From contig JAJUFP010000004.1 in the NCBI GenBank assembly GCA_029263715.1, forward strand, positions 1 to 64,000: a stretch of 64,000 nt of DNA, written 5' to 3'. This DNA comes from Nitrososphaera sp. (GTDB taxonomy: Archaea > Thermoproteota > Nitrososphaeria > Nitrososphaerales > Nitrososphaeraceae). Made by a program: the position numbers and the translations under genes. Shown here piece after piece: positions 1 through 64,000 of the stretch. Each line of letters begins with the position of its first letter. Position 1 is the stretch's first letter. The notes under the pieces were generated by a model, which saw nothing but the letters and a program-made list of their open reading frames with translations, was not told where the DNA came from and made no database searches.

Positions 1-17
1 ACAGCGCGGCCAAGCAT

Positions 18-1265
18 ATGATTAATAACCCAATTCTGATACTGCCTCTGTCAATGCTTAGCAGTTATCCCGTTGCAGGCAAGTTCGGCCGGTACGGCGG
101 CAAGTACATCCCCGAGACGCTTGCGCCGGCCGTCGAGGAGCTGGAGTCGGCCTACGAAAAATACAGAAACGACCCCGAGTTCCAGAAGGAGCTGAACTAC
201 TACCTTACAGAGTACGCCGGAAGGCCCACGCCGCTTTACTTTGCCAAGAACCTTACAGAATTTGCCGGCGGCGCCAAAATATACCTAAAACGCGAGGACC
301 TGCTGCACGGCGGCGCGCACAAGACCAACAACACCTTGGGTCAGGCGCTCTTGGCCAAAAGGATGGGCAAGAAGCGCATCATTGCAGAGACCGGCGCCGG
401 CCAGCACGGGGTTGGGACCGCGATCGCCTGCGCGGTGCTGGGCCTCAACGCCGAGGTGTACATGGGCTCCAAGGACGTTGAAAGGCAGAAGCTGAATGTC
501 TTTAGGATGGAGCTGCTTGGCGCAAAGGTCCATTCCGTGGATTCCGGCTCACAGACGCTTAAAGACGCGATAAACGAGGCCATACGGGACTGGATATCCA
601 ACGTCCAGACCACGTACTACCTTATAGGCTCCGTGGTGGGCCCGCACCCCTACCCGATGATGGTCCGCGACTTTCAGTCAGTCATCGGAAACGAAGTGAG
701 GCAAGAGATGCTGCAGAGGCACGGCCGTCTTCCAACGGCCATCGTGGCCTGCGTTGGAGGCGGGAGCAACGCGATGGGATCGTTTTATCCATTCATTGAC
801 GATTCTTTGGTGCAGCTGGTGGGCGTGGAGGCTGGAGGACTTGGTGTCAAGACCGGCAAGCATTCTGCCACACTTTGCGCCGGTTCTGAGGGCGTGCTTC
901 ATGGCATGTTTACTTATCTTTTGCAGGACGAGCGTGGTCAGGTCATCGACACCCACAGCATATCTGCCGGCCTGGATTACCCCGGCGTGGGCCCGGAGCA
1001 CTCGATGCTAAAGGATGTCCAGCGGGCAAAGTACGTCTCTTGCACCGATGACGAGGCCGTGGATGCCTTTGTCACGCTGTCAAGGCTAGAGGGCATCATA
1101 CCGGCGCTGGAATCGTCCCATGCAGTGTCCCATGCAGTCAAGATGGCAAAGGAGATGGACAAGGACGATGTCATTGTTGTAACGTTGTCAGGAAGGGGCG
1201 ACAAGGACGTCCAGGTCGTGCAGGAATACCTGTCAAAGAAGGGCAAAAAGCATGCAAGAAAATAG
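18..1265 (+). CDS. trpB: Tryptophan synthase beta chain
   Basis: TrpB condenses indole with L-serine to tryptophan using PLP, in complex with TrpA. The PLP lysine lies in GGAHKTNN (K102), the catalytic glutamate in AETGAGQHG (E124) and the phosphate loop in GGGSNA (247-252). About 400 residues is the normal length for the canonical TrpB1 type. The ATG at 18 is the first in frame. An ATG at 54 lies closer to the conserved [10 protein letters not shown] and may be the true start. trpA overlaps its 3' end by 14 nt, so the two are a coupled operon. Only 17 nt precede it in the window, so upstream trp genes cannot be judged. Confidence 0.96.
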
Positions 1266-2052
1266 GATTGCCGCAAAGTTTGGCCAGCTGGCAAAAAGAA
1301 ACGAGGCCGCGCTTGTCTGCTACGTGGTGGCCGGCTACCCGGACCTAAAGACAACAGAGCAGGCCATCGACTCACTTGTTGCCGGCGGCGCGGACATCAT
1401 CGAGCTTGGCATACCGTTTTCAGACCCCATAGCTGATGGGCCAACCATACAGCAGGCCTCAAACCTGGCGCTGCAGGCCGGAGTTACGCCGGAAAAGGCC
1501 ATGCAGCTGGCAAAGAGAATAAGAAAGCGACATCCCGACCTGCCGCTTCTTTTCATGACCTATTCCAACATCCTTGTGCGGGCCGGCCTTGGTCAGTTCA
1601 TGGCCAGGGCCAAGGAGTGCGGCATCGACGGCTTTATCCTGCCGGACATGCCGGTGGAGGAGGCCGGCGAGTACTCCCAAAATGCATCCAGACTCGGCCT
1701 TGCCACCGTGTTTCTGGCATCGCCCAACACCTCGGAGTCAAGGCTTGCCAAGATCGTGGAAAACTCGTCGGGCTTTATGTACCTGGTATCTGTCTTTGGC
1801 ATAACCGGGGCCCGGGACTCATTTGAGAACTATACAAGCGAAGCAGTCAAACGCGCAAAACAGGTGGCAGCCGGCAGGATACCGGTGGGTGTGGGCTTTG
1901 GAATAAGCAAGCCGGAGCATGCAAGATTCATGGTCAGGGCTGGCGCAGACGCCATCATTGTCGGGTCGGCGATAATAAACAAGATGTCCGGCAACAAGAC
2001 GACGGGCCTGAAGGCTCTGGCGTCCTCGCTGAAAAAAGCCTGCAGAAAATAG
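1252..2052 (+). CDS. trpA: Tryptophan synthase alpha chain
   Basis: TrpA cleaves indole-3-glycerol phosphate to indole and glyceraldehyde 3-phosphate, and indole is channelled to TrpB. It is a TIM barrel of 266 residues (normal length). The catalytic pair is visible as E51 in [11 protein letters not shown] and D62 in ADGPTIQ. The C-terminal phosphate-binding segments GVGFGIS and AIIVGSAI are present. It overlaps trpB by 14 nt. Its stop codon directly abuts the stop of the convergent small gene at 2053-2376. Confidence 0.96.
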
Positions 2053-2376
2053 TCACGGGACTACAAGGCCGGAATGATCCCGAGCAAAAAGCATGTTGTT
2101 TAGCGTGACTTGAAACCGCCGGCCGGCGTGCTCGACTATGACTTCAATGTCGTCAAGCGACTCGGAAGTTTTGTCGCCTTCCAGCTTTTTTATGACGACG
2201 TGTATTGACTCGTGGGAGACCAGCGAGTCCATGAACGGCTCGATGTACGCAAAGCTGTTGACCCCGGCCAGGGCGTCTGCTTTTGACTGGATTATGAGCA
2301 TGGTGTTCTTGTCGTATGTGAAATATGCTGGCGATCCGTCTATGGCGCAGGCCAGCACAAAGTTGTTCACTGTCAA
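2053..2376 (-). CDS. Hypothetical 107-aa protein with an HEXXH-like motif
   Basis: I do not recognise this protein as a named family. It is a small soluble protein with no membrane segment. The notable feature is SHESIHVVIKKLEG in the middle, which contains H-E-S-I-H, the zincin HEXXH pattern. The chain is too short for a normal metalloprotease and no third metal ligand is obvious, so a peptidase function is only a possibility. It is convergent with trpA with no spacer between the stop codons. Confidence 0.7.
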   Translation of the reverse strand: MTVNNFVLACAIDGSPAYFTYDKNTMLIIQSKADALAGVNSFAYIEPFMDSLVSHESIHVVIKKLEGDKTSESLDDIEVIVEHAGRRFQVTLNNMLFARDHSGLVVP

Positions 2377-2501
2377 TTCCTATTCAATCACGACTGCCGG
2401 CATCCCGCCCTGGTCCACCGTATTTAGCTATCCTATTACACATTATGTTAAGAATCGTTGTAACTATCATGCCCTTGATTGGTCCCGGCGCGTATTTAAG
2501 A

Positions 2502-3350
2502 TCAGTCCTTTTCCGTGTACAGCAGCCGCAGCTCGTCGAGGCTCAGCTTTGATCCGGATTCCAGCTTTTTCTTTGCCGTCTCCTTCACCTTGAAAAGTGT
2601 GTCAGAGGGCAGGTTGTACCCATACTCCTCGCGCTGCCGCTTGCGCATGGCCGCCATCTCGTCAAGCCTTGCATTTATGGCGTCAAACCTCTTGACCGTG
2701 CCGTCGTACTTGGACAGGTATTCTGCGCGCTCGGCGGACATCTTTCGCTTTGAATCATACAATCTGTCCAGCTCGGCATTGGCCTCCGCTATCTTGCTTC
2801 TAAGCCTGTCGCGCTCTTCGTTTAAGTTTGCCACCTGAGCACTTATCTTTGCAGACTCGGCAGTCAGAATCTGGTACTGTTCCCGTATGGTGCGCGTGGC
2901 CTTGATGGCTTCAAGTTTCATGGACGCGTCTTTTATCCGCGAGAGTATGTCGTTTTTCTCCCGCTCGCCGGAATACTTTTTCTCGTCTATCAGGGACTGG
3001 TTGGACTTGACTGCAGAGATCAGGTCTTCTTCCTTTTCTGATGGAAGGCGGGCCTCCATCACTGAAAGAAAGTTCTTTGTCTTGGAGATCTTGTCGCTTA
3101 CCGAGAGCAGGTCGGCGTTGTGCTTTTCGATTTCCTGCCGGATCTGCTTGGTCCTTTCAGTAGCCGCGTCCAGAGAAGAGCGCTGCTCCTTTATGCCGTT
3201 GTTTATCTGCGAGGACCGGTTCCTGTCCATGTCAATGACCTTGTCGGTGATCTCCTTGAGCTCGCCGGCCAGCTGGCGTTTTAATGCCACCAGTTCGTCC
3301 CACCCAAGGGAGCTTATATCGTTGGACCCAGAATCGGCTGCCAATTCCAT
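2502..3350 (-). CDS. Archaeal coiled-coil protein (COG1340-like)
   Basis: The 282-residue protein is almost entirely charged heptad-repeat coiled coil from about residue 15 to 225, rich in Glu, Lys, Arg and Ser. The C-terminal part (about 230-282) has a short non-coiled segment with YGYNLPSDTLFKVKE. No signal peptide or catalytic motif is visible. It resembles the uncharacterised archaeal coiled-coil proteins often filed under COG1340, sometimes misnamed phosphoserine phosphatase. A structural or scaffolding role is inferred. It is divergent from the UspA gene at 3432. Confidence 0.75.
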   Translation of the reverse strand: MELAADSGSNDISSLGWDELVALKRQLAGELKEITDKVIDMDRNRSSQINNGIKEQRSSLDAATERTKQIRQEIEKHNADLLSVSDKISKTKNFLSVMEARLPSEKEEDLISAVKSNQSLIDEKKYSGEREKNDILSRIKDASMKLEAIKATRTIREQYQILTAESAKISAQVANLNEERDRLRSKIAEANAELDRLYDSKRKMSAERAEYLSKYDGTVKRFDAINARLDEMAAMRKRQREEYGYNLPSDTLFKVKETAKKKLESGSKLSLDELRLLYTEKD

Positions 3351-3385
3351 GAGAGATAAAACAATATGATATAAAAATTCATCTC

Positions 3386-3395
3386 GTGCAATGCA
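3386..3395 (+). promoter_or_regulatory. GTGCAATGCA element upstream of the uspA TATA box
   Basis: The 10-mer GTGCAATGCA sits just before the TATA-like GATTTATACA (3401-3410) of the universal stress gene. The identical 10-mer, inverted, lies just upstream of the hsp20 TATA region at 31059-31068. A shared stress-promoter element is inferred. Confidence 0.35.
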
Positions 3396-3431
3396 ACAAC
3401 GATTTATACAGACAGGTTGGTTTTCAGCTCC

Positions 3432-3851
3432 ATGTTCAAGAATATTTTGGTTGCAGTGGATGGCTCAGAGTATTCAGACAGGGCCTTTGAGATAGCCGTA
3501 GACCTTGCCCAGAAATACGGATCACGCCTGTTCATAGTTCATGTTGCCCATCAATCCATGAGTAGCGGGACAAAAGTCACGGCCCACATCGATGAGGCCT
3601 TTCTGGACCTGGGAAGAGAGGTAGTCGACTCGTACAGCAGAAAGGCAGAGGAAAGAAACGTTCAGAACGCAAGCACGATATTGAAAAAGGGCGATGCGGC
3701 TCAGAAGATCATAGAGGCAGTGCAGGCAGAGAACTGCGAGCTTGTTGTTATCGGAAGCAGAGGCAAAGGCGCGTTCAAGGAACTGCTGCTTGGAAGCGTC
3801 AGCCACAAGGTAACGAACCACGTGAAATGCCCTGTCCTTGTCGTAAGATAG
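3432..3851 (+). CDS. Universal stress protein, UspA family
   Basis: A single-domain Usp of 139 residues. It shows the ATP-binding signature G-x2-G-x9-G-S: G108, G111/G113 and G121-S122 in GSRGKGAFKELLLGS. N-terminal ILVAVDGSEYS is typical of the family. The ATG at 3432 is preferred to an in-frame TTG at 3417: it starts at the conserved MFKNILVA and lies about 27 nt after a TATA box at 3401-3410, so the mRNA may be leaderless. A CBS-domain gene follows 39 nt downstream. Both kinds of protein sense adenylate ligands. Confidence 0.93.
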   Translation: MFKNILVAVDGSEYSDRAFEIAVDLAQKYGSRLFIVHVAHQSMSSGTKVTAHIDEAFLDLGREVVDSYSRKAEERNVQNASTILKKGDAAQKIIEAVQAENCELVVIGSRGKGAFKELLLGSVSHKVTNHVKCPVLVVR

Positions 3852-3890
3852 GTCAGATAATCTATTATACAATCGATTAACAATACACCT

Positions 3891-4355
3891 ATGGAAAATG
3901 CTGTACAAGCAATAATGTCTGCAAAGATAGAAACTGTGGACGCATCAGACACGGCTCTGACAGCTGCCAAGAAGATGCGCGATGCAAGGATCAGCTCTCT
4001 TATCGTTGTTGACAAGAAAAACGGCGAAAAGCCCCTGGGCATAGTCACAGAGCGCGACTTTGTTCATCGGATATGCGCGCAGGGCGCAAGCAGCAAGGAC
4101 GTCAAAGTTGGGCAGATGATGTCCACGCCCATAGCGACCATAGACCCCCGGTCCAGTGTGGAGGTGGCTGCAGACCTGATGCTTAGCAACAAGGTAAGAC
4201 ATTTGCTGGTTGTAGACAATGACGGAAAGCCTATCGGCATTCTTGGCCCCTCGGATCTTTACAAATTCCTGCAAGCCAACATCAACCTGGACGAAGTCAA
4301 GGCAAGGATCCTAAAAGCAGTGATGGATGAAGAGGAAATGGGCGAGCCGCGGTAA
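3891..4355 (+). CDS. Tandem CBS-domain protein
   Basis: The 154-residue protein consists of two CBS domains, about residues 8-65 and 73-135, each ending in the usual G-x-x-T/S-x-x-D/L pattern (GIVTERDFV and GILGPSDLY). CBS pairs (Bateman modules) bind AMP, ATP or SAM and act as energy sensors. No catalytic domain is attached, so the partner is unknown. It follows the UspA gene by 39 nt in the same direction. Confidence 0.9.
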   Translation: MENAVQAIMSAKIETVDASDTALTAAKKMRDARISSLIVVDKKNGEKPLGIVTERDFVHRICAQGASSKDVKVGQMMSTPIATIDPRSSVEVAADLMLSNKVRHLLVVDNDGKPIGILGPSDLYKFLQANINLDEVKARILKAVMDEEEMGEPR

Positions 4356-4564
4356 AGATAAGGTAATTGCCAGATTTGATTAAAATAACGCGACACAGTC
4401 TCAAATTCCAGGCTTTGTTAATCTGGTCAGACGGATATCATTTAGCGCGAAATGCTTCGCATATTTGAAAGAACCAGTCACGTTACAGGTAAAGAAATAG
4501 AGTCGGACCGCCTTGCCTTAAGAAAGTCGGTTCCCCGAATACGATGGCGGTGCTGGATGCAAAA

Positions 4565-4939
4565 TTAGTGCCGGTGCTCGTGCATTGCCCCCGTTCCACT
4601 GGCGTAGCCGATGTACGTTCCCTCTACGGATTCCACATCATCGCTGTCTGAGATCTCTTTTAGCATATCAAGGCTCAGTTGCTGGTTTGTTACATAATGT
4701 GTCCCGTTGTCAAATACCGCTGGCACCATACCGGTCTTGTCAAAGATGTACTGCCGGGCCCTCTCCGGATCCGTGCCTTCTTTTGTAAAGACTTCAAGGG
4801 CAAACCGGGGCATCCGCTTTTCTTCTTTGGTTCTCCTTATCAATTCCAAGATGAGCTGAAGATCCACTTTTGGCATGGTCTTTTGGCAGGCGTTAAGAAA
4901 TTCCTCGTATTTTTTTAGAACATCTTCCGTCGCTGACAT
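4565..4939 (-). CDS. Hypothetical 124-aa protein
   Basis: Not recognised. It is a soluble, mostly helical N-terminal region (residues 1-45) followed by a mixed region with VFDNGTHYVTNQQLSLDMLKEI. It ends in a short His-rich tail, MHEHRH, which could bind a metal. No membrane segment or known motif is seen. It stands alone between the CBS gene and the intergenic stretch before the DUF5679 gene. Confidence 0.7.
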   Translation of the reverse strand: MSATEDVLKKYEEFLNACQKTMPKVDLQLILELIRRTKEEKRMPRFALEVFTKEGTDPERARQYIFDKTGMVPAVFDNGTHYVTNQQLSLDMLKEISDSDDVESVEGTYIGYASGTGAMHEHRH

Positions 4940-5301
4940 GGTGTCATGTTACGTCCCCTTTCTATAAAAGCATGTAGCAGTTTTTGCCGGATCAGGCCAC
5001 GCAGTCCTGTGCTTACGGCCGTTTTGATACCTTGTGGAATTTGCTTTTGCCCCCGCACGCGGCGCAGCTATTTTTTGATTCCTGACCGCAGATCATCTAA
5101 AAAATTTTCTGAAAAATTGCGATAAGAAGATGTACGCTCTCGTTTGTTTCATCTGACAGCGATTTTCGGACACTTTTTGACCGATTCCCCAACAAAAATA
5201 TTGTATAAGAACGGTTTTTGCACAAGCGTCCAAAGGCAAAAGTTACGAAATCGGTCGTTTTACAGCCAATCTTATATACTACCGCGCGAGACCTACGCAC
5301 G
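4940..5301. other. Intergenic stretch with promoter and one tiny Cys-rich ORF
   Basis: No long gene lies here. A 27-codon ORF on the minus strand (5013-5096) encodes a Cys-rich peptide beginning MICGQESKN and containing CAACGG, a CXXC zinc-knuckle-like pattern. It is only a possible micro-protein. The right edge holds the TATA box (5271-5280) of the DUF5679 gene. Confidence 0.3.
5271..5280 (+). promoter_or_regulatory. TATA box of the DUF5679 gene
   Basis: CTTATATACT lies 26-30 nt before the TTG at 5302. This is the spacing expected if transcription starts at or next to the start codon. Confidence 0.5.
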
Positions 5302-5526
5302 TTGGCAACACAAGCATATTGTGTAAAATGCAAAGCAAAGCGCGAGATGAAGGGAGAAAAACAGGTCACCATGAAGAACGGACGCCCAGCTATATCTGGT
5401 ACATGCTCAGTCTGCGGTACCAAGATGTTCAAGATAGGCAGCGGGGGAGGAGGTGCCAAGGCCGTGGCTAAAAAGCCAGCTAAGGCGAAGGCAAAGGCAA
5501 AGCCTAAGGGAAAGGGCAAGAAGTAA
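5302..5526 (+). CDS. DUF5679 zinc-ribbon protein with a basic tail
   Basis: A 74-residue protein with a zinc ribbon built from two Cys pairs: CVKC near the start and CSVCG about 30 residues later. Between them lies KREMKGEKQVTMKNGRPA, typical of the archaeal DUF5679 family. The C-terminal third is a Lys/Ala-rich tail (PAKAKAKAKPKGKGKK), suggesting nucleic-acid contact. The start is taken as TTG 5302 because CVKC follows directly and a TATA box lies at the leaderless distance. Longer in-frame starts would cross the promoter. Confidence 0.82.
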   Translation: MATQAYCVKCKAKREMKGEKQVTMKNGRPAISGTCSVCGTKMFKIGSGGGGAKAVAKKPAKAKAKAKPKGKGKK

Positions 5527-5540
5527 AGCCACTTTTCCCT

Positions 5541-5558
5541 GACTTTTTTCTATTTTAA
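5541..5558 (+). terminator. T-rich terminator after the DUF5679 gene
   Basis: ACTTTTTTCTATTTTAAC follows the stop codon by about 15 nt, a typical archaeal oligo-T terminator. An unusual run of ten C bases comes next (about 5561-5570), before the radA promoter (ATTATATA near 5592). Confidence 0.45.
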
Positions 5559-5625
5559 CACCCCCCCCCACCCCCAACGGTGCGCTAGACATTATATACC
5601 TGCAGAAAAGCTCTAACAGTCAGGA

Positions 5626-6636
5626 ATGTCAGAACCTTCTAAAAGTGTAGCCGAACTTGAGATCGAGGACATCGACGGCGTCGGGCCAACAACTGCTCGC
5701 AAGATGCGCGAGGCAGGAATCAATTCGGTCATGGAGCTTGCCACCGCAGTCCCAGAAGAGCTGGCGGCCGACTTGGGCGGCTCAAAAGATTCAGCGTCCA
5801 ACTTTATCATGGCTGCGCAGAAGCTGCTGCGGGAAAGCGGGGTTCTGGACAACGAGTTTACCACCGCCGACGTTGAGCTGGAAAAAAGAAAATCCCTTCT
5901 CCGGTGCACCACTGGCTCAAAGGCACTAGACGAGCTTTTGCTTGGCGGAATAGAGACTCAGGCAATAACAGAGTTTTACGGCGAGTTTGGCTCCGGCAAG
6001 TCTCAGATATGCCACACGCTGTGCGTCACTTCGCAGCTTCCGCCGTCAGAAGGCGGCCTTGGAGGCGCAGTCATACTTATAGATACAGAGGGCACGTTCC
6101 GACCCGAGCGCGTCGACCAGATAGCAAGGGCGCGGGGCCTGAACTCTGATGAAGTTCTCAAAAAGATAGCCATCTGCAAGGCGTACAACAGCAGCCATCT
6201 GGAGCTGGTGGTCAAGTCCCTTGGAAAATACATCGACGATTTCAAGGCCAAGCTGATAATAATCGACAGTATCATCTCGCTTCACCGCGCAGAGTTTGCC
6301 GGCCGCGGAACCCTGGCAGACAGGCAGCAGCGCCTCAACGGCATCATGCACAAGCTGGTCAGGACCGCCGAGATCTACAACGTGGCAATCGTTGTCACCA
6401 ACCAGGTCCAGTCTACGCCAGATACGTTCTTTGGAGACCCCACCAAGCCGGCCGGCGGAAACGTCATCGGCCACGCATCCACGTACAGGGTATACCTCAG
6501 GAAGGCAGGAACCGACCGCGTCGCCAAGATAATCGACTCGCCGTACCACCCGTACCAGGACACCCGGTTCACGGTCAACGAAAAAGGAATCGACGACATC
6601 GAGGACTCGCCAAAGAAGAAAAAAGACGACGACTAG
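5626..6636 (+). CDS. radA: DNA repair and recombination protein RadA
   Basis: The archaeal RecA/Rad51 recombinase forms filaments on single-stranded DNA and catalyses strand exchange. The N-terminal helix-hairpin-helix domain (about 10-70, IDGVGPTTARKMREAGI) is followed by the ATPase core, with Walker A GEFGSGKSQ (119-127) and Walker B LIIIDSI (210-216). The 336-residue length is normal and there is no intein. The C-terminus is an unusual Lys/Asp tail, KKKKDDD. A TATA box ATTATATA lies about 30 nt upstream. Its TAG stop overlaps the convergent trpD stop through one CTAG. Confidence 0.97.
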   Translation: MSEPSKSVAELEIEDIDGVGPTTARKMREAGINSVMELATAVPEELAADLGGSKDSASNFIMAAQKLLRESGVLDNEFTTADVELEKRKSLLRCTTGSKALDELLLGGIETQAITEFYGEFGSGKSQICHTLCVTSQLPPSEGGLGGAVILIDTEGTFRPERVDQIARARGLNSDEVLKKIAICKAYNSSHLELVVKSLGKYIDDFKAKLIIIDSIISLHRAEFAGRGTLADRQQRLNGIMHKLVRTAEIYNVAIVVTNQVQSTPDTFFGDPTKPAGGNVIGHASTYRVYLRKAGTDRVAKIIDSPYHPYQDTRFTVNEKGIDDIEDSPKKKKDDD

Positions 6637-7697
6637 AGGAACTGCTTTTCCGCCGCTTCCAGTTTTGCTGGATCGCCGCAGTTCTTTATCAGCTGCGACA
6701 GCTTTTCTTTGGCCCGGCCGCTCTTTATGGCATGACGGGCAAGCTCCACGCCGTCTTTTATGTCGCTTACAACCCTGCCCACCGTCAGCGCCGCCGCTGC
6801 GTTTAGCACCACCATGTCTTCCTTCTCCGATGCTGCCGTGCCGTATATGACCTGGAGTGTGCTTTGGACCGAGTCCTCCTTGCTTGTCACCACCAGCTGC
6901 TCCGGTCTGGTGGTGGCCATGCCAAACACCCGGGGCGACAGCTTCAGCCTTTTGGTCTGGCCCTCAGTAATCCAGAGCACGTCGTTGTCGCAGGTGTTGG
7001 ACAGCTCGTCAAAACCATCTGCCGCATGAACTATCATGGCCTCCCTTATGTAGCCCTGGCAGACCTCGGCCAGCAACTCCATAAGCAAGGGCTCAAAGAC
7101 GCCGATAACCTGCCCCGACAGGTTGGTGCAGGGGTTGCTCAGCGGCCCCACTATGTTAAAGACGGTCCGTATGCCAATGGTCTTTCGGGCAGCCGCAACA
7201 TTCTTCATGGCCGGATGGAAGGCTGGAGCAAACAGAAACCCGATCCCTACGGTCTCGATGCAGCTCTGCACCCTTTCTGGTGTAGCGCCAAGGTCAAGGC
7301 CAATGTATTCAAGGAAATCCGCGCTGCCGCAGACGCCGGAGACAGACCGGTTGCCGTGCTTGGCCACCTTGGCCCCGGCTGCCGCGGCCACTATGGCAGC
7401 AGCCGTGCTGACGTTAAACGTCCGAATAGAGTCGCCGCCAGTCCCGCAGGTATCGATAAGCGGCCCGCTTACTGCCGGCGTGATCCGGGTAGCATGCCTC
7501 CTTATCGATTGAAGGATGGAGCGGATCTCCAAAGCAGTCTCGCCTTTCATGGTCAGCGCCACAAGAAAGGACGCAACGGCAGCCTCTGAAACGCTGCCGG
7601 AGAGTATCAGGTCCAGAGTCTGGCCCATCTCTGAATCAGTCAGGTCGGTTCTTGCAACCAGCTTGCGTATGACTGGCCGCAGGTCAGCCGGCGTCAT
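6633..7697 (-). CDS. trpD: Anthranilate phosphoribosyltransferase
   Basis: TrpD transfers the phosphoribosyl group of PRPP to anthranilate, the second step of tryptophan synthesis. The PRPP-binding motif DTCGTGGD is at 82-89 and KHGNRSVSG at 113-121. At 354 residues it is of normal length. It overlaps the upstream trpG by 4 nt (ATGA), indicating translational coupling. With trpG it forms a trpGD operon separated from trpBA by about 4.5 kb in the opposite orientation, so the pathway genes are split. Confidence 0.96.
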   Translation of the reverse strand: MTPADLRPVIRKLVARTDLTDSEMGQTLDLILSGSVSEAAVASFLVALTMKGETALEIRSILQSIRRHATRITPAVSGPLIDTCGTGGDSIRTFNVSTAAAIVAAAAGAKVAKHGNRSVSGVCGSADFLEYIGLDLGATPERVQSCIETVGIGFLFAPAFHPAMKNVAAARKTIGIRTVFNIVGPLSNPCTNLSGQVIGVFEPLLMELLAEVCQGYIREAMIVHAADGFDELSNTCDNDVLWITEGQTKRLKLSPRVFGMATTRPEQLVVTSKEDSVQSTLQVIYGTAASEKEDMVVLNAAAALTVGRVVSDIKDGVELARHAIKSGRAKEKLSQLIKNCGDPAKLEAAEKQFL

Positions 7698-8299
7698 TTC
7701 TTCACCAGTGAAAGAAAGTTGGACAGGATCTTGCGGCCCTCGCCAGTAAGGACTGACTCTGGATGGAACTGCACACCTTCAATCGGGTATTCCTTATGGC
7801 GTATGCCCATGATCTCGCCGTCGTCTTTGGCCCTCGCCGTGACTTCAAGGCAGTCAGGAATGGTCTTCTTGTCTGCCACCAGTGAATGGTACCTCGTTGC
7901 CTTGAAGGGGTTGTTGACTGATTCAAAGAGCCGGTCCTTGTTGTCAGCGTATTCAATGACGCTGGTCTTGCCATGCCGCACCTTCTTGGCGTTGATGACC
8001 TTGCCTCCAAAGGCATGGACTATGCCTTGATGCCCAAGGCAGACTCCCAGTATCGGAGTTTTTGGCCCCATCTCTCTGATGACATCGGTGCATACGCCAA
8101 AGTACTTTCTGTCTGCCGGATGGCCGGGACCCGGCGATATCACGATCCCGTCGGGGTTCATCTTTTTTATCTCCTTAACCGTGATCTTGTCGTTTCTGAT
8201 CACCACTGGATCGGTGTCCATCTCGCCTAGCAGCTGCGCAATGTTGTACACAAACGAATCGTAATTATCGATTATCAGGATCTTTTTCTTTTTAGACAA
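7694..8299 (-). CDS. trpG: Anthranilate synthase glutamine amidotransferase subunit
   Basis: A class I glutamine amidotransferase (201 residues) supplies ammonia to TrpE for anthranilate. The nucleophile is C87 in GVCLGHQG and the other triad members are H179 and E181 in GVQFHPES. TrpG and PabA are hard to separate by sequence; linkage to trpD favours TrpG. No trpE is adjacent. Upstream on the same strand a TATA-like box (complement of 8381-8390) lies about 80 nt before the start, giving a possible leader of about 60 nt. Confidence 0.93.
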   Translation of the reverse strand: MSKKKKILIIDNYDSFVYNIAQLLGEMDTDPVVIRNDKITVKEIKKMNPDGIVISPGPGHPADRKYFGVCTDVIREMGPKTPILGVCLGHQGIVHAFGGKVINAKKVRHGKTSVIEYADNKDRLFESVNNPFKATRYHSLVADKKTIPDCLEVTARAKDDGEIMGIRHKEYPIEGVQFHPESVLTGEGRKILSNFLSLVKK

Positions 8300-8618
8300 A
8301 ATACTACCCTTTGATGCCTGCCGGCCGTTGCCAAAAGCGACCGCCTCTCTTCATAACCCGTAATTACCGGGCCAAACATCGTATTTAAAGCTAGTGTGGA
8401 ATTTCCATCATGATAACATGAATGCGTAGCAGTCAATAGGTATTGAATATCTACATACAAAATATCAAATTCTTAGGCGCGTAGAATGGTGTAATTTGAA
8501 GCATAACAAACCAATCATGGTAATAATATTACACAGATTGAAAGTTTTGTATGTCCGCTTTTAGCTAGCGAATAATCGTACCAGACCAATTCCAGAACGG
8601 TCGTCATTTTTGCAGTCA
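8300..8618. other. Intergenic region upstream of trpG
   Basis: No gene is visible. The part nearest trpG carries its likely TATA box (8381-8390, minus strand) and a near-palindrome CCCG-TAATTAC-CGGG (8357-8371) placed at the predicted transcription start, a candidate operator. The rest is AT-rich with nothing recognisable. Confidence 0.35.
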
Positions 8619-9461
8619 TCATAGTTTGTGCTCATGTCTATGTTCTGCAGTGTGGGTATGCGGGTGCGCGTGCACCAGCCCGGCATGGGAATGCATGTGG
8701 TACTTTCTTTTGAAAAACGCGTACAGGGCAGAGATGCCAAACGCCGCCGCGCCAAACAGGACGATGGTGGCTCCGGACGCCGAGTCGAGGTAAAAGCTGG
8801 CATACATGCCTGCAAACGCGGTTATCGAGCCTATCGTGGCAGAGGCGATGATCATTTTCTGGAAATTGTTTGTCAGCATCCTTGCCGATATTGCCGGGGC
8901 CACGATGGTGGCTGCAAGCAACGTAACGCCAATGGCCGACATCGACGCAATAACGACGGTGGCAAGAACAAGGGAGAACATCAGTTCGACCAGCTCGACT
9001 TTTACGCCGTACGTCTTGGCCGTCTCCTTGTCAAAGAGCGTGAACATCAGGCGTTTGTGGGCAAGGAGCACAAAGAGCACGGTTACCGCCGACGCCCCCA
9101 CGATCATCAGCAGATCCTGGTCTGTTATTCCAAGGATGTTGCCAAACAGCATGGCCTCAAAGTTCCTTGTAAAGCTGCGGGTGGTGCTTATCAAGAGCAC
9201 CCCCACTGCAAAGCCGGCCGTCGTCACCACGCCGATGGCAGCATCGGCCTTGATCTTGTTGCGCCGGCTTATCTCGTTGATGAGGAAGGCTGACAGAAAT
9301 CCCCACAGGGCAGCGCCGATGTACAGGTTGATGTTTATTATGTAGCTGACGACGGCCCCCCCAAAGACGGCGTGGGACATCCCATGGCCGATGTAGCTCA
9401 TGCCGCGCAGGATGATGTACACGCCCAGCGTGCCGCATATGCCGCCCACCATTATGGCCAC
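8619..9461 (-). CDS. Metal ABC transporter permease, ZnuB/TroC family, with His-rich tail
   Basis: An integral membrane permease of the ABC-3 family with about eight helices (GGICGTLGVYIILRGMSYIGHGMSHA is diagnostic). It should import Zn, Mn or a related divalent metal with the ATPase and binding protein upstream. The last 28 residues contain ten histidines, a likely cytoplasmic metal-binding tail. GTG 9461 is the first ordinary start, but the frame stays open to a CTG at 9512, immediately after the ATPase stop. The intervening residues (LDFLQPFQYEFFTRG) look like the family N-terminus, so translation may begin there. Confidence 0.93.
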   Translation of the reverse strand: MAIMVGGICGTLGVYIILRGMSYIGHGMSHAVFGGAVVSYIININLYIGAALWGFLSAFLINEISRRNKIKADAAIGVVTTAGFAVGVLLISTTRSFTRNFEAMLFGNILGITDQDLLMIVGASAVTVLFVLLAHKRLMFTLFDKETAKTYGVKVELVELMFSLVLATVVIASMSAIGVTLLAATIVAPAISARMLTNNFQKMIIASATIGSITAFAGMYASFYLDSASGATIVLFGAAAFGISALYAFFKRKYHMHSHAGLVHAHPHTHTAEHRHEHKL

Positions 9462-9512
9462 GACAATTCCGCGGGTAAAGAACTCGTACTGGAAGGGTTG
9501 CAGGAAGTCCAG

Positions 9513-10235
9513 TCAGCCGTCACCCCTGTCTATCAGGCCGTACGTCTCAAGGAGGTTTTCGTTGGTGAGGATCTCTTTTGGCACACCCTCCGATATTATG
9601 CGCTTGTTCATGCACACTATCCAAGGTAGGCGCTTTGCAACCCCGGAGATGTCATGGGTCGTGAGGATTATGGTGGCCCCAGACTGGTTCAGCTTTGCCA
9701 GCACGTCCAGTATGGTCTCCCGGGTGTTATAGTCCACGCCGGAAGTTGGCTCATCTAGCACCAGTATATCAGGAAGACGGATCATGGCCCTTGCAAGAAA
9801 AACGCGCTGCTGCTCCCCTCCGGAAAGCTCGCTTATCTGCCTTGCCATGTAGTCTTCGATGCCCAGGCTTTCAAGGGCAGACCTTATCTTTTCGCCGGCC
9901 ACCCTGCTTATCCAGGGACCAGCACCAGAGTTGTCCCAGATGCCCATGGACACCACCTCTTTGACGGTCACCGGAAAGGTCCAGTCCACGCTTTCTACCT
10001 GCGGCACGTACCCGATCTCCGGTCTTCTGCCAGTTGTGCCAAACTTGACAGAACCGTACCACGGCTTGTGCAGGCCGGCAATTATCTTTAGAAGCGTGGT
10101 CTTGCCAGACCCGCTTGGTCCAAGGATCCCCACAAACCCGCCCTTTGGGATCTGAAGGTTAATGCCCTCAACTGCAGGCTTGTGGTACGAATAGCCGAAG
10201 GTAACCTCGCTTAGCTCAAGGGCGTTATCGGCCAT
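9513..10235 (-). CDS. Metal ABC transporter ATP-binding protein, ZnuC/TroB family
   Basis: The ATPase subunit of the metal importer. It has Walker A GPSGSGKTT (39-47), signature LSGGEQQ (137-143) and Walker B ILVLDEPTSG (157-166), counted from ATG 10235. That start is chosen over an upstream one at 10271: it lies 4 nt past the binding-protein stop and begins next to the conserved LELSEVTFGY. About 240 residues is normal for the family. Confidence 0.94.
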   Translation of the reverse strand: MADNALELSEVTFGYSYHKPAVEGINLQIPKGGFVGILGPSGSGKTTLLKIIAGLHKPWYGSVKFGTTGRRPEIGYVPQVESVDWTFPVTVKEVVSMGIWDNSGAGPWISRVAGEKIRSALESLGIEDYMARQISELSGGEQQRVFLARAMIRLPDILVLDEPTSGVDYNTRETILDVLAKLNQSGATIILTTHDISGVAKRLPWIVCMNKRIISEGVPKEILTNENLLETYGLIDRGDG

Positions 10236-10239
10236 GATC

Positions 10240-11262
10240 TCAGGGGCCTCCGTAGGTGTTACCCGGCTCAATGCCTTTCAGTGCGTCCACGTTTCCGCCA
10301 AGCGCCGGTATCATTGCACGCATGTTGGAAAGCATCATTCCTACATAGGTATTTTCAGAAGAACCCGGCTCGCCGGGAAGGTCGTCGTCTCGCAGGGTTT
10401 CGACTATCTGCACGTTGGCCTCCCTTGCAATCTGGTCCACCACCTTGCTTGGGAAAACTTCAGAAGCAAATATCGCCGGGACCTTTTCTGCGCGTACCTG
10501 GTCTATGATCCTTGCCACTTCCTGCGGTGTGGGCTCTCCAAAGTCTGACGGCTGCACTGCTCCAACCACAGTCATTCCGTAACGTGGGGCAAAATAGGCC
10601 CATGAATCGTGGTAGGTGACAAGCTTTCTGCTTTCTTCGGGGATTGTCTGGACCGACTGCATTATCCCCTGATCCAGCTTTTGGAGAAGTGCCAGGTACC
10701 TGTCAGCGTTTGAGGAGTAGTAGCTGGCATTTTCCGGATCCATCTCTATCAACTTATCACGAACAAGCTGCGCATACTTCATGGCATGGGCCACGTTGAG
10801 CCACAGGTGTGGGTTTGGATCCCCTCCTTCTGGGAAGCTGAAGTCAAAAACCCACTGCTCCCTTGTCACGGTATTGTCTGCAAGCCGGAGCAGCTGCAGG
10901 TCCTGCCTGCCTGAAGATTCCACCACCCTTTCAAAATCCGTTTCAAGATGAAGCCCGTTTATTATGACGAGGTCTGCCTCACCTACAACTACTGCGTTTG
11001 AAGGCGTCAGTTCAAAGGTGTGGGAGTTGACTCCCTCCGGCACTATGCCGGTCAGCTGTATCCTGTCTCCACCGATATTTCTGACAATGTTTGTGATGGG
11101 GGCAATAGAGGTCACGACCTTGAGCCTGCTATCGGCAGGCGTAGCAGATACAGTGTCGCTGCCTGCAGCTGCGTACAGTGACACGCCGATGGCTATTCCA
11201 ACAATGATAGCTACTGCAGCAGATATTCCAACAATTTTTTTTCTGGATTGCGGGTTGGACAT
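10240..11262 (-). CDS. Metal ABC transporter substrate-binding protein, ZnuA/TroA family
   Basis: An extracytoplasmic metal-binding lipoprotein-like subunit (340 residues) anchored by an N-terminal membrane segment, about residues 10-31. Candidate metal ligands are spread as in the cluster A-I family: His in SHTFELTPS, His in NPHLWLN, His in TYHDSWAYFAPRYG and an acidic residue in ETLRDDDLPG. Three His with one acidic ligand is usual for Zn binders. It is the first gene of the operon. A NikR-like operator lies in its leader (11290-11317). Confidence 0.93.
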   Translation of the reverse strand: MSNPQSRKKIVGISAAVAIIVGIAIGVSLYAAAGSDTVSATPADSRLKVVTSIAPITNIVRNIGGDRIQLTGIVPEGVNSHTFELTPSNAVVVGEADLVIINGLHLETDFERVVESSGRQDLQLLRLADNTVTREQWVFDFSFPEGGDPNPHLWLNVAHAMKYAQLVRDKLIEMDPENASYYSSNADRYLALLQKLDQGIMQSVQTIPEESRKLVTYHDSWAYFAPRYGMTVVGAVQPSDFGEPTPQEVARIIDQVRAEKVPAIFASEVFPSKVVDQIAREANVQIVETLRDDDLPGEPGSSENTYVGMMLSNMRAMIPALGGNVDALKGIEPGNTYGGP

Positions 11263-11690
11263 TTTATTGTTTCAGCCTCCTTTATCACAGTATTACGACT
11301 TTGTGATCCAGTAATACTGCAGCTATACAATGCAATTGTAAAAGTGCTATAAAAAGTTGCCAAACTTTTATGCAGACCGACCTATGATCCGCAGATAGGC
11401 GTTGACAAGAATTTCCGCCGACATCGGCTAAATAGCTGAAGGTATAAGATATTCATAAAGATATAGAGACTAGCGTCTGCATCTTTATGGCTGGAAGAAG
11501 AGACCTTACCAAGAAGTGTTTGAAAAATACGTTATTTGATCACAGTAACACTTTTCTTCTAAAACTTATTACTCGCCATTCCATTTTTTACTGTACCGGA
11601 AGATAATTCCTAGATGCGATGGAGCGATTCACCACAGATGAAGTAGTCAGGCTGGTGTTTGACAGGATCAGATGCCACAACATCATGCAT
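11263..11690. other. Regulatory intergenic region of the metal transporter
   Basis: It contains the operator at 11290-11317 and a TATA-like box for the binding protein (complement of about 11349-11358). A second inverted repeat, ATCACA (11284-11289) with TGTGAT (11302-11307), interleaves with the operator. The part from about 11400 to 11600 shows nothing recognisable. A 41-codon plus-strand ORF beginning at about 11620 (MERFTTDEVV) runs antisense into the end of the NikR gene and is not convincing. Confidence 0.4.
11290..11317. promoter_or_regulatory. NikR-like operator GTATTA-N16-TAATAC
   Basis: A perfect inverted repeat (full arms CAGTATTAC at 11288-11296 and GTAATACTG at 11311-11319) has half-sites GTATTA and TAATAC separated by exactly 16 nt. 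The E. coli NikR operator is GTATGA-N16-TCATAC, the same geometry. It sits downstream of the TATA box of the metal-binding protein gene, and a NikR-family regulator is encoded next to it. Confidence 0.65.
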
Positions 11691-12143
11691 TTAGACTATC
11701 TTGACAAAATGAACTTTCAGGCTCTTTATCCCGCGGTTTTCTGAAAGGCTCTTGGTGAGCGCTTTTATTCTCTTGATGTCGCCTCGCACCATGATCGTCT
11801 CAAGACAGTTGTTATGGTCCAGATGGAGATGGGTTGTAGCGCTTATTATGTCGCTAAAATTGTGCTGAACGTGTGTGGCAGAATCATCATGGCTGTAGGC
11901 ATGGTTGTCGTACAGCATCATTATTGCGCCGGCGCCCTTTTTGCTGTCCTGGCCCTGGTCCCAGTCGTACTGATCGATGAAGGAGTGCAGCGCCGTCTGG
12001 ATGGCCTTGGACCGGTCAGAGAACCCTGCCTTTTTCATGGACTGGTCAAACTCCGAGAGCAGTTCGGGTGGAAGTGACATGCTGATGCGCATCGCTGCTT
12101 CACGCTTTTCATGCTTGTGCCGGCGGCGATGGCTTTTTGCCAA
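11691..12143 (-). CDS. nikR: NikR-family nickel/metal-responsive regulator
   Basis: A ribbon-helix-helix DNA-binding domain (about 15-60, MRISMSLPPELLSEFDQSMKKAGF) joined to a C-terminal ACT-like metal-binding domain (about 70-150). The metal site signature is visible as H in ATHVQHNF, H-x-H in THLHLDH and C in NNCLETIMV, matching NikR. The N-terminus has an extra basic, His-rich stretch (SHRRRHKHEKRE). The start is TTG 12143. It lies on the same strand upstream of the metal ABC operon, which carries a NikR-geometry operator. The metal could be Ni or another divalent ion. Confidence 0.9.
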   Translation of the reverse strand: MAKSHRRRHKHEKREAAMRISMSLPPELLSEFDQSMKKAGFSDRSKAIQTALHSFIDQYDWDQGQDSKKGAGAIMMLYDNHAYSHDDSATHVQHNFSDIISATTHLHLDHNNCLETIMVRGDIKRIKALTKSLSENRGIKSLKVHFVKIV

Positions 12144-12144
12144 G

Positions 12145-12161
12145 TATCATAACAGATGATA
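12145..12161. promoter_or_regulatory. Palindrome at the nikR start
   Basis: TATCAT-AACAG-ATGATA is a 6-bp inverted repeat placed immediately before the TTG start of nikR, between it and a TATA-like TTTTAAGC (about 12170). Autoregulation is a possible role. Its spacing differs from that of the site at 11290. Confidence 0.35.
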
Positions 12162-12282
12162 TCCAGTCATTTTAAGCTTCTATGCTCGGCATGGCAGCTT
12201 GTTGCAGAGATTCAGGTGTGTAGGAAAACTTATAATCTAATGGTTATAATTTCCCATCATTTCCAGAAAAGAGTGATAAGTT

Positions 12283-13329
12283 TTGGTCAAAGTCTTCATC
12301 AACGGTTACGGAAACATAGGACGACGTCTTGCAACGGCGCTGTCTGTCGATAAGGAGATCCAGTTCGTCGGTGTGGCAAAGTACACCATCGACGAGAAGG
12401 TCAAGGAGGCACTGGACAACCACTACAACGTGTTTGTCCCGGAGGACATGGTGGGCCTGTGCAAGGAGAAAGGCTACGACGTTACCGGTACGGTCAAGGA
12501 CGCAGTAGGCAGGGCAGACCTGGTCGTAGATGCTGCCAAGGAAGGCGGCGGCTTTGAGAACAAGAAGAACCTGTACCTCCCCATGAACAAGCCGGCCATA
12601 TTCCAGGGAGGCGAGGACCGGCACGGCGAGTTTGCAGTAGCCGACATGATACACAACTCTCGGGTCAACTATGACAAGGCGGCAGGCAAGACCTACGTCA
12701 TCCAGGGCAGCTGCAACGTTTCTGGGATGGGCCGCATCATGCAGCCGCTCAAGGAGAAGTTTGGAGACAGAATACTGCGCTACGACGTTTCGCTTATCAG
12801 GAGATGGGCAGACCTTGAAGACACCAAGGCCGTCAAGGACTCTATAGAATGGGACAGAAACCCCCACCACCAGGACGATGTCAAGGACTTTATCCCCGAT
12901 GCCAACCTGTACGTAGACGCGTTCAAGGTGCCGTCTAGGATGATGCACCTGCACCACATGATGATCCGGTTCAAGGACAAGGCCCCCACCAGAGACGAGA
13001 TACTGGAATGCTATCGCAAAGAGTTTGGCGTTGCAATCCTCAAGTCGGCCAAGGGCACTGCAGACGTCCGCAAAAAAGCCATAGAACTAGGCTTCGTTCA
13101 CGGCGACACCAACATGGTGCACATCCACGAAGACATACTCCGCGTGCAAGACGACACGGTCAAGCTTGCCTACTCTGACGACCAGACAGGGATGGTGATT
13201 CCAGAGAACCACATGCTCATACAGTCCATGGTCTTCAAACGGCCGCGGGCTGAAGCTCTGGCCCGCACCGACAGCCTGTTCCAGATGAGCAAGAAGCGCA
13301 AGATCCTAGAAGAAGAGGCCTTCAAGTAG
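12283..13329 (+). CDS. gap: Type II glyceraldehyde-3-phosphate dehydrogenase (archaeal)
   Basis: It oxidises glyceraldehyde 3-phosphate to 1,3-bisphosphoglycerate, or the reverse in gluconeogenesis, as expected for an autotroph. The N-terminal Rossmann motif GYGNIGRR is at 8-15. The catalytic cysteine is C144 in QGSCNVSGMGR, where archaeal enzymes usually have SCNTT. At 348 residues the length fits. The start is TTG 12283 and no in-frame ATG precedes the conserved VFINGYG. Confidence 0.94.
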   Translation: MVKVFINGYGNIGRRLATALSVDKEIQFVGVAKYTIDEKVKEALDNHYNVFVPEDMVGLCKEKGYDVTGTVKDAVGRADLVVDAAKEGGGFENKKNLYLPMNKPAIFQGGEDRHGEFAVADMIHNSRVNYDKAAGKTYVIQGSCNVSGMGRIMQPLKEKFGDRILRYDVSLIRRWADLEDTKAVKDSIEWDRNPHHQDDVKDFIPDANLYVDAFKVPSRMMHLHHMMIRFKDKAPTRDEILECYRKEFGVAILKSAKGTADVRKKAIELGFVHGDTNMVHIHEDILRVQDDTVKLAYSDDQTGMVIPENHMLIQSMVFKRPRAEALARTDSLFQMSKKRKILEEEAFK

Positions 13330-13353
13330 GATCTTTTTCAATTTTTCTTAACA

Positions 13354-13536
13354 TCATTTGTGGTTCTTGCCGTGCTGCGCCAGCTCTGACTTGCTGTGGA
13401 ACAAAGCTCCGCAGGTAACGCACGTAAAATGCTCATGATGCCCGTAAAGGTGCATGCGCCCATGCTCTGTCAGGTCATTCTCAGACTTGAACTTCATGCC
13501 GCAGTACCCGCATTCGAATTTTTTGAAAAACCCCAT
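13354..13536 (-). CDS. Small two-finger C2H2 zinc protein
   Basis: A 60-residue protein with two zinc fingers: C-x2-C...H-x3-H in FECGYCGMKFKSENDLTEHGRMH and C-x2-C...H-x4-H in FTCVTCGALFHSKSELAQHG followed by KNH. Such compact double-finger proteins are common in Thaumarchaeota and probably bind nucleic acid. The start MGFFKK at 13536 is chosen because it matches its paralogue at 44491-44691 (MGLFGKK). An upstream in-frame extension has no similarity. Confidence 0.85.
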   Translation of the reverse strand: MGFFKKFECGYCGMKFKSENDLTEHGRMHLYGHHEHFTCVTCGALFHSKSELAQHGKNHK

Positions 13537-13655
13537 GGGCAAGATATCTAGCGGTAAAAGATAAGCGTTAATTGCTGAGGACGCATGGCATCGCAAATAT
13601 ATACATCTACAGAGGCGGGTCAAGTTTTAAGTAGGGATTGTACAGACCCAGTATC

Positions 13656-14072
13656 GTGAGTCGGGACTCCAACCTGCACATCTTCAAGGCATGGGTCGAG
13701 GCGTACAAAAGGCATGACATTGAAAGGATGCTGTCCTGTGTAACGGATCATGTGCAGATCAAAGGTACCGCATTTGGACACGCAAAGGGCAAGTTTGAGG
13801 CAGAGGGCCACTGGCAAGAGATATTCTTGGCATTTCCGGATATACGCATCAACCCCGCAACGATAACAGCAGACGACCACCGTCTGGCTGCTGAAGTTGA
13901 TTTTGAAGGAACCAATACCGGCGGGTTGCACGGCATGCCGCCGACAGAAAGGAAGATCAGTTTCCGCGGCGTATTGATTGTTGAATTCGATGACGGCAAG
14001 ATAAACGAGTTCAAGACGTACTACGATCCGTCTACAATAAGCCGTCAGCTTGGCATGGAAATCTTGCAGTAA
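13656..14072 (+). CDS. SnoaL-like / ester cyclase fold protein
   Basis: A compact alpha+beta protein (138 residues) of the SnoaL-like, NTF2-related group: an N-terminal helix with FKAWVEAYKRHDIERML, then strands with GRE-like FRGVLIVEFDDGKINEFKTYYDP near the end. Members act as cyclases, isomerases or ligand-binding proteins; the substrate cannot be read. GTG 13656 lies 27 nt after a TTTTAAGTA box and is preferred; a TTG at 13638 is the alternative. Confidence 0.8.
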   Translation: MSRDSNLHIFKAWVEAYKRHDIERMLSCVTDHVQIKGTAFGHAKGKFEAEGHWQEIFLAFPDIRINPATITADDHRLAAEVDFEGTNTGGLHGMPPTERKISFRGVLIVEFDDGKINEFKTYYDPSTISRQLGMEILQ

Positions 14073-14073
14073 C

Positions 14074-14997
14074 TTAGAGACGGGAGACATCCGCACCGGC
14101 GGAATGGTCAGCAGATCTTACCTTCATTGATTCTACTTTTTCAAGCAGCCTGACCTGCTGCTCCATTTGCTGGGGTCCGGCGAACCGCTCAAATTCTCCT
14201 TTGGCAAGGGCTGCAAGGATGTCGCGGTATTCGTCGCCCCGGGGCGCGAACTTTTTGCCGTTGATGTAATATTGACCGTTTGACATATCCACAAAAAATG
14301 GGTCCGCCTGCAGAAACTTGGAGGACTCTAGGCGCATTTTTAGGTATTTTACAGGCTTGACCTTGACGCCCATACCCAGAACCACGCTTGCAGCTTCAAG
14401 ATCAATTCTGGCAAAAGTCTCGTCTGAGAAATTCAGCTTTGCCCCGTGCAGGCGCCTTGCCTTGGCCATCTTTTTGTGGTTGCAGGTTCGCGTCACCGCC
14501 TTTATGGGTTTTAGATTGGCATCCGGAAAAGCAGCGGAGATCAGCGACAGCGCATGGGGAAGCATGTCAAGTATTATGCCTGAAAGCCAGAAATGCTCGC
14601 GTTTTAGAGAAGGCAGCTTGTCTTCGCAAAGAGTGATCTGTATTGTGCCGGGGTTGCCGGCATGCACTGAAAGAAAGCCGCGGACTTCGGGCTTCCACAA
14701 ATAGTGGTCGACACCGACTATCCTGTCTTTGGCTAGCCTTCGGATTTTGTCTAATTCAGCAACAGACCTTGCCCAGGGCTTTTCAAGTACAAAGATCTTG
14801 GCCACGGACCGGTATTTCCTGACTGCATCAGCATACCGGTCAGGCGGTATAGCCAAGTACACTATGTTAGAATTCCCGATTCTTTTTCTGATCTTTTTTA
14901 CAACTTTTGTGCTGCCGTCATCACGGACGAACTTCCAGCATTTTGAAAACCGCTTTTTGTCGCGGCGGCTGATCTTCTTTACGTCGACGAACACCAC
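14074..14997 (-). CDS. GFO/IDH/MocA-like NAD(P)-dependent oxidoreductase
   Basis: The Rossmann-domain core is followed by EKPWARSVAELDKI (the family EKP motif) and a C-terminal substrate domain. It probably oxidises a sugar or polyol; the substrate is unknown. GTG 14997 is the first ordinary start, but it would cut off the first Rossmann strand. The open frame continues upstream with NILVIGFGDLTKRR, containing GxGxxT, to about 15102 where only CTG or ATT codons could start. The true N-terminus is therefore probably upstream, close to the histone stop codon. Confidence 0.8.
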   Translation of the reverse strand: MVFVDVKKISRRDKKRFSKCWKFVRDDGSTKVVKKIRKRIGNSNIVYLAIPPDRYADAVRKYRSVAKIFVLEKPWARSVAELDKIRRLAKDRIVGVDHYLWKPEVRGFLSVHAGNPGTIQITLCEDKLPSLKREHFWLSGIILDMLPHALSLISAAFPDANLKPIKAVTRTCNHKKMAKARRLHGAKLNFSDETFARIDLEAASVVLGMGVKVKPVKYLKMRLESSKFLQADPFFVDMSNGQYYINGKKFAPRGDEYRDILAALAKGEFERFAGPQQMEQQVRLLEKVESMKVRSADHSAGADVSRL

Positions 14998-15124
14998 CTT
15001 GCCGCCAACCCTGCGCAGCGGTTTTAGCAGTCGTCTTTTTGTAAGATCTCCAAATCCTATGACAAGTATGTTTGAGCTGCCCGTATGACTAAAATCTGGC
15101 AGATGCTTAATAGGTTTAATCTAA

Positions 15125-15349
15125 TTACAGTCGGACGATGTTTTTTGCGGCAAAGCGGATGTCTTCCGGCTTGATGGTCTTTCTGCCGGCATGGACCGAC
15201 AGATCCACGGCCTGCTTTGCTATACGCTCGCCAACTTCCTCCAGAACCTTCCTTAGTTCATCTGCAGCGTCGTCGCTGACTCTGTCTGCGCCGGACTTTT
15301 TCATTATCCTGTACATGGCGGCAAGGCCGAACTCTGGACCCGAAGACAT
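15125..15349 (-). CDS. Archaeal histone
   Basis: A single histone fold of 74 residues: helix 1 with GLAAMYRIMKKSGADRVS, long helix 2 and helix 3 with GRKTIKPEDIRFAAKNIV. The family RKT and T-x-x-D contacts are present. It binds and wraps DNA as dimers or longer stacks and lacks tails. A TATA box lies about 30 nt upstream on the minus strand (near 15378), indicating an essentially leaderless mRNA. Confidence 0.95.
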   Translation of the reverse strand: MSSGPEFGLAAMYRIMKKSGADRVSDDAADELRKVLEEVGERIAKQAVDLSVHAGRKTIKPEDIRFAAKNIVRL

Positions 15350-15488
15350 CTGCCTAGTCTGCAGGCAATCCTGTTAATATATTTGATACATTGAAAAAAC
15401 GTAGACAACAGCAGTGAATCCGGTTCCATAACTCCCATCGGTCAGAGGGCTCCAAGCGTTTTGGTTTTATATTAATTCGTGGATAATT

Positions 15489-15992
15489 ATGACAGTGGGC
15501 AAGACAATGTTGGGAGCAGACGACGTGAGGTCAAGACTGGAGATGCAAAGGAAATACTCTAGCATCAGCGCCGGGTATCCTTGGGAAGACATTGCCATCA
15601 GGGCTGCTCTTAGCTACCAGAGAAAGGCGTTCTCCAGGTTTACTACCTTTCGTGGCGGGGCCTGCATACTGGCCCGCAACCCGGACAGGATAGGCGGGTA
15701 CTTTCCAGCCTCGCATATAGAAGTAAGCAGCAAAAAAGAAGAACATGCAGAGTACAGAGCCCTGCAAAAGGCACTGGAAGAGGGTTTCACCATAATAGAC
15801 TTTGTCTACATCGCATTACCGGCCTTTGAGATGAACACGATGATGTGCCTGGAATGCAGGCAGGCATTTTGGGGCTACAACCCCAACCTGACAATCAAGG
15901 TGATCAATCCCGATGGGAGCGTCAAGGCGACCAAGATACTTAGCGAGACGGTCACGGACTATCAGCAGCCGGTAGATGAAACCAGAGCATAG
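15489..15992 (+). CDS. Cytidine deaminase-like zinc protein
   Basis: A 167-residue protein with the deaminase zinc signature: HAE in KEEHAEYRALQKAL (His ligand and catalytic Glu) and C-x2-C in MMCLECRQAFWG about 55 residues later. The substrate, whether a free base, nucleoside or tRNA, cannot be deduced. The usual Pro before the first Cys is missing. TATA-like TTTTATATT lies just upstream. The gene stands alone, divergent from the histone gene. Confidence 0.75.
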   Translation: MTVGKTMLGADDVRSRLEMQRKYSSISAGYPWEDIAIRAALSYQRKAFSRFTTFRGGACILARNPDRIGGYFPASHIEVSSKKEEHAEYRALQKALEEGFTIIDFVYIALPAFEMNTMMCLECRQAFWGYNPNLTIKVINPDGSVKATKILSETVTDYQQPVDETRA

Positions 15993-16138
15993 AGTCTGCT
16001 AGACTGCAACGGCATCAGAGATTTTTGTTGGACAGACCGTAATTCCTACTTGCGCCTAGCCTTTTCTAACAGCAGACCAGATCATTTACGTTCAACAAGA
16101 GCAACTCAAAATTTATTTTCCGCACACTCAAACATGCT

Positions 16139-16900
16139 TTGTTGCTATACGATGCGCATGTCCACCTGACAGACGGAGAATATTCCGGATACCTTGGCGA
16201 TATCCTGACCTCGCTTAAGGCGATGAAAATCACTGCTTGCTCTGTGACGGTGAACCTGCAGACGACACTTGACAGCTTTAGGCTGTTCAATGATTCTGAC
16301 GTGGTAAAGCAGTTTGTCGGAATACACCCGGAATTCTCTGCCAGCCAGGATCTGCAGCAGTTCACAGACCTTGTCAGGTCAAACATAGGTCATGTCGATG
16401 GAATCGGCGAGGTAGGCCTTGATCCCACCTACATCGAGCGCGGCGTCCCGTACGACCGACAGAAGCAGGTCTTTGCAGAGATGCTAAGGCTGGCAGAATC
16501 TGCAGGAAAGCCGGTCTCCATCCATTCCCGCCGATCGCTTGACGACATACTGGCCATCCTGCCTTCCTACCGCCTGAAAGGGGTTCTACTGCACTGGTTT
16601 GCCGGAAGCAAGAAGCAGCTGGCCCGATGCATGGAAATGGGGCTTTACGTCTCGTACGGTCCGGCGCTGGTGTACGCTGACGACAAGAAAACGCTCTTGA
16701 AGAACAGCAAACAAGACAAGGTACTTGTAGAGACAGACGGCCCCGTCAGGTACCCCCGGTGCTTTGAGGACAGGCCGGCGCTGCCAACTTCGTGTCTGGT
16801 AACGGTGGTGGCCAACGCCGCCGAGGTTCTTGGGCTGCCCTACGAGGAGGCCGTGCAGCTGTTTCAAAAGAATACCGAGTCCTTTCTTTCAGCCGGCTAG
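16139..16900 (+). CDS. TatD-like metal-dependent hydrolase
   Basis: A TIM-barrel hydrolase of the TatD DNase family (253 residues). The metal ligands are visible in order: H-x-H in YDAHVHL, E in GIGEVGLDP, H in PVSIHSRRS, H in VLLHWF and D in VETDGP. TatD proteins act as 3'-5' exonucleases or related phosphohydrolases in the cytoplasm. The start is TTG 16139 or the adjacent TTG 16142; no ATG is in frame. Confidence 0.9.
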   Translation: MLLYDAHVHLTDGEYSGYLGDILTSLKAMKITACSVTVNLQTTLDSFRLFNDSDVVKQFVGIHPEFSASQDLQQFTDLVRSNIGHVDGIGEVGLDPTYIERGVPYDRQKQVFAEMLRLAESAGKPVSIHSRRSLDDILAILPSYRLKGVLLHWFAGSKKQLARCMEMGLYVSYGPALVYADDKKTLLKNSKQDKVLVETDGPVRYPRCFEDRPALPTSCLVTVVANAAEVLGLPYEEAVQLFQKNTESFLSAG

Positions 16901-16993
16901 TGGCGGATTTTTGCAGGTTTCCGCCAGAAACAAGTGAAAAATGTCGGGTCACAACGTATATAATACATCCAGCTCGTCTTTGTTTGCGTATCA

Positions 16994-17227
16994 ATGAACC
17001 GTATAAAGCGTATATCGACTGAACTGCTGCAAAAGTACCCCGACAAGTTTGGCTTGGATTTCGATTCCAACAAGAAGGTGATAAACGAGGTTTCAATCGT
17101 CACCTCAAAGGTTCTGCGAAACGAACTGGCAGGGTACATCACTGCCCATCTCCGAAAGGAGGCGGCCCGGCAAAAGGCCTCGGTCTCTGAGGAAGTAGAA
17201 GAATCAGAAGAATCGACGGATGAATGA
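16994..17227 (+). CDS. rps17e: Ribosomal protein eS17
   Basis: A small-subunit ribosomal protein of archaeal/eukaryotic type. Family motifs are IKRISTELLQKYPDKF near the start and SKVLRNELAGYITAHLR. The C-terminal 15 residues form an acidic Glu/Ser tail. It overlaps the downstream MoaD-like gene by 4 nt. Confidence 0.93.
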   Translation: MNRIKRISTELLQKYPDKFGLDFDSNKKVINEVSIVTSKVLRNELAGYITAHLRKEAARQKASVSEEVEESEESTDE

Positions 17228-17478
17228 TAACTATTCGGCTTTTGGGCGGCGCTAAAAAGGCGGTTGGCAAGCCTGTCATCGAGCTTGACAGGCTTGAAAT
17301 TCAGGTTTCTGAAATTTTGACGTTTCTGCAGAGCATGTCTGCACAGCCAAGGCTGCTTGAGCCGGGCAACCTGATAGTTGCAGTAAACGGCATGGACTCG
17401 GCAGCCATGGCCGGACTGGCAACTATGGTCAAAGACGGTGACACTGTTACCGTGCTTACGGTGGTCCACGGTGGCTGA
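17224..17478 (+). CDS. Ubiquitin-like MoaD/ThiS-family protein
   Basis: An 84-residue beta-grasp protein ending in the exposed Gly-Gly needed for adenylation and thiocarboxylation (VVHGG). It could donate sulfur to molybdopterin or tRNA, or act as a SAMP-type protein modifier. Its place between eS17 and the KEOPS gene cgi121 hints at a tRNA or translation role, but this is inference. It overlaps eS17 by 4 nt and cgi121 by 8 nt. Confidence 0.85.
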   Translation: MITIRLLGGAKKAVGKPVIELDRLEIQVSEILTFLQSMSAQPRLLEPGNLIVAVNGMDSAAMAGLATMVKDGDTVTVLTVVHGG

Positions 17479-17974
17479 GCTGCGCGGCTGGAGCCTGCTT
17501 GTGGCCGGCGTCCGAAAAGTTGAAGGTGATGCCGGGAAGCTTTTGGATGGGCTGCGCCTTGAAAATCCGGATGTGCTGATACAGGCTTTTGACGCTGGCG
17601 CGGTGTTTGGCCTTGACCATGTCCTTGGCGTCGTTCAGATCACACTTGAGGCCATGGACCGGGGAGTGATGATAGCCGAAAAACCGGAGACAGAGCTACT
17701 TTTGCGTCTTGCCTGCACCAACCAGATATCCGAGGCCATCAAAAGGACTGGTCTGAAGTCAGGGCATGCCGGCTGCTTTGTATGCCTCTCAAAGAGCCAG
17801 CAAGCGCTGCGCAAGGTTGCCTACAGGCTGGCAGGGTTTGGCCGTGATGACTCGGTGATAACTTCAAACGCTCAAAAGAAAAAGCAGATCGCCGGGGGCC
17901 TCTCTATAAACAAGGAGATGGACGATGCTGACTTTCTCAGTTTTCTTTTAGAGCGGGCGGCTATCCTAGTCTAG
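17471..17974 (+). CDS. cgi121: KEOPS complex subunit Cgi121
   Basis: Cgi121 is the KEOPS subunit that recruits tRNA for t6A37 synthesis. The 167-residue chain shows family features: LENPDVLIQAFDAGAVFGLDHVLGV, MIAEKPETELLLRLACTNQISEAI (near-invariant NQI) and a C-terminal MDDADFLSFLLERAAIL. GTG 17471 is the start that aligns with the domain and overlaps the MoaD-like gene by 8 nt. Its stop overlaps the convergent THUMP gene through CTAG. Sua5, which makes the KEOPS substrate, is encoded in the opposing operon. Confidence 0.88.
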   Translation: MAELRGWSLLVAGVRKVEGDAGKLLDGLRLENPDVLIQAFDAGAVFGLDHVLGVVQITLEAMDRGVMIAEKPETELLLRLACTNQISEAIKRTGLKSGHAGCFVCLSKSQQALRKVAYRLAGFGRDDSVITSNAQKKKQIAGGLSINKEMDDADFLSFLLERAAILV

Positions 17975-18495
17975 TCGCCCACCTTGCGCTTTTCAACAGT
18001 CGAGCTAAAGATTTGGTCAGGCTTGAGTACTGAAACGCCGGCCTCTGAGCCAAGTATCTGGATCATGACTACCCAGTCCGGGTTTTCAAGGTCCACCTTT
18101 CTTTTGATCTCCTCGGCTATGACGTCGATTATCTCCGACGTGTGAAGCTGACTGTGCCTCTTTTCCACGGTTATCCGGAAACTTTCGGACTCTGCAATCC
18201 TGCCGGCAAGCTTTACTGCAGCCTGCTTGATGTCCTCAAGGCCGGCTGGCACCACCGTTTCAACCGGGATGACCCGAAGTAAATACCGGATGCGCCAGGG
18301 TTCAGAGACTGCGCTTCTTAGATTCTGGACCACGGAGAATGGATCAAGGCCGGTCTGCGCCAGTATTATCCCCTTTATCTTGCTTATCTCGGCCTCGGCA
18401 CTGCCGTCGCCAAAATCCTCAAGCAGGTCTAAAAGCTCGTCGTGGGCGTCTTCCTCTCTGAACCGGTACGTTGTGGCAATCAGGTTGAAGTTCAT
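17971..18495 (-). CDS. THUMP-domain tRNA-binding protein, TAN1-like
   Basis: A 174-residue protein with an N-terminal half containing NFNLIATTYRFREEDAHDEL and a THUMP domain (about 60-165) with IIDVIAEEIKRKVDLENPDWVVMIQILG. The TAN1 family helps make N4-acetylcytidine at position 12 of tRNA. It follows sua5 with a 4-nt overlap, so the operon combines two tRNA-modification genes. Confidence 0.85.
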   Translation of the reverse strand: MNFNLIATTYRFREEDAHDELLDLLEDFGDGSAEAEISKIKGIILAQTGLDPFSVVQNLRSAVSEPWRIRYLLRVIPVETVVPAGLEDIKQAAVKLAGRIAESESFRITVEKRHSQLHTSEIIDVIAEEIKRKVDLENPDWVVMIQILGSEAGVSVLKPDQIFSSTVEKRKVGD

Positions 18496-19115
18496 GTCCC
18501 TAGCACGGAGAAAATCTCTTCCGGTTTGATGGCGCCCGCCCTCACTATTTCAACCTTGGGGCCAGTCACGTCCACTATGGTGGATGGAGTCCCGGATACC
18601 CGGTCGTCGACCAGCAGCGCGTCAAAGCCGGACATGCCGGAATCCAGGATATCCCGGCTGCTTTTCGGCGATTTGTGGCCAGAGAGGTTGGCGCTGGTGC
18701 CCACCAGGTACCGGCATTCCTTGAGCAGCGAAAGCACGCAGTCGTTTGCCGGCACCCGCACGGCAAGGTTGTTTCTGCCGCCGGTCACCTTTGCAGATAT
18801 TGAAAGATCTGCAAGTTCCGCAACGATGGTAAGGGCGCCGGGCCAGAACCGTCCAGCCAATGCTCTTGCAGCATCATTGAACCGGACTAGCCTTTCTGCA
18901 TCCTTGGCGCTGTAGGTCAGGACGGGAAGCGGCTTGCCCCGGTCCCTAGACTTGATAGAGAATATGCGCTCAACGGCCGCATCGTTGTACGGGTCGCAGC
19001 CTATGCCGTACGTGGTGTCAGTGGGAAACACGATGACGCCTCCGGCCCGGACAATGCCGGCGCATTTTTGCACGTTGGATGGTGTGCAGTCCAGGATCTC
19101 AAACAAATCATTCAA
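18492..19115 (-). CDS. sua5: Threonylcarbamoyl-AMP synthase, Sua5/YrdC family
   Basis: It makes threonylcarbamoyl-AMP from threonine, bicarbonate and ATP, the donor used by KEOPS for t6A. It is the short TsaC-like form (207 residues) with only the YrdC domain: FPTDTTYGIGCD, KSRDRGKPLPVL and GTSANLSGHKSPKS are the ATP and threonine contacts. The C-terminal Sua5 domain is absent. It overlaps the upstream hydantoinase-like gene by 8 nt. Confidence 0.93.
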   Translation of the reverse strand: MNDLFEILDCTPSNVQKCAGIVRAGGVIVFPTDTTYGIGCDPYNDAAVERIFSIKSRDRGKPLPVLTYSAKDAERLVRFNDAARALAGRFWPGALTIVAELADLSISAKVTGGRNNLAVRVPANDCVLSLLKECRYLVGTSANLSGHKSPKSSRDILDSGMSGFDALLVDDRVSGTPSTIVDVTGPKVEIVRAGAIKPEEIFSVLGT

Positions 19116-21231
19116 GCCTGACTATTACAGCCACTTCTTTTGCCGCAGCTTTTTTCAGCTCGTCTCTTACTGCCCGAGACACGTGCTCCGGTGCAGTAAG
19201 GCTTGAAAAGTCCATCAGCTTGATGCCGTCCAGCAGGTGCACCTGTGGCGCCAGATCCTTTCCGTTGGCCCGGCTGCTCTCCATCAGGCCATCGACGCGG
19301 TCTGCCACGTCTTCCGGCGAGCCGTTGAATATGGCCGCGTTGTCTATGGAAAGCCGGACGCGCCCAAACTTGTCCAGCACCAAGACCGGCTGGCGCTTTG
19401 ATTTTAAGAACAGCTTTTTCTTGCTCATCTCGCAGGCAAATATGTGGTAGTTTTTCATGTCAAAGATCCGCTGCACGCCTTCATTGACGCCAAACAGCTC
19501 GCAGGCAAGGACAAAGGCTTCCTGTTCGTTTATCTCTTCTGCCGCGGTGGTTCCCACGTCCAGAGAAACGTTGCCCATGGCAGTGACTCGGAGAAGCGAC
19601 CGCTCGCTGACGTACTCTGACTGTATGGTTATGGATTCCGGTATGGCACCTCGCTCAAGGACCGTCTTTTTGACTTCTTCTGCCAGCACAGAGATGTCCT
19701 CCGGTTTTGGATTGCTTATGGTTCGCTCGATCTCTTCGTGGATCATGGCTGCCGCAACTCCGATGGACGAGATGACCTCGGCATGCTCTGCTATCTTGTG
19801 CTTTAGCTGCAGCTTGCCGGCGATGTATGGAACTAAGACAGACGCGCCGCCCCCGCCGCCGATAAAGACTATTCTGTCACGTTTCAGCTTGTACTCCTTT
19901 ATCATCGGCTCGACTATTTCCATGATCTTTTTTGATGAAACATCAAGAATCGCAGACGCGGCCTGCTCCATGGTCGTGCCAAGCCGCTCCGCCAAAATAG
20001 AAAGTGCTATCTGCGCCGATCTCTGGTTGGCCCGCGCGTAGTCGCCTTCCGGAACAAGCCCAAGGGCGTTGGCCGCGCAGGTGTTGGTGATGGCAAAGCG
20101 CTTGCCGGCGGATTCTATGGCCACGTAGTCTATGGGGTCGCCTTCCTTTGGGCTGAAGGTGATTATCTGCCCGCCTTCCAACTCCTCTGGATTGGCAAAG
20201 CAAGAGTACGGCAGGCCGGCGATGTGTGCCGAGCGCGGCCCGACATCGGTTATCTTACGGCCAGACCAGCGGACCAGCGAGCCTCCGGCAACGCCGGCCA
20301 CCCTAACGTCCAGGGACCGTATGCAGGTTGGATGCTGCATTATGGTGACGTAGCGGATCTCCGGCCGGCCGTCCTTTATGACGCAGACGTTGGTGGAGGT
20401 GCCGCCCACTTCGATAAACACGCCGTCAATCACCCGCAGATGCAAAAGCGCGCCGGCCACGCTTGCGGCCGGACCGGAAAGGACGGTGATTATCGGCTTG
20501 CTTTGAAAAGTCTGCATGTTTGTCACGCCGCCGTCCCCCTTCATTATCAGCACGGGTACGTCGATGCCCTCGTTTCTCACCGCTGACTCTACAAAGCCGG
20601 CGGTGGAAGTAGCCTTTGGCAGGATCCCGGCGTTGATGGCCGCCGTCAGGGTTCTTATCTCAAGACCGTATATCCCGGTCAGCTCATGGCCGGCGGTGGC
20701 CGGTATATCGGATTTCTGCATGACAAAGTTCTCGTTGCTTGGATCGTCGACTCCGTACGCCTCGCTTACAACAATGACCTCGGCGCCCTCGCTTTTCAGC
20801 TGGGCTATGGTGTCCTGCACCTGCCTATCTTCCAGGTACTTGCTTGTGTCCAAGAACCGGTAGCAGGTATGCAGGTACTTGTTTGGCGCCAGCTCGACGT
20901 TTCCGACGTTGGTGCGCTTGATGACGTTGGATTTTTCCAGCCCAACGCCCATGCCGATGATGCCCACCTTAGCCGTATCGCCTTCCAAGAGTGCGTTGAC
21001 GGCCTGAGTCGTGCTGTGGGAAATCAGCTCTATCTCGGAGTTCTGGATGCCATGTTTCTCCATCAGCGTTTTTAATGACTGGACAATGCCGGTAGAAACG
21101 CCCTCGCTTGAAGAATGGGTGGTTGGCACGGTTACCTTGCCGATTATCTTGCCCTGAGCTCGGTCGACGGCCACGGCCTTGGTGAATGTCCCGCCGACAT
21201 CGATTCCGATCCTGACCATTCTTGGCTGCAT
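19108..21231 (-). CDS. Hydantoinase/oxoprolinase A-family protein
   Basis: A 707-residue ASKHA-fold ATPase-like protein. N-terminal GIDVGGTFTKAVAVD is the phosphate-1 motif; GVFIEVGGTSTNV and VFIGGGGGASVLV are the later nucleotide-binding motifs. Family members (HyuA, acetone carboxylase beta, 5-oxoprolinase) hydrolyse or carboxylate small molecules with ATP. No HyuB partner lies beside it, so the substrate is unknown. It leads the operon with sua5 and the THUMP gene. Confidence 0.88.
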   Translation of the reverse strand: MQPRMVRIGIDVGGTFTKAVAVDRAQGKIIGKVTVPTTHSSSEGVSTGIVQSLKTLMEKHGIQNSEIELISHSTTQAVNALLEGDTAKVGIIGMGVGLEKSNVIKRTNVGNVELAPNKYLHTCYRFLDTSKYLEDRQVQDTIAQLKSEGAEVIVVSEAYGVDDPSNENFVMQKSDIPATAGHELTGIYGLEIRTLTAAINAGILPKATSTAGFVESAVRNEGIDVPVLIMKGDGGVTNMQTFQSKPIITVLSGPAASVAGALLHLRVIDGVFIEVGGTSTNVCVIKDGRPEIRYVTIMQHPTCIRSLDVRVAGVAGGSLVRWSGRKITDVGPRSAHIAGLPYSCFANPEELEGGQIITFSPKEGDPIDYVAIESAGKRFAITNTCAANALGLVPEGDYARANQRSAQIALSILAERLGTTMEQAASAILDVSSKKIMEIVEPMIKEYKLKRDRIVFIGGGGGASVLVPYIAGKLQLKHKIAEHAEVISSIGVAAAMIHEEIERTISNPKPEDISVLAEEVKKTVLERGAIPESITIQSEYVSERSLLRVTAMGNVSLDVGTTAAEEINEQEAFVLACELFGVNEGVQRIFDMKNYHIFACEMSKKKLFLKSKRQPVLVLDKFGRVRLSIDNAAIFNGSPEDVADRVDGLMESSRANGKDLAPQVHLLDGIKLMDFSSLTAPEHVSRAVRDELKKAAAKEVAVIVRLE

Positions 21232-21371
21232 AAATTGTTAGGCATGCCTAACTGTTCTGCAATGTAATTTAAACTCTGTGCGAGGGGTTCTGTCAAGATT
21301 TCGTCAGATGAACTTTTGTTTCGTTGATCTGCTGTCCGATGTTTATTGAACAGTATATTCTTGCGTGCAAG

Positions 21372-23426
21372 TTATCTCCACGCAAGCCTTGTGCGTCCAA
21401 GCACGGCTATCGCCCCGATGACGGCGACAAGCACTAGCATCACTGCAGGGAATTCAGGAACAACCCTTGTTCCCGTGATCACGATGTCATGGGTGCCGGC
21501 AGGGTACCTCAATTCCAGCGCTGTTTCGTCTCCAATCCCTTGCACAAAGTAATCGTCCTCTGTCTCGCCGTCAACGGTTATGACGTACGGCCCTTCCAGC
21601 ACCTTTCCTATCGGTATTCTGGCCACGCCGTTGTCCCGGCTTTCCATTGCCCTGAATGACATCTTTTTGTCGCCTTCCCGAAAGTCAAAGTTAGTCACAT
21701 CCGAAGTGCTGGCGATGTCAAGGGTTATCTTTTCCTTAGAGACCGACAGCTCTTGGACAAAGGATTTCATGCTAATCTCTTCTTCTGGCTCTTCCTCATG
21801 GGTTGGCTTTTCTTCCGCGACTGGAGCTTCAACGTTGAAACCGAGGGCGTATGTGTGGAAGACGTGACCGAACCGGCGCTCCGGTGGCGTTATCTCCATC
21901 AAGACTGAATGCCTTCCGACCTTGGTGGGCGTAAACTCCATATCAAAGGTAGCCTGCTCACCGTTGTTCATCACCTTTATCATGGGCTCAAGTTCAACCC
22001 TGCTTCCATCCGGCTCCTTGATGGTCACGTACAGGTAAAACAGGCCGGAAGGCTCCGTGCCGCCAGCCAGGACCGTCGCCTGCATGGTCTGGGTCTCCCC
22101 CACCTCAAGGGAGAGCTTTGAGACTGCCGCGCTTACAAAGGTGTAGCACCATTCGTTGTTGCCGGCGCACTTGGGAGGCGTCTTGGACTGTACAATTTCA
22201 TACGCCTGGATGCGGTTGTTTAAGGAATCCGCCACGTAAAGGCTGTTAACATCATCGATGGCCAGACCCAGCGGGGTGTCAAACTGCCCGTCCTGGCTTC
22301 CAGGACTGCCCATGGTTGAGATGAATATGCCGTTGTTCTGGAATTTCTGGACACGGTGGTTGTAGTCAGACACAAAGACGTTACCGTCGTTGTCTATCGC
22401 TATACCGGTGGGGTTGCAGAAGACCCCCCGCTCGTCGGTGCATTTGCGGCCCCATTCCGTGACGCGGTGCCAGTTCGAATCGTACTTGACGACCCGGTGG
22501 TTGCCGCTGTCTGTGATAAACACGTTGTTATCGTTATCCACCGCTATTCCAACCGGGCTTGAGAACTTGCCCTCCCCCGTGCCGACGGGGCCGTAAATGC
22601 CGAAGGTAGATATGAACACGCCGTCCTGTGTAAAAGTCTGGATGCGGTTGTTGCCGCTGTCCACCAGGTGGAGCTGGCCCAGGTTGTCCACTGCCATCCC
22701 GGATGGACGGTTGAACTGTCCCTTCTCCGTGCCCGGGGTGCCAAAGGCCAGGACAAACTGCCCATCAGTGGTGAACTTTTGGACCCGGTTGTTTTCCTGG
22801 TCAGAGACGTAGATAAAGCCGCCATGGTAGACTATACCAAAGGGCTTGTTGAACTGGCCGGTCTCATTTCCTAGGCTCCCCCAGGACATGATAGGCTTGC
22901 CGTCGGAGGAGAACTTCAGAACCCGGTGGCCATTGTAGTCGGTCACGTAAATATCCGAGCTTGAATCCGTCGTGATCTGTGCCGGGGTGCTAAACTCCCC
23001 CTCCCCGGTTCCTGGTCTGCCAAACTGGTAGAGGTACACTGGCGACGGCCCCAGCGAGAAGCTGAAAGTCTCCCCGTAATCGCTTCGGCCTGTGTCTCCA
23101 AGGGATGCCACCCTCCAGTAGTAAGTGACTGGGCCCACCTCCTCTGCAGTGTTTATGGTGTAGGAAGGCTCCGTTGTCGTAACCGTCACTGTGTCCTGAG
23201 CCGGAAAGTCAGAGAATTTTGAAATTTGTAGCTCGTAGCCGGTGGCAGCCGTGACCGTGGCCCAGATGAATTTTACCGGCAGGTTGGGCGTGCTTGTCTT
23301 TGTTTCCGGCGACATCAATGCCGGCGATATGAGGTTGAAGGACTGCGCGTAGGCACCGGTAAATCCAAACGCTGTCAGCATAGAAACAAGGATCATGACA
23401 GAGAAAATGCTTCTTGAATTTGGCAT
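21372..23426 (-). CDS. NHL-repeat surface protein with PEFG-type C-terminal sorting signal
   Basis: A signal peptide or anchor (1-27) is followed by a fibronectin-like domain (about 30-125), then about six NHL repeats (about 130-415; repeated GxFxxPxGIAxDxxxxxxVxDxxNxRxQxF pattern) forming a beta propeller. After these come an Ig-like region (about 420-540), an acidic Glu/Pro linker and a C-terminal domain shared with two other proteins in this window. It ends VVPEFP + hydrophobic helix + Arg, a PEF/PEFG-CTERM sorting signal. It is probably exposed on the cell surface. A TATA box lies about 26 nt before the ATG, so the mRNA is leaderless. Confidence 0.88.
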   Translation of the reverse strand: MPNSRSIFSVMILVSMLTAFGFTGAYAQSFNLISPALMSPETKTSTPNLPVKFIWATVTAATGYELQISKFSDFPAQDTVTVTTTEPSYTINTAEEVGPVTYYWRVASLGDTGRSDYGETFSFSLGPSPVYLYQFGRPGTGEGEFSTPAQITTDSSSDIYVTDYNGHRVLKFSSDGKPIMSWGSLGNETGQFNKPFGIVYHGGFIYVSDQENNRVQKFTTDGQFVLAFGTPGTEKGQFNRPSGMAVDNLGQLHLVDSGNNRIQTFTQDGVFISTFGIYGPVGTGEGKFSSPVGIAVDNDNNVFITDSGNHRVVKYDSNWHRVTEWGRKCTDERGVFCNPTGIAIDNDGNVFVSDYNHRVQKFQNNGIFISTMGSPGSQDGQFDTPLGLAIDDVNSLYVADSLNNRIQAYEIVQSKTPPKCAGNNEWCYTFVSAAVSKLSLEVGETQTMQATVLAGGTEPSGLFYLYVTIKEPDGSRVELEPMIKVMNNGEQATFDMEFTPTKVGRHSVLMEITPPERRFGHVFHTYALGFNVEAPVAEEKPTHEEEPEEEISMKSFVQELSVSKEKITLDIASTSDVTNFDFREGDKKMSFRAMESRDNGVARIPIGKVLEGPYVITVDGETEDDYFVQGIGDETALELRYPAGTHDIVITGTRVVPEFPAVMLVLVAVIGAIAVLGRTRLAWR

Positions 23427-23906
23427 GTTATGGGATTCACCATGATGTTTTTAAACTTGCAGTCCGGCTACGAACGCACCGGGTGCCCCAAATACCGATG
23501 GCAGAATCGTGTATAGACCACGGTCAGCTAGCTTTTCACAGCGATCTATAAGGAGCTGTCTTATTACGACTAAAGATCATGTTAAGCTGGATGAAATGAA
23601 CGCATCACCTCACCGGTGCAAATGCGATGAATGCAGAAGTATGGAGGCAATTCTGCAAGAATTCGACTTGTATCCACCAATGATCTCAGGACCATCACGA
23701 TGCTGCAAGGCAGGGAGCAGTCCGGCCTGAAACCCGCCCTGGACGCACAGACGTGACGAATCCAAGACATGGGACATGTCTAGTAGAATGTCCACTTATG
23801 GTTTGTGATTATTATACATCCAATTATAGGAATCATATAGGCGCCGCAGATCTAGATACTTTATTTCAGAAAGTCTTTTAATTTTCACATGTGATATAAT
23901 ATCAGT
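23427..23906. other. Intergenic region between the NHL gene and a small gene
   Basis: It holds divergent promoters: GTTTAAAAAC-like box for the NHL gene (about 23450) and TTTTAATTTT (about 23876-23885) for the gene at 23907. A 44-codon plus-strand ORF (23596-23730) with CKCDEC near its start is listed separately at low confidence. Nothing else is recognised. Confidence 0.35.
23596..23730 (+). CDS. Possible Cys-rich mini-protein
   Basis: MNASPHRCKCDECRSMEAIL and a later CC pair give a zinc-knuckle-like Cys pattern in a 44-codon frame. There is no clear TATA box at the leaderless distance and the reading frame has no other support. It may be chance. Confidence 0.22.
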   Translation: MNASPHRCKCDECRSMEAILQEFDLYPPMISGPSRCCKAGSSPA

Positions 23907-24092
23907 ATGAGCCAGACTATTCTGTATGATGAGGTAAGGCGCATGATCATGCTTTGCAGAAAGGAAAACGACGTGGACAGAAAGATAGAGATCTACAACA
24001 GGATAATGAAAACGCTTGGGTACCCGCACGAGATGAGGCTGCCAAGCTATGTTACAGACGAATATATCGATTCAACCCTTGACAACATTTAG
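23907..24092 (+). CDS. Small helical protein, 61 aa
   Basis: Not recognised. The whole protein looks helical, with ILYDEVRRMIMLCRKENDVD and IEIYNRIMKTLGYPHEMRLP. The ATG follows the AT-rich TATA region TTTTAATTTT (23876-23885) at roughly the leaderless distance. It lies upstream of another small gene in the same direction. Confidence 0.6.
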   Translation: MSQTILYDEVRRMIMLCRKENDVDRKIEIYNRIMKTLGYPHEMRLPSYVTDEYIDSTLDNI

Positions 24093-24140
24093 CCCCGGCA
24101 GAGTTCAAAACTTAATATCTTAAGCGTACAATACATCTTG

Positions 24141-24434
24141 ATGTTTTCTGACGAGAATTTTGGCAAGGCATTTGGATTTATCGAGCCCAAGGTGGCCAGC
24201 TGGATGAAGGAGCTGCTGGGCGGCGCGGAATCCCTGAACCTGTCAAGGCCGCAAAAGGAGCTTGTGCAAGCTCTGACCGTTGAGACGATGCTGTACGGCT
24301 CGCCCATGCCCAACGAGGAGATCGTTGCCATACTTGCAGACATCATACGCAACATTGCCACCAAGCATTCCTATGGCAAGTCCCTTGACTGGGGAAAGCG
24401 CGCGGAGCTTTTCAAGAGCTACGAACCAAAGTAG
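24141..24434 (+). CDS. Small conserved-looking protein, 97 aa
   Basis: Not recognised. It is a soluble helical protein with FGFIEPKVASWMKELLGG and LTVETMLYGSPMPNEEIVAI. ATG 24141 is preferred to the TTG directly before it and lies about 27 nt after an AT-rich CTTAATATCTT box (24111-24121). It lies 40 nt before the FNT channel gene in the same direction and may share its context. Confidence 0.65.
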   Translation: MFSDENFGKAFGFIEPKVASWMKELLGGAESLNLSRPQKELVQALTVETMLYGSPMPNEEIVAILADIIRNIATKHSYGKSLDWGKRAELFKSYEPK

Positions 24435-24473
24435 GGTACCACATTAATAGGACATCAACAATACGGCAGCAAG

Positions 24474-25595
24474 TTGGGTCCCAGCGATGCAGATTTCCTG
24501 AGAAACAGCCTGCTAGTGCTTATCAAGGAGATCAGCGCTGACGGCAAATCCGACGGATCTGTCCGTGATTTTGCCGACGTATTGAGAAATGCCCAGCGTC
24601 TTGCAGTCCAGCTGTACCCTGAAAACAGGTTTTTGAAAGACTTGGATGGAGACCCAGAATCCCTTGTTGGCATCAAGATGAGGGCCCAGCAGATAGCAGC
24701 AGCCATAGGGCTTGATGTTTCCGGCTTTTCTAACGGCGGGTCAGACAGCAAGAATCCAGGCTTTGATTCTTACCTGCCGCCAGAAATAGCAAGCAGGATT
24801 GAGAATGCAGGCGTGGCCAAGACAAAGATAGACCTGCCTTCCACCTTCATGCTGGCAGTCCTGGCCGGCGCTTTCATAAGCTTGGGCGGCATCTTCTTTA
24901 CCTCTACCACGGCGCAGCCTACGCTGACTGCACCCTTTACCCAGCTTTTGGGCGGCGTGACTTTTAGCCTTGGCCTCATCCTCGTGGTGGTGGCCGGCGC
25001 CGAACTGTTTACTGGCAACAACCTGATGGTAACAAGCCTGCTCAACAGAAAAGTCACTCTGGCAGGCTTGCTGCGGAACTGGGGCATCGCCTACGCAGGA
25101 AACTTGCTTGGCTCGGTGCTCACAGCAGCAGTGCTGTACCAGACCAACATCTGGACGGCCAACGGCTACCAGTACGGCCTGCGGGCCCTTACTATTGCGG
25201 GAAACAAGACAAGCCTTGGCTTTGGCGAGGCATTCTTTTTGGGGATCCTTTGCAACAGCCTGGTCTGCCTTGCCATCTGGCTTTCGTCTGGCGGCCGGCG
25301 CATAACCGAGAAGGTGGTGGCCATAGTCTTTCCGATATCGGCCTTTGTGGCCATCGGGTTTGAGCACAGCGTGGCAAACATGTATTTTCTGTCCTTCGCA
25401 TTGATGGTAAAGGACAACGCCGGCCTGCTGTCTGCAGCAGGCCCTGGCGGCATTTCTGGACTTGCGCACCTAGACTTGATGGGAATGTTTGGCAACCTGG
25501 TTCCTGTCACCCTTGGCAACATTGTAGGTGGCTCGGTCTTTGTGGGTCTGGTTTACTGGTTTATCTACCTCCGGAAGGGTAGGAACAAAATTTAA
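24474..25595 (+). CDS. Formate/nitrite transporter (FNT) family channel with N-terminal extension
   Basis: Residues about 105-373 are a six-helix FNT channel (FocA/NirC family): SYLPPEIASRIENAGVAKTKI, LAGAFISLGGIF, the Ω-loop region GAELFTGNN and the late AFVAIGFEHSVANMYF are family signatures. In an ammonia oxidiser it probably moves nitrite or another small anion. The first roughly 95 residues are an extra, helical, soluble domain (DADFLRNSLLVLIKEISADG) not found in typical FNTs. The start is TTG 24474, about 30 nt after an ATTAAT-type box. Confidence 0.88.
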   Translation: MGPSDADFLRNSLLVLIKEISADGKSDGSVRDFADVLRNAQRLAVQLYPENRFLKDLDGDPESLVGIKMRAQQIAAAIGLDVSGFSNGGSDSKNPGFDSYLPPEIASRIENAGVAKTKIDLPSTFMLAVLAGAFISLGGIFFTSTTAQPTLTAPFTQLLGGVTFSLGLILVVVAGAELFTGNNLMVTSLLNRKVTLAGLLRNWGIAYAGNLLGSVLTAAVLYQTNIWTANGYQYGLRALTIAGNKTSLGFGEAFFLGILCNSLVCLAIWLSSGGRRITEKVVAIVFPISAFVAIGFEHSVANMYFLSFALMVKDNAGLLSAAGPGGISGLAHLDLMGMFGNLVPVTLGNIVGGSVFVGLVYWFIYLRKGRNKI

Positions 25596-25985
25596 GCCAA
25601 AATCATATCCAATTATAACACTAAATCAGGGCCGACTGATGCAAGCGCTGTCACAGACCGGTATTTTGCTTGATCTTTTCATCCGGCTAAAGATCTGAAG
25701 AAAAGCCGGCGCCTGAAATATTGTCGTTCAGGATATACTGATCCAGTCAAAGGGACGTAGAAAACATTCAGGCCCTACCGGTCGCTTGGACTTTCGGGCC
25801 TGAACGCAGGATGTGTAGGGATTGACTTTGGTAGCATATACAGGTTCTTTGTATAAATATTTTCCTGTCCTGGTGACTATATAGTCCAGTATCCGTTATC
25901 AGTTATTGCAATCTGCTGCAAGTTATTCAAGCAAAAATATTATCCTCCATCAAAAATTTACACATCCAGGCAGGGGAGAGCCAGC
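25596..25985. other. Intergenic region before the NnrS-like gene
   Basis: No ORF. It carries a perfect 9-bp inverted repeat (listed at 25767-25804) and a TATA-like GTATAAATATT (25853-25863). This implies either a long leader for the NnrS-like gene or a small RNA starting near 25885. A purine-rich GGGGAG (25973-25978) lies just before the probable translation start. Confidence 0.4.
25767..25804. repeat. Perfect 9-bp inverted repeat (hairpin)
   Basis: TTCAGGCCC (25767-25775) pairs with GGGCCTGAA (25796-25804) across a 20-nt loop. It lies mid-intergenic, not directly after a gene and with no T-run behind it, so a regulatory or RNA structure is as likely as a terminator. Confidence 0.5.
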
Positions 25986-26018
25986 ATTAAGACCAGTCTT
26001 GTAAGCAAGCCGTTCATA

Positions 26019-27224
26019 GTGGCCGCGGTCTTGCTAGTTTTTGGAGGCTCCCTCATCGGCTCGGTCTGGATGATGTCCGTCTTCGGCCTGACAGTTCTGC
26101 CGTTTTACGGCGCGTTTCCCTTCCACGCGGTTTTGCAGATGGACGGGTTTCTAACCCTCCTCATCATGGGCATAGGCTACATGATAGTCCCGCGTTTTAG
26201 AAACGTGGTTCTTCCCTCAAGCAAGCTGGCCTACGCTTCGTTGCTGCTGGTTCTTTTCTCAATAGCTGCATCCATAGTTTCTGGCAAGGATGACAGCCTT
26301 GCAAGGGCAGGAGATTGGGCAAGGCTTGTAGGAGTTGCAATTTTTGCCGGCATCGTGCTTTGGATGTTGCGAATCCATCCAAAGCTTTTGCGCCTGTCAG
26401 ACTACTTTACCGGCCTTTCGGTGGTCCTGCTTGCAGCGCTGGCAGTTATCCGGCTGTTTGCATTAGAACCGGGCCGCTCCCTGACAGAAGTGCAGACGCT
26501 ACTCCTGTTTCCCATTCTCATGATATTTGGGGTGGAGTACAAGACCCTCCCATCGTTTCTGGGCTTTATCCGGCCAAAGAAAAAACTTGCAATCCTATCC
26601 TTTGTACTGGCAGCCGTCGCAGTTGCCCTTGGGATTTCGTCTATCTCTTTGGGAGGCCATACCATGCTGGACTTGGCATTCAATACTGCTTTTCTTGCGT
26701 CGGCAATCCTGTTTGCTGTTTCTCTTTTCATCTTTGGCGGCTTTGACAACCGGGAGATCCTTGCCCTCATATCCGGCGAAAAGAAGGCAAGGTACGTTTA
26801 CACAGTATGGTACACAAGGCTGGCCTTTGCCTTTCTCTACGCGTCAATGATACTGGCCATCTGCTTCCATGCATTTCCGGGTAGTTATCCATACTTTTTT
26901 GACTTGGCCGTGCATTACGCGGCCATCGGGTTTATCGGCATCACCATCACGCTTTACCTGCCACTGATGCTTCCGCCCATAACCGGCAGGCCCGTCCACT
27001 TTGTCAGGTTCAACCACGCGCCCATCTTGCTCATCGTATCGGCGCTAGCGATGCGCGCTTTCGGCGACATTGCCATGGCATCTGGAACCCTTGAGCCTCC
27101 CGCATCGTTTCCCTTTGCTGTTTCTGGGTGGCTTGTTGTTGCCGCCCTGTCGATCTTTATCGTCATGGTGCACCGGTCCATGAAGGGCCTGAATCAGATA
27201 GACGCGTCGGTAGGCTCACAATAG
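26019..27224 (+). CDS. NnrS-like polytopic membrane protein
   Basis: A roughly 400-residue protein with about 12 hydrophobic helices. Features such as FYGAFPFHAVLQMDGFLTLLIMGIGYMIVPRF and LDLAFNTAFLASAILF recall the NnrS family, a heme- and copper-containing membrane protein linked to nitric oxide tolerance. The match is by overall pattern and is not certain. GTG 26019 is the first ordinary start. The frame extends upstream to an ATT at 25986 that sits 8 nt after GGGGAG and would complete the first membrane helix. Confidence 0.65.
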   Translation: MAAVLLVFGGSLIGSVWMMSVFGLTVLPFYGAFPFHAVLQMDGFLTLLIMGIGYMIVPRFRNVVLPSSKLAYASLLLVLFSIAASIVSGKDDSLARAGDWARLVGVAIFAGIVLWMLRIHPKLLRLSDYFTGLSVVLLAALAVIRLFALEPGRSLTEVQTLLLFPILMIFGVEYKTLPSFLGFIRPKKKLAILSFVLAAVAVALGISSISLGGHTMLDLAFNTAFLASAILFAVSLFIFGGFDNREILALISGEKKARYVYTVWYTRLAFAFLYASMILAICFHAFPGSYPYFFDLAVHYAAIGFIGITITLYLPLMLPPITGRPVHFVRFNHAPILLIVSALAMRAFGDIAMASGTLEPPASFPFAVSGWLVVAALSIFIVMVHRSMKGLNQIDASVGSQ

Positions 27225-27264
27225 ATATAATACGGTTGCCAGCCAGTGATTCTGATTTTACGGG

Positions 27265-27338
27265 GGGGCCGTTGTCTAGCTTGGTAGGATGCCAGCCTCG
27301 GGCGCTGGAGGTCGCTGGTTCGAATCCGGCCGGCCCCA
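27265..27338 (+). tRNA. tRNA-Pro (anticodon CGG)
   Basis: A full cloverleaf: acceptor GGGGCCG/CGGCCCC, D-stem GTCT/GGAT, anticodon stem CCAGC/GCTGG with loop CTCGGGC (anticodon CGG), T-arm GCTGG-TTCGAAT-CCGGC and discriminator A. No intron and no encoded CCA. A TATA-like GATATAATAC lies about 35 nt upstream. The AT-rich accessory stretch begins directly downstream. Confidence 0.95.
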
Positions 27339-27381
27339 CTTAATTTTGAATGTTCCACTAGCTTCCACATCTGTCAGATAA

Positions 27382-27588
27382 CTAGTCGTCTTTTTGCAAA
27401 TCAGCAACAAGCTCTTTGGCAGTCTTGAATGTCTTGTACCTTCCAGCTTTTATGTCCGCTTCCGATTCCTCTATCATTTTTAATTCTTCTTTTGTCAATT
27501 CATTCTGGCTATCGGTGTGTTTCTTATCCTTTAGAGTCAACAGTAGTACGTGTGGTCTATTGCCTCGTATTGTTTTATAAAAGGACAA
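27382..27588 (-). CDS. RelB-like antitoxin-type protein
   Basis: 68 residues whose C-terminal half, KEELKMIEESEADIKAGRYKTFKTAKELVADL, has the form of archaeal RelB-type antitoxins (helix, then GRYKTFK, then helix). No RelE/ParE toxin is visible on either side, so it is an orphan or remnant. It lies beside tRNA-Pro in an AT-rich stretch unlike its neighbours. Confidence 0.5.
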   Translation of the reverse strand: MSFYKTIRGNRPHVLLLTLKDKKHTDSQNELTKEELKMIEESEADIKAGRYKTFKTAKELVADLQKDD

Positions 27589-27783
27589 ACCTACAATTCA
27601 AATCCGGTCCCATTCAATTATTGGAGTATTGACATGGCATAAGATTATTGACATCGCTTCTGGATAGCAACCCAATAAACTATTTGGTTCAATAGTTGTT
27701 CTTTCGGAGGCACACGACCTTCAAGATCTTTTGGACGATCCTCTTCATCAATGGATACTGGCAAAAATGTCTGTCTGGAACTA

Positions 27784-28077
27784 TCAAGCCTCAGATGATT
27801 GACCCGAATGTTCATTAACCACAGGCAGGCTGAATGCAAAGGTTGCACCGCTGTCCTCGTTGTTCTTGGCCCGCATCTTGCCGCCCCTTCTTCTGATATC
27901 GATATATCCATTCCTGTAGGCGTCGATTTCGATAACCATCGATAGCCCTTTGCTGTCAAAACAAACGTCCATCTGTTTTTTCACATTCGACATAAACTTG
28001 ATTCCGCGATTTACTGCATCTTCTGCACCGTAAAGAATCTCTGTCCTTTCCTCTTTATGTTCAGATAGCTGAGTCAT
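27784..28077 (-). pseudogene. Internally deleted sensor histidine kinase
   Basis: The first 65 residues (ERTEILYGAEDAVNRGIKFMSNVKKQMDVC... and a GYIDIRRRGGK end) match the N-terminal sensing module of thaumarchaeal histidine kinases. The rest, GGKMRAKNNEDSGATFAFSLPVV, matches the very end of a kinase HATPase domain. The dimerisation helices and most of the ATPase domain are missing. The join falls at GGK (27877-27885), where both modules have the same residues, so recombination between two GGK sites is likely. It would not be a working kinase. Confidence 0.65.
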
Positions 28078-28226
28078 GAAATCAGGTCAGAACAGTACAG
28101 AAACCAAGAAGAATAAAAAATGGTGGATCGGCGAATAATTTGATAGGTCAGTTATAGCATATTCCTCTGGGTTTTGCTTATTTGCCAGATCTTCAGACCA
28201 ATTGGCTTCGAAAAATCATCTTCAGC

Positions 28227-28406
28227 TTATCTTGATTGCTGGATCCGAGGCCGCGTCCTTAGCTGGCAGTTGCAGCATGGGCACCTTTTGCCGCCCCAGT
28301 GGAGGAATATCTCGCATGTCTGACATCTTTTCTGGCCACAGGTGTATCGGCCCATCTGGTGAGGCTTCTTTGCCTTGTAGCGTTCGCAGAGGTTCTTGCA
28401 GCTCAT
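28227..28406 (-). CDS. Cys-rich zinc mini-protein (family copy 1)
   Basis: 59 residues starting MSCKNLCERY, with GQKRCQTCEIFLHWGGKRCPCC in the middle and LRTRPR after it. The Cys layout (C-x3-C ... C-x2-C ... CPCC) suggests a zinc-bound fold. It is clearly paralogous to the next gene at 28442 and to 44875-45120. The start at 28406 is chosen to match the paralogues; an upstream ATG at 28421 exists. Confidence 0.7.
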   Translation of the reverse strand: MSCKNLCERYKAKKPHQMGRYTCGQKRCQTCEIFLHWGGKRCPCCNCQLRTRPRIQQSR

Positions 28407-28441
28407 GGTCTTTTCTCCCATTCAGCATGGCTGTCGAGGCT

Positions 28442-28639
28442 TCAATCCTCTCGCTTGTAGACACCAAACCGGTTTCGTGGTCTTGTCCGTAGAATTCTTC
28501 CGCAGCACGGACAGCGAGAACCGGGCCATATCATGTACACTTCACAATCAGTGCATCTCTTGCGTCCATCGGTATACCATCTTTTACCCGGGGATATGCC
28601 CGGGGTTTGATATTTCACACAGATATTGTTGCACGCCAT
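28442..28639 (-). CDS. Cys-rich zinc mini-protein (family copy 2)
   Basis: 65 residues starting MACNNICVKY, with GRKRCTDCEVYMIWPGSRCPCC and LRTRPRNR. It shares the Cys skeleton and the LRTRPR tail with copy 1, 35 nt downstream in the same direction, a tandem duplication. The function is unknown; DNA or RNA binding is plausible from the basic tail. Confidence 0.72.
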   Translation of the reverse strand: MACNNICVKYQTPGISPGKRWYTDGRKRCTDCEVYMIWPGSRCPCCGRILRTRPRNRFGVYKRED

Positions 28640-29020
28640 GGTTATTCTCTTGCCCGATGCAAAAGCGGTAACAGTACTTTCAACCCTGCAACTTCCTGAT
28701 CCAACTTAGTTTCCCCAGATTCTTGCTGCCTATTTTAACTGGATGTATACACTGCATTGCAGCTTGAGAGAACGACCCGCAAGCTTTGCTTTGATAATGA
28801 ATAAATACGTCGAATACAAGAGTACACTCTGCCATGTTTAGCTGGGCCCTGTTCTGTCTTAGCCAAACCACTAAATCAGAAAGGGCCCGGCGGCCTGGCT
28901 TAGGCTAAGGCAGAGTCTTTCCTCATTGATATATTCACTACGTGTACAATGCATTGCAAAATTGCAGCATCCAAAATCCAAAAATAAAATTTTATATACT
29001 ACCTCTATAAGTTAGTGGTT
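28640..29020. other. Region upstream of amoA
   Basis: No convincing gene. It contains a 7-bp inverted repeat CTTAGCC/GGCTAAG (28858-28864 and 28903-28909) enclosing a GC-rich segment with GGGCCC, possibly a terminator or RNA structure. A palindrome CAATGCATTG (28947-28956) lies upstream of the amoA TATA box. A 63-codon minus-strand frame at 28680-28871 has no supporting feature. Confidence 0.35.
28991..29000 (+). promoter_or_regulatory. amoA TATA box
   Basis: TTTATATACT is centred 26 nt before the amoA ATG at 29021, so the transcript is predicted to be leaderless or nearly so. The palindrome CAATGCATTG lies about 40 nt further upstream. Confidence 0.6.
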
Positions 29021-29671
29021 ATGGTTTGGCTAAGACGTACTACCCACTACTTATTCATAGTAGTGGTCGCCGTCAACGGCACGCTGCTAACCATCAACAC
29101 AGGAGACTACCTGTTCTACACAGACTGGATGTGGACTTCCTATGTGGTATTTTCGATCGGCCAGTCAACGATGCTCGTGGTCGGTATGATATACTACATG
29201 CTCTTCACAGGAGTTCCAGGAACAGCCACATACTACGCGACGATCATAACCATCTACACATGGGTTGCAAAGGGTGCATGGTTCGCACTAGGCTATCCGT
29301 ACGACTTCATCGTAACGCCAGTGTGGATCCCATCGGCAATGTTGCTGGACCTCTCGTACTGGGCTACAAGACGCAACAAACACGCTGCCATACTAATTGG
29401 TGGTAGCTTGGTTGGCCTGTCACTACCGCTGTTCAACATGGTCAACTTGCTGCTTGTAAGAGACCCGCTGGAGGTATCCTTCAAGTATCCAAGACCGACA
29501 TTGCCGGCGTACATGACACCAATAGAACCCCAGGTAGGTAAGTTCTACAACAGTCCTGTAGCTCTAGGGTCGGGTGCAGGAGCAGTGCTGTGTGTGCCTA
29601 TGGCGGCATTGGGAGCAAAACTCAACACGTGGACATACAGATGGATGGCCGCGTGGAGTAAGTGGGACTAA
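29021..29671 (+). CDS. amoA: Archaeal ammonia monooxygenase subunit A
   Basis: AmoA is a membrane subunit of ammonia monooxygenase, which oxidises ammonia to hydroxylamine. The 216-residue protein begins MVWLRRTTHYLFIVVVAVN and carries the hallmark GVPGTATYYATI, WVAKGAWFALGYPYDFIVTPVW and KYPRPTLPAYMTPIEPQVGKFYNSPVALG. About six membrane helices. ATG 29021 is preferred to a GTG 6 nt upstream. The sequence fits group I.1b. amoX follows; amoB and amoC are not in this window, as expected where the amo genes are dispersed. Confidence 0.98.
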   Translation: MVWLRRTTHYLFIVVVAVNGTLLTINTGDYLFYTDWMWTSYVVFSIGQSTMLVVGMIYYMLFTGVPGTATYYATIITIYTWVAKGAWFALGYPYDFIVTPVWIPSAMLLDLSYWATRRNKHAAILIGGSLVGLSLPLFNMVNLLLVRDPLEVSFKYPRPTLPAYMTPIEPQVGKFYNSPVALGSGAGAVLCVPMAALGAKLNTWTYRWMAAWSKWD

Positions 29672-29680
29672 GCCTTCCAC

Positions 29681-29702
29681 CTTTTTCTTCTTTTTTATTT
29701 CG
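29681..29702 (+). terminator. T-rich terminator after amoA
   Basis: CTTTTTCTTCTTTTTTATTT follows the amoA stop by about 10 nt. With the separate amoX promoter downstream this suggests amoA can be transcribed alone. Confidence 0.5.
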
Positions 29703-29790
29703 TTTAAACACCATCTAATAGACATAATCAGCGCCCCCACATTGCAGGGTGGTAAAAGCTTGTGGCCAGAGGTTCGCTGGATAACCCCAA

Positions 29791-29800
29791 TAAATATTAA
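29791..29800 (+). promoter_or_regulatory. amoX TATA box
   Basis: TAAATATTAA is centred about 22-26 nt before the TTG/GTG starts at 29818 and 29821, which implies an independent leaderless transcript for amoX. Confidence 0.5.
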
Positions 29801-29817
29801 TTTGCAACCTATACAGA

Positions 29818-30345
29818 TTGGTGTCATTGGGCTACCTGATCACAAAGAGGCGACCCTACTACCAGCTGTTCATAGGATCAGCTGCACTTGCGTTCTTTAT
29901 ACTTGGATATGCGCTGGTTCTATCATACGTCCAGAAGATTGACGTGGTAGGGGAGACCCTGGTAGATACAGAGTTTCCGCCCCCCAGCACATCTCCGATC
30001 TTCTTCAAGCCCATAACTTGGCTGATGATCCTGTCCATCATAGGATGGTTTTCCTTTGTAGAGATGGTAAAGGACCGCGTCAGGTCCAAGGAGTACGGCC
30101 AGCGATCCATAATCCTGCTATTACTGCTCCTTATTTCGATTTTCAGCCTCTACGAAGTCTTTTTCAACTTCATGATCTGGGGCGTGATCCTCGGCCACCA
30201 GGACCCGGCAGCCCTTGACCCGGACAAGGCATTCAACACATTCCCAACCGACAAATACAAGATAAACCTGGTGGTTGCAACAAAATTCTATTTCACGGCT
30301 TTTGCATGCTCCCTTTACGGTCTAGTGGTCTTCTTTAGAAGCTGA
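29818..30345 (+). CDS. amoX: AmoX, amo-associated membrane protein
   Basis: A 175-residue protein with four hydrophobic helices (about 17-40, 60-82, 97-122 and 150-172). It directly follows amoA as in other ammonia-oxidising archaea, where AmoX is thought to be an additional subunit of the monooxygenase complex. Assignment rests on position, length and topology. The start is TTG 29818 or GTG 29821. Confidence 0.88.
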   Translation: MVSLGYLITKRRPYYQLFIGSAALAFFILGYALVLSYVQKIDVVGETLVDTEFPPPSTSPIFFKPITWLMILSIIGWFSFVEMVKDRVRSKEYGQRSIILLLLLLISIFSLYEVFFNFMIWGVILGHQDPAALDPDKAFNTFPTDKYKINLVVATKFYFTAFACSLYGLVVFFRS

Positions 30346-30410
30346 TGGCAGCATCGTTATTGCCGACTGAAGCGGCGGTTTCAAAAACATTGCAGCCGGG
30401 AATTTTCTGC

Positions 30411-31010
30411 CTACTCTATCTTAATGCTTGTTCCTTTAGACTCTTCCTTTCTTTTGAAGACTATTTCCAGTATCCCGTTCTTGTAGGTTGACTTGGCTGA
30501 GATGATATCGACGTCGTATGGGATGTCTATGACGCGGCGGTATCTTCTGTCAGCAGATTCTGCCGAGATCTCTACCGTGCCCTCGCTGGCGTTTACGTTT
30601 ATCTTGTCCTTTTCAACGCCGGGCAGCTCGACAACGACCTTTATTTCCTTGTCCGAGACTATCGTGTCGGAAAGAGGCTCCCTTTCTGCCGTCAGTTGGG
30701 GGCCGGTAATCCCAAGCCGCCTAACATTTCCAAACTCGCGTACCCGCGGCTTGCCGTCAGGTCCGATGGTCACTGAATAACCGTATACTATGGGGCCTAT
30801 TTCTCTGACCCTGACTCCTTCTGGAGTTTCATACTCCTTTGTCAGCTCTTTTGGTATTTCAGGGATCGAGAACTGTTCTTTGAATCTCCTTTCCATCTCC
30901 TTTCTCATCTGTTCAAGCTCCCACAGAATATCCCGGGTACCGATTCCAAATCGCGGTCTGCCCATGAACTTTCTTAACCACTCTTCGAATTCATCGTCCC
31001 AGTAGCTCAT
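30411..31010 (-). CDS. hsp20: Small heat shock protein, Hsp20 family
   Basis: A 199-residue chaperone. The alpha-crystallin domain is about 110-195, with VVVELPGVEKDKINVNASEG and the closing YKNGILEIVFKRKE; the C-terminus ends TSIKIE, giving the I-x-I oligomerisation motif. The N-terminal half has a long Arg/Glu-rich segment and VREIGPIVYGYSVTIGPDGKP. ATG 31010 is chosen; seven extra residues upstream are less likely. Its promoter shares GTGCAATGCA with uspA. Confidence 0.93.
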   Translation of the reverse strand: MSYWDDEFEEWLRKFMGRPRFGIGTRDILWELEQMRKEMERRFKEQFSIPEIPKELTKEYETPEGVRVREIGPIVYGYSVTIGPDGKPRVREFGNVRRLGITGPQLTAEREPLSDTIVSDKEIKVVVELPGVEKDKINVNASEGTVEISAESADRRYRRVIDIPYDVDIISAKSTYKNGILEIVFKRKEESKGTSIKIE

Positions 31011-31058
31011 ATGCCCTAATATGCAGGACATGATATTATTTATTATTGGAGTACCCTC

Positions 31059-31068
31059 TGCATTGCAC
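31059..31068 (-). promoter_or_regulatory. GTGCAATGCA element upstream of hsp20
   Basis: On the minus strand GTGCAATGCA lies about 10 nt upstream of the AT-rich TATA region (CAATAATAAATAAT, 31034-31047) of hsp20. It is identical to the element before uspA (3386-3395). Confidence 0.35.
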
Positions 31069-31101
31069 TGCGTACGTCTTTACCTGCAATTTGGCAGGCG
31101 G

Positions 31102-31824
31102 CTAATCGGCCACGGGTTTCAGCATCTCTTTTTCCGTCTTTTTGACGTAGACGTACTCCATGATAAATGCTGCAATGAGGGCCCCAACTATGGGTCCGGC
31201 CCAGTATATCCAGTGAAAGTCCCAGTAACCAGAGATTACTGCTGGGCCAAAGGTGCGGGCAGGATTCATGCTTGCCCCTGTGAGGGGAACGCCCACCAGA
31301 TGGAGCAGGAATATCATTCCACCAATGGCAATGCCGGCAAAGCCAGCGGCAGCCTTTCTGTGGACTGCTGCCATGTAAATGGTCGTGACCAGGAAGAACG
31401 TCAGTATCGCCTCGACGGCAAATCCAGCAGCCGCGCTCTTTTCCAACAGGTCGCTTGGTCCGCCCTGCGTGCCAAAGTTTACCTTGGCGCCGGCGGTTGG
31501 AAGTATTGCCGCATGCGAAGCGGCCGCTGCTATGGCACCGATGATCTGGGATATAATGTACCCGCCGCCGTCTTTGAGGTTCATCCGCTTTGTGGTCATC
31601 ATGGCGATGGTGACTGCAGGATTGATGTGCGCACCGGATACATGGCCAAACGCGTATATCATGATGCCAATGGCCGCGCCATGACCAAGAGAGATTATCA
31701 GAAGCGAATCGATGGTCAGCCCGCTTCCAAGCACCACGGCAGACATGGTGATAGATAACGGTCCAAAGAACGTCAGTGCATAGGTGGCTATGGCTTCTGC
31801 CAGCCAGGCTCTGGGATTTACCAC
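31102..31824 (-). CDS. Aquaporin / MIP-family channel
   Basis: A six-helix channel for water, glycerol or another small neutral solute, perhaps ammonia or urea. Both NPA boxes are intact: HINPAV (about 66-71) and SMNPART (about 191-197). At 240 residues it is of normal length. The start is GTG 31824. It is next to hsp20 on the same strand but separated by about 90 nt with the hsp20 promoter between. Confidence 0.92.
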   Translation of the reverse strand: MVNPRAWLAEAIATYALTFFGPLSITMSAVVLGSGLTIDSLLIISLGHGAAIGIMIYAFGHVSGAHINPAVTIAMMTTKRMNLKDGGGYIISQIIGAIAAAASHAAILPTAGAKVNFGTQGGPSDLLEKSAAAGFAVEAILTFFLVTTIYMAAVHRKAAAGFAGIAIGGMIFLLHLVGVPLTGASMNPARTFGPAVISGYWDFHWIYWAGPIVGALIAAFIMEYVYVKKTEKEMLKPVAD

Positions 31825-32065
31825 GAAAAATCGCTTTTTAGATCACATAATATAAAAGAACCTGCGATTTTTCATGCAAACACTATCACCCCGATGAAAT
31901 CGATTTTGAAGCAATCGGCTTTGGGAAAGAAAAGTTTGCTAGATACCCGCATTCAAACCGGAGAGAATTTCATGGCAGCCACTGAACGTATATCGACACC
32001 TGCCCATATCCATGAGGTCCAGACAAGAAAATATTCTTAATGGCGGATATGCATTGAATTGACTG

Positions 32066-32512
32066 ATGGCTTTGCCGCTATCCACCGATTATGTGTTTGA
32101 TTTTTCCAGCACTGATTTTGAATCCGACTCCAAAACAACTTTCAGATTCCTAGCAGAACTGGCCGGCAAATACTTTCCAGACTCTGACGAGAAGACCAGA
32201 AACGAGATGTTTGGCCTAAGCCGGCCAGAATTCGTTGCAGGCTGGTATTTTGCCAAGCTTTACCTCAAGTCCGAGTTTGTCAGAAAAATTCACGACATGA
32301 ACTCCTACGAATTCAGTATTATAGATCCTAATCAAAAACCCAAAGTAAGAGGCAAGGTGTATGTAGGCGATCCGTTCCTAGTCGTGCTTTCAGCTTGGAT
32401 CAACTCCAAGCTTAAAGAGCAGGGTTGCAGCGCCGAAGTAAAAATAGGATACGAAATGGCCGATTTTGCCAAAGGCACTCCGGGGTCTGCCATTGGAGGC
32501 AGCTTGATGTGA
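32066..32512 (+). CDS. Hypothetical 148-aa protein
   Basis: Not recognised. A soluble mixed alpha/beta protein with RNEMFGLSRPEFVAGWYFAKL and VYVGDPFLVVLSAWINSKL. No membrane segment or metal site is seen. It stands alone between aquaporin (divergent) and the HAD-type nucleotidase gene. Confidence 0.68.
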   Translation: MALPLSTDYVFDFSSTDFESDSKTTFRFLAELAGKYFPDSDEKTRNEMFGLSRPEFVAGWYFAKLYLKSEFVRKIHDMNSYEFSIIDPNQKPKVRGKVYVGDPFLVVLSAWINSKLKEQGCSAEVKIGYEMADFAKGTPGSAIGGSLM

Positions 32513-32569
32513 AAATTTGGGCATTGCTATTGAAATAAATATAGAATTTGAAAAAGTTATCATGTTATT

Positions 32570-33127
32570 ATGTCCGGCGGTGTTTCTGAAGCAGTCAAGA
32601 CAGTGGGCATTGACGTCGATTCTGTCCTTGCCGACGTTATGCTTGTCTGGGTCGACGAGTACAACAAGCGCAGAAACACCAAGATAACAAAACAGGACAT
32701 AACGAAGTGGGACATACCCACCGTCCTGCCCATAACCCCGGAAGAAGTTTACGAATACTTTAGCCACGTCTGGAGGGAGCGGTGGAAGGAGATCCCGCCG
32801 ACAGAGCCGGCCATAGGCGACGTTACTGAAAGGCTCCACAGAAAAGGCTACAGGATCTCCGTCATCACAAAACGCGAGCGGCCTACCGCGGCTTACGTGG
32901 CAAGGTGGCTGGACCTGCACGACATCTACACAGACGACCTGCTGTTCATCTACGACGCAGTGCCGAAGGCCAACTACCCTTTTGACGTGCTTATCGATGA
33001 CGCGCCAAGAAACCTGATAGACGTCACGGCACCCAAGACCGCGATTTTGTTCAACCAGCCTTGGAACAGGGATTTCCACTGGCCCGTGCGGGTAAACAAG
33101 CTAAGCGAGGCAGAAAAACTGCTATGA
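32570..33127 (+). CDS. HAD-superfamily 5'-nucleotidase-like phosphatase
   Basis: A 185-residue protein of the NT5C-like HAD group. Motif I is D-x-D-S-V-L-A-D with D15 and D17 (the family usually has DVDGVLAD), and the late acidic motif is LIDDAPRN near residue 145. It probably dephosphorylates a nucleotide or small phosphoester. Its stop overlaps the convergent small gene by a few bases. Confidence 0.82.
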   Translation: MSGGVSEAVKTVGIDVDSVLADVMLVWVDEYNKRRNTKITKQDITKWDIPTVLPITPEEVYEYFSHVWRERWKEIPPTEPAIGDVTERLHRKGYRISVITKRERPTAAYVARWLDLHDIYTDDLLFIYDAVPKANYPFDVLIDDAPRNLIDVTAPKTAILFNQPWNRDFHWPVRVNKLSEAEKLL

Positions 33128-33436
33128 GCCCAGCTCTATCAGGGCACGGTTGATAAGCGCCGCAAGCCCTGTGAACTGCGTGAGCATCGTAACCGCGGAT
33201 TCAAAGGCGTCCGGTCCCCGAAAGCCCTCATCGTACTTCATCTCCACTGAACCCCTGTCGGTCTCTACAAAGACAGTCAAAAGCGAGTAATCACCCAGCC
33301 TTTCATCTTTCCTTTCTATATACTGCCTGAGATCCACCCTGGCTATCCAGAATCCCTGGTTCTCCATGCCAGAAAGAAGCATCTTTTGTTTGGCCGGCGG
33401 CCCCTTTACCCGGCCCGGCTCTATGTCAGTTTTCAT
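33122..33436 (-). CDS. Hypothetical 104-aa protein in the leuD operon
   Basis: Not recognised. It has no membrane segment; WIARVDLRQYIERKDERLGDYSLLTVFVETDRG suggests a small beta-rich domain, then a helical end. It overlaps the upstream PurF-like gene by 4 nt (ATGA), so it is the third cistron of leuD-purF-like-this gene. Confidence 0.68.
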   Translation of the reverse strand: MKTDIEPGRVKGPPAKQKMLLSGMENQGFWIARVDLRQYIERKDERLGDYSLLTVFVETDRGSVEMKYDEGFRGPDAFESAVTMLTQFTGLAALINRALIELGS

Positions 33437-34812
33437 TGGTAATCAAGAAAGCGCACCCATTCAGGGAACCACAGGTTCTGCTCTGGCATGCCAATCCCCG
33501 CTGCCAGGACTGCCGGCGAGTTGTAATAGACGGCGTCGGCCCCAAGCTCCTTTGCTATGTTGACATTGAGCTCGTTGATGGATGACACCTCTCCGACGTA
33601 CTTGTTTGCCACCAGGTCACGGTTATGTGTATACAAACCGACCTGCCGGCCGTCAACGGTGGGGACATAGCTTACAATGACGTCTATTCGCTTTGCACCG
33701 GCCTTTCTAAGGTAGTATATCGTCTCCCTTACGGTGGCGCTGGTCTGTATCGTTCCCTGAACCGTGGCGATGTTCCTGCCCTGCACCAGCGGCTGCATCA
33801 CGAACTTGAGGGACTTGCCAGTGGTCAGGAGCTTGTTTCTGCTATCCTGCTCTGAAAAATCTATCATGTTGTCCGAGTCGTCGTACCTGTCTTTGATGAC
33901 GCCTTCTGCCATCTCAAAGGACCCGAAATGAGTTCTGTATGCAAGGCCAAATCCAAGGGCCATGGGCCTCGTATAGTCTGGCTCAGCGTACGCCGAGTCC
34001 AGGTAATCCAGTTTGATCTCGGTTGAAAGAAAGTCGGCCTGCTTTTTTCCGATGTTCTTTCGGATTTCATAGATGCTTTTGCCGTTCAGCGTCGCCACAA
34101 CGTTGGACTCGCGGATGAATTCGAAGGGGTCCATCATGAGCCGCGAGTCGTTTCTGGCCGCCACGATTTCAAGTCCCTTTCTGCTCATCTTCAAGAGGTG
34201 GCCGGGCTTGACATCGCCAAACTCCATGTCTATTAGAGAGGTGCGAAGCGAGTTTTCTGACGCAATGATGTTAAGCATCCTGTCCTTGCGCGAAGCAACA
34301 ACCAGCGGCTTGAATCCGCTGCTGTCGCGGTAGGCATAGATCTCGTCTCCCTTCTTTACAATCAGGTTGCCGCGCAGATGCCTGTCTAGAAATTCCACGG
34401 CACGTTCCGGGTTCTGCCTTTCTATCAAAAGCGTGGTAAAGATGTGGTAAATCTTGAAAAGCGAGTCTGAATCCCTGGCTGAGCCGACGTAGGGGTGCAG
34501 GTGCAGTTTTTCCGTGTCAACGAAAAAGCCGTCAAAGGCCAGCTGGATGTTGCTCATGCTTGGAAACGGCGGCGCCTTCTTTGAGAGGTATCCAATTCCA
34601 GAGGGGCCCTGCAGTTTTTGCTTGTGGGCAGTACGGAGTATGGCATCGTCGGAGGGCAGGTAGCCTTCAGCGCCGGCTGAGCTGCTGCCTACCATTATCT
34701 TCCAGTACGCCTTGCCTCGATGCTGAAGCATCCTCATGGCATGGGTAAGGTAGTACACAGAAGTCCTGCTGGATTCAGGACCGTGGTTGTAGAGGGCAAC
34801 TATGCCGGCCAT
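33433..34812 (-). CDS. PurF-like protein lacking the catalytic residues
   Basis: A 459-residue homologue of glutamine phosphoribosylpyrophosphate amidotransferase. The N-terminal Ntn domain begins MAGIVALYNHG, with Ala where the nucleophile Cys2 (MCGI) must be. In the PRTase domain the PRPP loop, normally VDDSIVRGTT, reads VQGTIQTSAT and has lost both Asp. It is therefore unlikely to make phosphoribosylamine. ATG 34812 is chosen because it aligns with the family start; the frame is open for 54 more codons that overlap leuD. It lies 22 nt after leuD. Confidence 0.85.
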   Translation of the reverse strand: MAGIVALYNHGPESSRTSVYYLTHAMRMLQHRGKAYWKIMVGSSSAGAEGYLPSDDAILRTAHKQKLQGPSGIGYLSKKAPPFPSMSNIQLAFDGFFVDTEKLHLHPYVGSARDSDSLFKIYHIFTTLLIERQNPERAVEFLDRHLRGNLIVKKGDEIYAYRDSSGFKPLVVASRKDRMLNIIASENSLRTSLIDMEFGDVKPGHLLKMSRKGLEIVAARNDSRLMMDPFEFIRESNVVATLNGKSIYEIRKNIGKKQADFLSTEIKLDYLDSAYAEPDYTRPMALGFGLAYRTHFGSFEMAEGVIKDRYDDSDNMIDFSEQDSRNKLLTTGKSLKFVMQPLVQGRNIATVQGTIQTSATVRETIYYLRKAGAKRIDVIVSYVPTVDGRQVGLYTHNRDLVANKYVGEVSSINELNVNIAKELGADAVYYNSPAVLAAGIGMPEQNLWFPEWVRFLDYQ

Positions 34813-34834
34813 GCAACTGTCACTTTTGATGCGT

Positions 34835-35434
34835 TCAGATAAAAATCTTGTCAGAAGGCTGGAACATCTGTTTTTCCCCTTCGTACCTGCGTATGTGGTC
34901 CTCAAACTGCAGGGTAAGGCCGATGCTGTCCAGCCCTTCCAGCAGCAGCTTTTTGCGGAACTCGTCGATCTCAAAATGCATGGTTCTAGAGCCGGCGCTT
35001 ACAATCTGCCTGGCAAGGTCTATGGTTATCTCCAAGTCGTTTTTGAACAGGAAGTCCACCTCTTCTGAGGAAAGCCGGACAGGCAGAAGCCCGTTTTTGA
35101 AGCAGTTGTTGTAAAAGATGTCGGCAAAGGAAGGCGCGATTATGGCGCGAAATCCATAGTCCTGGAGGGCCCAGGCGGCATGCTCCCTAGAACTGCCGCT
35201 GCCAAAATTGTCCCTTGCAAGCAGGATCTGCCGGCCAGCGTACTTGGGATCGTTGAGCACGAATTCCTTCCTTGGGTTTCCGCTGCTGTCAAACCGCCAG
35301 TCGTAGAATAGGTATTTTCCAAAACCGGTACGGCTGACAAGTTTCAGAAACTGCTTTGGCACTATCTGGTCAGTATCCACGTTGACCCGGTCAATGGGGG
35401 TTGCCCTGCTTGTTAATACAGTGAACGGCTCCAT
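34835..35434 (-). CDS. leuD: 3-isopropylmalate dehydratase small subunit
   Basis: LeuD pairs with LeuC to isomerise isopropylmalate in leucine synthesis. The 199-residue length and [19 protein letters not shown] near the start are those of the bacterial-type LeuD. The swivel-domain signature is [21 protein letters not shown]. The partner leuC is 5 kb away at 40056, unlike the usual adjacent arrangement. Confidence 0.94.
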
Positions 35435-35567
35435 CTACAATCAACCTGTTTTGCTTTCATATATTTCGAGGTACAATATTTGGTTATGCCGTCACGAAAA
35501 GGACGACAGAATTCCCTGGTACAAAGGATGTCCTAACTTTTTTAAATTCTAAAGCAGTAATTAATGT

Positions 35568-35738
35568 ATGAAGGAACGTCTCATAATAATCCAAAAAGAA
35601 CAGGCAGAAGAAGTTTGCGCAGAAGGAATTCCGGTATGTGGGGGGAATCTGGAAACCCCGGTCATCGATACAGCCCGGTACATCGACGAAGTGCACTACA
35701 CGATAGGGAGCAGGCTGTACATTGAAAACGCAGACTGA
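35568..35738 (+). CDS. Small protein, 56 aa, leaderless
   Basis: Not recognised. The short frame MKERLIIIQKEQAEEVC...YIENAD has two cysteines separated by a Gly/Pro-containing stretch. It is supported by a TATA-like TTTTTTAAAT (about 35538-35547) at the leaderless distance and by overlap with the next gene, which begins inside its last codons (17-nt overlap). A leading cistron of a two-gene transcript is likely. Confidence 0.55.
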   Translation: MKERLIIIQKEQAEEVCAEGIPVCGGNLETPVIDTARYIDEVHYTIGSRLYIENAD

Positions 35739-36015
35739 CAAAAGCGACGCCGACGCTCCATTTTACGAGCAGCGGGACCTGGAACTAGAAAACATCGTTG
35801 GAAACCTGCTGGTTGCAGAGTACCAGGTGGACAGGCTGCGGTCAAGGCTGCTGGACAAGGCTTCCGGGTTTGGTCGTGAGGTTTCCGGCTATTACAAAAA
35901 GGCAGACAAGCAACCAACTTCAACGCATGTATTTGAGCACAAGGGAAGATTGTACAAGGTAACTGTCAAAGTAGAAGAGATAAAGAAAAATTTGGATGAT
36001 TCAGATCTGGTCTGA
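35722..36015 (+). CDS. Hypothetical 97-aa coiled-coil-like protein
   Basis: Not recognised. Helical first half, NIVGNLLVAEYQVDRLRSRLLDKASGF, followed by a short strand-rich part with HVFEHKGRLYKVTVKVEEIKK. It starts with TTG 35722, overlapping the preceding 56-aa gene by 17 nt. Confidence 0.6.
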   Translation: MKTQTDKSDADAPFYEQRDLELENIVGNLLVAEYQVDRLRSRLLDKASGFGREVSGYYKKADKQPTSTHVFEHKGRLYKVTVKVEEIKKNLDDSDLV

Positions 36016-36031
36016 ATCTATTATTTTTTAA

Positions 36032-36724
36032 TTAGTTGCGCGGGTTCTGCTTCTTTGAATAAAACAGCTCTGCAGGCAGGAACATGTCCTGTATCTCTTC
36101 ATCATCGATGCTTTCCTCCTCCAGCGATGCTCTCCCAGTTGCGAAGTCTCTTAGAAAATCATCGTCTCCAAGAATCTGTGCCAGCTTTCTTACCGGTGAG
36201 ATGTACAGCCGTTCAACCCATGCTGGGTACGACTGCCTTAAGTATCGACGATTTTCCGTAAGCTTCAAAGTAAAGTACCATGCCAGGCCTTCTCTTAGCT
36301 GCTGCGGATAGTCCTTGAGTATGACTGCGTGAATCATTTCGTGAAGGTAGTGGCCAAACTTTGCAATGTCGTATCTGATTATGATCTCTTCAAGACGGTA
36401 GTCGGTGATTCCAACAGAGCCCGATAGATCATAGTACTCGCCCCTTAGGTTGGTGCTGCTCCTTCTGTTCCCATTGATCACTGTGTTCCTTCCCTCCCTT
36501 CTGGACATGACCTGGACTTCCATCTCCCACCTTCCCTTGCATATCAGGATATCAAAGGTTGTCTTGACGCCAAAGTACTCCTCTACCATCTTCTTTGCAG
36601 TAAGAACCAGCGCAGTGAGTTTTTGAATTTCATCAAGGGTTATATCGTCTGTGAGGAAGACGATTTTCCCTTCAGCCAGATTTGATACATTGCTAGTGTC
36701 ATCTTTATGCACATAATCAATCAT
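36032..36724 (-). CDS. HEXXH protein, gluzincin-like putative metalloprotease
   Basis: A 230-residue soluble protein with HYLHEMIHAVILKD (HEMIH zinc motif) about 130 residues in, followed about 18 residues later by REGLAWYF, whose Glu fits the third ligand of gluzincins. N-terminal half has no recognisable domain. A cytoplasmic zinc peptidase is inferred. ATG 36724 is preferred to 36772. Confidence 0.68.
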   Translation of the reverse strand: MIDYVHKDDTSNVSNLAEGKIVFLTDDITLDEIQKLTALVLTAKKMVEEYFGVKTTFDILICKGRWEMEVQVMSRREGRNTVINGNRRSSTNLRGEYYDLSGSVGITDYRLEEIIIRYDIAKFGHYLHEMIHAVILKDYPQQLREGLAWYFTLKLTENRRYLRQSYPAWVERLYISPVRKLAQILGDDDFLRDFATGRASLEEESIDDEEIQDMFLPAELFYSKKQNPRN

Positions 36725-36904
36725 GATAAGATCACTCTTCCCTACTGTCCAGTAACACCGTCTGAGCGACATTGACGACTGGATAAAATCGTTCTAGTCC
36801 GTCGCCCGGTTTTACCTTGCATTTCAGACTCCTGTAGGTCATCTTGTTCTCCACACTTTGCCAGACAGACGTGCGAGTGTTTCGTATGGTTATTATCGTA
36901 AAAA

Positions 36905-36922
36905 TAATTAAAAAGAGTTAGG
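36905..36922. repeat. Dispersed repeat, copy 1 (TAATTAAAAAGAGTTAGG)
   Basis: First of three copies of an 18-bp AT-rich repeat around the lamin-tail gene. It is followed directly by a short hairpin GACAG-GGGT-CTGTC (36922-36935). Confidence 0.6.
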
Positions 36923-37017
36923 ACAGGGGTCTGTCATGGGATGCCGGCACGAGAACAGGTCTCAGTTATGGCACAATTCATGACAAATCCTAAATACTTT
37001 GTATCGGCAATCACTGT

Positions 37018-37944
37018 ATGTTGGCTATGCGATTAGTCTATGCCAGCGTTATAGGTATTATCACCTTTCTCCTGATCCACCAAACGGCTTACGGGCAATC
37101 CAGCGTCATAATCAACGAAGTCGAGCTGAACCCTTATGGCAACGATGATGAGCAAGCCGAGCAGGTGGAGCTCTACAATTCCTCTGAAGATCCAATAAAT
37201 GTTGGCGGATGGACGGTCAGCTCTACTGCTGGCAAGACATCGACAATGCCTGACAGGATCATAATCCCATCCAGGGGGTTTCTTATTGTTGACAGCGACT
37301 CGCAGTGGCTGGAAAATGCCGGTGAAACGATCGTACTGCGGGATAACAGCGGAAACACAATAGACACGGCGGGACCTTTTGATGATAACAACAATGACAA
37401 TCTGTCATGGCAGCGGGTTTTTGATGGTTCTAGTGAGTGGAAGTTCAGGCCAGCAACATTAGGATATACAAACGGCAAGGATCAGTCAACCGAAGTGAGT
37501 GGCCCCGATGCGGGTGGTTCTGTCCAGGAAATTAAGAACATTTCATTTATGGTAGCAGCAAACAATGTCCTGGCTGAAGTCAAACTAAGCACCACTTCCA
37601 ACATATCGTACTTTCAATTTGTAGAAAGTGAAAAACGCATTTTCTTTAGGACGGATGGCAGCTACCCCAGCACCCATACAGAGATTGCAGTTCAGAATGT
37701 CCTGGAAGGCCCGTACACAGTCCTAGTGGACGGTGCGCCGGCAAGAAACTTTAAGGTATTTGATAATTCCTTGGGAGAAAAAATCATCAGCATCGATACG
37801 GACAGTGAAACCCATGACATTGCCATCATTGGCACCAACGTTGTACCAGAGTTCCCTCTAGGAATTATGGGAGCCTTGGCTGCCATCATTGGTGTCATAA
37901 TTGTAATTCAAAGGTTTCAGTGTAAAAGCCCTGTCCCGGTATGA
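37018..37944 (+). CDS. Lamin-tail-domain surface protein with PEFG-type sorting signal
   Basis: A signal peptide (about 1-26) is followed by a lamin-tail (LTD) Ig-like domain (about 29-150): VIINEVELNPYGNDD, QVELYNSSEDPINVGGWTVS and a later IIIPSRGFLIVD. After a linker comes a domain (about 168-275) shared with the other PEFG proteins (VLEGPYTVLVDG, THDIAIIGTNVVPEFP), then the hydrophobic helix and basic end. It is probably anchored at the cell surface. A hairpin overlaps the stop codon. Confidence 0.85.
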   Translation: MLAMRLVYASVIGIITFLLIHQTAYGQSSVIINEVELNPYGNDDEQAEQVELYNSSEDPINVGGWTVSSTAGKTSTMPDRIIIPSRGFLIVDSDSQWLENAGETIVLRDNSGNTIDTAGPFDDNNNDNLSWQRVFDGSSEWKFRPATLGYTNGKDQSTEVSGPDAGGSVQEIKNISFMVAANNVLAEVKLSTTSNISYFQFVESEKRIFFRTDGSYPSTHTEIAVQNVLEGPYTVLVDGAPARNFKVFDNSLGEKIISIDTDSETHDIAIIGTNVVPEFPLGIMGALAAIIGVIIVIQRFQCKSPVPV

Positions 37945-37971
37945 ACTGGGTCTTGCGCATAGGGACAGGGC
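37928..37971. repeat. 10-bp perfect inverted repeat over the lamin gene stop
   Basis: GCCCTGTCCC (37928-37937) pairs with GGGACAGGGC (37962-37971) across 24 nt containing the TGA stop. It may act as a terminator or mRNA-stabilising structure. Confidence 0.55.
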
Positions 37972-38018
37972 CGAGGGTTGCTTGCGTGAAATGTGTTCCT
38001 AGTATCAGATCCCAACAA

Positions 38019-38036
38019 TGATTAAAAAGAGTTAGG
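38019..38036. repeat. Dispersed repeat, copy 2 (TGATTAAAAAGAGTTAGG)
   Basis: One mismatch from copy 1. It is followed by a C-rich segment (GACCCTGCCCCC) at 38041-38052. Confidence 0.6.
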
Positions 38037-38131
38037 AAAATGACCCTGCCCCCATGAAGATAAGCGCAGACGAGGGAGCAAGGTCGTCGTCACACCCCTG
38101 AGATGCCTTCCGTAAAATATTTTCGCATAAA

Positions 38132-38149
38132 TAATTAAAAAGAGTTAAG
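38132..38149. repeat. Dispersed repeat, copy 3 (TAATTAAAAAGAGTTAAG)
   Basis: One mismatch from copy 1. It is followed at once by the inverted repeat GAGGCCC/GGGCCTC. Confidence 0.6.
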
Positions 38150-38254
38150 ATTAGAGGCCCGCCCCCAATGATCCCAACGTGGCACAGGTGGAGGCAGGGC
38201 CTCGTGGGGTTGTTGCGCGAAACGTGTTCGGTGTGATAATATACCATCCATAAT

Positions 38255-38467
38255 TTAAAAGAGGATCGGCACTTGTAAACTTCGATTTGAACGCCGTTTG
38301 ACCGGTTCAATGATTCGAATCATTTTCTTTCGATTTGCCATCATCCCCATGTGGGGACATAACGCTTTGTCATGGCCGGGATGGAAATGGCAAACATAAT
38401 CTGCTTGATAAATCGCAAAGCACGGCATGCAGACTGGGTCTGCAAGCTCGCATCTTTTCAATGTCAT
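38255..38467 (-). CDS. Small Cys/His-rich protein coupled to the MgtE-like gene
   Basis: 70 residues with a Cys/His-rich first half: CELADPVCMPC, then YVCHFHPGHD and CPHMGMM, a plausible zinc site. Its ATG overlaps the stop of the upstream MgtE-like gene (ATGA), which argues for translation. The C-terminal half is basic. Function unknown. Confidence 0.5.
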   Translation of the reverse strand: MTLKRCELADPVCMPCFAIYQADYVCHFHPGHDKALCPHMGMMANRKKMIRIIEPVKRRSNRSLQVPILF

Positions 38468-39453
38468 TGGAAGTATTTCAGCAGGACGGATGCTATGGCG
38501 AAGTACATTGCTAGGCTTGTAATATCGCTTATGATTGTTGTCAGCGGTCCTGAAGCCAAGGCCGGATCTATCTTGAGCTTTGCCAGAAAAGCCGAAAGAT
38601 AGGTTGCCATGAAGGCTTGGAAAATTATGCTCAGAAATATCGACGAGCCGATGACAAAGCCAATATGCAATCCGCCCCAGCCCAATGTGCCAGCTGCAAA
38701 AAGCAGGATGGCAAAGATTATTCCCAGGACGCTACCAATCTTTAGCTCCCTTGTCAGGTATTTTCTTACAGAGAACTGAGGCTCTAGCGCTATCATTCTG
38801 ACGATAAGAGTCTGAGATTGAGTACCAACAGCATCACTCAGGTAGACCACAACCGGTATGAAGGCAGCAAGAGCGAGGTAGGAATCCAAAACCTGTTCAA
38901 AACCCGTGACTATGTAGGCTGCCAGCAAACCACCCAAAAGGCCCAGAACCAGAGATGGCAGCCTGGCTTGCACCAATCTTGATGCAGGAGTTGTTATTTC
39001 TTCGATCTCTTTTACGCGGTGATGAATTCCTCCCGATCTGAGGATATCCTCGCGGAATTCATGATGGAATACTTTTAGAATCGTGTGGTAGGGAACAACA
39101 CCTTTCAAACGGTTCTGCCCATCGACGACGGGTATTGCTTTCAGGTCGTGTTTTAGAACCAAATAGACAAGCCTTTCCTGGTCGGTATGGAAGTCGACAG
39201 TTACTGGATGTTTTTTCATTATGGTGATTATTTTTGCCTCGTCTGGTGCCTGCAGGATTTCTTTTAGAGAGGCTACGCCGAGCAGTTTGTTTTGCTCGTC
39301 GACAACATAGGCATAATCTACAATCTCCAAATCCTTTGCTTTCTGGGTCATAGTTTTCTTGACACTACCTACCAATTCATCAGATGATACAGAGAGAAAT
39401 CTGTTGGTGATCCTAGCGCCGGCTATATCGCGAAGTTCGGTAGCTGCACCCAT
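38464..39453 (-). CDS. MgtE-like divalent cation transporter with CBS pair
   Basis: A magnesium or related cation channel of the MgtE family (329 residues). Residues about 15-135 are two CBS domains; about 165-329 is a five-helix membrane domain with LAAFIPVVVYLSDAVGTQSQTLIVR, the family pore signature. The N-terminal superhelical domain of classical MgtE is absent. CBS domains gate the pore by Mg binding. Confidence 0.9.
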   Translation of the reverse strand: MGAATELRDIAGARITNRFLSVSSDELVGSVKKTMTQKAKDLEIVDYAYVVDEQNKLLGVASLKEILQAPDEAKIITIMKKHPVTVDFHTDQERLVYLVLKHDLKAIPVVDGQNRLKGVVPYHTILKVFHHEFREDILRSGGIHHRVKEIEEITTPASRLVQARLPSLVLGLLGGLLAAYIVTGFEQVLDSYLALAAFIPVVVYLSDAVGTQSQTLIVRMIALEPQFSVRKYLTRELKIGSVLGIIFAILLFAAGTLGWGGLHIGFVIGSSIFLSIIFQAFMATYLSAFLAKLKIDPALASGPLTTIISDITSLAMYFAIASVLLKYFQ

Positions 39454-39775
39454 AGAAAGGTTGTCATGCCGAAATTAATAAGCAATTCAAAATATGGATC
39501 GAAGGCATGTAGCAGAATTTGATGGAAAAAGAATCATCGCACGTGCGCATCAGGATCTGGTCCCAAGACCCACCCAGAACTTGTAACAAGATGATGCGTT
39601 TAGGCCGCCTCAGGCGACCGCAGAAAGACAAAATCTGCGGGATAAATGCTATTCAGGATATCATCCCAGCAATTCCTGCAAAAATCATGGTCTTCGACAA
39701 GCAGCTGCTCAAACGACAGTGAGAGAGGATCTATGGGTTTGGAACACAGACAGCAAGTTGTGTTCAAGATACCAT
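39454..39775. other. Intergenic region, nothing recognised
   Basis: Between the MgtE-like gene and the DUF1059 gene. A 67-codon plus-strand frame (39519-39722) shows no family features and is probably spurious. A small GC-rich inverted repeat CGCCT-CA-GGCG occurs near 39609. Confidence 0.3.
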
Positions 39776-39967
39776 TCAGAACAAAACCCGGTGGGTGTTT
39801 GCACTGATTTTATTTTTGAGCTCTTCGGTCATATCCTCTGGTTTCATCCCATGGTCCCTCTGCGCGTGCATCGCGCACTGGGCCAATATTTCATCCAGCC
39901 TTTTACCCTTGGCGACAAAGCCGCAGTCAAAACCAATGTCTTTACATTTGAATTTTAAAGTGAACAT
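39776..39967 (-). CDS. DUF1059 small protein
   Basis: 63 residues matching DUF1059: FKCKDIGFDCGFVAKGKRLDEI, then CAMHAQRDHGM and a C-terminal KNKISANTH. Two Cys and two His in this arrangement suggest metal binding. The start MFTLKFKC at 39967 is typical; three upstream residues are optional. Confidence 0.85.
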   Translation of the reverse strand: MFTLKFKCKDIGFDCGFVAKGKRLDEILAQCAMHAQRDHGMKPEDMTEELKNKISANTHRVLF

Positions 39968-40055
39968 CTGTAACATGAATATTATGCCACTTTATCGCAT
40001 TTAAGTATGCAGTCTTGGGCAAGAAGCATGGCGTCAGACAGAAAGGTCAAGACGC

Positions 40056-41492
40056 CTATAGCCATTCCCTTACGTCGACAAAATGCCCCTCGATGGCCGC
40101 CGCTGCAGCCATCACCGGGCTGACTAGGTGCGTCCTTCCACCGGCACCTTGCCGGCCTTCAAAGTTGCGGTTGGATGTGCTGGCACATCGCTCGCCTGGA
40201 GACAGGATGTCCGGGTTCATTCCAAGGCACATGCTGCAGCCAGACTCGCGCCACTCAAAGCCGGCCTCGGTAAATACCCTGTCAAGGCCCAACTTTTCTG
40301 CCGCAGTCTTGACCTGCTGCGAGCCGGGCACCACCATGGCCCGGACGTGGGGCGAGACCCTGCGGCCCTTGACCACTATAGAGGCCTCCACCAGGTCTTC
40401 AAGCCTCGAGTTCGTACAGGATCCAATAAAGACCCTGTCAAGCTTGATCTCGGTTATGGGCGTTCCAGGTTCAAGGGCCATGTACTCCAGCGCACGCAGC
40501 GCGGCCTTTCTCTCATTTTCATTTCCCTTCGAGTACTCGTCAGGATGCGGTATGTTGTCGGTGACGCTTAATACCATGCCGGGGTTTGTACCCCAGCTGA
40601 CCTGCGGGGCCAGCGTGCCAACATCAAAGGTCATGGACCGGTCAAAGGTGGCATTTGCATCTGTTCTAAGGCTTTGCCAGTATTCCAATGCTTTTTCAAA
40701 CTGTTCGTCTTTGGGAGCATACCGGCGGCCCCGGATATATTCAAATGTTGCAGAGTCAGGGGCCACAAGCCCGGCCCGGGCGCCGCCCTCAATCGACATG
40801 TTGCATATGGTCATGCGCTGCTCCATAGAAAGTTCCGATACTGCCTGCCCGCGGTATTCAAAGACATAGCCGGTGCCGCCCGCCGTTCCTATGGTTCTAA
40901 TTACGTAAAGGATCATGTCCTTGGCCGTCACGGCATGGGGGCTCTTGCGCCTTCCTTCAAGGTTTATCGCAAAAGTCTTTGGTTTGTCCAGCCAGAGCGT
41001 CTGCGTTGCCAGGACATGCTCCACTTCGCTTGTGCCTATGCCCAGCGCAAACGCACCAAACGCTCCGTGGGTGGAGGTATGGCTGTCTCCGCAGACTATG
41101 GTGGTGCCCGGTAGCGTCAAGCCAAGTTCTGGCCCGATAACATGGACGATGCCCTGGTCCGGGCTTTGCATGTCAAAAAGCGTGATTCCAAATTCCCGGC
41201 AGTTTTGCGCCAGCGTGTGTATCTGGGTAGCGGAAATCTGGTCTACAATGGGAAGCGACCTTGCCGTGGTTGGCACATTGTGATCCATGGTAGCAAAAGT
41301 GAGGTCCGGCCTTCTTACCTTCCGGTGGTTGATACGCAGGCCGTCAAAGGCCTGAGGCGAGGTAACCTCGTGGACAAGGTGCCTGTCGATGTACAGCAGT
41401 GACGGACCGTTTTCCTTGGAATAAATCACGTGGCTGTCCCAGATCTTTTCAAATATGGTCTGCGGCTGACCCAAACTGCTGGAAATGAGCAT
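40056..41492 (-). CDS. leuC: 3-isopropylmalate dehydratase large subunit
   Basis: The aconitase-fold catalytic subunit for leucine synthesis, used with LeuD (34835). The three 4Fe-4S cysteines are C359 in [10 protein letters not shown] and C419/C422 in GCSMCLG; the substrate segments [14 protein letters not shown] and NRNFEGRQG are intact. About 470 residues is the bacterial-type length. ATG 41492 is used. A TTG at 41474 lies nearer the conserved [12 protein letters not shown] and at a leaderless distance from TTTTATATT, so it may be the real start. Confidence 0.95.
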
Positions 41493-41669
41493 AAGGGGAA
41501 TATAAAACAATGAGCGGGATATCGAGTGTTAAACTATGAGTCTATCAATCATTTTTAGTGTCTAAGATGACCAAAGGGGGTCACTATGCCGCAATATCAA
41601 ATTAGACATCAATGCATCATGAAGGATGTATTATCTTCTATTATTATTTGACTTTTGGACCTTCAGATA

Positions 41670-42242
41670 CTAGCACGGCATTATTCCAGAGCGCAAGAAT
41701 TCCAGAACATCATTGCCCATCACCAAACCCACCATTCCACCACTACTTTCTAGGTAAGATATTCCACATCGCAGCTTTATGTTGTAAATGTCCCCATCCA
41801 AACCCATTACGACCCATAGGCTTGGATATTCGTATCTAACTAGCAAGTTGTTCACTTTGACATCCTCATAGGTGATTATTGTTCTTGGCCAAGTCGTGTG
41901 AAATCCCACGGTTATCGCAGGTTTTAAGCTGGTTATGTTTCCGCCATCATCGTATTCGACGAAAGGCTCCCTGTTCAGAACTCCTTCCTTTGCAAACGGA
42001 TATTTTTTCAGAAAAAGTTGCACTGCTTCATGTTGTCTAGCTTTGCCCATTAGCACCTGTTCTTCGGACGTAACATTGGTCAAGAATCTCGAGAACGGCG
42101 GATTTAAAGCAGCAGATAGCAAGATTATAAATCCGATTCCAACAACAAGACCTGCAATGGCAGGTGCTGCCGAACTCCCCCGCACAGATGCATCATGACG
42201 TGAGGATTCTTTTGAGGCTTTGGTCACTTTGACTTGAGCCAT
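41670..42242 (-). CDS. Hypothetical membrane-anchored protein
   Basis: 190 residues: a basic N-terminal tail, one membrane helix (about 27-45, AIAGLVVGIGFIILLSAAL) and an external domain with AVQLFLKKYPFAKEGVLNRE and VRYEYPSLWVVMGLDGDIYNIKL. Not recognised. It overlaps the upstream PEFG surface-protein gene by 19 nt, so the two are probably co-expressed. Confidence 0.72.
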   Translation of the reverse strand: MAQVKVTKASKESSRHDASVRGSSAAPAIAGLVVGIGFIILLSAALNPPFSRFLTNVTSEEQVLMGKARQHEAVQLFLKKYPFAKEGVLNREPFVEYDDGGNITSLKPAITVGFHTTWPRTIITYEDVKVNNLLVRYEYPSLWVVMGLDGDIYNIKLRCGISYLESSGGMVGLVMGNDVLEFLRSGIMPC

Positions 42243-43594
42243 CTGGCCGAGACGGTCATAAATCCGATAACCGACGCCAAGATAAGGATGACGACCGTTC
42301 CGAATTCTGGTATGGCCGTAGTTCCAATTATCTCAATGGTCCTTGCATTCTTTTCATAGTCTATTTCAATAGCATTGATCACTTCAGCTGTTTTCGTAAA
42401 CTCAGAAAATTCATTTGACGAACCAAGTACTCTAAACGAATCAACTTCTCTCTGATCAACCATTACCGTGTAATTGCCGCCAATCAAGCGCTCAGGTACA
42501 TTGATTAGGATATATCCTTGAGGTTCTGTTTTGGGTGTTGTCACGTTAATTTGGATTCGTTTTTCTTCTTGAATAAAATAAAAAGAACAGCTATTTGCGT
42601 TGGTTAACATATCCAGCCTAAATGCATCCCCGTCATCGCTAGCTACGACCCATCTAAAGGGATACTTGCTGCTTTCTACGGGAAACGGAAAGGCTTCCGG
42701 AATGAATCCCCAGCCGTTCAAACTCAAGTCAATCCTATCCGCGTCACTTGGTACATCAATCACCCAAGTGACAGATTCGCAACCCTTCGACTGCTTTGGT
42801 ATCAAGTATTGAGGTTCGGCGTAACCCACTCCTATGCTAGACCGTTTAGTAGACAGTGTGGCTGTGATCTTGTCGTAGGACGTAACATAGTTTGGAACTC
42901 TATAGTCGTTTGTGTATGTCAGGTTTATCGCATATCCGAAGACTTTGTTAATCAGCGCCAAGGGCAAGGTTATTTCTAGCGAATCATTATCCTGGGTTTC
43001 TGAACCTCTAAGGATTAGAAAAATGGTAGAATCCCAGCCATACCTTGAATAGGCGCGCATGTCCTCAATTCGTCGAGTGCCTTCAAATTCGAAAGGGATT
43101 TCATATTCTTCGCCTTTCCATTTTAGCTTGTATGGCGACTCAAGTGCTGAAAATGGCAAGTTATCATAGTAGAATGTGACATCTGCATGTTGGTTTCCAT
43201 ACCTCAAACTCACAAGGTAGTCTCCCTGCGTTTTGGGTTCTTCTGAAACGACAAATGTGTATCTATACTCTCCATTTGCAACGCCCTCAAGTACTCCAAT
43301 TTGAGTGGGAATAATGGAATCCTCAAGGATAGCAGAGCCATCGGGTCTGTAGACCACAATACTAATTGCTTCGGATTCGACCAACGGCCGGACTTTACCT
43401 TCAATCACTACTTCTTCGTTATGTCTATAGTGGGACATCGGCATATTCAGTGTCAAATATCTATCTTCACCAGGTTGGGCAAAAGCCATAACGGTCGCAC
43501 TCTGGCATGAAAGTAGAAAAATGAGAACAGCTAAGGATGTCCCCAAGAGATGAACAGTCATTGGCGACGACAATCTGCTTTTGCCCTCAGCCAT
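42224..43594 (-). CDS. PEFG-type surface protein
   Basis: A signal peptide (about 10-36) is followed by an Ig-like region (about 45-150, with EEVVIEGKVRPL and YRYTFVVSEEPKTQGDYLVSL), a middle domain of unknown type and a C-terminal domain with GGNYTVMVDQREVDSF. The end is IPEFG + hydrophobic helix + RWLKSK, a textbook PEFG-CTERM sorting signal. It is likely cleaved and anchored by an archaeosortase. ATG 43594 is preferred to 43606. Confidence 0.83.
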   Translation of the reverse strand: MAEGKSRLSSPMTVHLLGTSLAVLIFLLSCQSATVMAFAQPGEDRYLTLNMPMSHYRHNEEVVIEGKVRPLVESEAISIVVYRPDGSAILEDSIIPTQIGVLEGVANGEYRYTFVVSEEPKTQGDYLVSLRYGNQHADVTFYYDNLPFSALESPYKLKWKGEEYEIPFEFEGTRRIEDMRAYSRYGWDSTIFLILRGSETQDNDSLEITLPLALINKVFGYAINLTYTNDYRVPNYVTSYDKITATLSTKRSSIGVGYAEPQYLIPKQSKGCESVTWVIDVPSDADRIDLSLNGWGFIPEAFPFPVESSKYPFRWVVASDDGDAFRLDMLTNANSCSFYFIQEEKRIQINVTTPKTEPQGYILINVPERLIGGNYTVMVDQREVDSFRVLGSSNEFSEFTKTAEVINAIEIDYEKNARTIEIIGTTAIPEFGTVVILILASVIGFMTVSARWLKSK

Positions 43595-43753
43595 CGAGAT
43601 CAGCAAAAATTGAACATTGAGAACTTGCTTTTGAGCCTTTGGTTACATCGTGGTACAGAAAACTGTTGAGGGGAATTCCTAGTAGAATTAGGCTTAAAGC
43701 TCATGCCAGAGCAGATAGTTTTAAATCAGGTAATCCAGCTTTGATGGCTGTAA

Positions 43754-44413
43754 ATGCACCCCAAGGACAGCCGTTATCCGGAGTATATCGCTGAGCAGAT
43801 AAAGAAAGGTACAACAACGTGCGCCCTTACCTGCAAAGACGGCGTGGTGTTGGCCGCCGACACAAGGGCCAGTGCAGGATTGTTCATTGCCGACAGGCAT
43901 GTCATGAAGATCCAGCAGGTCGACAGGCACCTGGCCATGACCATCGCCGGCGGTGTAGCCGATGCGCAGAACCTTGTTGACATCATGCGGTACAACGCAA
44001 ACCTTTACCGTCTGCAGAACAAGGAGCTGATGCCGGTCAAGTCTGCGGCAAGGCTGTGTTCAAACGTTCTTTTCAACAACCGATACTTCCCGTACTACGT
44101 CCAGATAATCATGGCCGGCTTTACAAAAGCTGAGGGCGGGCAGATCCACAACATCGATCTTTTCGGCTCCATGTCCACTGAAAAGTTCATTTCAACTGGA
44201 AGCGGATCTCCTGTTGCCTATGGTTACCTTGAATCAGAGTACAAGCCAGACATGACCGTGGACGAGGCGTACAAGGTGGCCATGCACGCAATTGCCGCGG
44301 CCATCAGAAGAAACGCCGGCACCGGCGACAACATCAACGTGGCCATCATCGACAAGGACGGCTACCGCGAGTTGTCAAAAGAGCAAAAGGCAGCGGTCGG
44401 CGTCGTGTATTAA
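43754..44413 (+). CDS. psmB: 20S proteasome beta subunit
   Basis: The catalytic subunit of the proteasome. A 19-residue propeptide ends at Gly19 and autocleavage would expose Thr20 in KKG-TTTCAL. The active-site aspartate region VLAADTRASAG and the lysine-bearing strand follow. GTGDN near the end is the typical SGGD-like segment. The length is normal. Confidence 0.95.
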   Translation: MHPKDSRYPEYIAEQIKKGTTTCALTCKDGVVLAADTRASAGLFIADRHVMKIQQVDRHLAMTIAGGVADAQNLVDIMRYNANLYRLQNKELMPVKSAARLCSNVLFNNRYFPYYVQIIMAGFTKAEGGQIHNIDLFGSMSTEKFISTGSGSPVAYGYLESEYKPDMTVDEAYKVAMHAIAAAIRRNAGTGDNINVAIIDKDGYRELSKEQKAAVGVVY

Positions 44414-44490
44414 CGCCCGACCCCTTTTTCCTATTTCTACGCTGACGGGTTGTTCCTCCAAGCAAAGCCAGTACGCGCTCTAGAACAATA

Positions 44491-44691
44491 CTACATATGG
44501 TATTTCTGTCCGTGTTCTTGTAATTCTGCTGGGCTATGAAATGTCGTGCCACATGCTTTGCAGGTGAAATGCTCGTGGCCCGAATGACGGTCTTCTGCCA
44601 TGTGCATCTTGCCATGCTCCACGAGTTCGTCTTCTGACTTGAACCTTGTACCACATGCTTTGCATTCGAATTTCTTTCCAAATAATCCCAT
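44491..44691 (-). CDS. Small two-finger C2H2 zinc protein, paralogue
   Basis: 66 residues starting MGLFGKKFECKACG, with two zinc fingers (FECKACGTRFKSEDELVEHG... and FTCKACGTTFHSPAELQEHG...). It aligns residue by residue with the protein at 13354-13536, including the GHEHFTC linker. A role in transcription or nucleoid organisation is possible. Confidence 0.85.
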   Translation of the reverse strand: MGLFGKKFECKACGTRFKSEDELVEHGKMHMAEDRHSGHEHFTCKACGTTFHSPAELQEHGQKYHM

Positions 44692-44874
44692 GTTCAGTTA
44701 GGGGTTAGCAATCAATAAAACAATATCCTGGAATGGTCAAAGAAAAGATTGAACGTGTGCAGACTTTAGGCTCGATGGCCTTTTGAACATGATTAGTTCT
44801 GCCAAAAACGTGGCCCTCCCTCTCCCTTGGGTGCCGGCTGTATTATAACGCAAAAGCCGGAAACAGTCTGCGAG

Positions 44875-45120
44875 ATGGCGTGCAAGAATCTCTGCCAGAG
44901 GCTGACTTTTGCAGGGCGGGCTCCGTATCCTAGCCCGTACATGTTTGGCTTAAGATACTGCTCTAGATGCGAAGTATACCTTCTTCCAGAGGAGGGCAAC
45001 AGCCGTTGCCCATGCTGCAACAGGACCCTGCGACGGAAGTCAAGGAGGAAAAAGCACGAAAAAAGGATGGAGCATATGGTCATGCAGCCCCTGCACATAA
45101 TGACAGATCCGGATCTTTAA
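44875..45120 (+). CDS. Cys-rich zinc mini-protein (family copy 3)
   Basis: 81 residues starting MACKNLCQRLTF, then LRYCSRCEVYLLPEEGNSRCPCC and LRRKSRRKKHEKR. It shares the Cys skeleton with the two genes near amoA (28227, 28442). ATG 44875 is chosen: it matches the paralogues and lies about 28 nt after a TATTATAAC box. A longer in-frame start would lie in the promoter. The basic tail suggests nucleic-acid binding. Confidence 0.75.
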   Translation: MACKNLCQRLTFAGRAPYPSPYMFGLRYCSRCEVYLLPEEGNSRCPCCNRTLRRKSRRKKHEKRMEHMVMQPLHIMTDPDL

Positions 45121-45126
45121 ACTGTC

Positions 45127-46575
45127 CTAGCTGCGCTTGCCCGTGATCTCGCGGATGAACAGGCTGCTGTCCATCTTTGAGAACCGGCCCAGATCTATTT
45201 TTGCGCCGGGGCCCATTATCTCCCGGATCTCCTTGCCGGAATCAGGCTGCGCCCACCAGTCTTCTCCGAACTTGTTTTGCAGATGGCGGTCCAGTTCTGC
45301 TGCCCGAACAGCCGCTACAAGGTAGCTGGGCACGTACATGATGGCGTCAGGCATGATGTGGTGCAGCATCCAGTACTCGCCGGGCATCTCAAGGCCGGTG
45401 TACTCCTTGATAAGATCGGCATAGAGATCGCTTGCCTTGTCTATGGAAAGGTTCTTGCGCCAGAACTCGGCCTTCATAAGCGAGTTGGCCGTGTAAAACG
45501 TGACAAAGAACAATTCCATAAAGTTGTTCCGCTGCTGAAGTTCGTCCAGCACACTGTCAGAAAGACCAAGGGATGAAAGATACCTCCGGTTTTTGGTCAG
45601 CCGTTCAAGGAATATCGAGAATATTTCTGCAATTCCCATGGAAAAGTTGTACCGGTTCCAATACTCCAGATTTGGATCGATGGAGGTGGCGTGAGCGGCA
45701 TGGCCCATCTCGTGGTAGCAGCCCTGCAGGTCAAAGTACGGGCTTTCAGCCTTGTACAGCACGCGGATGTCTGTAGGAACCTGGACAAAGAAGCATATCG
45801 GAGACGGGTACTTGTCCTTGCGGTTTTCCGTGTCTATGTTGATGCTGGACAGGTCAAACTGCATGGAAGCAAGTGCGCGCCGGACTTCGGTTACCGGGTT
45901 TATCTTGGAAAAGTGCTTTTCAAGGTCCGCGTACACGCGGTTGCGAAAGAAGTAAAAGTCGTCAAAGTATTCGGCTGGCCTTCCAAGCACCTTTTGGGAC
46001 ATCTCTGATAGCGCCTCGCGGAACGGCTTTTTGGCCTGCCGGCCCATGGATTTTACCAGATCCATCAGCTTTGAGTAAGAGAATTTTTCATTTTCCAGGT
46101 ATCCGTCCAGCGGGGTCAGCTTTTTGCCAGAATATTTCTCGTAAACATCGGCTATCTTGTCAAACCGCTGCCTGATTACCGGCGATACGTGCTTTGTCTT
46201 TTGGATAAACTCGTCAAACACCTGCTTTCTTTTTTCAGAGTCTTTTTGCGCACTGTTGAACTGGCGCCAGGTGCTCCAGTTTACCGGCGACCTGCCAAAC
46301 TTTTGTTTTGATACAATCTTGCTGTTGCGAAGGTTGTAGAGTTTGAGTTCCAGCTTCTTGGTGCTTGAATCGGCGATGTTCTCAAGAGACGAAAGGAACA
46401 ACTCTCTTGGCTCGGAGAAATTGTCTATGAACAGTTTTGCGCTGTAAAATTTCATCTCGGCCAGCTGCTCTATCACCTGCTGGCTGTACTTCAGGCCGGC
46501 GTACTGCTTGTATCGCTCATCGGATTCAGCCACGTAGATCTGCTCGTCGATATGGCACCACTGCTGCAAATTCAT
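45127..46575 (-). CDS. M3-family oligopeptidase
   Basis: A zinc metallopeptidase of about 482 residues. The zinc motif HEMGH (about 288-292) sits in LQGCYHEMGHAAHATS, with the third ligand Glu (about 317) in GIAEIFSIFLERL. It is shorter than oligoendopeptidase F and appears soluble. ATG 46575 is chosen because a TTTTTAAAAT box lies about 26 nt upstream on this strand; the frame is open for 26 more codons. Confidence 0.85.
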   Translation of the reverse strand: MNLQQWCHIDEQIYVAESDERYKQYAGLKYSQQVIEQLAEMKFYSAKLFIDNFSEPRELFLSSLENIADSSTKKLELKLYNLRNSKIVSKQKFGRSPVNWSTWRQFNSAQKDSEKRKQVFDEFIQKTKHVSPVIRQRFDKIADVYEKYSGKKLTPLDGYLENEKFSYSKLMDLVKSMGRQAKKPFREALSEMSQKVLGRPAEYFDDFYFFRNRVYADLEKHFSKINPVTEVRRALASMQFDLSSINIDTENRKDKYPSPICFFVQVPTDIRVLYKAESPYFDLQGCYHEMGHAAHATSIDPNLEYWNRYNFSMGIAEIFSIFLERLTKNRRYLSSLGLSDSVLDELQQRNNFMELFFVTFYTANSLMKAEFWRKNLSIDKASDLYADLIKEYTGLEMPGEYWMLHHIMPDAIMYVPSYLVAAVRAAELDRHLQNKFGEDWWAQPDSGKEIREIMGPGAKIDLGRFSKMDSSLFIREITGKRS

Positions 46576-46724
46576 AGATGACAGAAGATGTATCTTTGAT
46601 TTTAAAAATGTTATAACAGGCCGTTGCTTGAAAATATTTAAGGTTTTGTCCAAACATTTGGATCAACGGTTATATCTTTGATACACGGTTTACAGATCAG
46701 TTGCTCAATGGAGGCGTAGCTGAA

Positions 46725-47249
46725 ATGAGCGCTAAGACGCTAAGCATGATCGTCTTCTTCTTTACTGCACTTACCCTGACCCATGCAGCTTTTATCGATT
46801 ACCGGTCGGGCATTTCAGAATCGCAGAGCAAGGCAGGCCAAAGCGACAGGCTGCCAAACCAGATGACGTATCTGCAGACAAGAAAGTTTGGTGTAGAGAC
46901 TGCCATCATGTTTGGAAGAACCGATATCTGGCGGGGCGCCACAAGGCAGAGGTGGACAGAGAAATGCCTTTGCTGCGGCGTCTTTGAACTGCTGGTCAAA
47001 ATGAAGGGAGGGCCGACTCGAGTCAAGATGCTGGAATTGCTTGCCACGCCAAAAAACAAGCTGCAAGTGTCAAACGAGCTTGGGATCGACTGGAAGGCTG
47101 TGGACAGGCATGTGGACAAGATGCTATATCATGGACTCATCCAGCAGGTTTCCACCGCCGGGACATGCACAACGTACGTCATCACTGAAAAAGGCAGGTG
47201 CGCCCTATCGCTGGTCAATGCAAGTATTCTTCAGCCTGAATGTTTATAG
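46725..47249 (+). CDS. Winged-helix protein with N-terminal membrane segment
   Basis: 174 residues. An N-terminal hydrophobic helix (about 5-22) precedes a linker, a Cys cluster (EKCLCCGVF) and a winged-helix domain (about 95-165) with RVKMLELLATPKNKLQVSNELGIDWKAVDRHVDKML, typical of ArsR-like regulators. A membrane-tethered or redox/metal-sensing regulator is possible. ATG 46725 is preceded by GGAGG (46714-46718); TTG 46701 is the leaderless alternative. Confidence 0.72.
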   Translation: MSAKTLSMIVFFFTALTLTHAAFIDYRSGISESQSKAGQSDRLPNQMTYLQTRKFGVETAIMFGRTDIWRGATRQRWTEKCLCCGVFELLVKMKGGPTRVKMLELLATPKNKLQVSNELGIDWKAVDRHVDKMLYHGLIQQVSTAGTCTTYVITEKGRCALSLVNASILQPECL

Positions 47250-47273
47250 AGCAAGCAAGCATAGGCATTCTTG

Positions 47274-47420
47274 ATGTTTGGAAAAGCCAAGTGCAAGTTG
47301 TGCGGCGACAGCGTGAGGCTTGCATTAAAACACCTGAGGGACAAGCACCCCGACGTATACGAAAGTCAGGTAAGGAAGATGAAGATGCCGGACATCATGG
47401 ACAAGTTCTTTACTGTCTAG
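47274..47420 (+). CDS. Tiny single zinc-finger protein, 48 aa
   Basis: A short frame beginning MFGKAKCKLCGDSV with a C-x2-C ... H-x4-H finger (CKLC ... HLRDKH), followed by a Met/Lys-rich end. One classical C2H2 finger makes up most of the protein. It lies 24 nt after the winged-helix gene in the same direction. Confidence 0.62.
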   Translation: MFGKAKCKLCGDSVRLALKHLRDKHPDVYESQVRKMKMPDIMDKFFTV

Positions 47421-47454
47421 ATTGGCAGAAAATTTGTAAAAAGAGAAAGGTGCT

Positions 47455-49155
47455 TTACGCACCGGCCATGTTGTTGCGGAGCTCGACGCCGCGGTGATCC
47501 TCAGAGCTTTCGGCGGCCCTGTGCATTTCTGACAGAGCGCAACCCATCTGGGCCTCTGGCTTGCCCCTTCTCATCAGACCTCTATAAAGGCCTGCTTCAA
47601 GGGTTGTTCCGTGGGCCTTCTCCCATTCCTCTACCGGGATGCTGAACTTCTTTTGGATTCTGTCCCTGTACCATTCTGGGATGACGTTGAAGGCGCAGAA
47701 CGGGATGATTCTGAGGTCCGGCGTCAGGTAGTGGATATCGCACCTCTGCAGCCTTTCAAGGTCCTCGTTGTACTTGTCCTGGAAGTGCATCATGCCCAGG
47801 AACAGCGACCGTACGTGCCATGAACCCACAGAGTCAAAGTTGCGCTTGAGAAGTATGCTTGAGAACATCTTGGCCAGGTCAAGGCCGTGGGGCTGCTTGT
47901 CCTTGTCTACAAACTGCTTCAGCTTGCGGACGACTTCAAGCATGGTCCAGTACCTGTTGGCGCCGGACCTGATCTCGTCGGCCTTTTCCTCAAAGTATTC
48001 CAGCACACCTTTGATATCGACAAACGATGTCAGCGGTATCATCTTCTTTGTCTGGACGTCTTCAAAGACGTATGTTCCAGCGCCGCAGGCAAAGTGGATC
48101 GAGAGCTCGTACTTGGGCTTCTTGCTGAAGGCCTCGATGATGTTGGTCATGGGCATGCATGAAGGCACCGGGAACCAGGCATCCTTGCTTATCTCGCCGT
48201 TGGTCTGCTCCTCTATTCTTTCGATGCAGTCCGGTATGGTGATTCTGTACTTTTCACGCTCCTTCTTGCCCATCCTGCCGGTCAGCGAGACTGGCTGGAA
48301 GTTGACTGCGTGCACCACGTCCAGGTTCTTCTGGGCATAGCGGATGATGCCGCCCAGCTCGTGGTCGTTTATAGACTTGATAACTGTTGGGACGAACACG
48401 ACGGTCATGCCGCACTTGCGGGCTGATTCAAGGGTGTAGGGGATCTCCCAGTGGTTCTTGGGGTTGGTCCTTGGCGTGACACCGTCAAATGATAAGTAGA
48501 GGTTGTTGACGCCGGCCATCCTCACCTGTCTCATGGTCTCCGGCGACATGGCCAGCTTGATTCCGTTGGTGTTCAGCTGGACATGGTCAACGCCCTCTTC
48601 CTTCATCACCTTTATGAGGTCAGTGATATCGTCACGGAGCATGGGCTCCCCTCCAGTGATCTGGATAGAGTTGCCTGCGATGGGCTTTTCTGCCTTGAGC
48701 GTCTTCATCATGGCGCGGACCTGCTCCATGTTTGGCTCGTACAGGTATGCGCCTTCAAGGCCCTTCTTGACGTAAAAGAAGCAGTACCAGCAGGTAAGGT
48801 CGCACCTGTTCGTGATGATCATGTTGGAAAGTCCAGAGTGGGAAAGGTGGTTTGTACACAGCCCGCAGTTGTTGGGGCATGCACACTTGTCAATCATGAC
48901 ATTGGGAGCATGGGCACCCTTGCCGTCCATCCAGTAAGTGCTGAACTTTTTGTACATTTCATAAGAGCCAAAGTATAGCTCCTCACATTCACCGTGGGTA
49001 GGGCAGGTCTTGGTCATGAAGACCTTGCCGTCACGCTCAAAGACTTCAGCGTCCAGAATCATGTTGCAATCAGGGCAAATGCTCTGGGTAAACCGGATAG
49101 TCTTTCGAGCACCTACACTCTTGCTAGACACGTTTGAAATTTGAATTAGCTCCAT
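47455..49155 (-). CDS. Radical SAM protein, tetraether synthase (Tes)-like
   Basis: 566 residues. The radical SAM cluster is C118-x3-C122-x2-C125 in NRCDLTCWYCFFY, followed by ITGGEP (about 167-172). Unlike a simple radical SAM protein it has an N-terminal Cys-rich section (C27, C30, C51, C91, C93, C97, C100; CPDC, KTCPTHGE, CACPNNCGLC) as in Tes/MJ0619, which joins two archaeol chains into GDGT membrane lipids. Thaumarchaeota make GDGTs, so this is a good candidate. A TATA box lies just upstream. Confidence 0.72.
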   Translation of the reverse strand: MELIQISNVSSKSVGARKTIRFTQSICPDCNMILDAEVFERDGKVFMTKTCPTHGECEELYFGSYEMYKKFSTYWMDGKGAHAPNVMIDKCACPNNCGLCTNHLSHSGLSNMIITNRCDLTCWYCFFYVKKGLEGAYLYEPNMEQVRAMMKTLKAEKPIAGNSIQITGGEPMLRDDITDLIKVMKEEGVDHVQLNTNGIKLAMSPETMRQVRMAGVNNLYLSFDGVTPRTNPKNHWEIPYTLESARKCGMTVVFVPTVIKSINDHELGGIIRYAQKNLDVVHAVNFQPVSLTGRMGKKEREKYRITIPDCIERIEEQTNGEISKDAWFPVPSCMPMTNIIEAFSKKPKYELSIHFACGAGTYVFEDVQTKKMIPLTSFVDIKGVLEYFEEKADEIRSGANRYWTMLEVVRKLKQFVDKDKQPHGLDLAKMFSSILLKRNFDSVGSWHVRSLFLGMMHFQDKYNEDLERLQRCDIHYLTPDLRIIPFCAFNVIPEWYRDRIQKKFSIPVEEWEKAHGTTLEAGLYRGLMRRGKPEAQMGCALSEMHRAAESSEDHRGVELRNNMAGA

Positions 49156-49310
49156 TCTAGTTTCTATTTTGAAAAACTTACAGATTTTATATATAAATAT
49201 AACTTATCAAATACTACGGTGATTAGTGGTTGCCAGAAAAGGTCATTTCTACCTCAACCACGAGGTGCTGTATACGTAAATATATAACGGCGTAATAAAA
49301 CCTTCTGAGT

Positions 49311-50099
49311 TTGAGTATCAGTGACAGGTCCCGCAAGGCCATGGAAGACCTTGGCCTGACGGGTTATGAGATCAGGGTTTACACTTCTCTGCTTGAGACC
49401 GGCGCCATGACCGCCGCCGACATCAGCAAGAAATCCGGCGTGCCTTATTCCAAGATCTATGAGGTGCTAAACAGCCTTGAGGATAAGGGCTGGCTAGAGT
49501 CCGACAGCTCCCGGCCGCAGCAGTTCTTCCCCAGATCGCCTTCAACGGCACTGGAAGCCATGAGACTGCGAAACGAGAACAACTTTCGCGAAAGCCAGTC
49601 GGTTATAGTGGGGGAGCTTATGCCCATGTATACAAAGAGCGGGATAAAAGAAAAGCCCGAGATCTGGGTCGTCAGGGGGATTTACAACATCGCAGCCAAG
49701 GTAAGCGAGATAGTCCAGGAATGCCAGCAGGAGCTGCTGGTGGCCCTGCCAAGCGTTGCTGAAAACGTTGCCAAGCCGATGCAGCCGATATTGAGGACCC
49801 TCCACGAGCGGGGGGTGAAGATAAGCGTGCTTGTCTCTGAAGAGACGTCGCCGGAGACGGTGAAGGCGCTGTCAAGGATCGCCGACGTCAGGCGCAAGAA
49901 CGGCATGTTTGGCGGTGGCATCATAGGCGACGGCAAGTATGTAGTCCTGCTGCTGGGCGAGAGCATGGGCGATAACGGGCTGATAGACCCCATAGCGATG
50001 CTGGCGGACCATGCAGGCCTTGCCGGCTTTGCCAAGGGGTACTTCCAATACCTCTGGGAAGACGCGCGGGTGCCGCCGGCCAAGAAGGCAGACAGATAA
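49311..50099 (+). CDS. TrmB-family transcriptional regulator
   Basis: A 262-residue regulator with an N-terminal winged helix (about 10-75, LTGYEIRVYTSLLETGAMTAADISKKSGVPYSKIYEVLNSLEDKGW) and a C-terminal PLD-like ligand domain. The TrmB family senses sugars or other metabolites. TTG 49311 lies about 28 nt after AAATATATAA, so it is leaderless. It is divergent from the Tes-like gene and followed by the DtxR-family gene. Confidence 0.88.
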   Translation: MSISDRSRKAMEDLGLTGYEIRVYTSLLETGAMTAADISKKSGVPYSKIYEVLNSLEDKGWLESDSSRPQQFFPRSPSTALEAMRLRNENNFRESQSVIVGELMPMYTKSGIKEKPEIWVVRGIYNIAAKVSEIVQECQQELLVALPSVAENVAKPMQPILRTLHERGVKISVLVSEETSPETVKALSRIADVRRKNGMFGGGIIGDGKYVVLLLGESMGDNGLIDPIAMLADHAGLAGFAKGYFQYLWEDARVPPAKKADR

Positions 50100-50134
50100 A
50101 GTTAATAATTATTCGCTCCAACCACGAACTGACG

Positions 50135-50599
50135 TTGGAGCCGTCTGTCATAAGAAAACGTAGAAAGAGCGACGAAGAGCTGTTTATCGGTACTGCTGAA
50201 TCCGAGCATGTCGAGATGTACCTGAAGGCCATCTGGCGTATACGCGAGATAGGAGAGGAAGTCAAGATCAGTTCAGTGGCCAAGATGCTTAACGTAACCC
50301 AGCCGTCGGTGGTCCAGATGCTCCGCAAGCTGGACGGATCTAACCTTGTCAGCTACGGCAAGGGCAGGGTCGAGCTCACCGAGGAAGGTGATCGCATAGG
50401 CAAGCAGATGATCCGAAATACGCGTCTTTTAGAAGTGCTCATGAAAGACTCGTTAAAGATCGAGGTGGACGAGGAGATGGTCTGCGGCATAGAGCACCAC
50501 ATGAAGGACATTTTCACAGACGCCCTTTGCACCCTTCTCAATCACCCAAGGAAATGCCCCCACGGCCACGACATCCCAAGGGGCCGGTGCTGCTCATAG
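50135..50599 (+). CDS. DtxR/MntR-family metal-dependent regulator
   Basis: A 154-residue repressor. The N-terminal winged helix (about 22-80, ESEHVEMYLKAIWRIREIGEEVKISSVAKMLNVTQPSVVQML) and the dimerisation/metal domain (DEEMVCGIEHHMKDIFTDAL, CPHGHDIP) carry Cys, Glu and His metal ligands of the family. It lacks the SH3-like third domain, as in MntR. TTG 50135 is the start, close behind an ATAATTAT box. Confidence 0.9.
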   Translation: MEPSVIRKRRKSDEELFIGTAESEHVEMYLKAIWRIREIGEEVKISSVAKMLNVTQPSVVQMLRKLDGSNLVSYGKGRVELTEEGDRIGKQMIRNTRLLEVLMKDSLKIEVDEEMVCGIEHHMKDIFTDALCTLLNHPRKCPHGHDIPRGRCCS

Positions 50600-50761
50600 C
50601 CAAAGTTAATGTTGGTTCCAAGAAGCAAGGATAAAAACATCGGAACCGACAGAGTACTAAATTATGATCAGGCCTTGCATGGAAAGGAAGATACTCTTGT
50701 GAGGATAATTCCGATTCATTCAAGCATTTCAGGTTTACCCATACAATCATCAATACAAGTT

Positions 50762-51106
50762 TTAAGAGCTGATTACCGGTGCTTCCTTTTCCATCATTTT
50801 GTGAATGCGGGCACTTGCAATCGACAAAACAAACTTTTCTAGGGATGATCCAGATTTGCTTTCCTTGTTTAGCCTGTACATTTTGGACCTTCCAGATTGC
50901 CTTGTGTTTACCAATAGGCCGAGCTCAACCAATTTAGGAATCGTGGTTTGAGCGTGCTTTAATGACACTCCAGAATATCTGGCAATGTCCGACTCGGAAT
51001 AGTCGAATTCCTGCATGGTGGAAAGAAAGTCAAGCATCTTGGCGGTAGCATTGCCAGTAAACAATAATTCAAGCGGCCCTTGTTCCAGAACCTTATCGTT
51101 CTTCAT
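50762..51106 (-). CDS. Winged-helix regulator
   Basis: 114 residues with a winged helix from about 20 to 85 (SESDIARYSGVSLKHAQTTIPKLVELGLLVNTRQSGRSKMYRLN). It is divergent from the gene at 51178 and the two share an AT-rich promoter region containing the palindrome ATTACGTAAT. The ligand is unknown. Confidence 0.72.
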   Translation of the reverse strand: MKNDKVLEQGPLELLFTGNATAKMLDFLSTMQEFDYSESDIARYSGVSLKHAQTTIPKLVELGLLVNTRQSGRSKMYRLNKESKSGSSLEKFVLSIASARIHKMMEKEAPVISS

Positions 51107-51161
51107 GCATACTTTCTATCTCTATATCTGTATATATGTATTACCTATTATTAAGGAATGT

Positions 51162-51171
51162 ATTACGTAAT
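51162..51171. promoter_or_regulatory. Palindrome ATTACGTAAT between divergent regulators
   Basis: A perfect 10-bp palindrome lies in the short AT-rich stretch between the two divergent winged-helix genes, next to overlapping TATATA-type boxes (51124-51140). A shared operator is likely. Confidence 0.4.
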
Positions 51172-51177
51172 GCTTAT

Positions 51178-51450
51178 ATGCAAATGCTCTCTAATTTTAG
51201 GCAATTGCTTACCCAAACCCAGCTTGACATCTTAAGACGGCTGTACAATGATGGCAAGATTGGTGGATCCCATACTGCAATAGAGAACTTGAAGAAGAGT
51301 GTTGCATCGCATAGGAGAGGATCTGTCGAAAAGGAGGCAAAAGAACTTGTCAAAATGGGTTACCTACTACCCAAACCTACGAGCTATGGAATGCATGTAT
51401 CCCTCAATCCAAGAATGGTAGGAGAGATCGAAACGTTGCTTGGCATCTGA
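51178..51450 (+). CDS. Small winged-helix-like protein
   Basis: About 90 residues from ATG 51178 (or 51184). TQLDILRRLYNDGKIGGSHTAIENLKKSVASHRRGSVEKEAKELVKMGYLLPK looks like a helix-turn-helix with a wing. It is divergent from the regulator at 50762-51106. Earlier in-frame ATGs fall in the promoter. Confidence 0.62.
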   Translation: MQMLSNFRQLLTQTQLDILRRLYNDGKIGGSHTAIENLKKSVASHRRGSVEKEAKELVKMGYLLPKPTSYGMHVSLNPRMVGEIETLLGI

Positions 51451-51695
51451 TTGGTACTAGACCAAATCTCTTTTCTGCAAGAGAAGTCGTTTATCTGCAT
51501 CATCCGGTGAAACGAGCTCGACCTTGATATTTTAATTGCCACTATGGAGTATGAAAGTTGATTTTTATTTTCCCCTACATGTTCTTTATCTGGGTGGGCA
51601 GGCAATGACTAGACTAGCCCTACTGACATGGTGAGGAGGATCTTGAGTAAGGAGTTTGTCCACCCGACCTGCTCACAAGCTTGATAAATGACCAC

Positions 51696-52178
51696 ATGAT
51701 CTTCATACTTGACTTGGTCAAGATAGAGACTACGTGTTCTTTGGAAAGCTTTAGGAAATTCATCATTATTAGCACATGCCGTTCCTTCATACCCGAAAGC
51801 TACCTGCACGACTTTGAGGTGTTCCCAGAACGCGAGGACGGGCCCGGCGCCATCTACATCGAGGCAGCCGACAAAGTCACTCTAAAAAAGATCCGCGAGA
51901 TGACCTTTGTCAACGCCAAGGAGATTCTGGGCATCATCTACTCTTCAAAGAGCGGAAACACCCAGCTCAAGTGGCGGCAGACAAGGCGTCGGTCTGGCAA
52001 AGTCCAGGGCAACGCATCTCCAAACGCGCTGGTCAACCTTGTGGAGGCCGGCGTGCTAAGCCAGGAATGGGTTGACGAGTACCTCAGGACATCGCAGGCC
52101 CAAAGCCAGGGTCACGGTGAGCAGACCAAGACCATGGCTGAGCCGGAGAGCCAGGAAAACACTGCCCCGCCAGCATGA
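51696..52178 (+). CDS. Hypothetical protein coupled to pelota
   Basis: Not recognised. The protein has FEVFPEREDGPGAIYIEAADKVTLKKIREMTF, a basic RQTRRRSGKVQGN segment and a Gln/Glu-rich tail. The first 30 codons are AT-rich and differ in base use from the rest, so the true start may be further in. It overlaps pelA by 4 nt, which suggests a link to translation or ribosome rescue. Confidence 0.6.
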   Translation: MIFILDLVKIETTCSLESFRKFIIISTCRSFIPESYLHDFEVFPEREDGPGAIYIEAADKVTLKKIREMTFVNAKEILGIIYSSKSGNTQLKWRQTRRRSGKVQGNASPNALVNLVEAGVLSQEWVDEYLRTSQAQSQGHGEQTKTMAEPESQENTAPPA

Positions 52179-53233
52179 TAGTAAAGCAGACAAGCTCCAA
52201 TACCTCTTTTTTTGTCATCCCCGAGGACGCTGACGACCTTTTTACTCTGCGGCGCCTGATTGAAAGCGGCGATTACGTCATCGCCGACACCACCAGGGTC
52301 GTCAAGCAGGAAAGGGAGTTTGGAAGGCCGGACAAGGGCGAGCGCATCAAGGTGCGAGTGTCTGTAAGGGTAGAGGAGGTAGGCCTTGACTCGACTGTCG
52401 ACAGGCTTAGGATCCTTGGCACCATCAGCGAGTCTAGCAACGAGCTTGTTTCAAAGGGGTCTCATCATTCGCTGTCGGTGAGCCCCGGCGACATGATAAC
52501 CATAGACAAGGGCAGGAGATGGCAGGATGTAGAGCTGAGGATGCTCAAGAGCTCCGGTGGAGGGACATCCTTTGTCCTTGTGGCCATAGACACCCAGGAA
52601 GCCGCCGTGGCCAGGGTCTCAGGCACCCATGTCAAGATCATACCCAACATATACTCTGGCCAGAGCGGCAAGCGCTACCAGACCAAGAACAGCAGCCTTG
52701 ACACATTCTTTGCAGAGACGGCCAAGACTGTTTCATCGATCCTGATGGAAAATGACCGCGTCGTGGTCTTTGGTCCGGGGGAGACCAGAAGAAGGTTTTA
52801 CAACGTCCTTGTGGACAAGTTCGGCCTGCCAAGAGAAAGGGTGCAGGTGGCAGAAGGCGTTGATGTGGCCGGCGAGGACGGAATATTCGTTTTCCTGCGT
52901 TCTCCGGCCATGAAGGAGATCATGAAGACAAGCAAGCTTGCGGTTGTATCCTCGATTCTGGATCAGGTGATGCTTATGGTAAACAGAGGCGAACTAAAGT
53001 TTGCCATGGGCCTCAAGGAGGTCTCCGAAGCAGCGGCCATCAAGGCAGTAGAGTCCGTTGTTTTCTCTGATTCTGTCTTTAACTCTGCTGACGAATCAAC
53101 TGTGGTCAGGCTGCTGAATTCCATAGAGGCGTATGGCGCCAAGACTTATGCGGTGGACTCGTCTACAGACATTGGCATGCGCGTCTCATCGCTTGGCGGG
53201 ATGGTTGCGGTCCTTCGTTACGCCGTCCGTTGA
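52175..53233 (+). CDS. pelA: Pelota (Dom34), mRNA surveillance and ribosome rescue factor
   Basis: An eRF1-like protein of 352 residues that releases stalled ribosomes with aEF1A. N-terminal Sm-like domain (about 1-130, with FFVIPEDADDLFTLRRLIESGD), central domain without the eRF1 GGQ (about 135-260) and C-terminal domain (about 270-352). The 3' end overlaps the convergent cutA by 48 nt. Confidence 0.94.
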   Translation: MIVKQTSSNTSFFVIPEDADDLFTLRRLIESGDYVIADTTRVVKQEREFGRPDKGERIKVRVSVRVEEVGLDSTVDRLRILGTISESSNELVSKGSHHSLSVSPGDMITIDKGRRWQDVELRMLKSSGGGTSFVLVAIDTQEAAVARVSGTHVKIIPNIYSGQSGKRYQTKNSSLDTFFAETAKTVSSILMENDRVVVFGPGETRRRFYNVLVDKFGLPRERVQVAEGVDVAGEDGIFVFLRSPAMKEIMKTSKLAVVSSILDQVMLMVNRGELKFAMGLKEVSEAAAIKAVESVVFSDSVFNSADESTVVRLLNSIEAYGAKTYAVDSSTDIGMRVSSLGGMVAVLRYAVR

Positions 53234-53542
53234 AGAGGCCAGCCAGTCAAAGTAGGGTTTTGAGACATCGCTTAGCTTTACCTCCACTATCTCTGGGACT
53301 TCGTACGGATGCATCCTGCCCAGCTCCGCCTTCAGCTTCTTTGCCGATCTTCTTGTTGTCTTGAAGACCGCCAGAAACTCCTTCTGATCCTCAACCTTGC
53401 CCTTCCAGGTGTAGATGGACCGGATCTCGGCAAGGTTGACGCAGGCGCAGAAGCCCTTTTCCACAAGCCTTCTTGATATTTCTGCTGCCGACTTGTCGTC
53501 TGAAAAAGTTGATAGCACCAGTACTGCCTTGGTCTTGGTCAC
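53186..53542 (-). CDS. cutA: CutA-type divalent ion tolerance protein
   Basis: A small trimeric PII-like-fold protein (118 residues) with the family features LVEKGFCACVNLAEIRSIYTWKGKVEDQKEF and HPYEVPEIVEVKL. Its role is in metal tolerance, poorly defined biochemically. The 3' end overlaps pelA by 48 nt on the opposite strand. Confidence 0.93.
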   Translation of the reverse strand: MTKTKAVLVLSTFSDDKSAAEISRRLVEKGFCACVNLAEIRSIYTWKGKVEDQKEFLAVFKTTRRSAKKLKAELGRMHPYEVPEIVEVKLSDVSKPYFDWLASSTDGVTKDRNHPAKR

Positions 53543-53568
53543 GGTTTTTGTTCTACAAAATGTAGTAT

Positions 53569-54729
53569 TTATTCATGCAACATTTCGCAGAGCGGATTTG
53601 CCTTGATAACTATCAGGCTGTCGCTCTGCCGGTTTTTTGAGATGACTTTTTCCAAGTCCGCCTTGGAGCACACGATGACGACGGTCGTCTTGTCCGTGTT
53701 GTACAGGTCAAAGGTCGGCCCCTGGTGCCGCTCGACATCGCCGATATAGTCCCTTACCTTTGTCTCAAGCATGGACAGCAGGTCGATCTTGTCGCCGCGC
53801 ATCTCCTGCTGGTCCAGCGTCCAGGCGATGGCCACCTTTGTCCGACTGGCTTTCAGGTCGTGTTTTTTCAGGTTCAGCCGGACGTGATCTATTAGGTGCT
53901 TGACGTACCCTTCAATCCCGCGGATGCTTCCATTGACCAAATACATGAGGGGTCCGGCGCCGTCAAGCGAGAGCCCTATCATGCGAAGGTCATACAGGCC
54001 GCCGGTCATGTCGTCGATGTAAAGCTCGCTAAACGTCCCATGCATCAGGTCTGCCGGCGAGATGTTGCTGTCTGCAGCCTTTTTGCACACTTCAAGGATG
54101 CTGGCTATCCCGGAATAGTGGCTAAGGGTGCGGATGACGTGCACCATCTCTGCCGAACGGATCTCCACAAAGCTGACCTTTTTGCGGCTGTCATCGTAAA
54201 GCATCTTGCCCAGATTGTTGTCCTGCTTGGACCTGATGGACCCGACCATGGTTTCCTGGCCGCTGCTGACAGCACTTGTTGGGAGATAGTAGTAGGAAAA
54301 GTCCTTGTCTGCAGACATTCCAGTTACGTGCTCTATAAGCGCAATGTTTTCATCGTTGCCTCCAATGCCGGTTGGAAGCATGTACACCACCGACGAGCCC
54401 TTCTTTAGGACCTTGACCGCGTCTTTGAACTTGGTGGAAACGTCGGCCTTGACGTCTGTGCCGGTCTTGCGGATGCGGGGGGCAAAAAAGACGTACGAGG
54501 CGTTTCCAATGGCCATGTCCATGGGTTCAAGTCCAAGCAGCGGCTCGTCTTCCATAAGGGATTTCACGTCCGGGTAGGTCCTGGCAATGTCCGGCTTGAG
54601 GGATATGGCCATCCTGGCCGATTCGTCTATCAGTGAAACTTTGGAGCCCTTGATGGATATGGAGGATGCTATTCTATAACCTTCGGTACTCAGGCCGTAG
54701 ACGGCAACAGACGGTGATCCCGCACTCAA
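53569..54729 (-). CDS. Divergent UDP-sugar-dehydrogenase-like protein
   Basis: 386 residues. The N-terminus VAVYGLSTEGYRIASSISIKGSKVSLIDE has the order of a Rossmann NAD domain of UDP-glucose/GDP-mannose dehydrogenases, but the usual GxGYVG is degenerate. The catalytic Cys motif (GSCFPKD type) is not visible. It may bind a nucleotide without the full reaction. Divergent from the DUF354 gene. Confidence 0.7.
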   Translation of the reverse strand: MSAGSPSVAVYGLSTEGYRIASSISIKGSKVSLIDESARMAISLKPDIARTYPDVKSLMEDEPLLGLEPMDMAIGNASYVFFAPRIRKTGTDVKADVSTKFKDAVKVLKKGSSVVYMLPTGIGGNDENIALIEHVTGMSADKDFSYYYLPTSAVSSGQETMVGSIRSKQDNNLGKMLYDDSRKKVSFVEIRSAEMVHVIRTLSHYSGIASILEVCKKAADSNISPADLMHGTFSELYIDDMTGGLYDLRMIGLSLDGAGPLMYLVNGSIRGIEGYVKHLIDHVRLNLKKHDLKASRTKVAIAWTLDQQEMRGDKIDLLSMLETKVRDYIGDVERHQGPTFDLYNTDKTTVVIVCSKADLEKVISKNRQSDSLIVIKANPLCEMLHE

Positions 54730-54826
54730 AGTATGGACTAAGCTCCCCCGAGCAATTGCGCCACATACTCCTTATAATAAGATAAAGAAAAGGTTTTTCC
54801 AGAAGAGACGGCAAAGCAACCAGCAC

Positions 54827-55858
54827 TTGAGGATCTGGTTTGACATCCTGACTCCAAAGCAGGTGATGTTCTTCAAACGAGCCGTCAAATTACTTCAGGA
54901 TTCTGGCCACCAGGTCCTGTGCACATCCAGAGAATACCGCGAGGCCGTCGAACTTGCCAGATTGAAGGGTTTGGAACTTGAGATTGTGGGAAGGCATGGC
55001 GGCGGGGCGAGGTACGACAAGCTGCGGGCAAGCGCCGAAAGGACGCTAAACCTAGCAGAGAGAATCCGGCAATTTGAGCCGGACGTGGCAATCACGTTTT
55101 CATCGCCGGAAGGCTCAAGGGTTGCCTTTGGCCTTGGAATCAGGCACGTGGGCTTTAACGATTCTCCCCATGCCGAGGCCGTGGCAAGGCTGACGGTGCC
55201 CCTCATGGACAGACTGCTGTGCCCGTGGGTGATACCGTACTCTGTATGGACAAGATACGGCATTTCCCGACACAGAATTTCAAGGTACCGGGCCCTTGAT
55301 GTGGCGGCGTGGCTCAAGCATGAAACAGCCCTGCAGGCTCCAACAACTGGCAAAAAGATCCTCATCAGGCTGGAAGAAAGCAAGGCGTCGTACATTGCAG
55401 ACAGGGGGCTTGACAGCATCAAGATGGTGGACAGTCTGGTAAGGGAGCTTTCCTTGAAAGCGGACATATCCATCCTCTGCCGCTATGACGATCAGATAGC
55501 GGAAGCTGAGGCCCGCTACGGCAGCAGGGCAAATATCATAAAAAAAGTGGTCGATGGTATCGACCTTGTAAGGAGTGTGGACCTGTTCGTGGGTTCTGGC
55601 GGCACAATGAGTGCGGAAGCCGCCCTCCTGGGCGTGCCAACCATATCGATTGCGCCAGTCAGGTTCTATGTCGACGACTATCTTGTCCGCAAAGGTCTGG
55701 TGTTCAGGGCCAAGGGTCCAGAGGCACTGGCAAGGACATGCACCAAGATGATTCAGGACGACAAATACAGAAAGAGGCAGGTCAAAACAGCCGCGCGGAT
55801 CCTTTCCTCCATGGAGGACCCCACGGACAGGATGATTGCGGCCATCACATCTGCTTAA
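54827..55858 (+). CDS. DUF354 protein, GT-B glycosyltransferase-like
   Basis: 343 residues of the archaeal DUF354 family: MRIWFDILTPKQVMFFKRAV at the start, FNDSPHAEAVARLTVPLMDRLL in the middle and GSGGTMSAEAALLGVPTIS near the end, resembling the nucleotide-sugar-binding loop of GT-B enzymes. Role in surface glycan synthesis is inferred. The start is TTG 54827. Confidence 0.82.
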   Translation: MRIWFDILTPKQVMFFKRAVKLLQDSGHQVLCTSREYREAVELARLKGLELEIVGRHGGGARYDKLRASAERTLNLAERIRQFEPDVAITFSSPEGSRVAFGLGIRHVGFNDSPHAEAVARLTVPLMDRLLCPWVIPYSVWTRYGISRHRISRYRALDVAAWLKHETALQAPTTGKKILIRLEESKASYIADRGLDSIKMVDSLVRELSLKADISILCRYDDQIAEAEARYGSRANIIKKVVDGIDLVRSVDLFVGSGGTMSAEAALLGVPTISIAPVRFYVDDYLVRKGLVFRAKGPEALARTCTKMIQDDKYRKRQVKTAARILSSMEDPTDRMIAAITSA

Positions 55859-55898
55859 GATTATAAAGACGTGGAATGTAGCAGAATTTACGCCCGGA

Positions 55899-55993
55899 AG
55901 CCCGGTGGAGGAAAATAATTTTCTGCCGAATGTAGTGGCCAAGCATAGGGGCCTTTGGAGCCCTTGACCCCAGTTCGAATCTGGGCCGGGCTA
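55899..55993 (+). tRNA. tRNA-Gln (anticodon TTG) with an insertion before the D-arm
   Basis: Acceptor AGCCCGG/CCGGGCT, anticodon stem GGGGC/GCCCT with loop CTTTGGA (anticodon TTG), T-arm CCCAG-TTCGAAT-CTGGG and discriminator A are all normal. Between the acceptor strand and the D-stem (ATGT...GCAT) lie about 20-22 extra nt, including the hairpin GAAAA-TAA-TTTTC. Removal gives a 73-75-nt tRNA. The extra segment resembles a noncanonical archaeal intron. A TATA-like ATTATAAAG lies about 35 nt upstream. Confidence 0.88.
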
Positions 55994-56034
55994 TTTCAAA
56001 AAATTCATAACGAATCCTTTCTCACCACAGTGCC

Positions 56035-57036
56035 GTGGGCAAGATCTACATGACAAGGATGGTGCCCGGGCCGGCACTGTCCATGCTCAAAGAAAAATAC
56101 GATGTCGTTGTTAACAAAAGAAACGTCCAGCCAACCAGAAAGGAGTTGTTAAGAAATGTTGCCGGCAAGGACGCTATTTTATGCATGCTGTCTGACAGGA
56201 TAGACAGAGAAGTCATCGATGCCGCCGGACCGAACCTGAAGATAATAAGCTCGTACAGCACAGGCTACGAGCACATAGACGTTGAGGAGGCCACGAAGAG
56301 AGGGATCTACGTTACATACATTGCCGATATACTGGCGGAGGCCACGGCAGACTTGACTTTTGCCCTCATCTTGGCCTGCGCAAGAAATGTTGCGGCCGGC
56401 GACAGAATGGTCCGGCAAAGAAAGTGGAAGGTCGGCTGGGCTCCAGATCTCCTGCTGGGACAAGACATCTACGGCGCGACACTTGGCATCATCGGGCTTG
56501 GCAGGATAGGCACGGCTGTGGCAAGACGCGCCAGCGGCTTTAAGATGAATCTGCTTTACTACAATAGGAATAGAAACGAAAAAGCAGAGGAAGAGCTTGG
56601 GGCCAGGTACGCCGGCCTTGACGAGCTTCTTGCCAGTAGCGACTTTGTATCAATACACACGTCCATGAACGAGGCCAGCCACCACCTGATAAACAAGGAC
56701 AGGCTGCAGAAGATGAAGAAGACGGCTTTTCTCATAAACACTGCAAGAGGCAAAGTGGTAAAAGAAGACGACTTGGCAGCCGCCCTAAGAAGGGGGCTGA
56801 TAGCCGGTGCTGGCCTTGATGTGTTTGAAAGCGAGCCACTTGTTGCTTCAAGCCCGCTTTTAAAAATGAACAATGTTACACTTTTGCCGCACATAGGCAG
56901 CGCAACGCATCAGACAAGATCAAAGATGGGTGAGGTTGCCGCCCAGAGCATCCTGCAGGTGCTGGATGGCAAGAGCCCTGATCCACACTTTGTCGTCAAC
57001 AGACAGGTCCTGAGGACAGCCCCGTCATCTGTATAA
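56035..57036 (+). CDS. D-2-hydroxyacid dehydrogenase (glyoxylate/hydroxypyruvate reductase-like)
   Basis: 333 residues. NAD-binding GLGRIGTAVARRA follows the lid; NTARGKVV, the Glu in VFESEP and the catalytic His in LLPHIGSATHQT are all present. It reduces glyoxylate, hydroxypyruvate or a similar 2-oxoacid. The start is GTG 56035, 42 nt after tRNA-Gln. Confidence 0.9.
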   Translation: MGKIYMTRMVPGPALSMLKEKYDVVVNKRNVQPTRKELLRNVAGKDAILCMLSDRIDREVIDAAGPNLKIISSYSTGYEHIDVEEATKRGIYVTYIADILAEATADLTFALILACARNVAAGDRMVRQRKWKVGWAPDLLLGQDIYGATLGIIGLGRIGTAVARRASGFKMNLLYYNRNRNEKAEEELGARYAGLDELLASSDFVSIHTSMNEASHHLINKDRLQKMKKTAFLINTARGKVVKEDDLAAALRRGLIAGAGLDVFESEPLVASSPLLKMNNVTLLPHIGSATHQTRSKMGEVAAQSILQVLDGKSPDPHFVVNRQVLRTAPSSV

Positions 57037-57089
57037 GCAGGTTATCCAATCCGTAGAACACGGGTGCAAAAAATGGAAAAAATGGGCGG

Positions 57090-57920
57090 CTAGATTTTCA
57101 GAACTTCTTGCACATCAGAGATAATCATGTTGCCCACGTTGGTGGTGCCAGAACCTGCTGCCCCTCGTATGGCAGACACTATATCATCAACTCTGTGGGC
57201 ATCCACTATGGTCATCAGGTACGCCATGTTGCTGACGTTGCCCTTAGAGTCAGAGTAGGTTGCAACCAGATTTAGCGAGTTTAGCGTTCTCAGCACGCTG
57301 TCAAGCCTGTCCTGTGCAATAAAGGCCTCAAGCCTCTTCTTTGGTATGTTTTGTGCGCCTTCTTCAAAAGGCAGTTCTTCGGCCAGTTTTTCCACCGGTT
57401 CGCCGGTGGGCAGCGGTGCATTTCTGTCAACCTTGTACTTGAATACTTCTTTGTAGTCCATCCCCAAGATGACGTTTCTGCCCACAGCGATTATCTTGGA
57501 CTTTGGCACGTCAAATCTCCAGTCATAGTGACCCCAGATTACCATCATGTCGCCGGTCTCCTTCATGACGTGTCCTACGTGTTCCTCGTCCTGCGACCTT
57601 ACGCCCTTGTTAAACAGGGATTTTGGGTACTGCTTTTCATAGGTTGCAAGGTCCACGTCTCCGGGATTAGTCCACGGGTCTTTCTTGGTAGAAGGCAGCG
57701 GTGCATCCCTTTTTACCCTGTATTTCTTGACTATTTCATGGAAATTATCGTCGATGAGAACGTTTCCGCTCACGAACCGGATTGCTGATTTTGGTATGTC
57801 GTATCTTTCGTCGCCTTCGCCAAACACCACTATCAAGTCGTCGGTTTCTCTTACAACGTGACCCACGTGTGGAGAATCAAGCGCCTTTACTCCTTTGTTA
57901 AAGTACTTGCCTGAAACCAT
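57090..57920 (-). CDS. Tandem PRC-barrel-like protein with a P-II-like C-terminal domain
   Basis: 276 residues. Two repeats (about 1-75 and 98-165) each contain YFNKGV/LFNKGV, HVGHV and a D/DVPKSKI segment, as in PRC-barrel-type beta domains. The C-terminal region (about 195-276) reads like a P-II signal protein: FIAQDRLDSVLRTLNSLNL at its start and AIRGAAGSGTTNVGNMIISDVQEVLKI at its end, matching the PII strand order. The fusion suggests a sensor. Confidence 0.72.
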   Translation of the reverse strand: MVSGKYFNKGVKALDSPHVGHVVRETDDLIVVFGEGDERYDIPKSAIRFVSGNVLIDDNFHEIVKKYRVKRDAPLPSTKKDPWTNPGDVDLATYEKQYPKSLFNKGVRSQDEEHVGHVMKETGDMMVIWGHYDWRFDVPKSKIIAVGRNVILGMDYKEVFKYKVDRNAPLPTGEPVEKLAEELPFEEGAQNIPKKRLEAFIAQDRLDSVLRTLNSLNLVATYSDSKGNVSNMAYLMTIVDAHRVDDIVSAIRGAAGSGTTNVGNMIISDVQEVLKI

Positions 57921-58124
57921 GCCTTAGTATACTATGCATTGGTATTTATCGTTGCTTTTAGTCGATTATGCAACTTGAAAGATGTAGCTTTCATCTGGAT
58001 ATGAGCTACTTTTAAGGGAAATTACCGCAGCATGGGATGGCATTAGTTGTTATGCTTGGTCTAAAAAGTACGTGATCAAACGTTATATACGATGGCATCC
58101 ATAGTTAGTATCGTATTTCCTTAG

Positions 58125-59108
58125 TTGGACGAGCATTTCGCTGCGGATATTGCGGCAGAAAAACGCGATACGCCGACAGCCTCCGATAGACGGGTTGGTT
58201 TATCAGGGACGGTCACGACCGAGGCCCTCAAGGCAGGTAAAAGGATAGCCAAGATCTCTGTTGTATTGTTGGCAGCCATAGGTGTAGCCGAGCTCATCGT
58301 GGGCCAGATCAGCGGCAGCATCGTGGCAACGGCTGACGGCATTGACTCGCTTTCGGATGCCATGATCTCCCTCATAGTCTTTGTGGGTCTGCATTTTGCA
58401 GGACTGCCGGCCAACAAGAGGTTCCCCTTCGGGTATTACAAGGTCGAGAGTTTTGCAGCGTTGCTTGCAGCAATAGGAATGGTGGCCATCGGATCCTTCA
58501 TACTGTACCATTCTTACCAGTCTCTGCTAAATCCGCATCAAATTGAGCAGCCTGTAATTACAATGATAGTGCTTGCGGCGGCCGGAATCATTTCTCTGCA
58601 CAGGGCATTTCAGATGAGAAAGATAGCAAACAAGTACGATCTCCTCTCCCTGAAGACGGATGCCAAGAACTCGATAAAGGACGGCTCGGCATCCATCATC
58701 GGCTTTGCAAGCGTTCTTGTAGCCACCCAGTTTGGATTTTTGCAGATGGATGCGATCGGTGGAATGATAATTGCAGGGTACATCTTTTCAGTTGCATACG
58801 TTTCTTTAAAGCAAGCGTCGCTGATACTGGTAGATTCCTGGCACAACCCTGGGCTTGTGGACCTAGTCAAGAGCCTTGTAGAAGAGAAATTCAGGCCGGA
58901 ATCAGTAAGGGTAAGGTCCGTGTTTCTTAGGCCCGCCGGAATGCTGGTCCATGCAGAAGTGCACATAGAAATAGACGGGAACAACAAACTTGAAGACGTT
59001 GAATTGCTGTCCGGGCAGATCCAAGCCCTGATCCGGTCCAAGTTAAGAACCATTGAACGGATATCCGTTATCCCGCACTCTACAAAGCCATCATCACACA
59101 AGGCTTAG
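58125..59108 (+). CDS. Cation diffusion facilitator (CDF) transporter
   Basis: A metal/proton antiporter with six helices (about 40-235) and a cytoplasmic domain. The metal site is seen in helix 2 (ATADGIDSLSDAMISL) and helix 5 (TDAKNSIKDGSASI), D-x3-D type. Substrate Zn, Mn or Fe is not defined. TTG 58125 follows a TTATATAC box at about 58082-58090. Confidence 0.9.
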   Translation: MDEHFAADIAAEKRDTPTASDRRVGLSGTVTTEALKAGKRIAKISVVLLAAIGVAELIVGQISGSIVATADGIDSLSDAMISLIVFVGLHFAGLPANKRFPFGYYKVESFAALLAAIGMVAIGSFILYHSYQSLLNPHQIEQPVITMIVLAAAGIISLHRAFQMRKIANKYDLLSLKTDAKNSIKDGSASIIGFASVLVATQFGFLQMDAIGGMIIAGYIFSVAYVSLKQASLILVDSWHNPGLVDLVKSLVEEKFRPESVRVRSVFLRPAGMLVHAEVHIEIDGNNKLEDVELLSGQIQALIRSKLRTIERISVIPHSTKPSSHKA

Positions 59109-59141
59109 ACGTAAGGACCGGGTCATGGCGTGCCGTCTGCA

Positions 59142-59684
59142 TTATTCCTCGAACTGAAAGGAGAGTGTACTGTTGGTGATGTGGGCATCGATGCGTTTCT
59201 GCAGGACGCCGTTGAATATTTCTTCGAGCAGCGCCTTGTGGTACAGCGACCAGTTGTACCCTAGCTCGTGTTTTAGGATGTAAGAGTGTGTGCCGTTTCT
59301 GACGCTGTGCTTGAATTCAATCGACGAGCTTTTCATGCGCGTTTCGTACCACGATAGGAACGAGTCCAGATCCATCCTGCTTTTCATGAACAGTGCCATG
59401 TCGTGCACTGCGTTCTTGCCAACCCGGGCGGCTATCTCAACTACCTCGTCGGGATTCAGCTTTTCAAAGACTGCAGACAGCACGGGCTTTGCAATGGGTA
59501 TCATCCCGACCTTGGGCTCGTACATGTCCCAGTCGACAAACCTTTTCAGTATCTGGTTGACAAGCGTGTTAAGACTGACCTCCCTTTTTTCGGACTCTGC
59601 TCTGAGCAGATCCATTACACTTTCATCTATGCGGAAAGTCATGGTGACAGTTTTCCTGCTGTCCTCGATGTTGGAATCGACCAT
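59142..59684 (-). CDS. Ribbon-helix-helix regulator divergent from nirK
   Basis: 180 residues. An N-terminal RHH DNA-binding domain (about 10-48: TVTMTFRIDESVMDLLRAESEKREVSLNTLVNQILKRFV) is joined to a C-terminal domain of unknown type (about 50-180, with SWYETRMKSS and LKHELGYNWSLYHKALLEEIF). It is divergent from nirK and may bind the repeated site at that promoter. Confidence 0.8.
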   Translation of the reverse strand: MVDSNIEDSRKTVTMTFRIDESVMDLLRAESEKREVSLNTLVNQILKRFVDWDMYEPKVGMIPIAKPVLSAVFEKLNPDEVVEIAARVGKNAVHDMALFMKSRMDLDSFLSWYETRMKSSSIEFKHSVRNGTHSYILKHELGYNWSLYHKALLEEIFNGVLQKRIDAHITNSTLSFQFEE

Positions 59685-59742
59685 GGATAAGGCGCTGCAT
59701 ACTCACCAGATGTGTAATAAGAACCCTCTTGTTGTTGTTTGC

Positions 59743-59812
59743 AACCGCTTGCAGATGACACCAGCCTGATTGCGAGATATACGTCTTGCCTATAAGACAA
59801 CGGCAAGCGGTT
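59743..59812. promoter_or_regulatory. Inverted 10-bp repeat flanking the nirK TATA box
   Basis: AACCGCTTGC (59743-59752) and its perfect inverse GCAAGCGGTT (59803-59812) lie on either side of the nirK TATA box CCTATAAGA (59789-59797). The downstream copy is between the TATA box and the TTG start at 59817. A candidate operator pair for the divergent RHH regulator. Confidence 0.5.
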
Positions 59813-59816
59813 TACC

Positions 59817-61169
59817 TTGATAAAAAAGTTGACCGACTCAGAAAACACTAAAAATTCCGGCAACAGGGCGATCCTTTTTCTGACTACTGTGGCTGCGGTT
59901 TCCCTGGCAGCAATGGGCCTCATGGTCTTTGCGCAGGACGAGGAAGCCAGCGCCGTCCAAACACCGGCGCACAAAGAGTTTACGCTGGTCGCAGAAGAAG
60001 TCGAGCTTGAAGTGTCTCCCGGCCAGAGAGTGAAGGCATGGACCTTTAACGGGACGATGCCGGGCCCCACGCTGAGGTTTACTGAAGGCGACGACGTCAC
60101 TATTCATTTTATCAACAAGACGCCGATGGCCCACACAATACACTTCCATGGAAACCACGATGACGAAAGCGACGGCGTCCTGCCGCAGGTGCTGCCCGGC
60201 GAGACCTACACGTACAATTTTGTGGCAGATCCGGCCGGCGCGATGATGTACCACTGTCATGCGTACCCCACCTCACTGCACATACGGATGGGCATGTACG
60301 GCGCGATGATAATCGATCCAAAGGAGCCAGTCCTCAAGCCTGCTAGGGAGTTTTCCCTTGTGCTAAGCGAGTTTGATCCGGAAAACCAGGAAAACTTTGT
60401 AGCCAAATACTACCCTGTCAACGGGTACACAGACCAGTACATGGGAGAGAATTCGCTTCACGCCAAGCAAAACGAGCTTGTAAGGTTCTACGTAGTTAAC
60501 ATGGGCACCACGGTACCCTACTCATTTCACCTGCACAGCACCATATTCAAGGTATATCAGTCCGGCCTGCTCTCAAACGAGCCCTTTGACGCCCAGACAA
60601 TAGAGATTGGCCCGGGAAATGCCGCGATTGTTGAAGCCACGTGGAAATGGCCTGGCACTTATCTGTTCCACAGCCACGGCCTGCAGGAGGAAAGGGGCAA
60701 CATGGGCGAGATAGTTGTCGAGCCCTCCGAAGAAACCCTCCAAGACTCTGTATCGATGATCGACTGGCAGTATGAAACGCAAAAGAGATTGCAGCAGCCA
60801 AAGGTCATCGAGTATTCAGACCAGGAGCTTGGAGGACAGACAGACATTACTGCGCACGCAAGCCATCTGGCGCAATCCCTGGAAAACATCGACGGTGAGC
60901 CACGGGTAAGGATAATCGACGGCTCATGGGACAACAAGCAGAAAGAGAGCTATTCACCAAAAGAGATCACGGTAAAAGTGGGATCGGAAATCCGGTGGAT
61001 AAACGAAGACGCAGTCATGCATACTGTAACAAGCAAGGAAGGAATCTTTGACTCCTCTCTTATCAGCAAAGGAAAATCGTGGACTCAGAAATTCGACGCG
61101 GCGGGGACTGTCGAGTACTATTGCGCACTCCACCCCTGGATGGAAGGCATGGTTATTATCAAAGAATAG
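59817..61169 (+). CDS. nirK: Copper nitrite reductase-like multicopper oxidase with fused C-terminal cupredoxin
   Basis: 450 residues. A membrane/signal segment (17-39) is followed by two cupredoxin domains (about 50-310): T1 ligands around H146, C147 and H155, and T2 site residues HFHGNHDD near 109-116. A third, blue-copper domain (about 375-450) has ligands C436, H439 and M442 in CALHPWM. This layout is typical of thaumarchaeal NirK, which probably handles nitrite/NO in ammonia oxidation. It is extracytoplasmic. The start is TTG 59817. Confidence 0.92.
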   Translation: MIKKLTDSENTKNSGNRAILFLTTVAAVSLAAMGLMVFAQDEEASAVQTPAHKEFTLVAEEVELEVSPGQRVKAWTFNGTMPGPTLRFTEGDDVTIHFINKTPMAHTIHFHGNHDDESDGVLPQVLPGETYTYNFVADPAGAMMYHCHAYPTSLHIRMGMYGAMIIDPKEPVLKPAREFSLVLSEFDPENQENFVAKYYPVNGYTDQYMGENSLHAKQNELVRFYVVNMGTTVPYSFHLHSTIFKVYQSGLLSNEPFDAQTIEIGPGNAAIVEATWKWPGTYLFHSHGLQEERGNMGEIVVEPSEETLQDSVSMIDWQYETQKRLQQPKVIEYSDQELGGQTDITAHASHLAQSLENIDGEPRVRIIDGSWDNKQKESYSPKEITVKVGSEIRWINEDAVMHTVTSKEGIFDSSLISKGKSWTQKFDAAGTVEYYCALHPWMEGMVIIKE

Positions 61170-61514
61170 GCGATCGTCGTGGCAGAAAATGAATGTGGTG
61201 GAATTGAAATCTGCACCGGCGTCTATTTTCTTTTTTGTCAGTCCTGCTTTTGGTGTGCCACAGTATTCCAGAGTTCTGGTATTTCCAGATGCCCCATTTG
61301 CAACAACGGATTGCATAAGCCGCTGCGAATCATCGGACAATCCAAGATATAACCGACCACATTTGGAATATGCAGTGTTTTGCAAAGTTCTGAAAAGTTG
61401 AAAGGTATTTCCAGATTAAATGTTATTACCGAATCTTTTGCGGCCAAAAACATCTGATTGACTTGATTTCAACAACACGGAAGCCCTTTATCATGCACAT
61501 GGCATAATACATGC
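61170..61514. other. Intergenic region with a possible minus-strand gene remnant
   Basis: On the minus strand one frame reads naturally (YLGLSDDSQRLMQSVVANGASGN..., about 61190-61385), continuing antisense into nirK up to a stop at 60954. I do not recognise it and cannot show a start; it may be a decayed gene or chance. No other feature is seen. Confidence 0.3.
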
Positions 61515-62726
61515 ATGACCATCGACCGCAACGCGGAAAGCTGCCAGATGCACAGAACCTCAAGAAAAATTGAGAACGTTCTTGTGCTTCAGGGCGGCGG
61601 CTCACTTGGGGCTTTCAGCTGCGGGGTTTTCAAAGCCCTTTACAATAAAGGAATCAGATTTGATATCGTGGGCGGCACATCCATTGGAGCAGTTAATGCT
61701 GCAATAATTTGCGGAAGCAAAAGTGGTAACCCGGCAAAAGACCTGGAAGACTTTTGGATGGAAATTGCAGAGAACAGCTACCGCGTTATACCCGATATGT
61801 ACGTTCCCTATTACAAGGGTAACCAGCTTGCCTTTCGAAAGATATCCGCCGCGCCTATGAATGCGATCATGTTTGGCGTTCCGGGATTTTTCGTTCCCCG
61901 CTGGCAGAATGTAATTGCTGGCCAGGATGCTACTGGAGAGCTGCCGCTGGAATGGACCTATTATTACGATCACTCACATCTTGCCCGCACGCTTGAAAAG
62001 TACGTGGACTTTGGCAAGATATCAAGATCCCCGGCGGCCGGCGGCAATCCAAGGATGATAGCAACTGCAGTTGACGTCCTGACAGCAGAGGCCCTGGTCT
62101 TTGACAGTGCAAAGACCGACATAAAGCCCAAGCACATACTGGCCAGCTCTGCGTACTCGGCCTATGGATTTCCATGGATTCAAGTCGACGACAACGTCTA
62201 CGCCTGGGACGGCGGCCTGCTGAGCAACACGCCGCTTCAGGAGATAATAGAGGCATCTCCGAGAAACGACAAGACCGTCTACATGGTGGAAAATTACCCA
62301 AGAAGAATTGACCGTCTTCCTACAAACAGATCCGAAGTCGTAGACAGAACAAGGGACATCATGTTCAGCGACAAGACGATCTACGACCTTCGGGCTTGGA
62401 AACACATCTCCAGACAGACGGAGATGATAGAGAAGCTGTACTACATTTTCGAAACAAGCGTGGACAAGAATTCGTTGGATCCGTCACTTGTAGATGAGAT
62501 AAGAAAAGAGTACGACGCCCTTGTAGGCAGATACGGGGCGGAGATACTTTCCATCCACAGAATAGTCCGGGAAAGGATGGAGTTTCCATACCTATTAAAG
62601 AATGCAGATTTTTCTGTCGAGACGATCAAGGAACTCATACGACAGGGAGAGAATAAGGCATTGGAGCATCTCCGAAAACCGGAAGATCTGGAACTGGCAG
62701 AACTTTTGAAGCTGCTGTACCTCTAA
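61515..62726 (+). CDS. Patatin-like phospholipase
   Basis: A 403-residue Ser/Asp lipid acyl hydrolase. The oxyanion loop GGGSLG (27-32), nucleophile elbow GTSIG with S56 and the catalytic Asp in DGG (D232) are all in place. The rest is a family-typical alpha/beta fold. It acts on membrane lipids or storage esters; archaeal substrates are unknown. ATG 61515. Confidence 0.88.
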   Translation: MTIDRNAESCQMHRTSRKIENVLVLQGGGSLGAFSCGVFKALYNKGIRFDIVGGTSIGAVNAAIICGSKSGNPAKDLEDFWMEIAENSYRVIPDMYVPYYKGNQLAFRKISAAPMNAIMFGVPGFFVPRWQNVIAGQDATGELPLEWTYYYDHSHLARTLEKYVDFGKISRSPAAGGNPRMIATAVDVLTAEALVFDSAKTDIKPKHILASSAYSAYGFPWIQVDDNVYAWDGGLLSNTPLQEIIEASPRNDKTVYMVENYPRRIDRLPTNRSEVVDRTRDIMFSDKTIYDLRAWKHISRQTEMIEKLYYIFETSVDKNSLDPSLVDEIRKEYDALVGRYGAEILSIHRIVRERMEFPYLLKNADFSVETIKELIRQGENKALEHLRKPEDLELAELLKLLYL

Positions 62727-62801
62727 CAGCTTGTAGGAGAATGCGGGCACAAGGTCAATACAGGAATAGATGCTGCCGGGCTTTTGCAATTCTCTTCGGA
62801 T

Positions 62802-63599
62802 TTAGATCTTGAAAAGGCGCTGGGCGTTTTTGAACATCAAAAGCTCTCTGGCGTGATCTGAAAGATCCAGTCTTGCCACAAAATTGAGGTATGATTCCAT
62901 GTTGGAAATTGGCCAGTCTGTTCCGTAAAGCAGGTACCGCGGCTCTCCGGCATAATTCAGGAATTCGGCAATTTTTTCGATCATGTATTCTTCGTAAAAG
63001 TGAGTGAAATCCCCTAGCACCAGGCCCGAGATATCCGCGTACACATTCTTGTTCTTGTATATCACTTCCTGGCAGTCCAGAATCCATGGATTGCCCATAT
63101 GGCACATGATTATCTTTAGCTCCGGGTTGTCCACCGCCACATCGTCGATGTTCAGCGGATGGGAGTACCTGAGCTTGCCGGTGCTGCTGAACGTGTCACC
63201 GGTATGGATCATGACCGGCACGTCGTATTCCACACAAAGGTCGTAGACGGGCTGATACCGTTTGTCGTACGGGTAATAGTGCTCGTATCCGCAATACAGT
63301 TTGATGCCTTTTATTTTCCCGTCTTTAAGCCACTTCTTGCAGTCCTGCAAATAATCTTCAGTGTGGTTGTCAAGTGAAAAACCTGCAACCACAAAAAGGT
63401 TGTCATATTTCTTGACGACATCCAGAATCTGACTGGTAGAAGGCCGGTCGTCATTAACTTTGTACGAGGATAGGACGATGGCGCTGTCCACGGTGCTACC
63501 GCGCATGGTGTCGACCAGTTTTTTGATCCTGTCAGTTAGTGGAAAGTGTGGAGTCCCCTCATAGTGATTAAGATGAACGTGGCAATCTATGACTCTCAT
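62802..63599 (-). CDS. Amidohydrolase-family protein (amidohydrolase 2)
   Basis: 265 residues. A metal-dependent TIM-barrel hydrolase: H-x-H in IDCHVHLN, H in VPVMIHTGDTF, H in IIMCHMGNPW and D in LLYGTDWPIS. The substrate, possibly a decarboxylation or hydrolysis target, is unknown. ATG 63599 is used because an in-frame extension would overlap the next upstream gene (63613). Confidence 0.85.
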   Translation of the reverse strand: MRVIDCHVHLNHYEGTPHFPLTDRIKKLVDTMRGSTVDSAIVLSSYKVNDDRPSTSQILDVVKKYDNLFVVAGFSLDNHTEDYLQDCKKWLKDGKIKGIKLYCGYEHYYPYDKRYQPVYDLCVEYDVPVMIHTGDTFSSTGKLRYSHPLNIDDVAVDNPELKIIMCHMGNPWILDCQEVIYKNKNVYADISGLVLGDFTHFYEEYMIEKIAEFLNYAGEPRYLLYGTDWPISNMESYLNFVARLDLSDHARELLMFKNAQRLFKI

Positions 63600-63612
63600 G
63601 TCAAAGCGATCA

Positions 63613-64000
63613 TTATTTCTGTCCGCCGGCTTTATAGTATGGATTCTTCCATTCGATAAAGCTGGCATAGTTAAGCGAGCGGCTATCCTTCATGTAGTTT
63701 GGAAGTATCTTGACAAACTGAAATCTGTTTCTCAGCTGAAACGAAAGAACAGGGTCTGCAAGTTCTTTTCTAACCACCTTTTGAGCGTATTCAAGAGCAG
63801 ACATCTTGTCAGAGTATTCGCAGTAGTTGAACAGCCTTCCACCGGCAATTATCCTTCGCAGACTTAGCTTTGCGGCCAAATCTTTTCTAGCGTTGTACAG
63901 CATAGTTGCAATTCCCAATCTTCTTACGCGAGGGTGTGTTGAAACATCTGCCCCGTAGAGACTGTCGCCTTTGGGATCATGGTTTGTAAACATGCCATTT
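63613..64000 (-). CDS. GNAT-family acetyltransferase, partial
   Basis: The C-terminal part of a GNAT acyltransferase: DVSTHPRVRRLGIATMLYNARKDLAAKLSLRRIIAGGRL contains the acetyl-CoA-binding R/Q-x-x-G-x-A core (RRLGIA). The frame stays open to the window edge, so the N-terminal part is missing from view. It is just upstream of the amidohydrolase gene in the same direction. Confidence 0.8.
   Translation of the reverse strand, partial: NGMFTNHDPKGDSLYGADVSTHPRVRRLGIATMLYNARKDLAAKLSLRRIIAGGRLFNYCEYSDKMSALEYAQKVVRKELADPVLSFQLRNRFQFVKILPNYMKDSRSLNYASFIEWKNPYYKAGGQK

Follow-up and report, generated by a model that had tools for sequence, protein, structure and literature searches.

A very probable NikR binding site before a zinc-type importer and a likely route for nickel into ammonia-oxidising archaea

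A palindrome in the leader of an ABC-3 operon of Nitrososphaera sp. (assembly GCA_029263715.1) is very probably a NikR binding site before a zinc-type importer. It lies in a stretch of 64,000 nucleotides of contig JAJUFP010000004.1; this whole stretch is called the window in this work. The site has the spacing of a NikR operator, is conserved among relatives and is linked to NikR genes and to nickel/cobalt importers, and from the sequences compared it is in all likelihood the operator by which NikR1 controls an ABC-3 importer that carries nickel. Some soil ammonia-oxidising archaea thus seem to use a zinc-type importer for nickel. Urease, and hence growth on urea, requires nickel, and in the literature searched little has been published on nickel uptake by ammonia-oxidising archaea; the importer described here would be a likely nickel supply line for the urease of these organisms. 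If this holds true, a family usually annotated as zinc/manganese importer would serve as nickel importer in 4 of 18 genomes of the window's genus and in 13 of 15 Candidatus Nitrosocosmicus-type genomes, annotations could be corrected in a predictable manner and the NikR regulon of the class could be read from sequence.

The palindrome, the operon and the regulator

The features of the locus are compiled in Table 1. That the palindrome is real, as put forward in the original prediction, can be maintained: its perfect 9-bp arms span 11288-11296 and 11311-11319, GTATTA-N16-TAATAC is matched exactly at a single place in the window (11290-11317) and not at all in 100 dinucleotide shuffles of the window, and none of 500 dinucleotide shuffles of the 200 nt before znuA1, the gene for the substrate-binding protein (SBP), matches the window site. 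Start codons for shuffle tests were picked by script or taken from the longest ORF. With N16 between the hexamers (N13/14 between heptamers) the inverted repeat is built like a NikR operator; its half-site reads GTATTA and not GTATGA as in E. coli, and half-sites vary among NikR groups according to the accessible part of an earlier study (PMC545781).

Table 1. Positions of the features discussed in the text; plain numbers refer to the window, L numbers to loci of relatives.
Feature	Position	Strand	Remarks
NikR operator (putative)	11288..11319	.	9-bp perfect arms; core GTATTAC-N14-GTAATAC at 11290-11317; kept in relatives
TATA-box-like TTTTTATA	11348..11355	-	30 nt upstream of operator on transcribed strand
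Shine-Dalgarno-like AAGGAGG of SBP gene	11276..11282	-	read from sequence
Interleaved ATCACA (11284-11289)/TGTGAT (11302-11307)	11284..11307	.	judged incidental
znuA1	10240..11262	-	cluster A-I substrate-binding protein; ligands H81, H152, H218, D293; predicted nickel-binding; PF01297 250 bits
znuC1	9513..10271	-	ABC ATPase; PF00005
znuB1	8619..9461	-	ABC-3 permease, His-rich C-terminus; PF00950 211 bits
nikR1	11691..12143	-	NikR; RHH N-terminus and NikR_C domain; HX10HXHX5C; PF08753, NF002169, PDB match 2bj1
NicO sites away from nikR1	L203:2432, L204:1530, L205:2116	.	second copy of G041; two in G016

Among the matches listed, best first, the window site is the only place without mismatch in the 1.92-Mb genome, and the next ones have two mismatches. 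At up to three mismatches the window genome yields 485 matches versus 994 for the reversed-pattern control, and looser matches therefore carry no meaning. In a whole-genome regulon search the counts at up to two mismatches exceeded this control in just 3 of 18 genomes. Since counts are so seldom above the control and those of the window genome fall below it at up to three mismatches, further targets in the window genome are not claimed. Another window site, with three mismatches, is located at 51160. In the 200 nt 5' of nikR1 in the window the site was not found, the best candidate having six mismatches.

The operator is situated within the leader of the minus-strand operon, and the znuA1 start codon lies 27 nt downstream of the palindrome; transcription would be expected to start near 11325. 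In relatives, gaps of 30, 30, 34 and 33 nt separate a TATA-like box from the site (G027, G026, G041 and G284, respectively). All 19 promoters scanned have the site upstream of the start codon; an exact TTTATA precedes the site by 3 to 34 nt in nine of them and by 48 nt in one, and was not found upstream of it in the remaining nine. The TATA spacing and the invariable position 5' of the start codon therefore fit repression by blocking polymerase or access to the start site. An interleaved ATCACA/TGTGAT repeat had originally been thought to offer alternative structures. The window does contain it, yet in all seven relatives checked the 100 nt preceding the gene lack both halves. Because the repeat is not conserved the idea of alternative structures is unsupported, and it was rejected as a functional element.

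Genes for a PF01297 SBP, a PF00005 ATPase and a PF00950 permease adjoin on one strand and form an importer of the ABC-3 (Zn/Mn) type. The true start of znuB1 may be further upstream, as its orthologues in L149, L150 and L158 have longer N-termini. The gene nikR1 ends 428 bp upstream of the operon and points in the same direction. Pfam confirmed both parts of the claim that a NikR-family gene (11691-12143) stands beside an ABC-3 operon (8619-11262), both on the minus strand. NikR1 combines an N-terminal RHH domain with NikR_C, as NikR proteins do (89 bits for PF08753), and scores 127.6 with NF002169 (cut-off 111), while four other NCBIfam NikR models, TIGR02793 included, remain below cut-off. 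Its best PDB match is 2bj1, the phmmer span of residues 18-143 covering the RHH part. All 20 NikR1 rows, including that of the window, exhibit the ligand pattern HX10HXHX5C, which is absent from all 14 rows of a second paralogue, NikR2; we take these ligands to correspond to H76, H87, H89 and C95 of E. coli NikR.

Distribution of site and regulator among relatives

The proposal of a NikR-type operator that serves an ABC-3 importer and has a NikR gene nearby is strengthened by the orthologous promoters of relatives, in which the site is present and tracks NikR. In the family set of 70 genomes, that of the window included, znuA1 orthologues (identity ≥59%) occur in 28 and NikR1 (identity ≥54%) in 25 genomes; presence of znuA1, NikR1 and NicO is a lower bound in fragmented genomes. 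In seven cases nikR1 resides within about 3 kb of znuA1 (G000, G027, G042, G004, G058, G059 and G063), and an N14 site is found in all seven, with no mismatch in three, one in two and two in two. The search for the site before metal genes of relatives that had been suggested at the outset came out in favour of the claim: it is present at 13 of 13 znuA1 orthologues with NikR nearby (seven from the family, six from outside) and, at up to two mismatches, at none of 16 znuA1 upstream regions from NikR1-less genomes, from which two more regions (L010 and L016) were left out as too short.

Sixteen importer promoters of NikR1 family genomes, namely 8 of znuA1 (of 10 such genomes) and 8 of nicO (of 14), were compared with respect to spacing. 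Thirteen contain an N14 palindrome for which 0 of 500 shuffles were as good, and the best mismatches summed over all 16 amount to 28 at N14 and to 60-83 at all other spacings from 4 to 26. Whole-genome scans of 13 NikR1 genomes returned their best match at a znuA1 or NicO promoter in eight cases; in the other five (G059, G004, G025, G063 and G065) it was not at an importer, which counts against our reading. In the three g12 genomes with both genes nikR1 is on a separate contig, and only weak distal sites are present, for which 2, 1 and 13 of 500 shuffles were as good. In G042 a second exact N14 site was noticed some 500 bp away from that of znuA1 (L071:6527-6554), and a possible 71-aa membrane ORF lies near it (L071:6575-6790). 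A NikR protein search of named contigs gave five loci, one of which belongs to this lineage; the remaining four, which include two from Helicobacter, were left out.

As a held-out test, 350 genomes of the class Nitrososphaeria were searched with znuA1 only, and six hits were obtained beyond the family. In each of these genomes nikR1 stands beside the operon, and one or more N14 sites are located upstream of znuA1, equalled by at most 1 of 500 shuffles; none of the six has a NicO match. Two N14 palindromes, 32-75 bp apart, are present in five of the six (L172, L174, L175, L176 and L177). NikR1 was detected in 43 of the 350 genomes, 21 of them outside the family, and the neighbourhoods of all 21 were inspected. 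Besides the six znuA1 genomes, seven have a site, which precedes a CbiM-type ECF transporter in four cases, NicO in two and nikR itself in one. For the remaining eight outside NikR genes (identity ≤41%) no site of up to two mismatches is contained in the stretch fetched, none before nikR, and BLAST against a small reference set together with inspection by eye did not recognise an importer beside them, one Pfam check being empty.

The cargo of the importer

Across genomes the operator precedes nickel transport genes (znuA1, nicO and cbiM promoters), as is to be expected of a NikR operator, with exceptions. It was found before 8 of 12 tested NicO genes that adjoin NikR and before all four CbiM-type genes in this position; a CbiM-type ECF case was seen in family f9. 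Fourteen NikR1 family genomes possess a NicO gene, and znuA1 was not found in them. Ten family NicO genes beside nikR1 were tested, G024 standing outside these counts as it could not be scored: six have a site that none of 500 shuffles equalled (G026, G041, G016, G043, G025 and G001), and four are without a significant site (G053, G044, G022 and G051), which counts against the assignment. Where NicO is not next to nikR1 (eight genes), three genes have a close upstream site with 1, 1 and 2 mismatches, judged by mismatch count; the other five have none and also count against it. The sites at NicO genes apart from nikR1 suggest a small regulon. The NicO protein of G041 scores above the cut-off of NCBIfam TIGR00802 (HoxN/HupN/NixA).

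The two importers exclude each other. Of the 70 family genomes 28 have znuA1 and 30 have NicO (the latter count with G030 below the Pfam cut-off and G037 and G038 with stops inside the match), and the overlap is 0 (hypergeometric 2e-10, shared ancestry ignored). The same is true for the 37 genomes that are ≥90% complete and ≤5% contaminated, with 19 for znuA1, 15 for NicO and an overlap of 0 (9e-8, shared ancestry ignored). Exactly one of the two is encoded in 24 of the 25 NikR1 genomes, and the window genome gave no match for NicO. There are few clear cases in which the importer was swapped inside one genus, namely G026 and G041 in g1 and G016 in g5.

A second link to nickel is provided by urease. 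In three genomes (G007, G008 and G019) of g5, a Candidatus Nitrosocosmicus-type genus, znuA1-C1-B1 is part of the urease cluster, directly after ureD and in the same orientation; UreC, UreD, UreF and UreG were verified in G007. In 12 of 13 g5 znuA1 genomes ureC is ≤8 kb away on the same contig, and in G011 the two are on separate contigs. The urease of the window genome is encoded on another contig than the importer. A thermosome (Cpn60/TCP1) subunit gene was observed after ureC inside the urease cluster in L149, L150, L151 and L158 and in the window genome (Pfam-checked in L149). In the accessible part of a marine study nikR is named in a figure on which genes urea-type and ammonia-type archaea possess (PMC12774514). 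The g12 genomes count against the urease link: none of the five (G065-G069) has a urease match, and the importer is nevertheless present in G065, G066, G067 and G069 and NikR1 in G065-G068. A [NiFe]-hydrogenase large subunit is encoded in the window genome (G000:C1:117755-118867, L163). Of 17 genomes tested for this family five gave a match, including that of the window and G069; since G069 is the one match within g12, the enzyme does not account for the importer in the other g12 genomes that have it. Lactate racemase, considered as a further nickel enzyme, was dropped with no match in the 17 genomes.

The Zn/Mn-type importer of the original prediction has been confirmed by Pfam as to its ABC-3 families, but its cargo is probably nickel rather than zinc or manganese in view of the exclusion with NicO, the linkage with urease and the operator on other nickel/cobalt importers. 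It is quite unlikely that NikR1 binds the site while the importer carries zinc or manganese, nickel excess then shutting a leaky importer for protection from toxicity. This possibility draws on the ABC-3 family itself and on the ligands of the SBP, which count against nickel: three His and one Asp are the set usual in zinc proteins, and they are retained in 34 of 34 aligned ZnuA1 sequences. In NCBIfam the SBP matches best to the models for AztC (zinc) and MntC (manganese), all of them sub-cut-off. The zinc importer cut-offs are missed by AztC (201/350 bits), AztA (184.8/220), AztB (176.3/280) and ZnuA (88.5/268), and no zinc or manganese NCBIfam model is over cut-off for the importer proteins (for the ATPase among the matches listed). 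Nor do the three proteins match the NicO and CbiM families in Pfam, so that by sequence this is not a known archaeal nickel importer. A znuA1 search did not find a second ABC-3 SBP in the window genome, which likewise counts against nickel, and ZIP gave one sub-cut-off match only. Zinc or manganese is contradicted by the lack of any overlap with NicO, the g5 urease clusters and the operator shared with other nickel/cobalt importers, and also by a second ABC-3 importer in relatives (G027 and G042), whose SBP has an acid/His-rich loop that the three ZnuA1 sequences inspected lack. Transport of cobalt for cobalamin, or of cobalt and nickel, appears unlikely: there are cobalt carriers in the NicO and CbiM families, as their names tell, and the importer is retained in the four g12 genomes without a urease match, but NikR senses nickel where studied, as stated in the accessible text of PMC7055735, and in the three Nitrosocosmicus-type genomes the importer follows ureD. 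We therefore adhere to nickel as the probable cargo.

The second ABC-3 importer is accompanied by NikR2, which has the ligand pattern HX8HXHX7C in all 14 rows and is divergent from the importer genes in loci L143, L144, L145, L146, L153, L156, L160 and L162 of relatives. Because NikR2 too adjoins ABC-3 importers, gene adjacency alone is no proof of nickel. An acid/His-rich loop, usual in zinc proteins, is present in the three SBP sequences of the second importer that were inspected and missing from the three inspected for ZnuA1. In the gap between NikR2 and ZnuABC2 the palindrome is another one, GTTATTAAC-N13-GTTAATAAC, which L144 and L146 have in exact form and L143, L153, L162 and L156 in shorter or shifted versions; L145 has unrelated repeats only, and none was called in L160. 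By these features NikR2 is a candidate zinc-sensing NikR. It is conceivable, though we would not yet call it probable, that the class Nitrososphaeria harbours one old NikR-operator module in which the importer has been exchanged (CbiM-type ECF, NicO or ABC-3, the last a new class of nickel importer), and that NikR2, with its shifted ligands and its own operator, is the zinc switch of a genuine zinc-type ABC-3 importer; one repressor family would then serve two metals and sister importers.

Proposed mode of action and comparison with known systems

In nickel-sufficient cells a nickel-loaded NikR1 tetramer would occupy the two half-sites, which are 21 bp apart from centre to centre, that is two helical turns, and, bound just downstream of the TATA box, would block initiation at znuA1-C1-B1. 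When nickel is scarce, NikR1 would be off the operator and the importer would be made, an ABC-3 (zinc/manganese) fold with nickel as cargo for urease and perhaps also for the [NiFe]-hydrogenase of the window organism. Binding, the metal and the direction of control at the window site are what we infer from the behaviour of the NikR family as given in the accessible part of the literature (PMC7055735).

Two other explanations concern the palindrome itself. An RNA hairpin in the leader, acting as attenuator or translational switch, is hardly credible even though that of the window folds more stably than shuffled sequences do (z -2.78). Over 31 sites the arms keep their sequence and spacing, and their seven arm pairs show one both-sides change and 19 broken pairs; the sites were picked by motif match, which inflates sequence conservation. 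With broken pairs outnumbering both-sides changes, the hairpin was rejected on conservation. Moreover, 11200-12300 contains no Rfam family at gathering score, and an exact TTTATA precedes the site by 6 nt in two of three CbiM promoters scanned and by 3 nt in G164 and G216; being just 3-6 nt after TTTATA, the site is probably located before the transcription start there. That the site belongs to another regulator with NikR1 as a bystander is very improbable. The binding of NikR1 to the site is a prediction, and its own gene is without a site in the window, but the presence of the site before every znuA1 with nikR1 nearby and before none of the NikR1-less ones tested argues for NikR1, as does a geometry equal to that of known NikR operators.

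In the accessible parts of a survey that included 47 archaea, three nickel/cobalt transporter families and a predicted cobalt carrier are described, none of them ABC-3, and the known archaeal nickel importer families are NiCoT, Nik/CbiMNQO and NikABCDE (PMC2667541). The genome paper on Ca. Nitrososphaera evergladensis mentions, in its accessible text, three putative nickel transporter genes. Among the matches listed, mostly outside subscription journals and accessible in part, neither NikR on an ABC-3 importer nor this operator in ammonia oxidisers is described. The geometry of the operator is already known from E. coli and delta-proteobacteria, whereas NikR on an ABC-3 importer is unreported in the accessible literature searched.

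The E. coli NikR/nikABCDE operator GTATGA-N16-TCATAC has the same regulator family, the same 28 bp and the same N16 between hexamers, and it too belongs to an ABC importer promoter with nikR close by, according to the accessible text of the sources (PMC7055735, PMC2667541). The half-site spacing of E. coli NikR that had been predicted for the window is therefore borne out. The differences are the half-site, GTATTA in the window, the archaeal promoter and the importer, which is ABC-3 and not of the peptide/nickel family. In the delta-proteobacterial consensus GTGTTAC-[N13/14]-GTAACAC before nik(MN)QO, as given in the accessible part of PMC545781, the spacing is the same and the half-site differs from that of the window by one letter; there, too, NikR gene context named an unknown nickel transporter, an ECF transporter in contrast to the ABC-3 importer of the window. 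ZnuABC, MntABC/PsaABC and AztABC share the SBP, ATPase and permease families and the ligand positions with the window importer, which is set apart by predicted NikR control, the missing overlap with NicO and the g5 urease linkage. NicO/NiCoT (HoxN/NixA) and CbiM-type ECF transporters, finally, belong to different Pfam families, have the predicted role and the operator in common with it and replace the ABC-3 importer beside NikR1.
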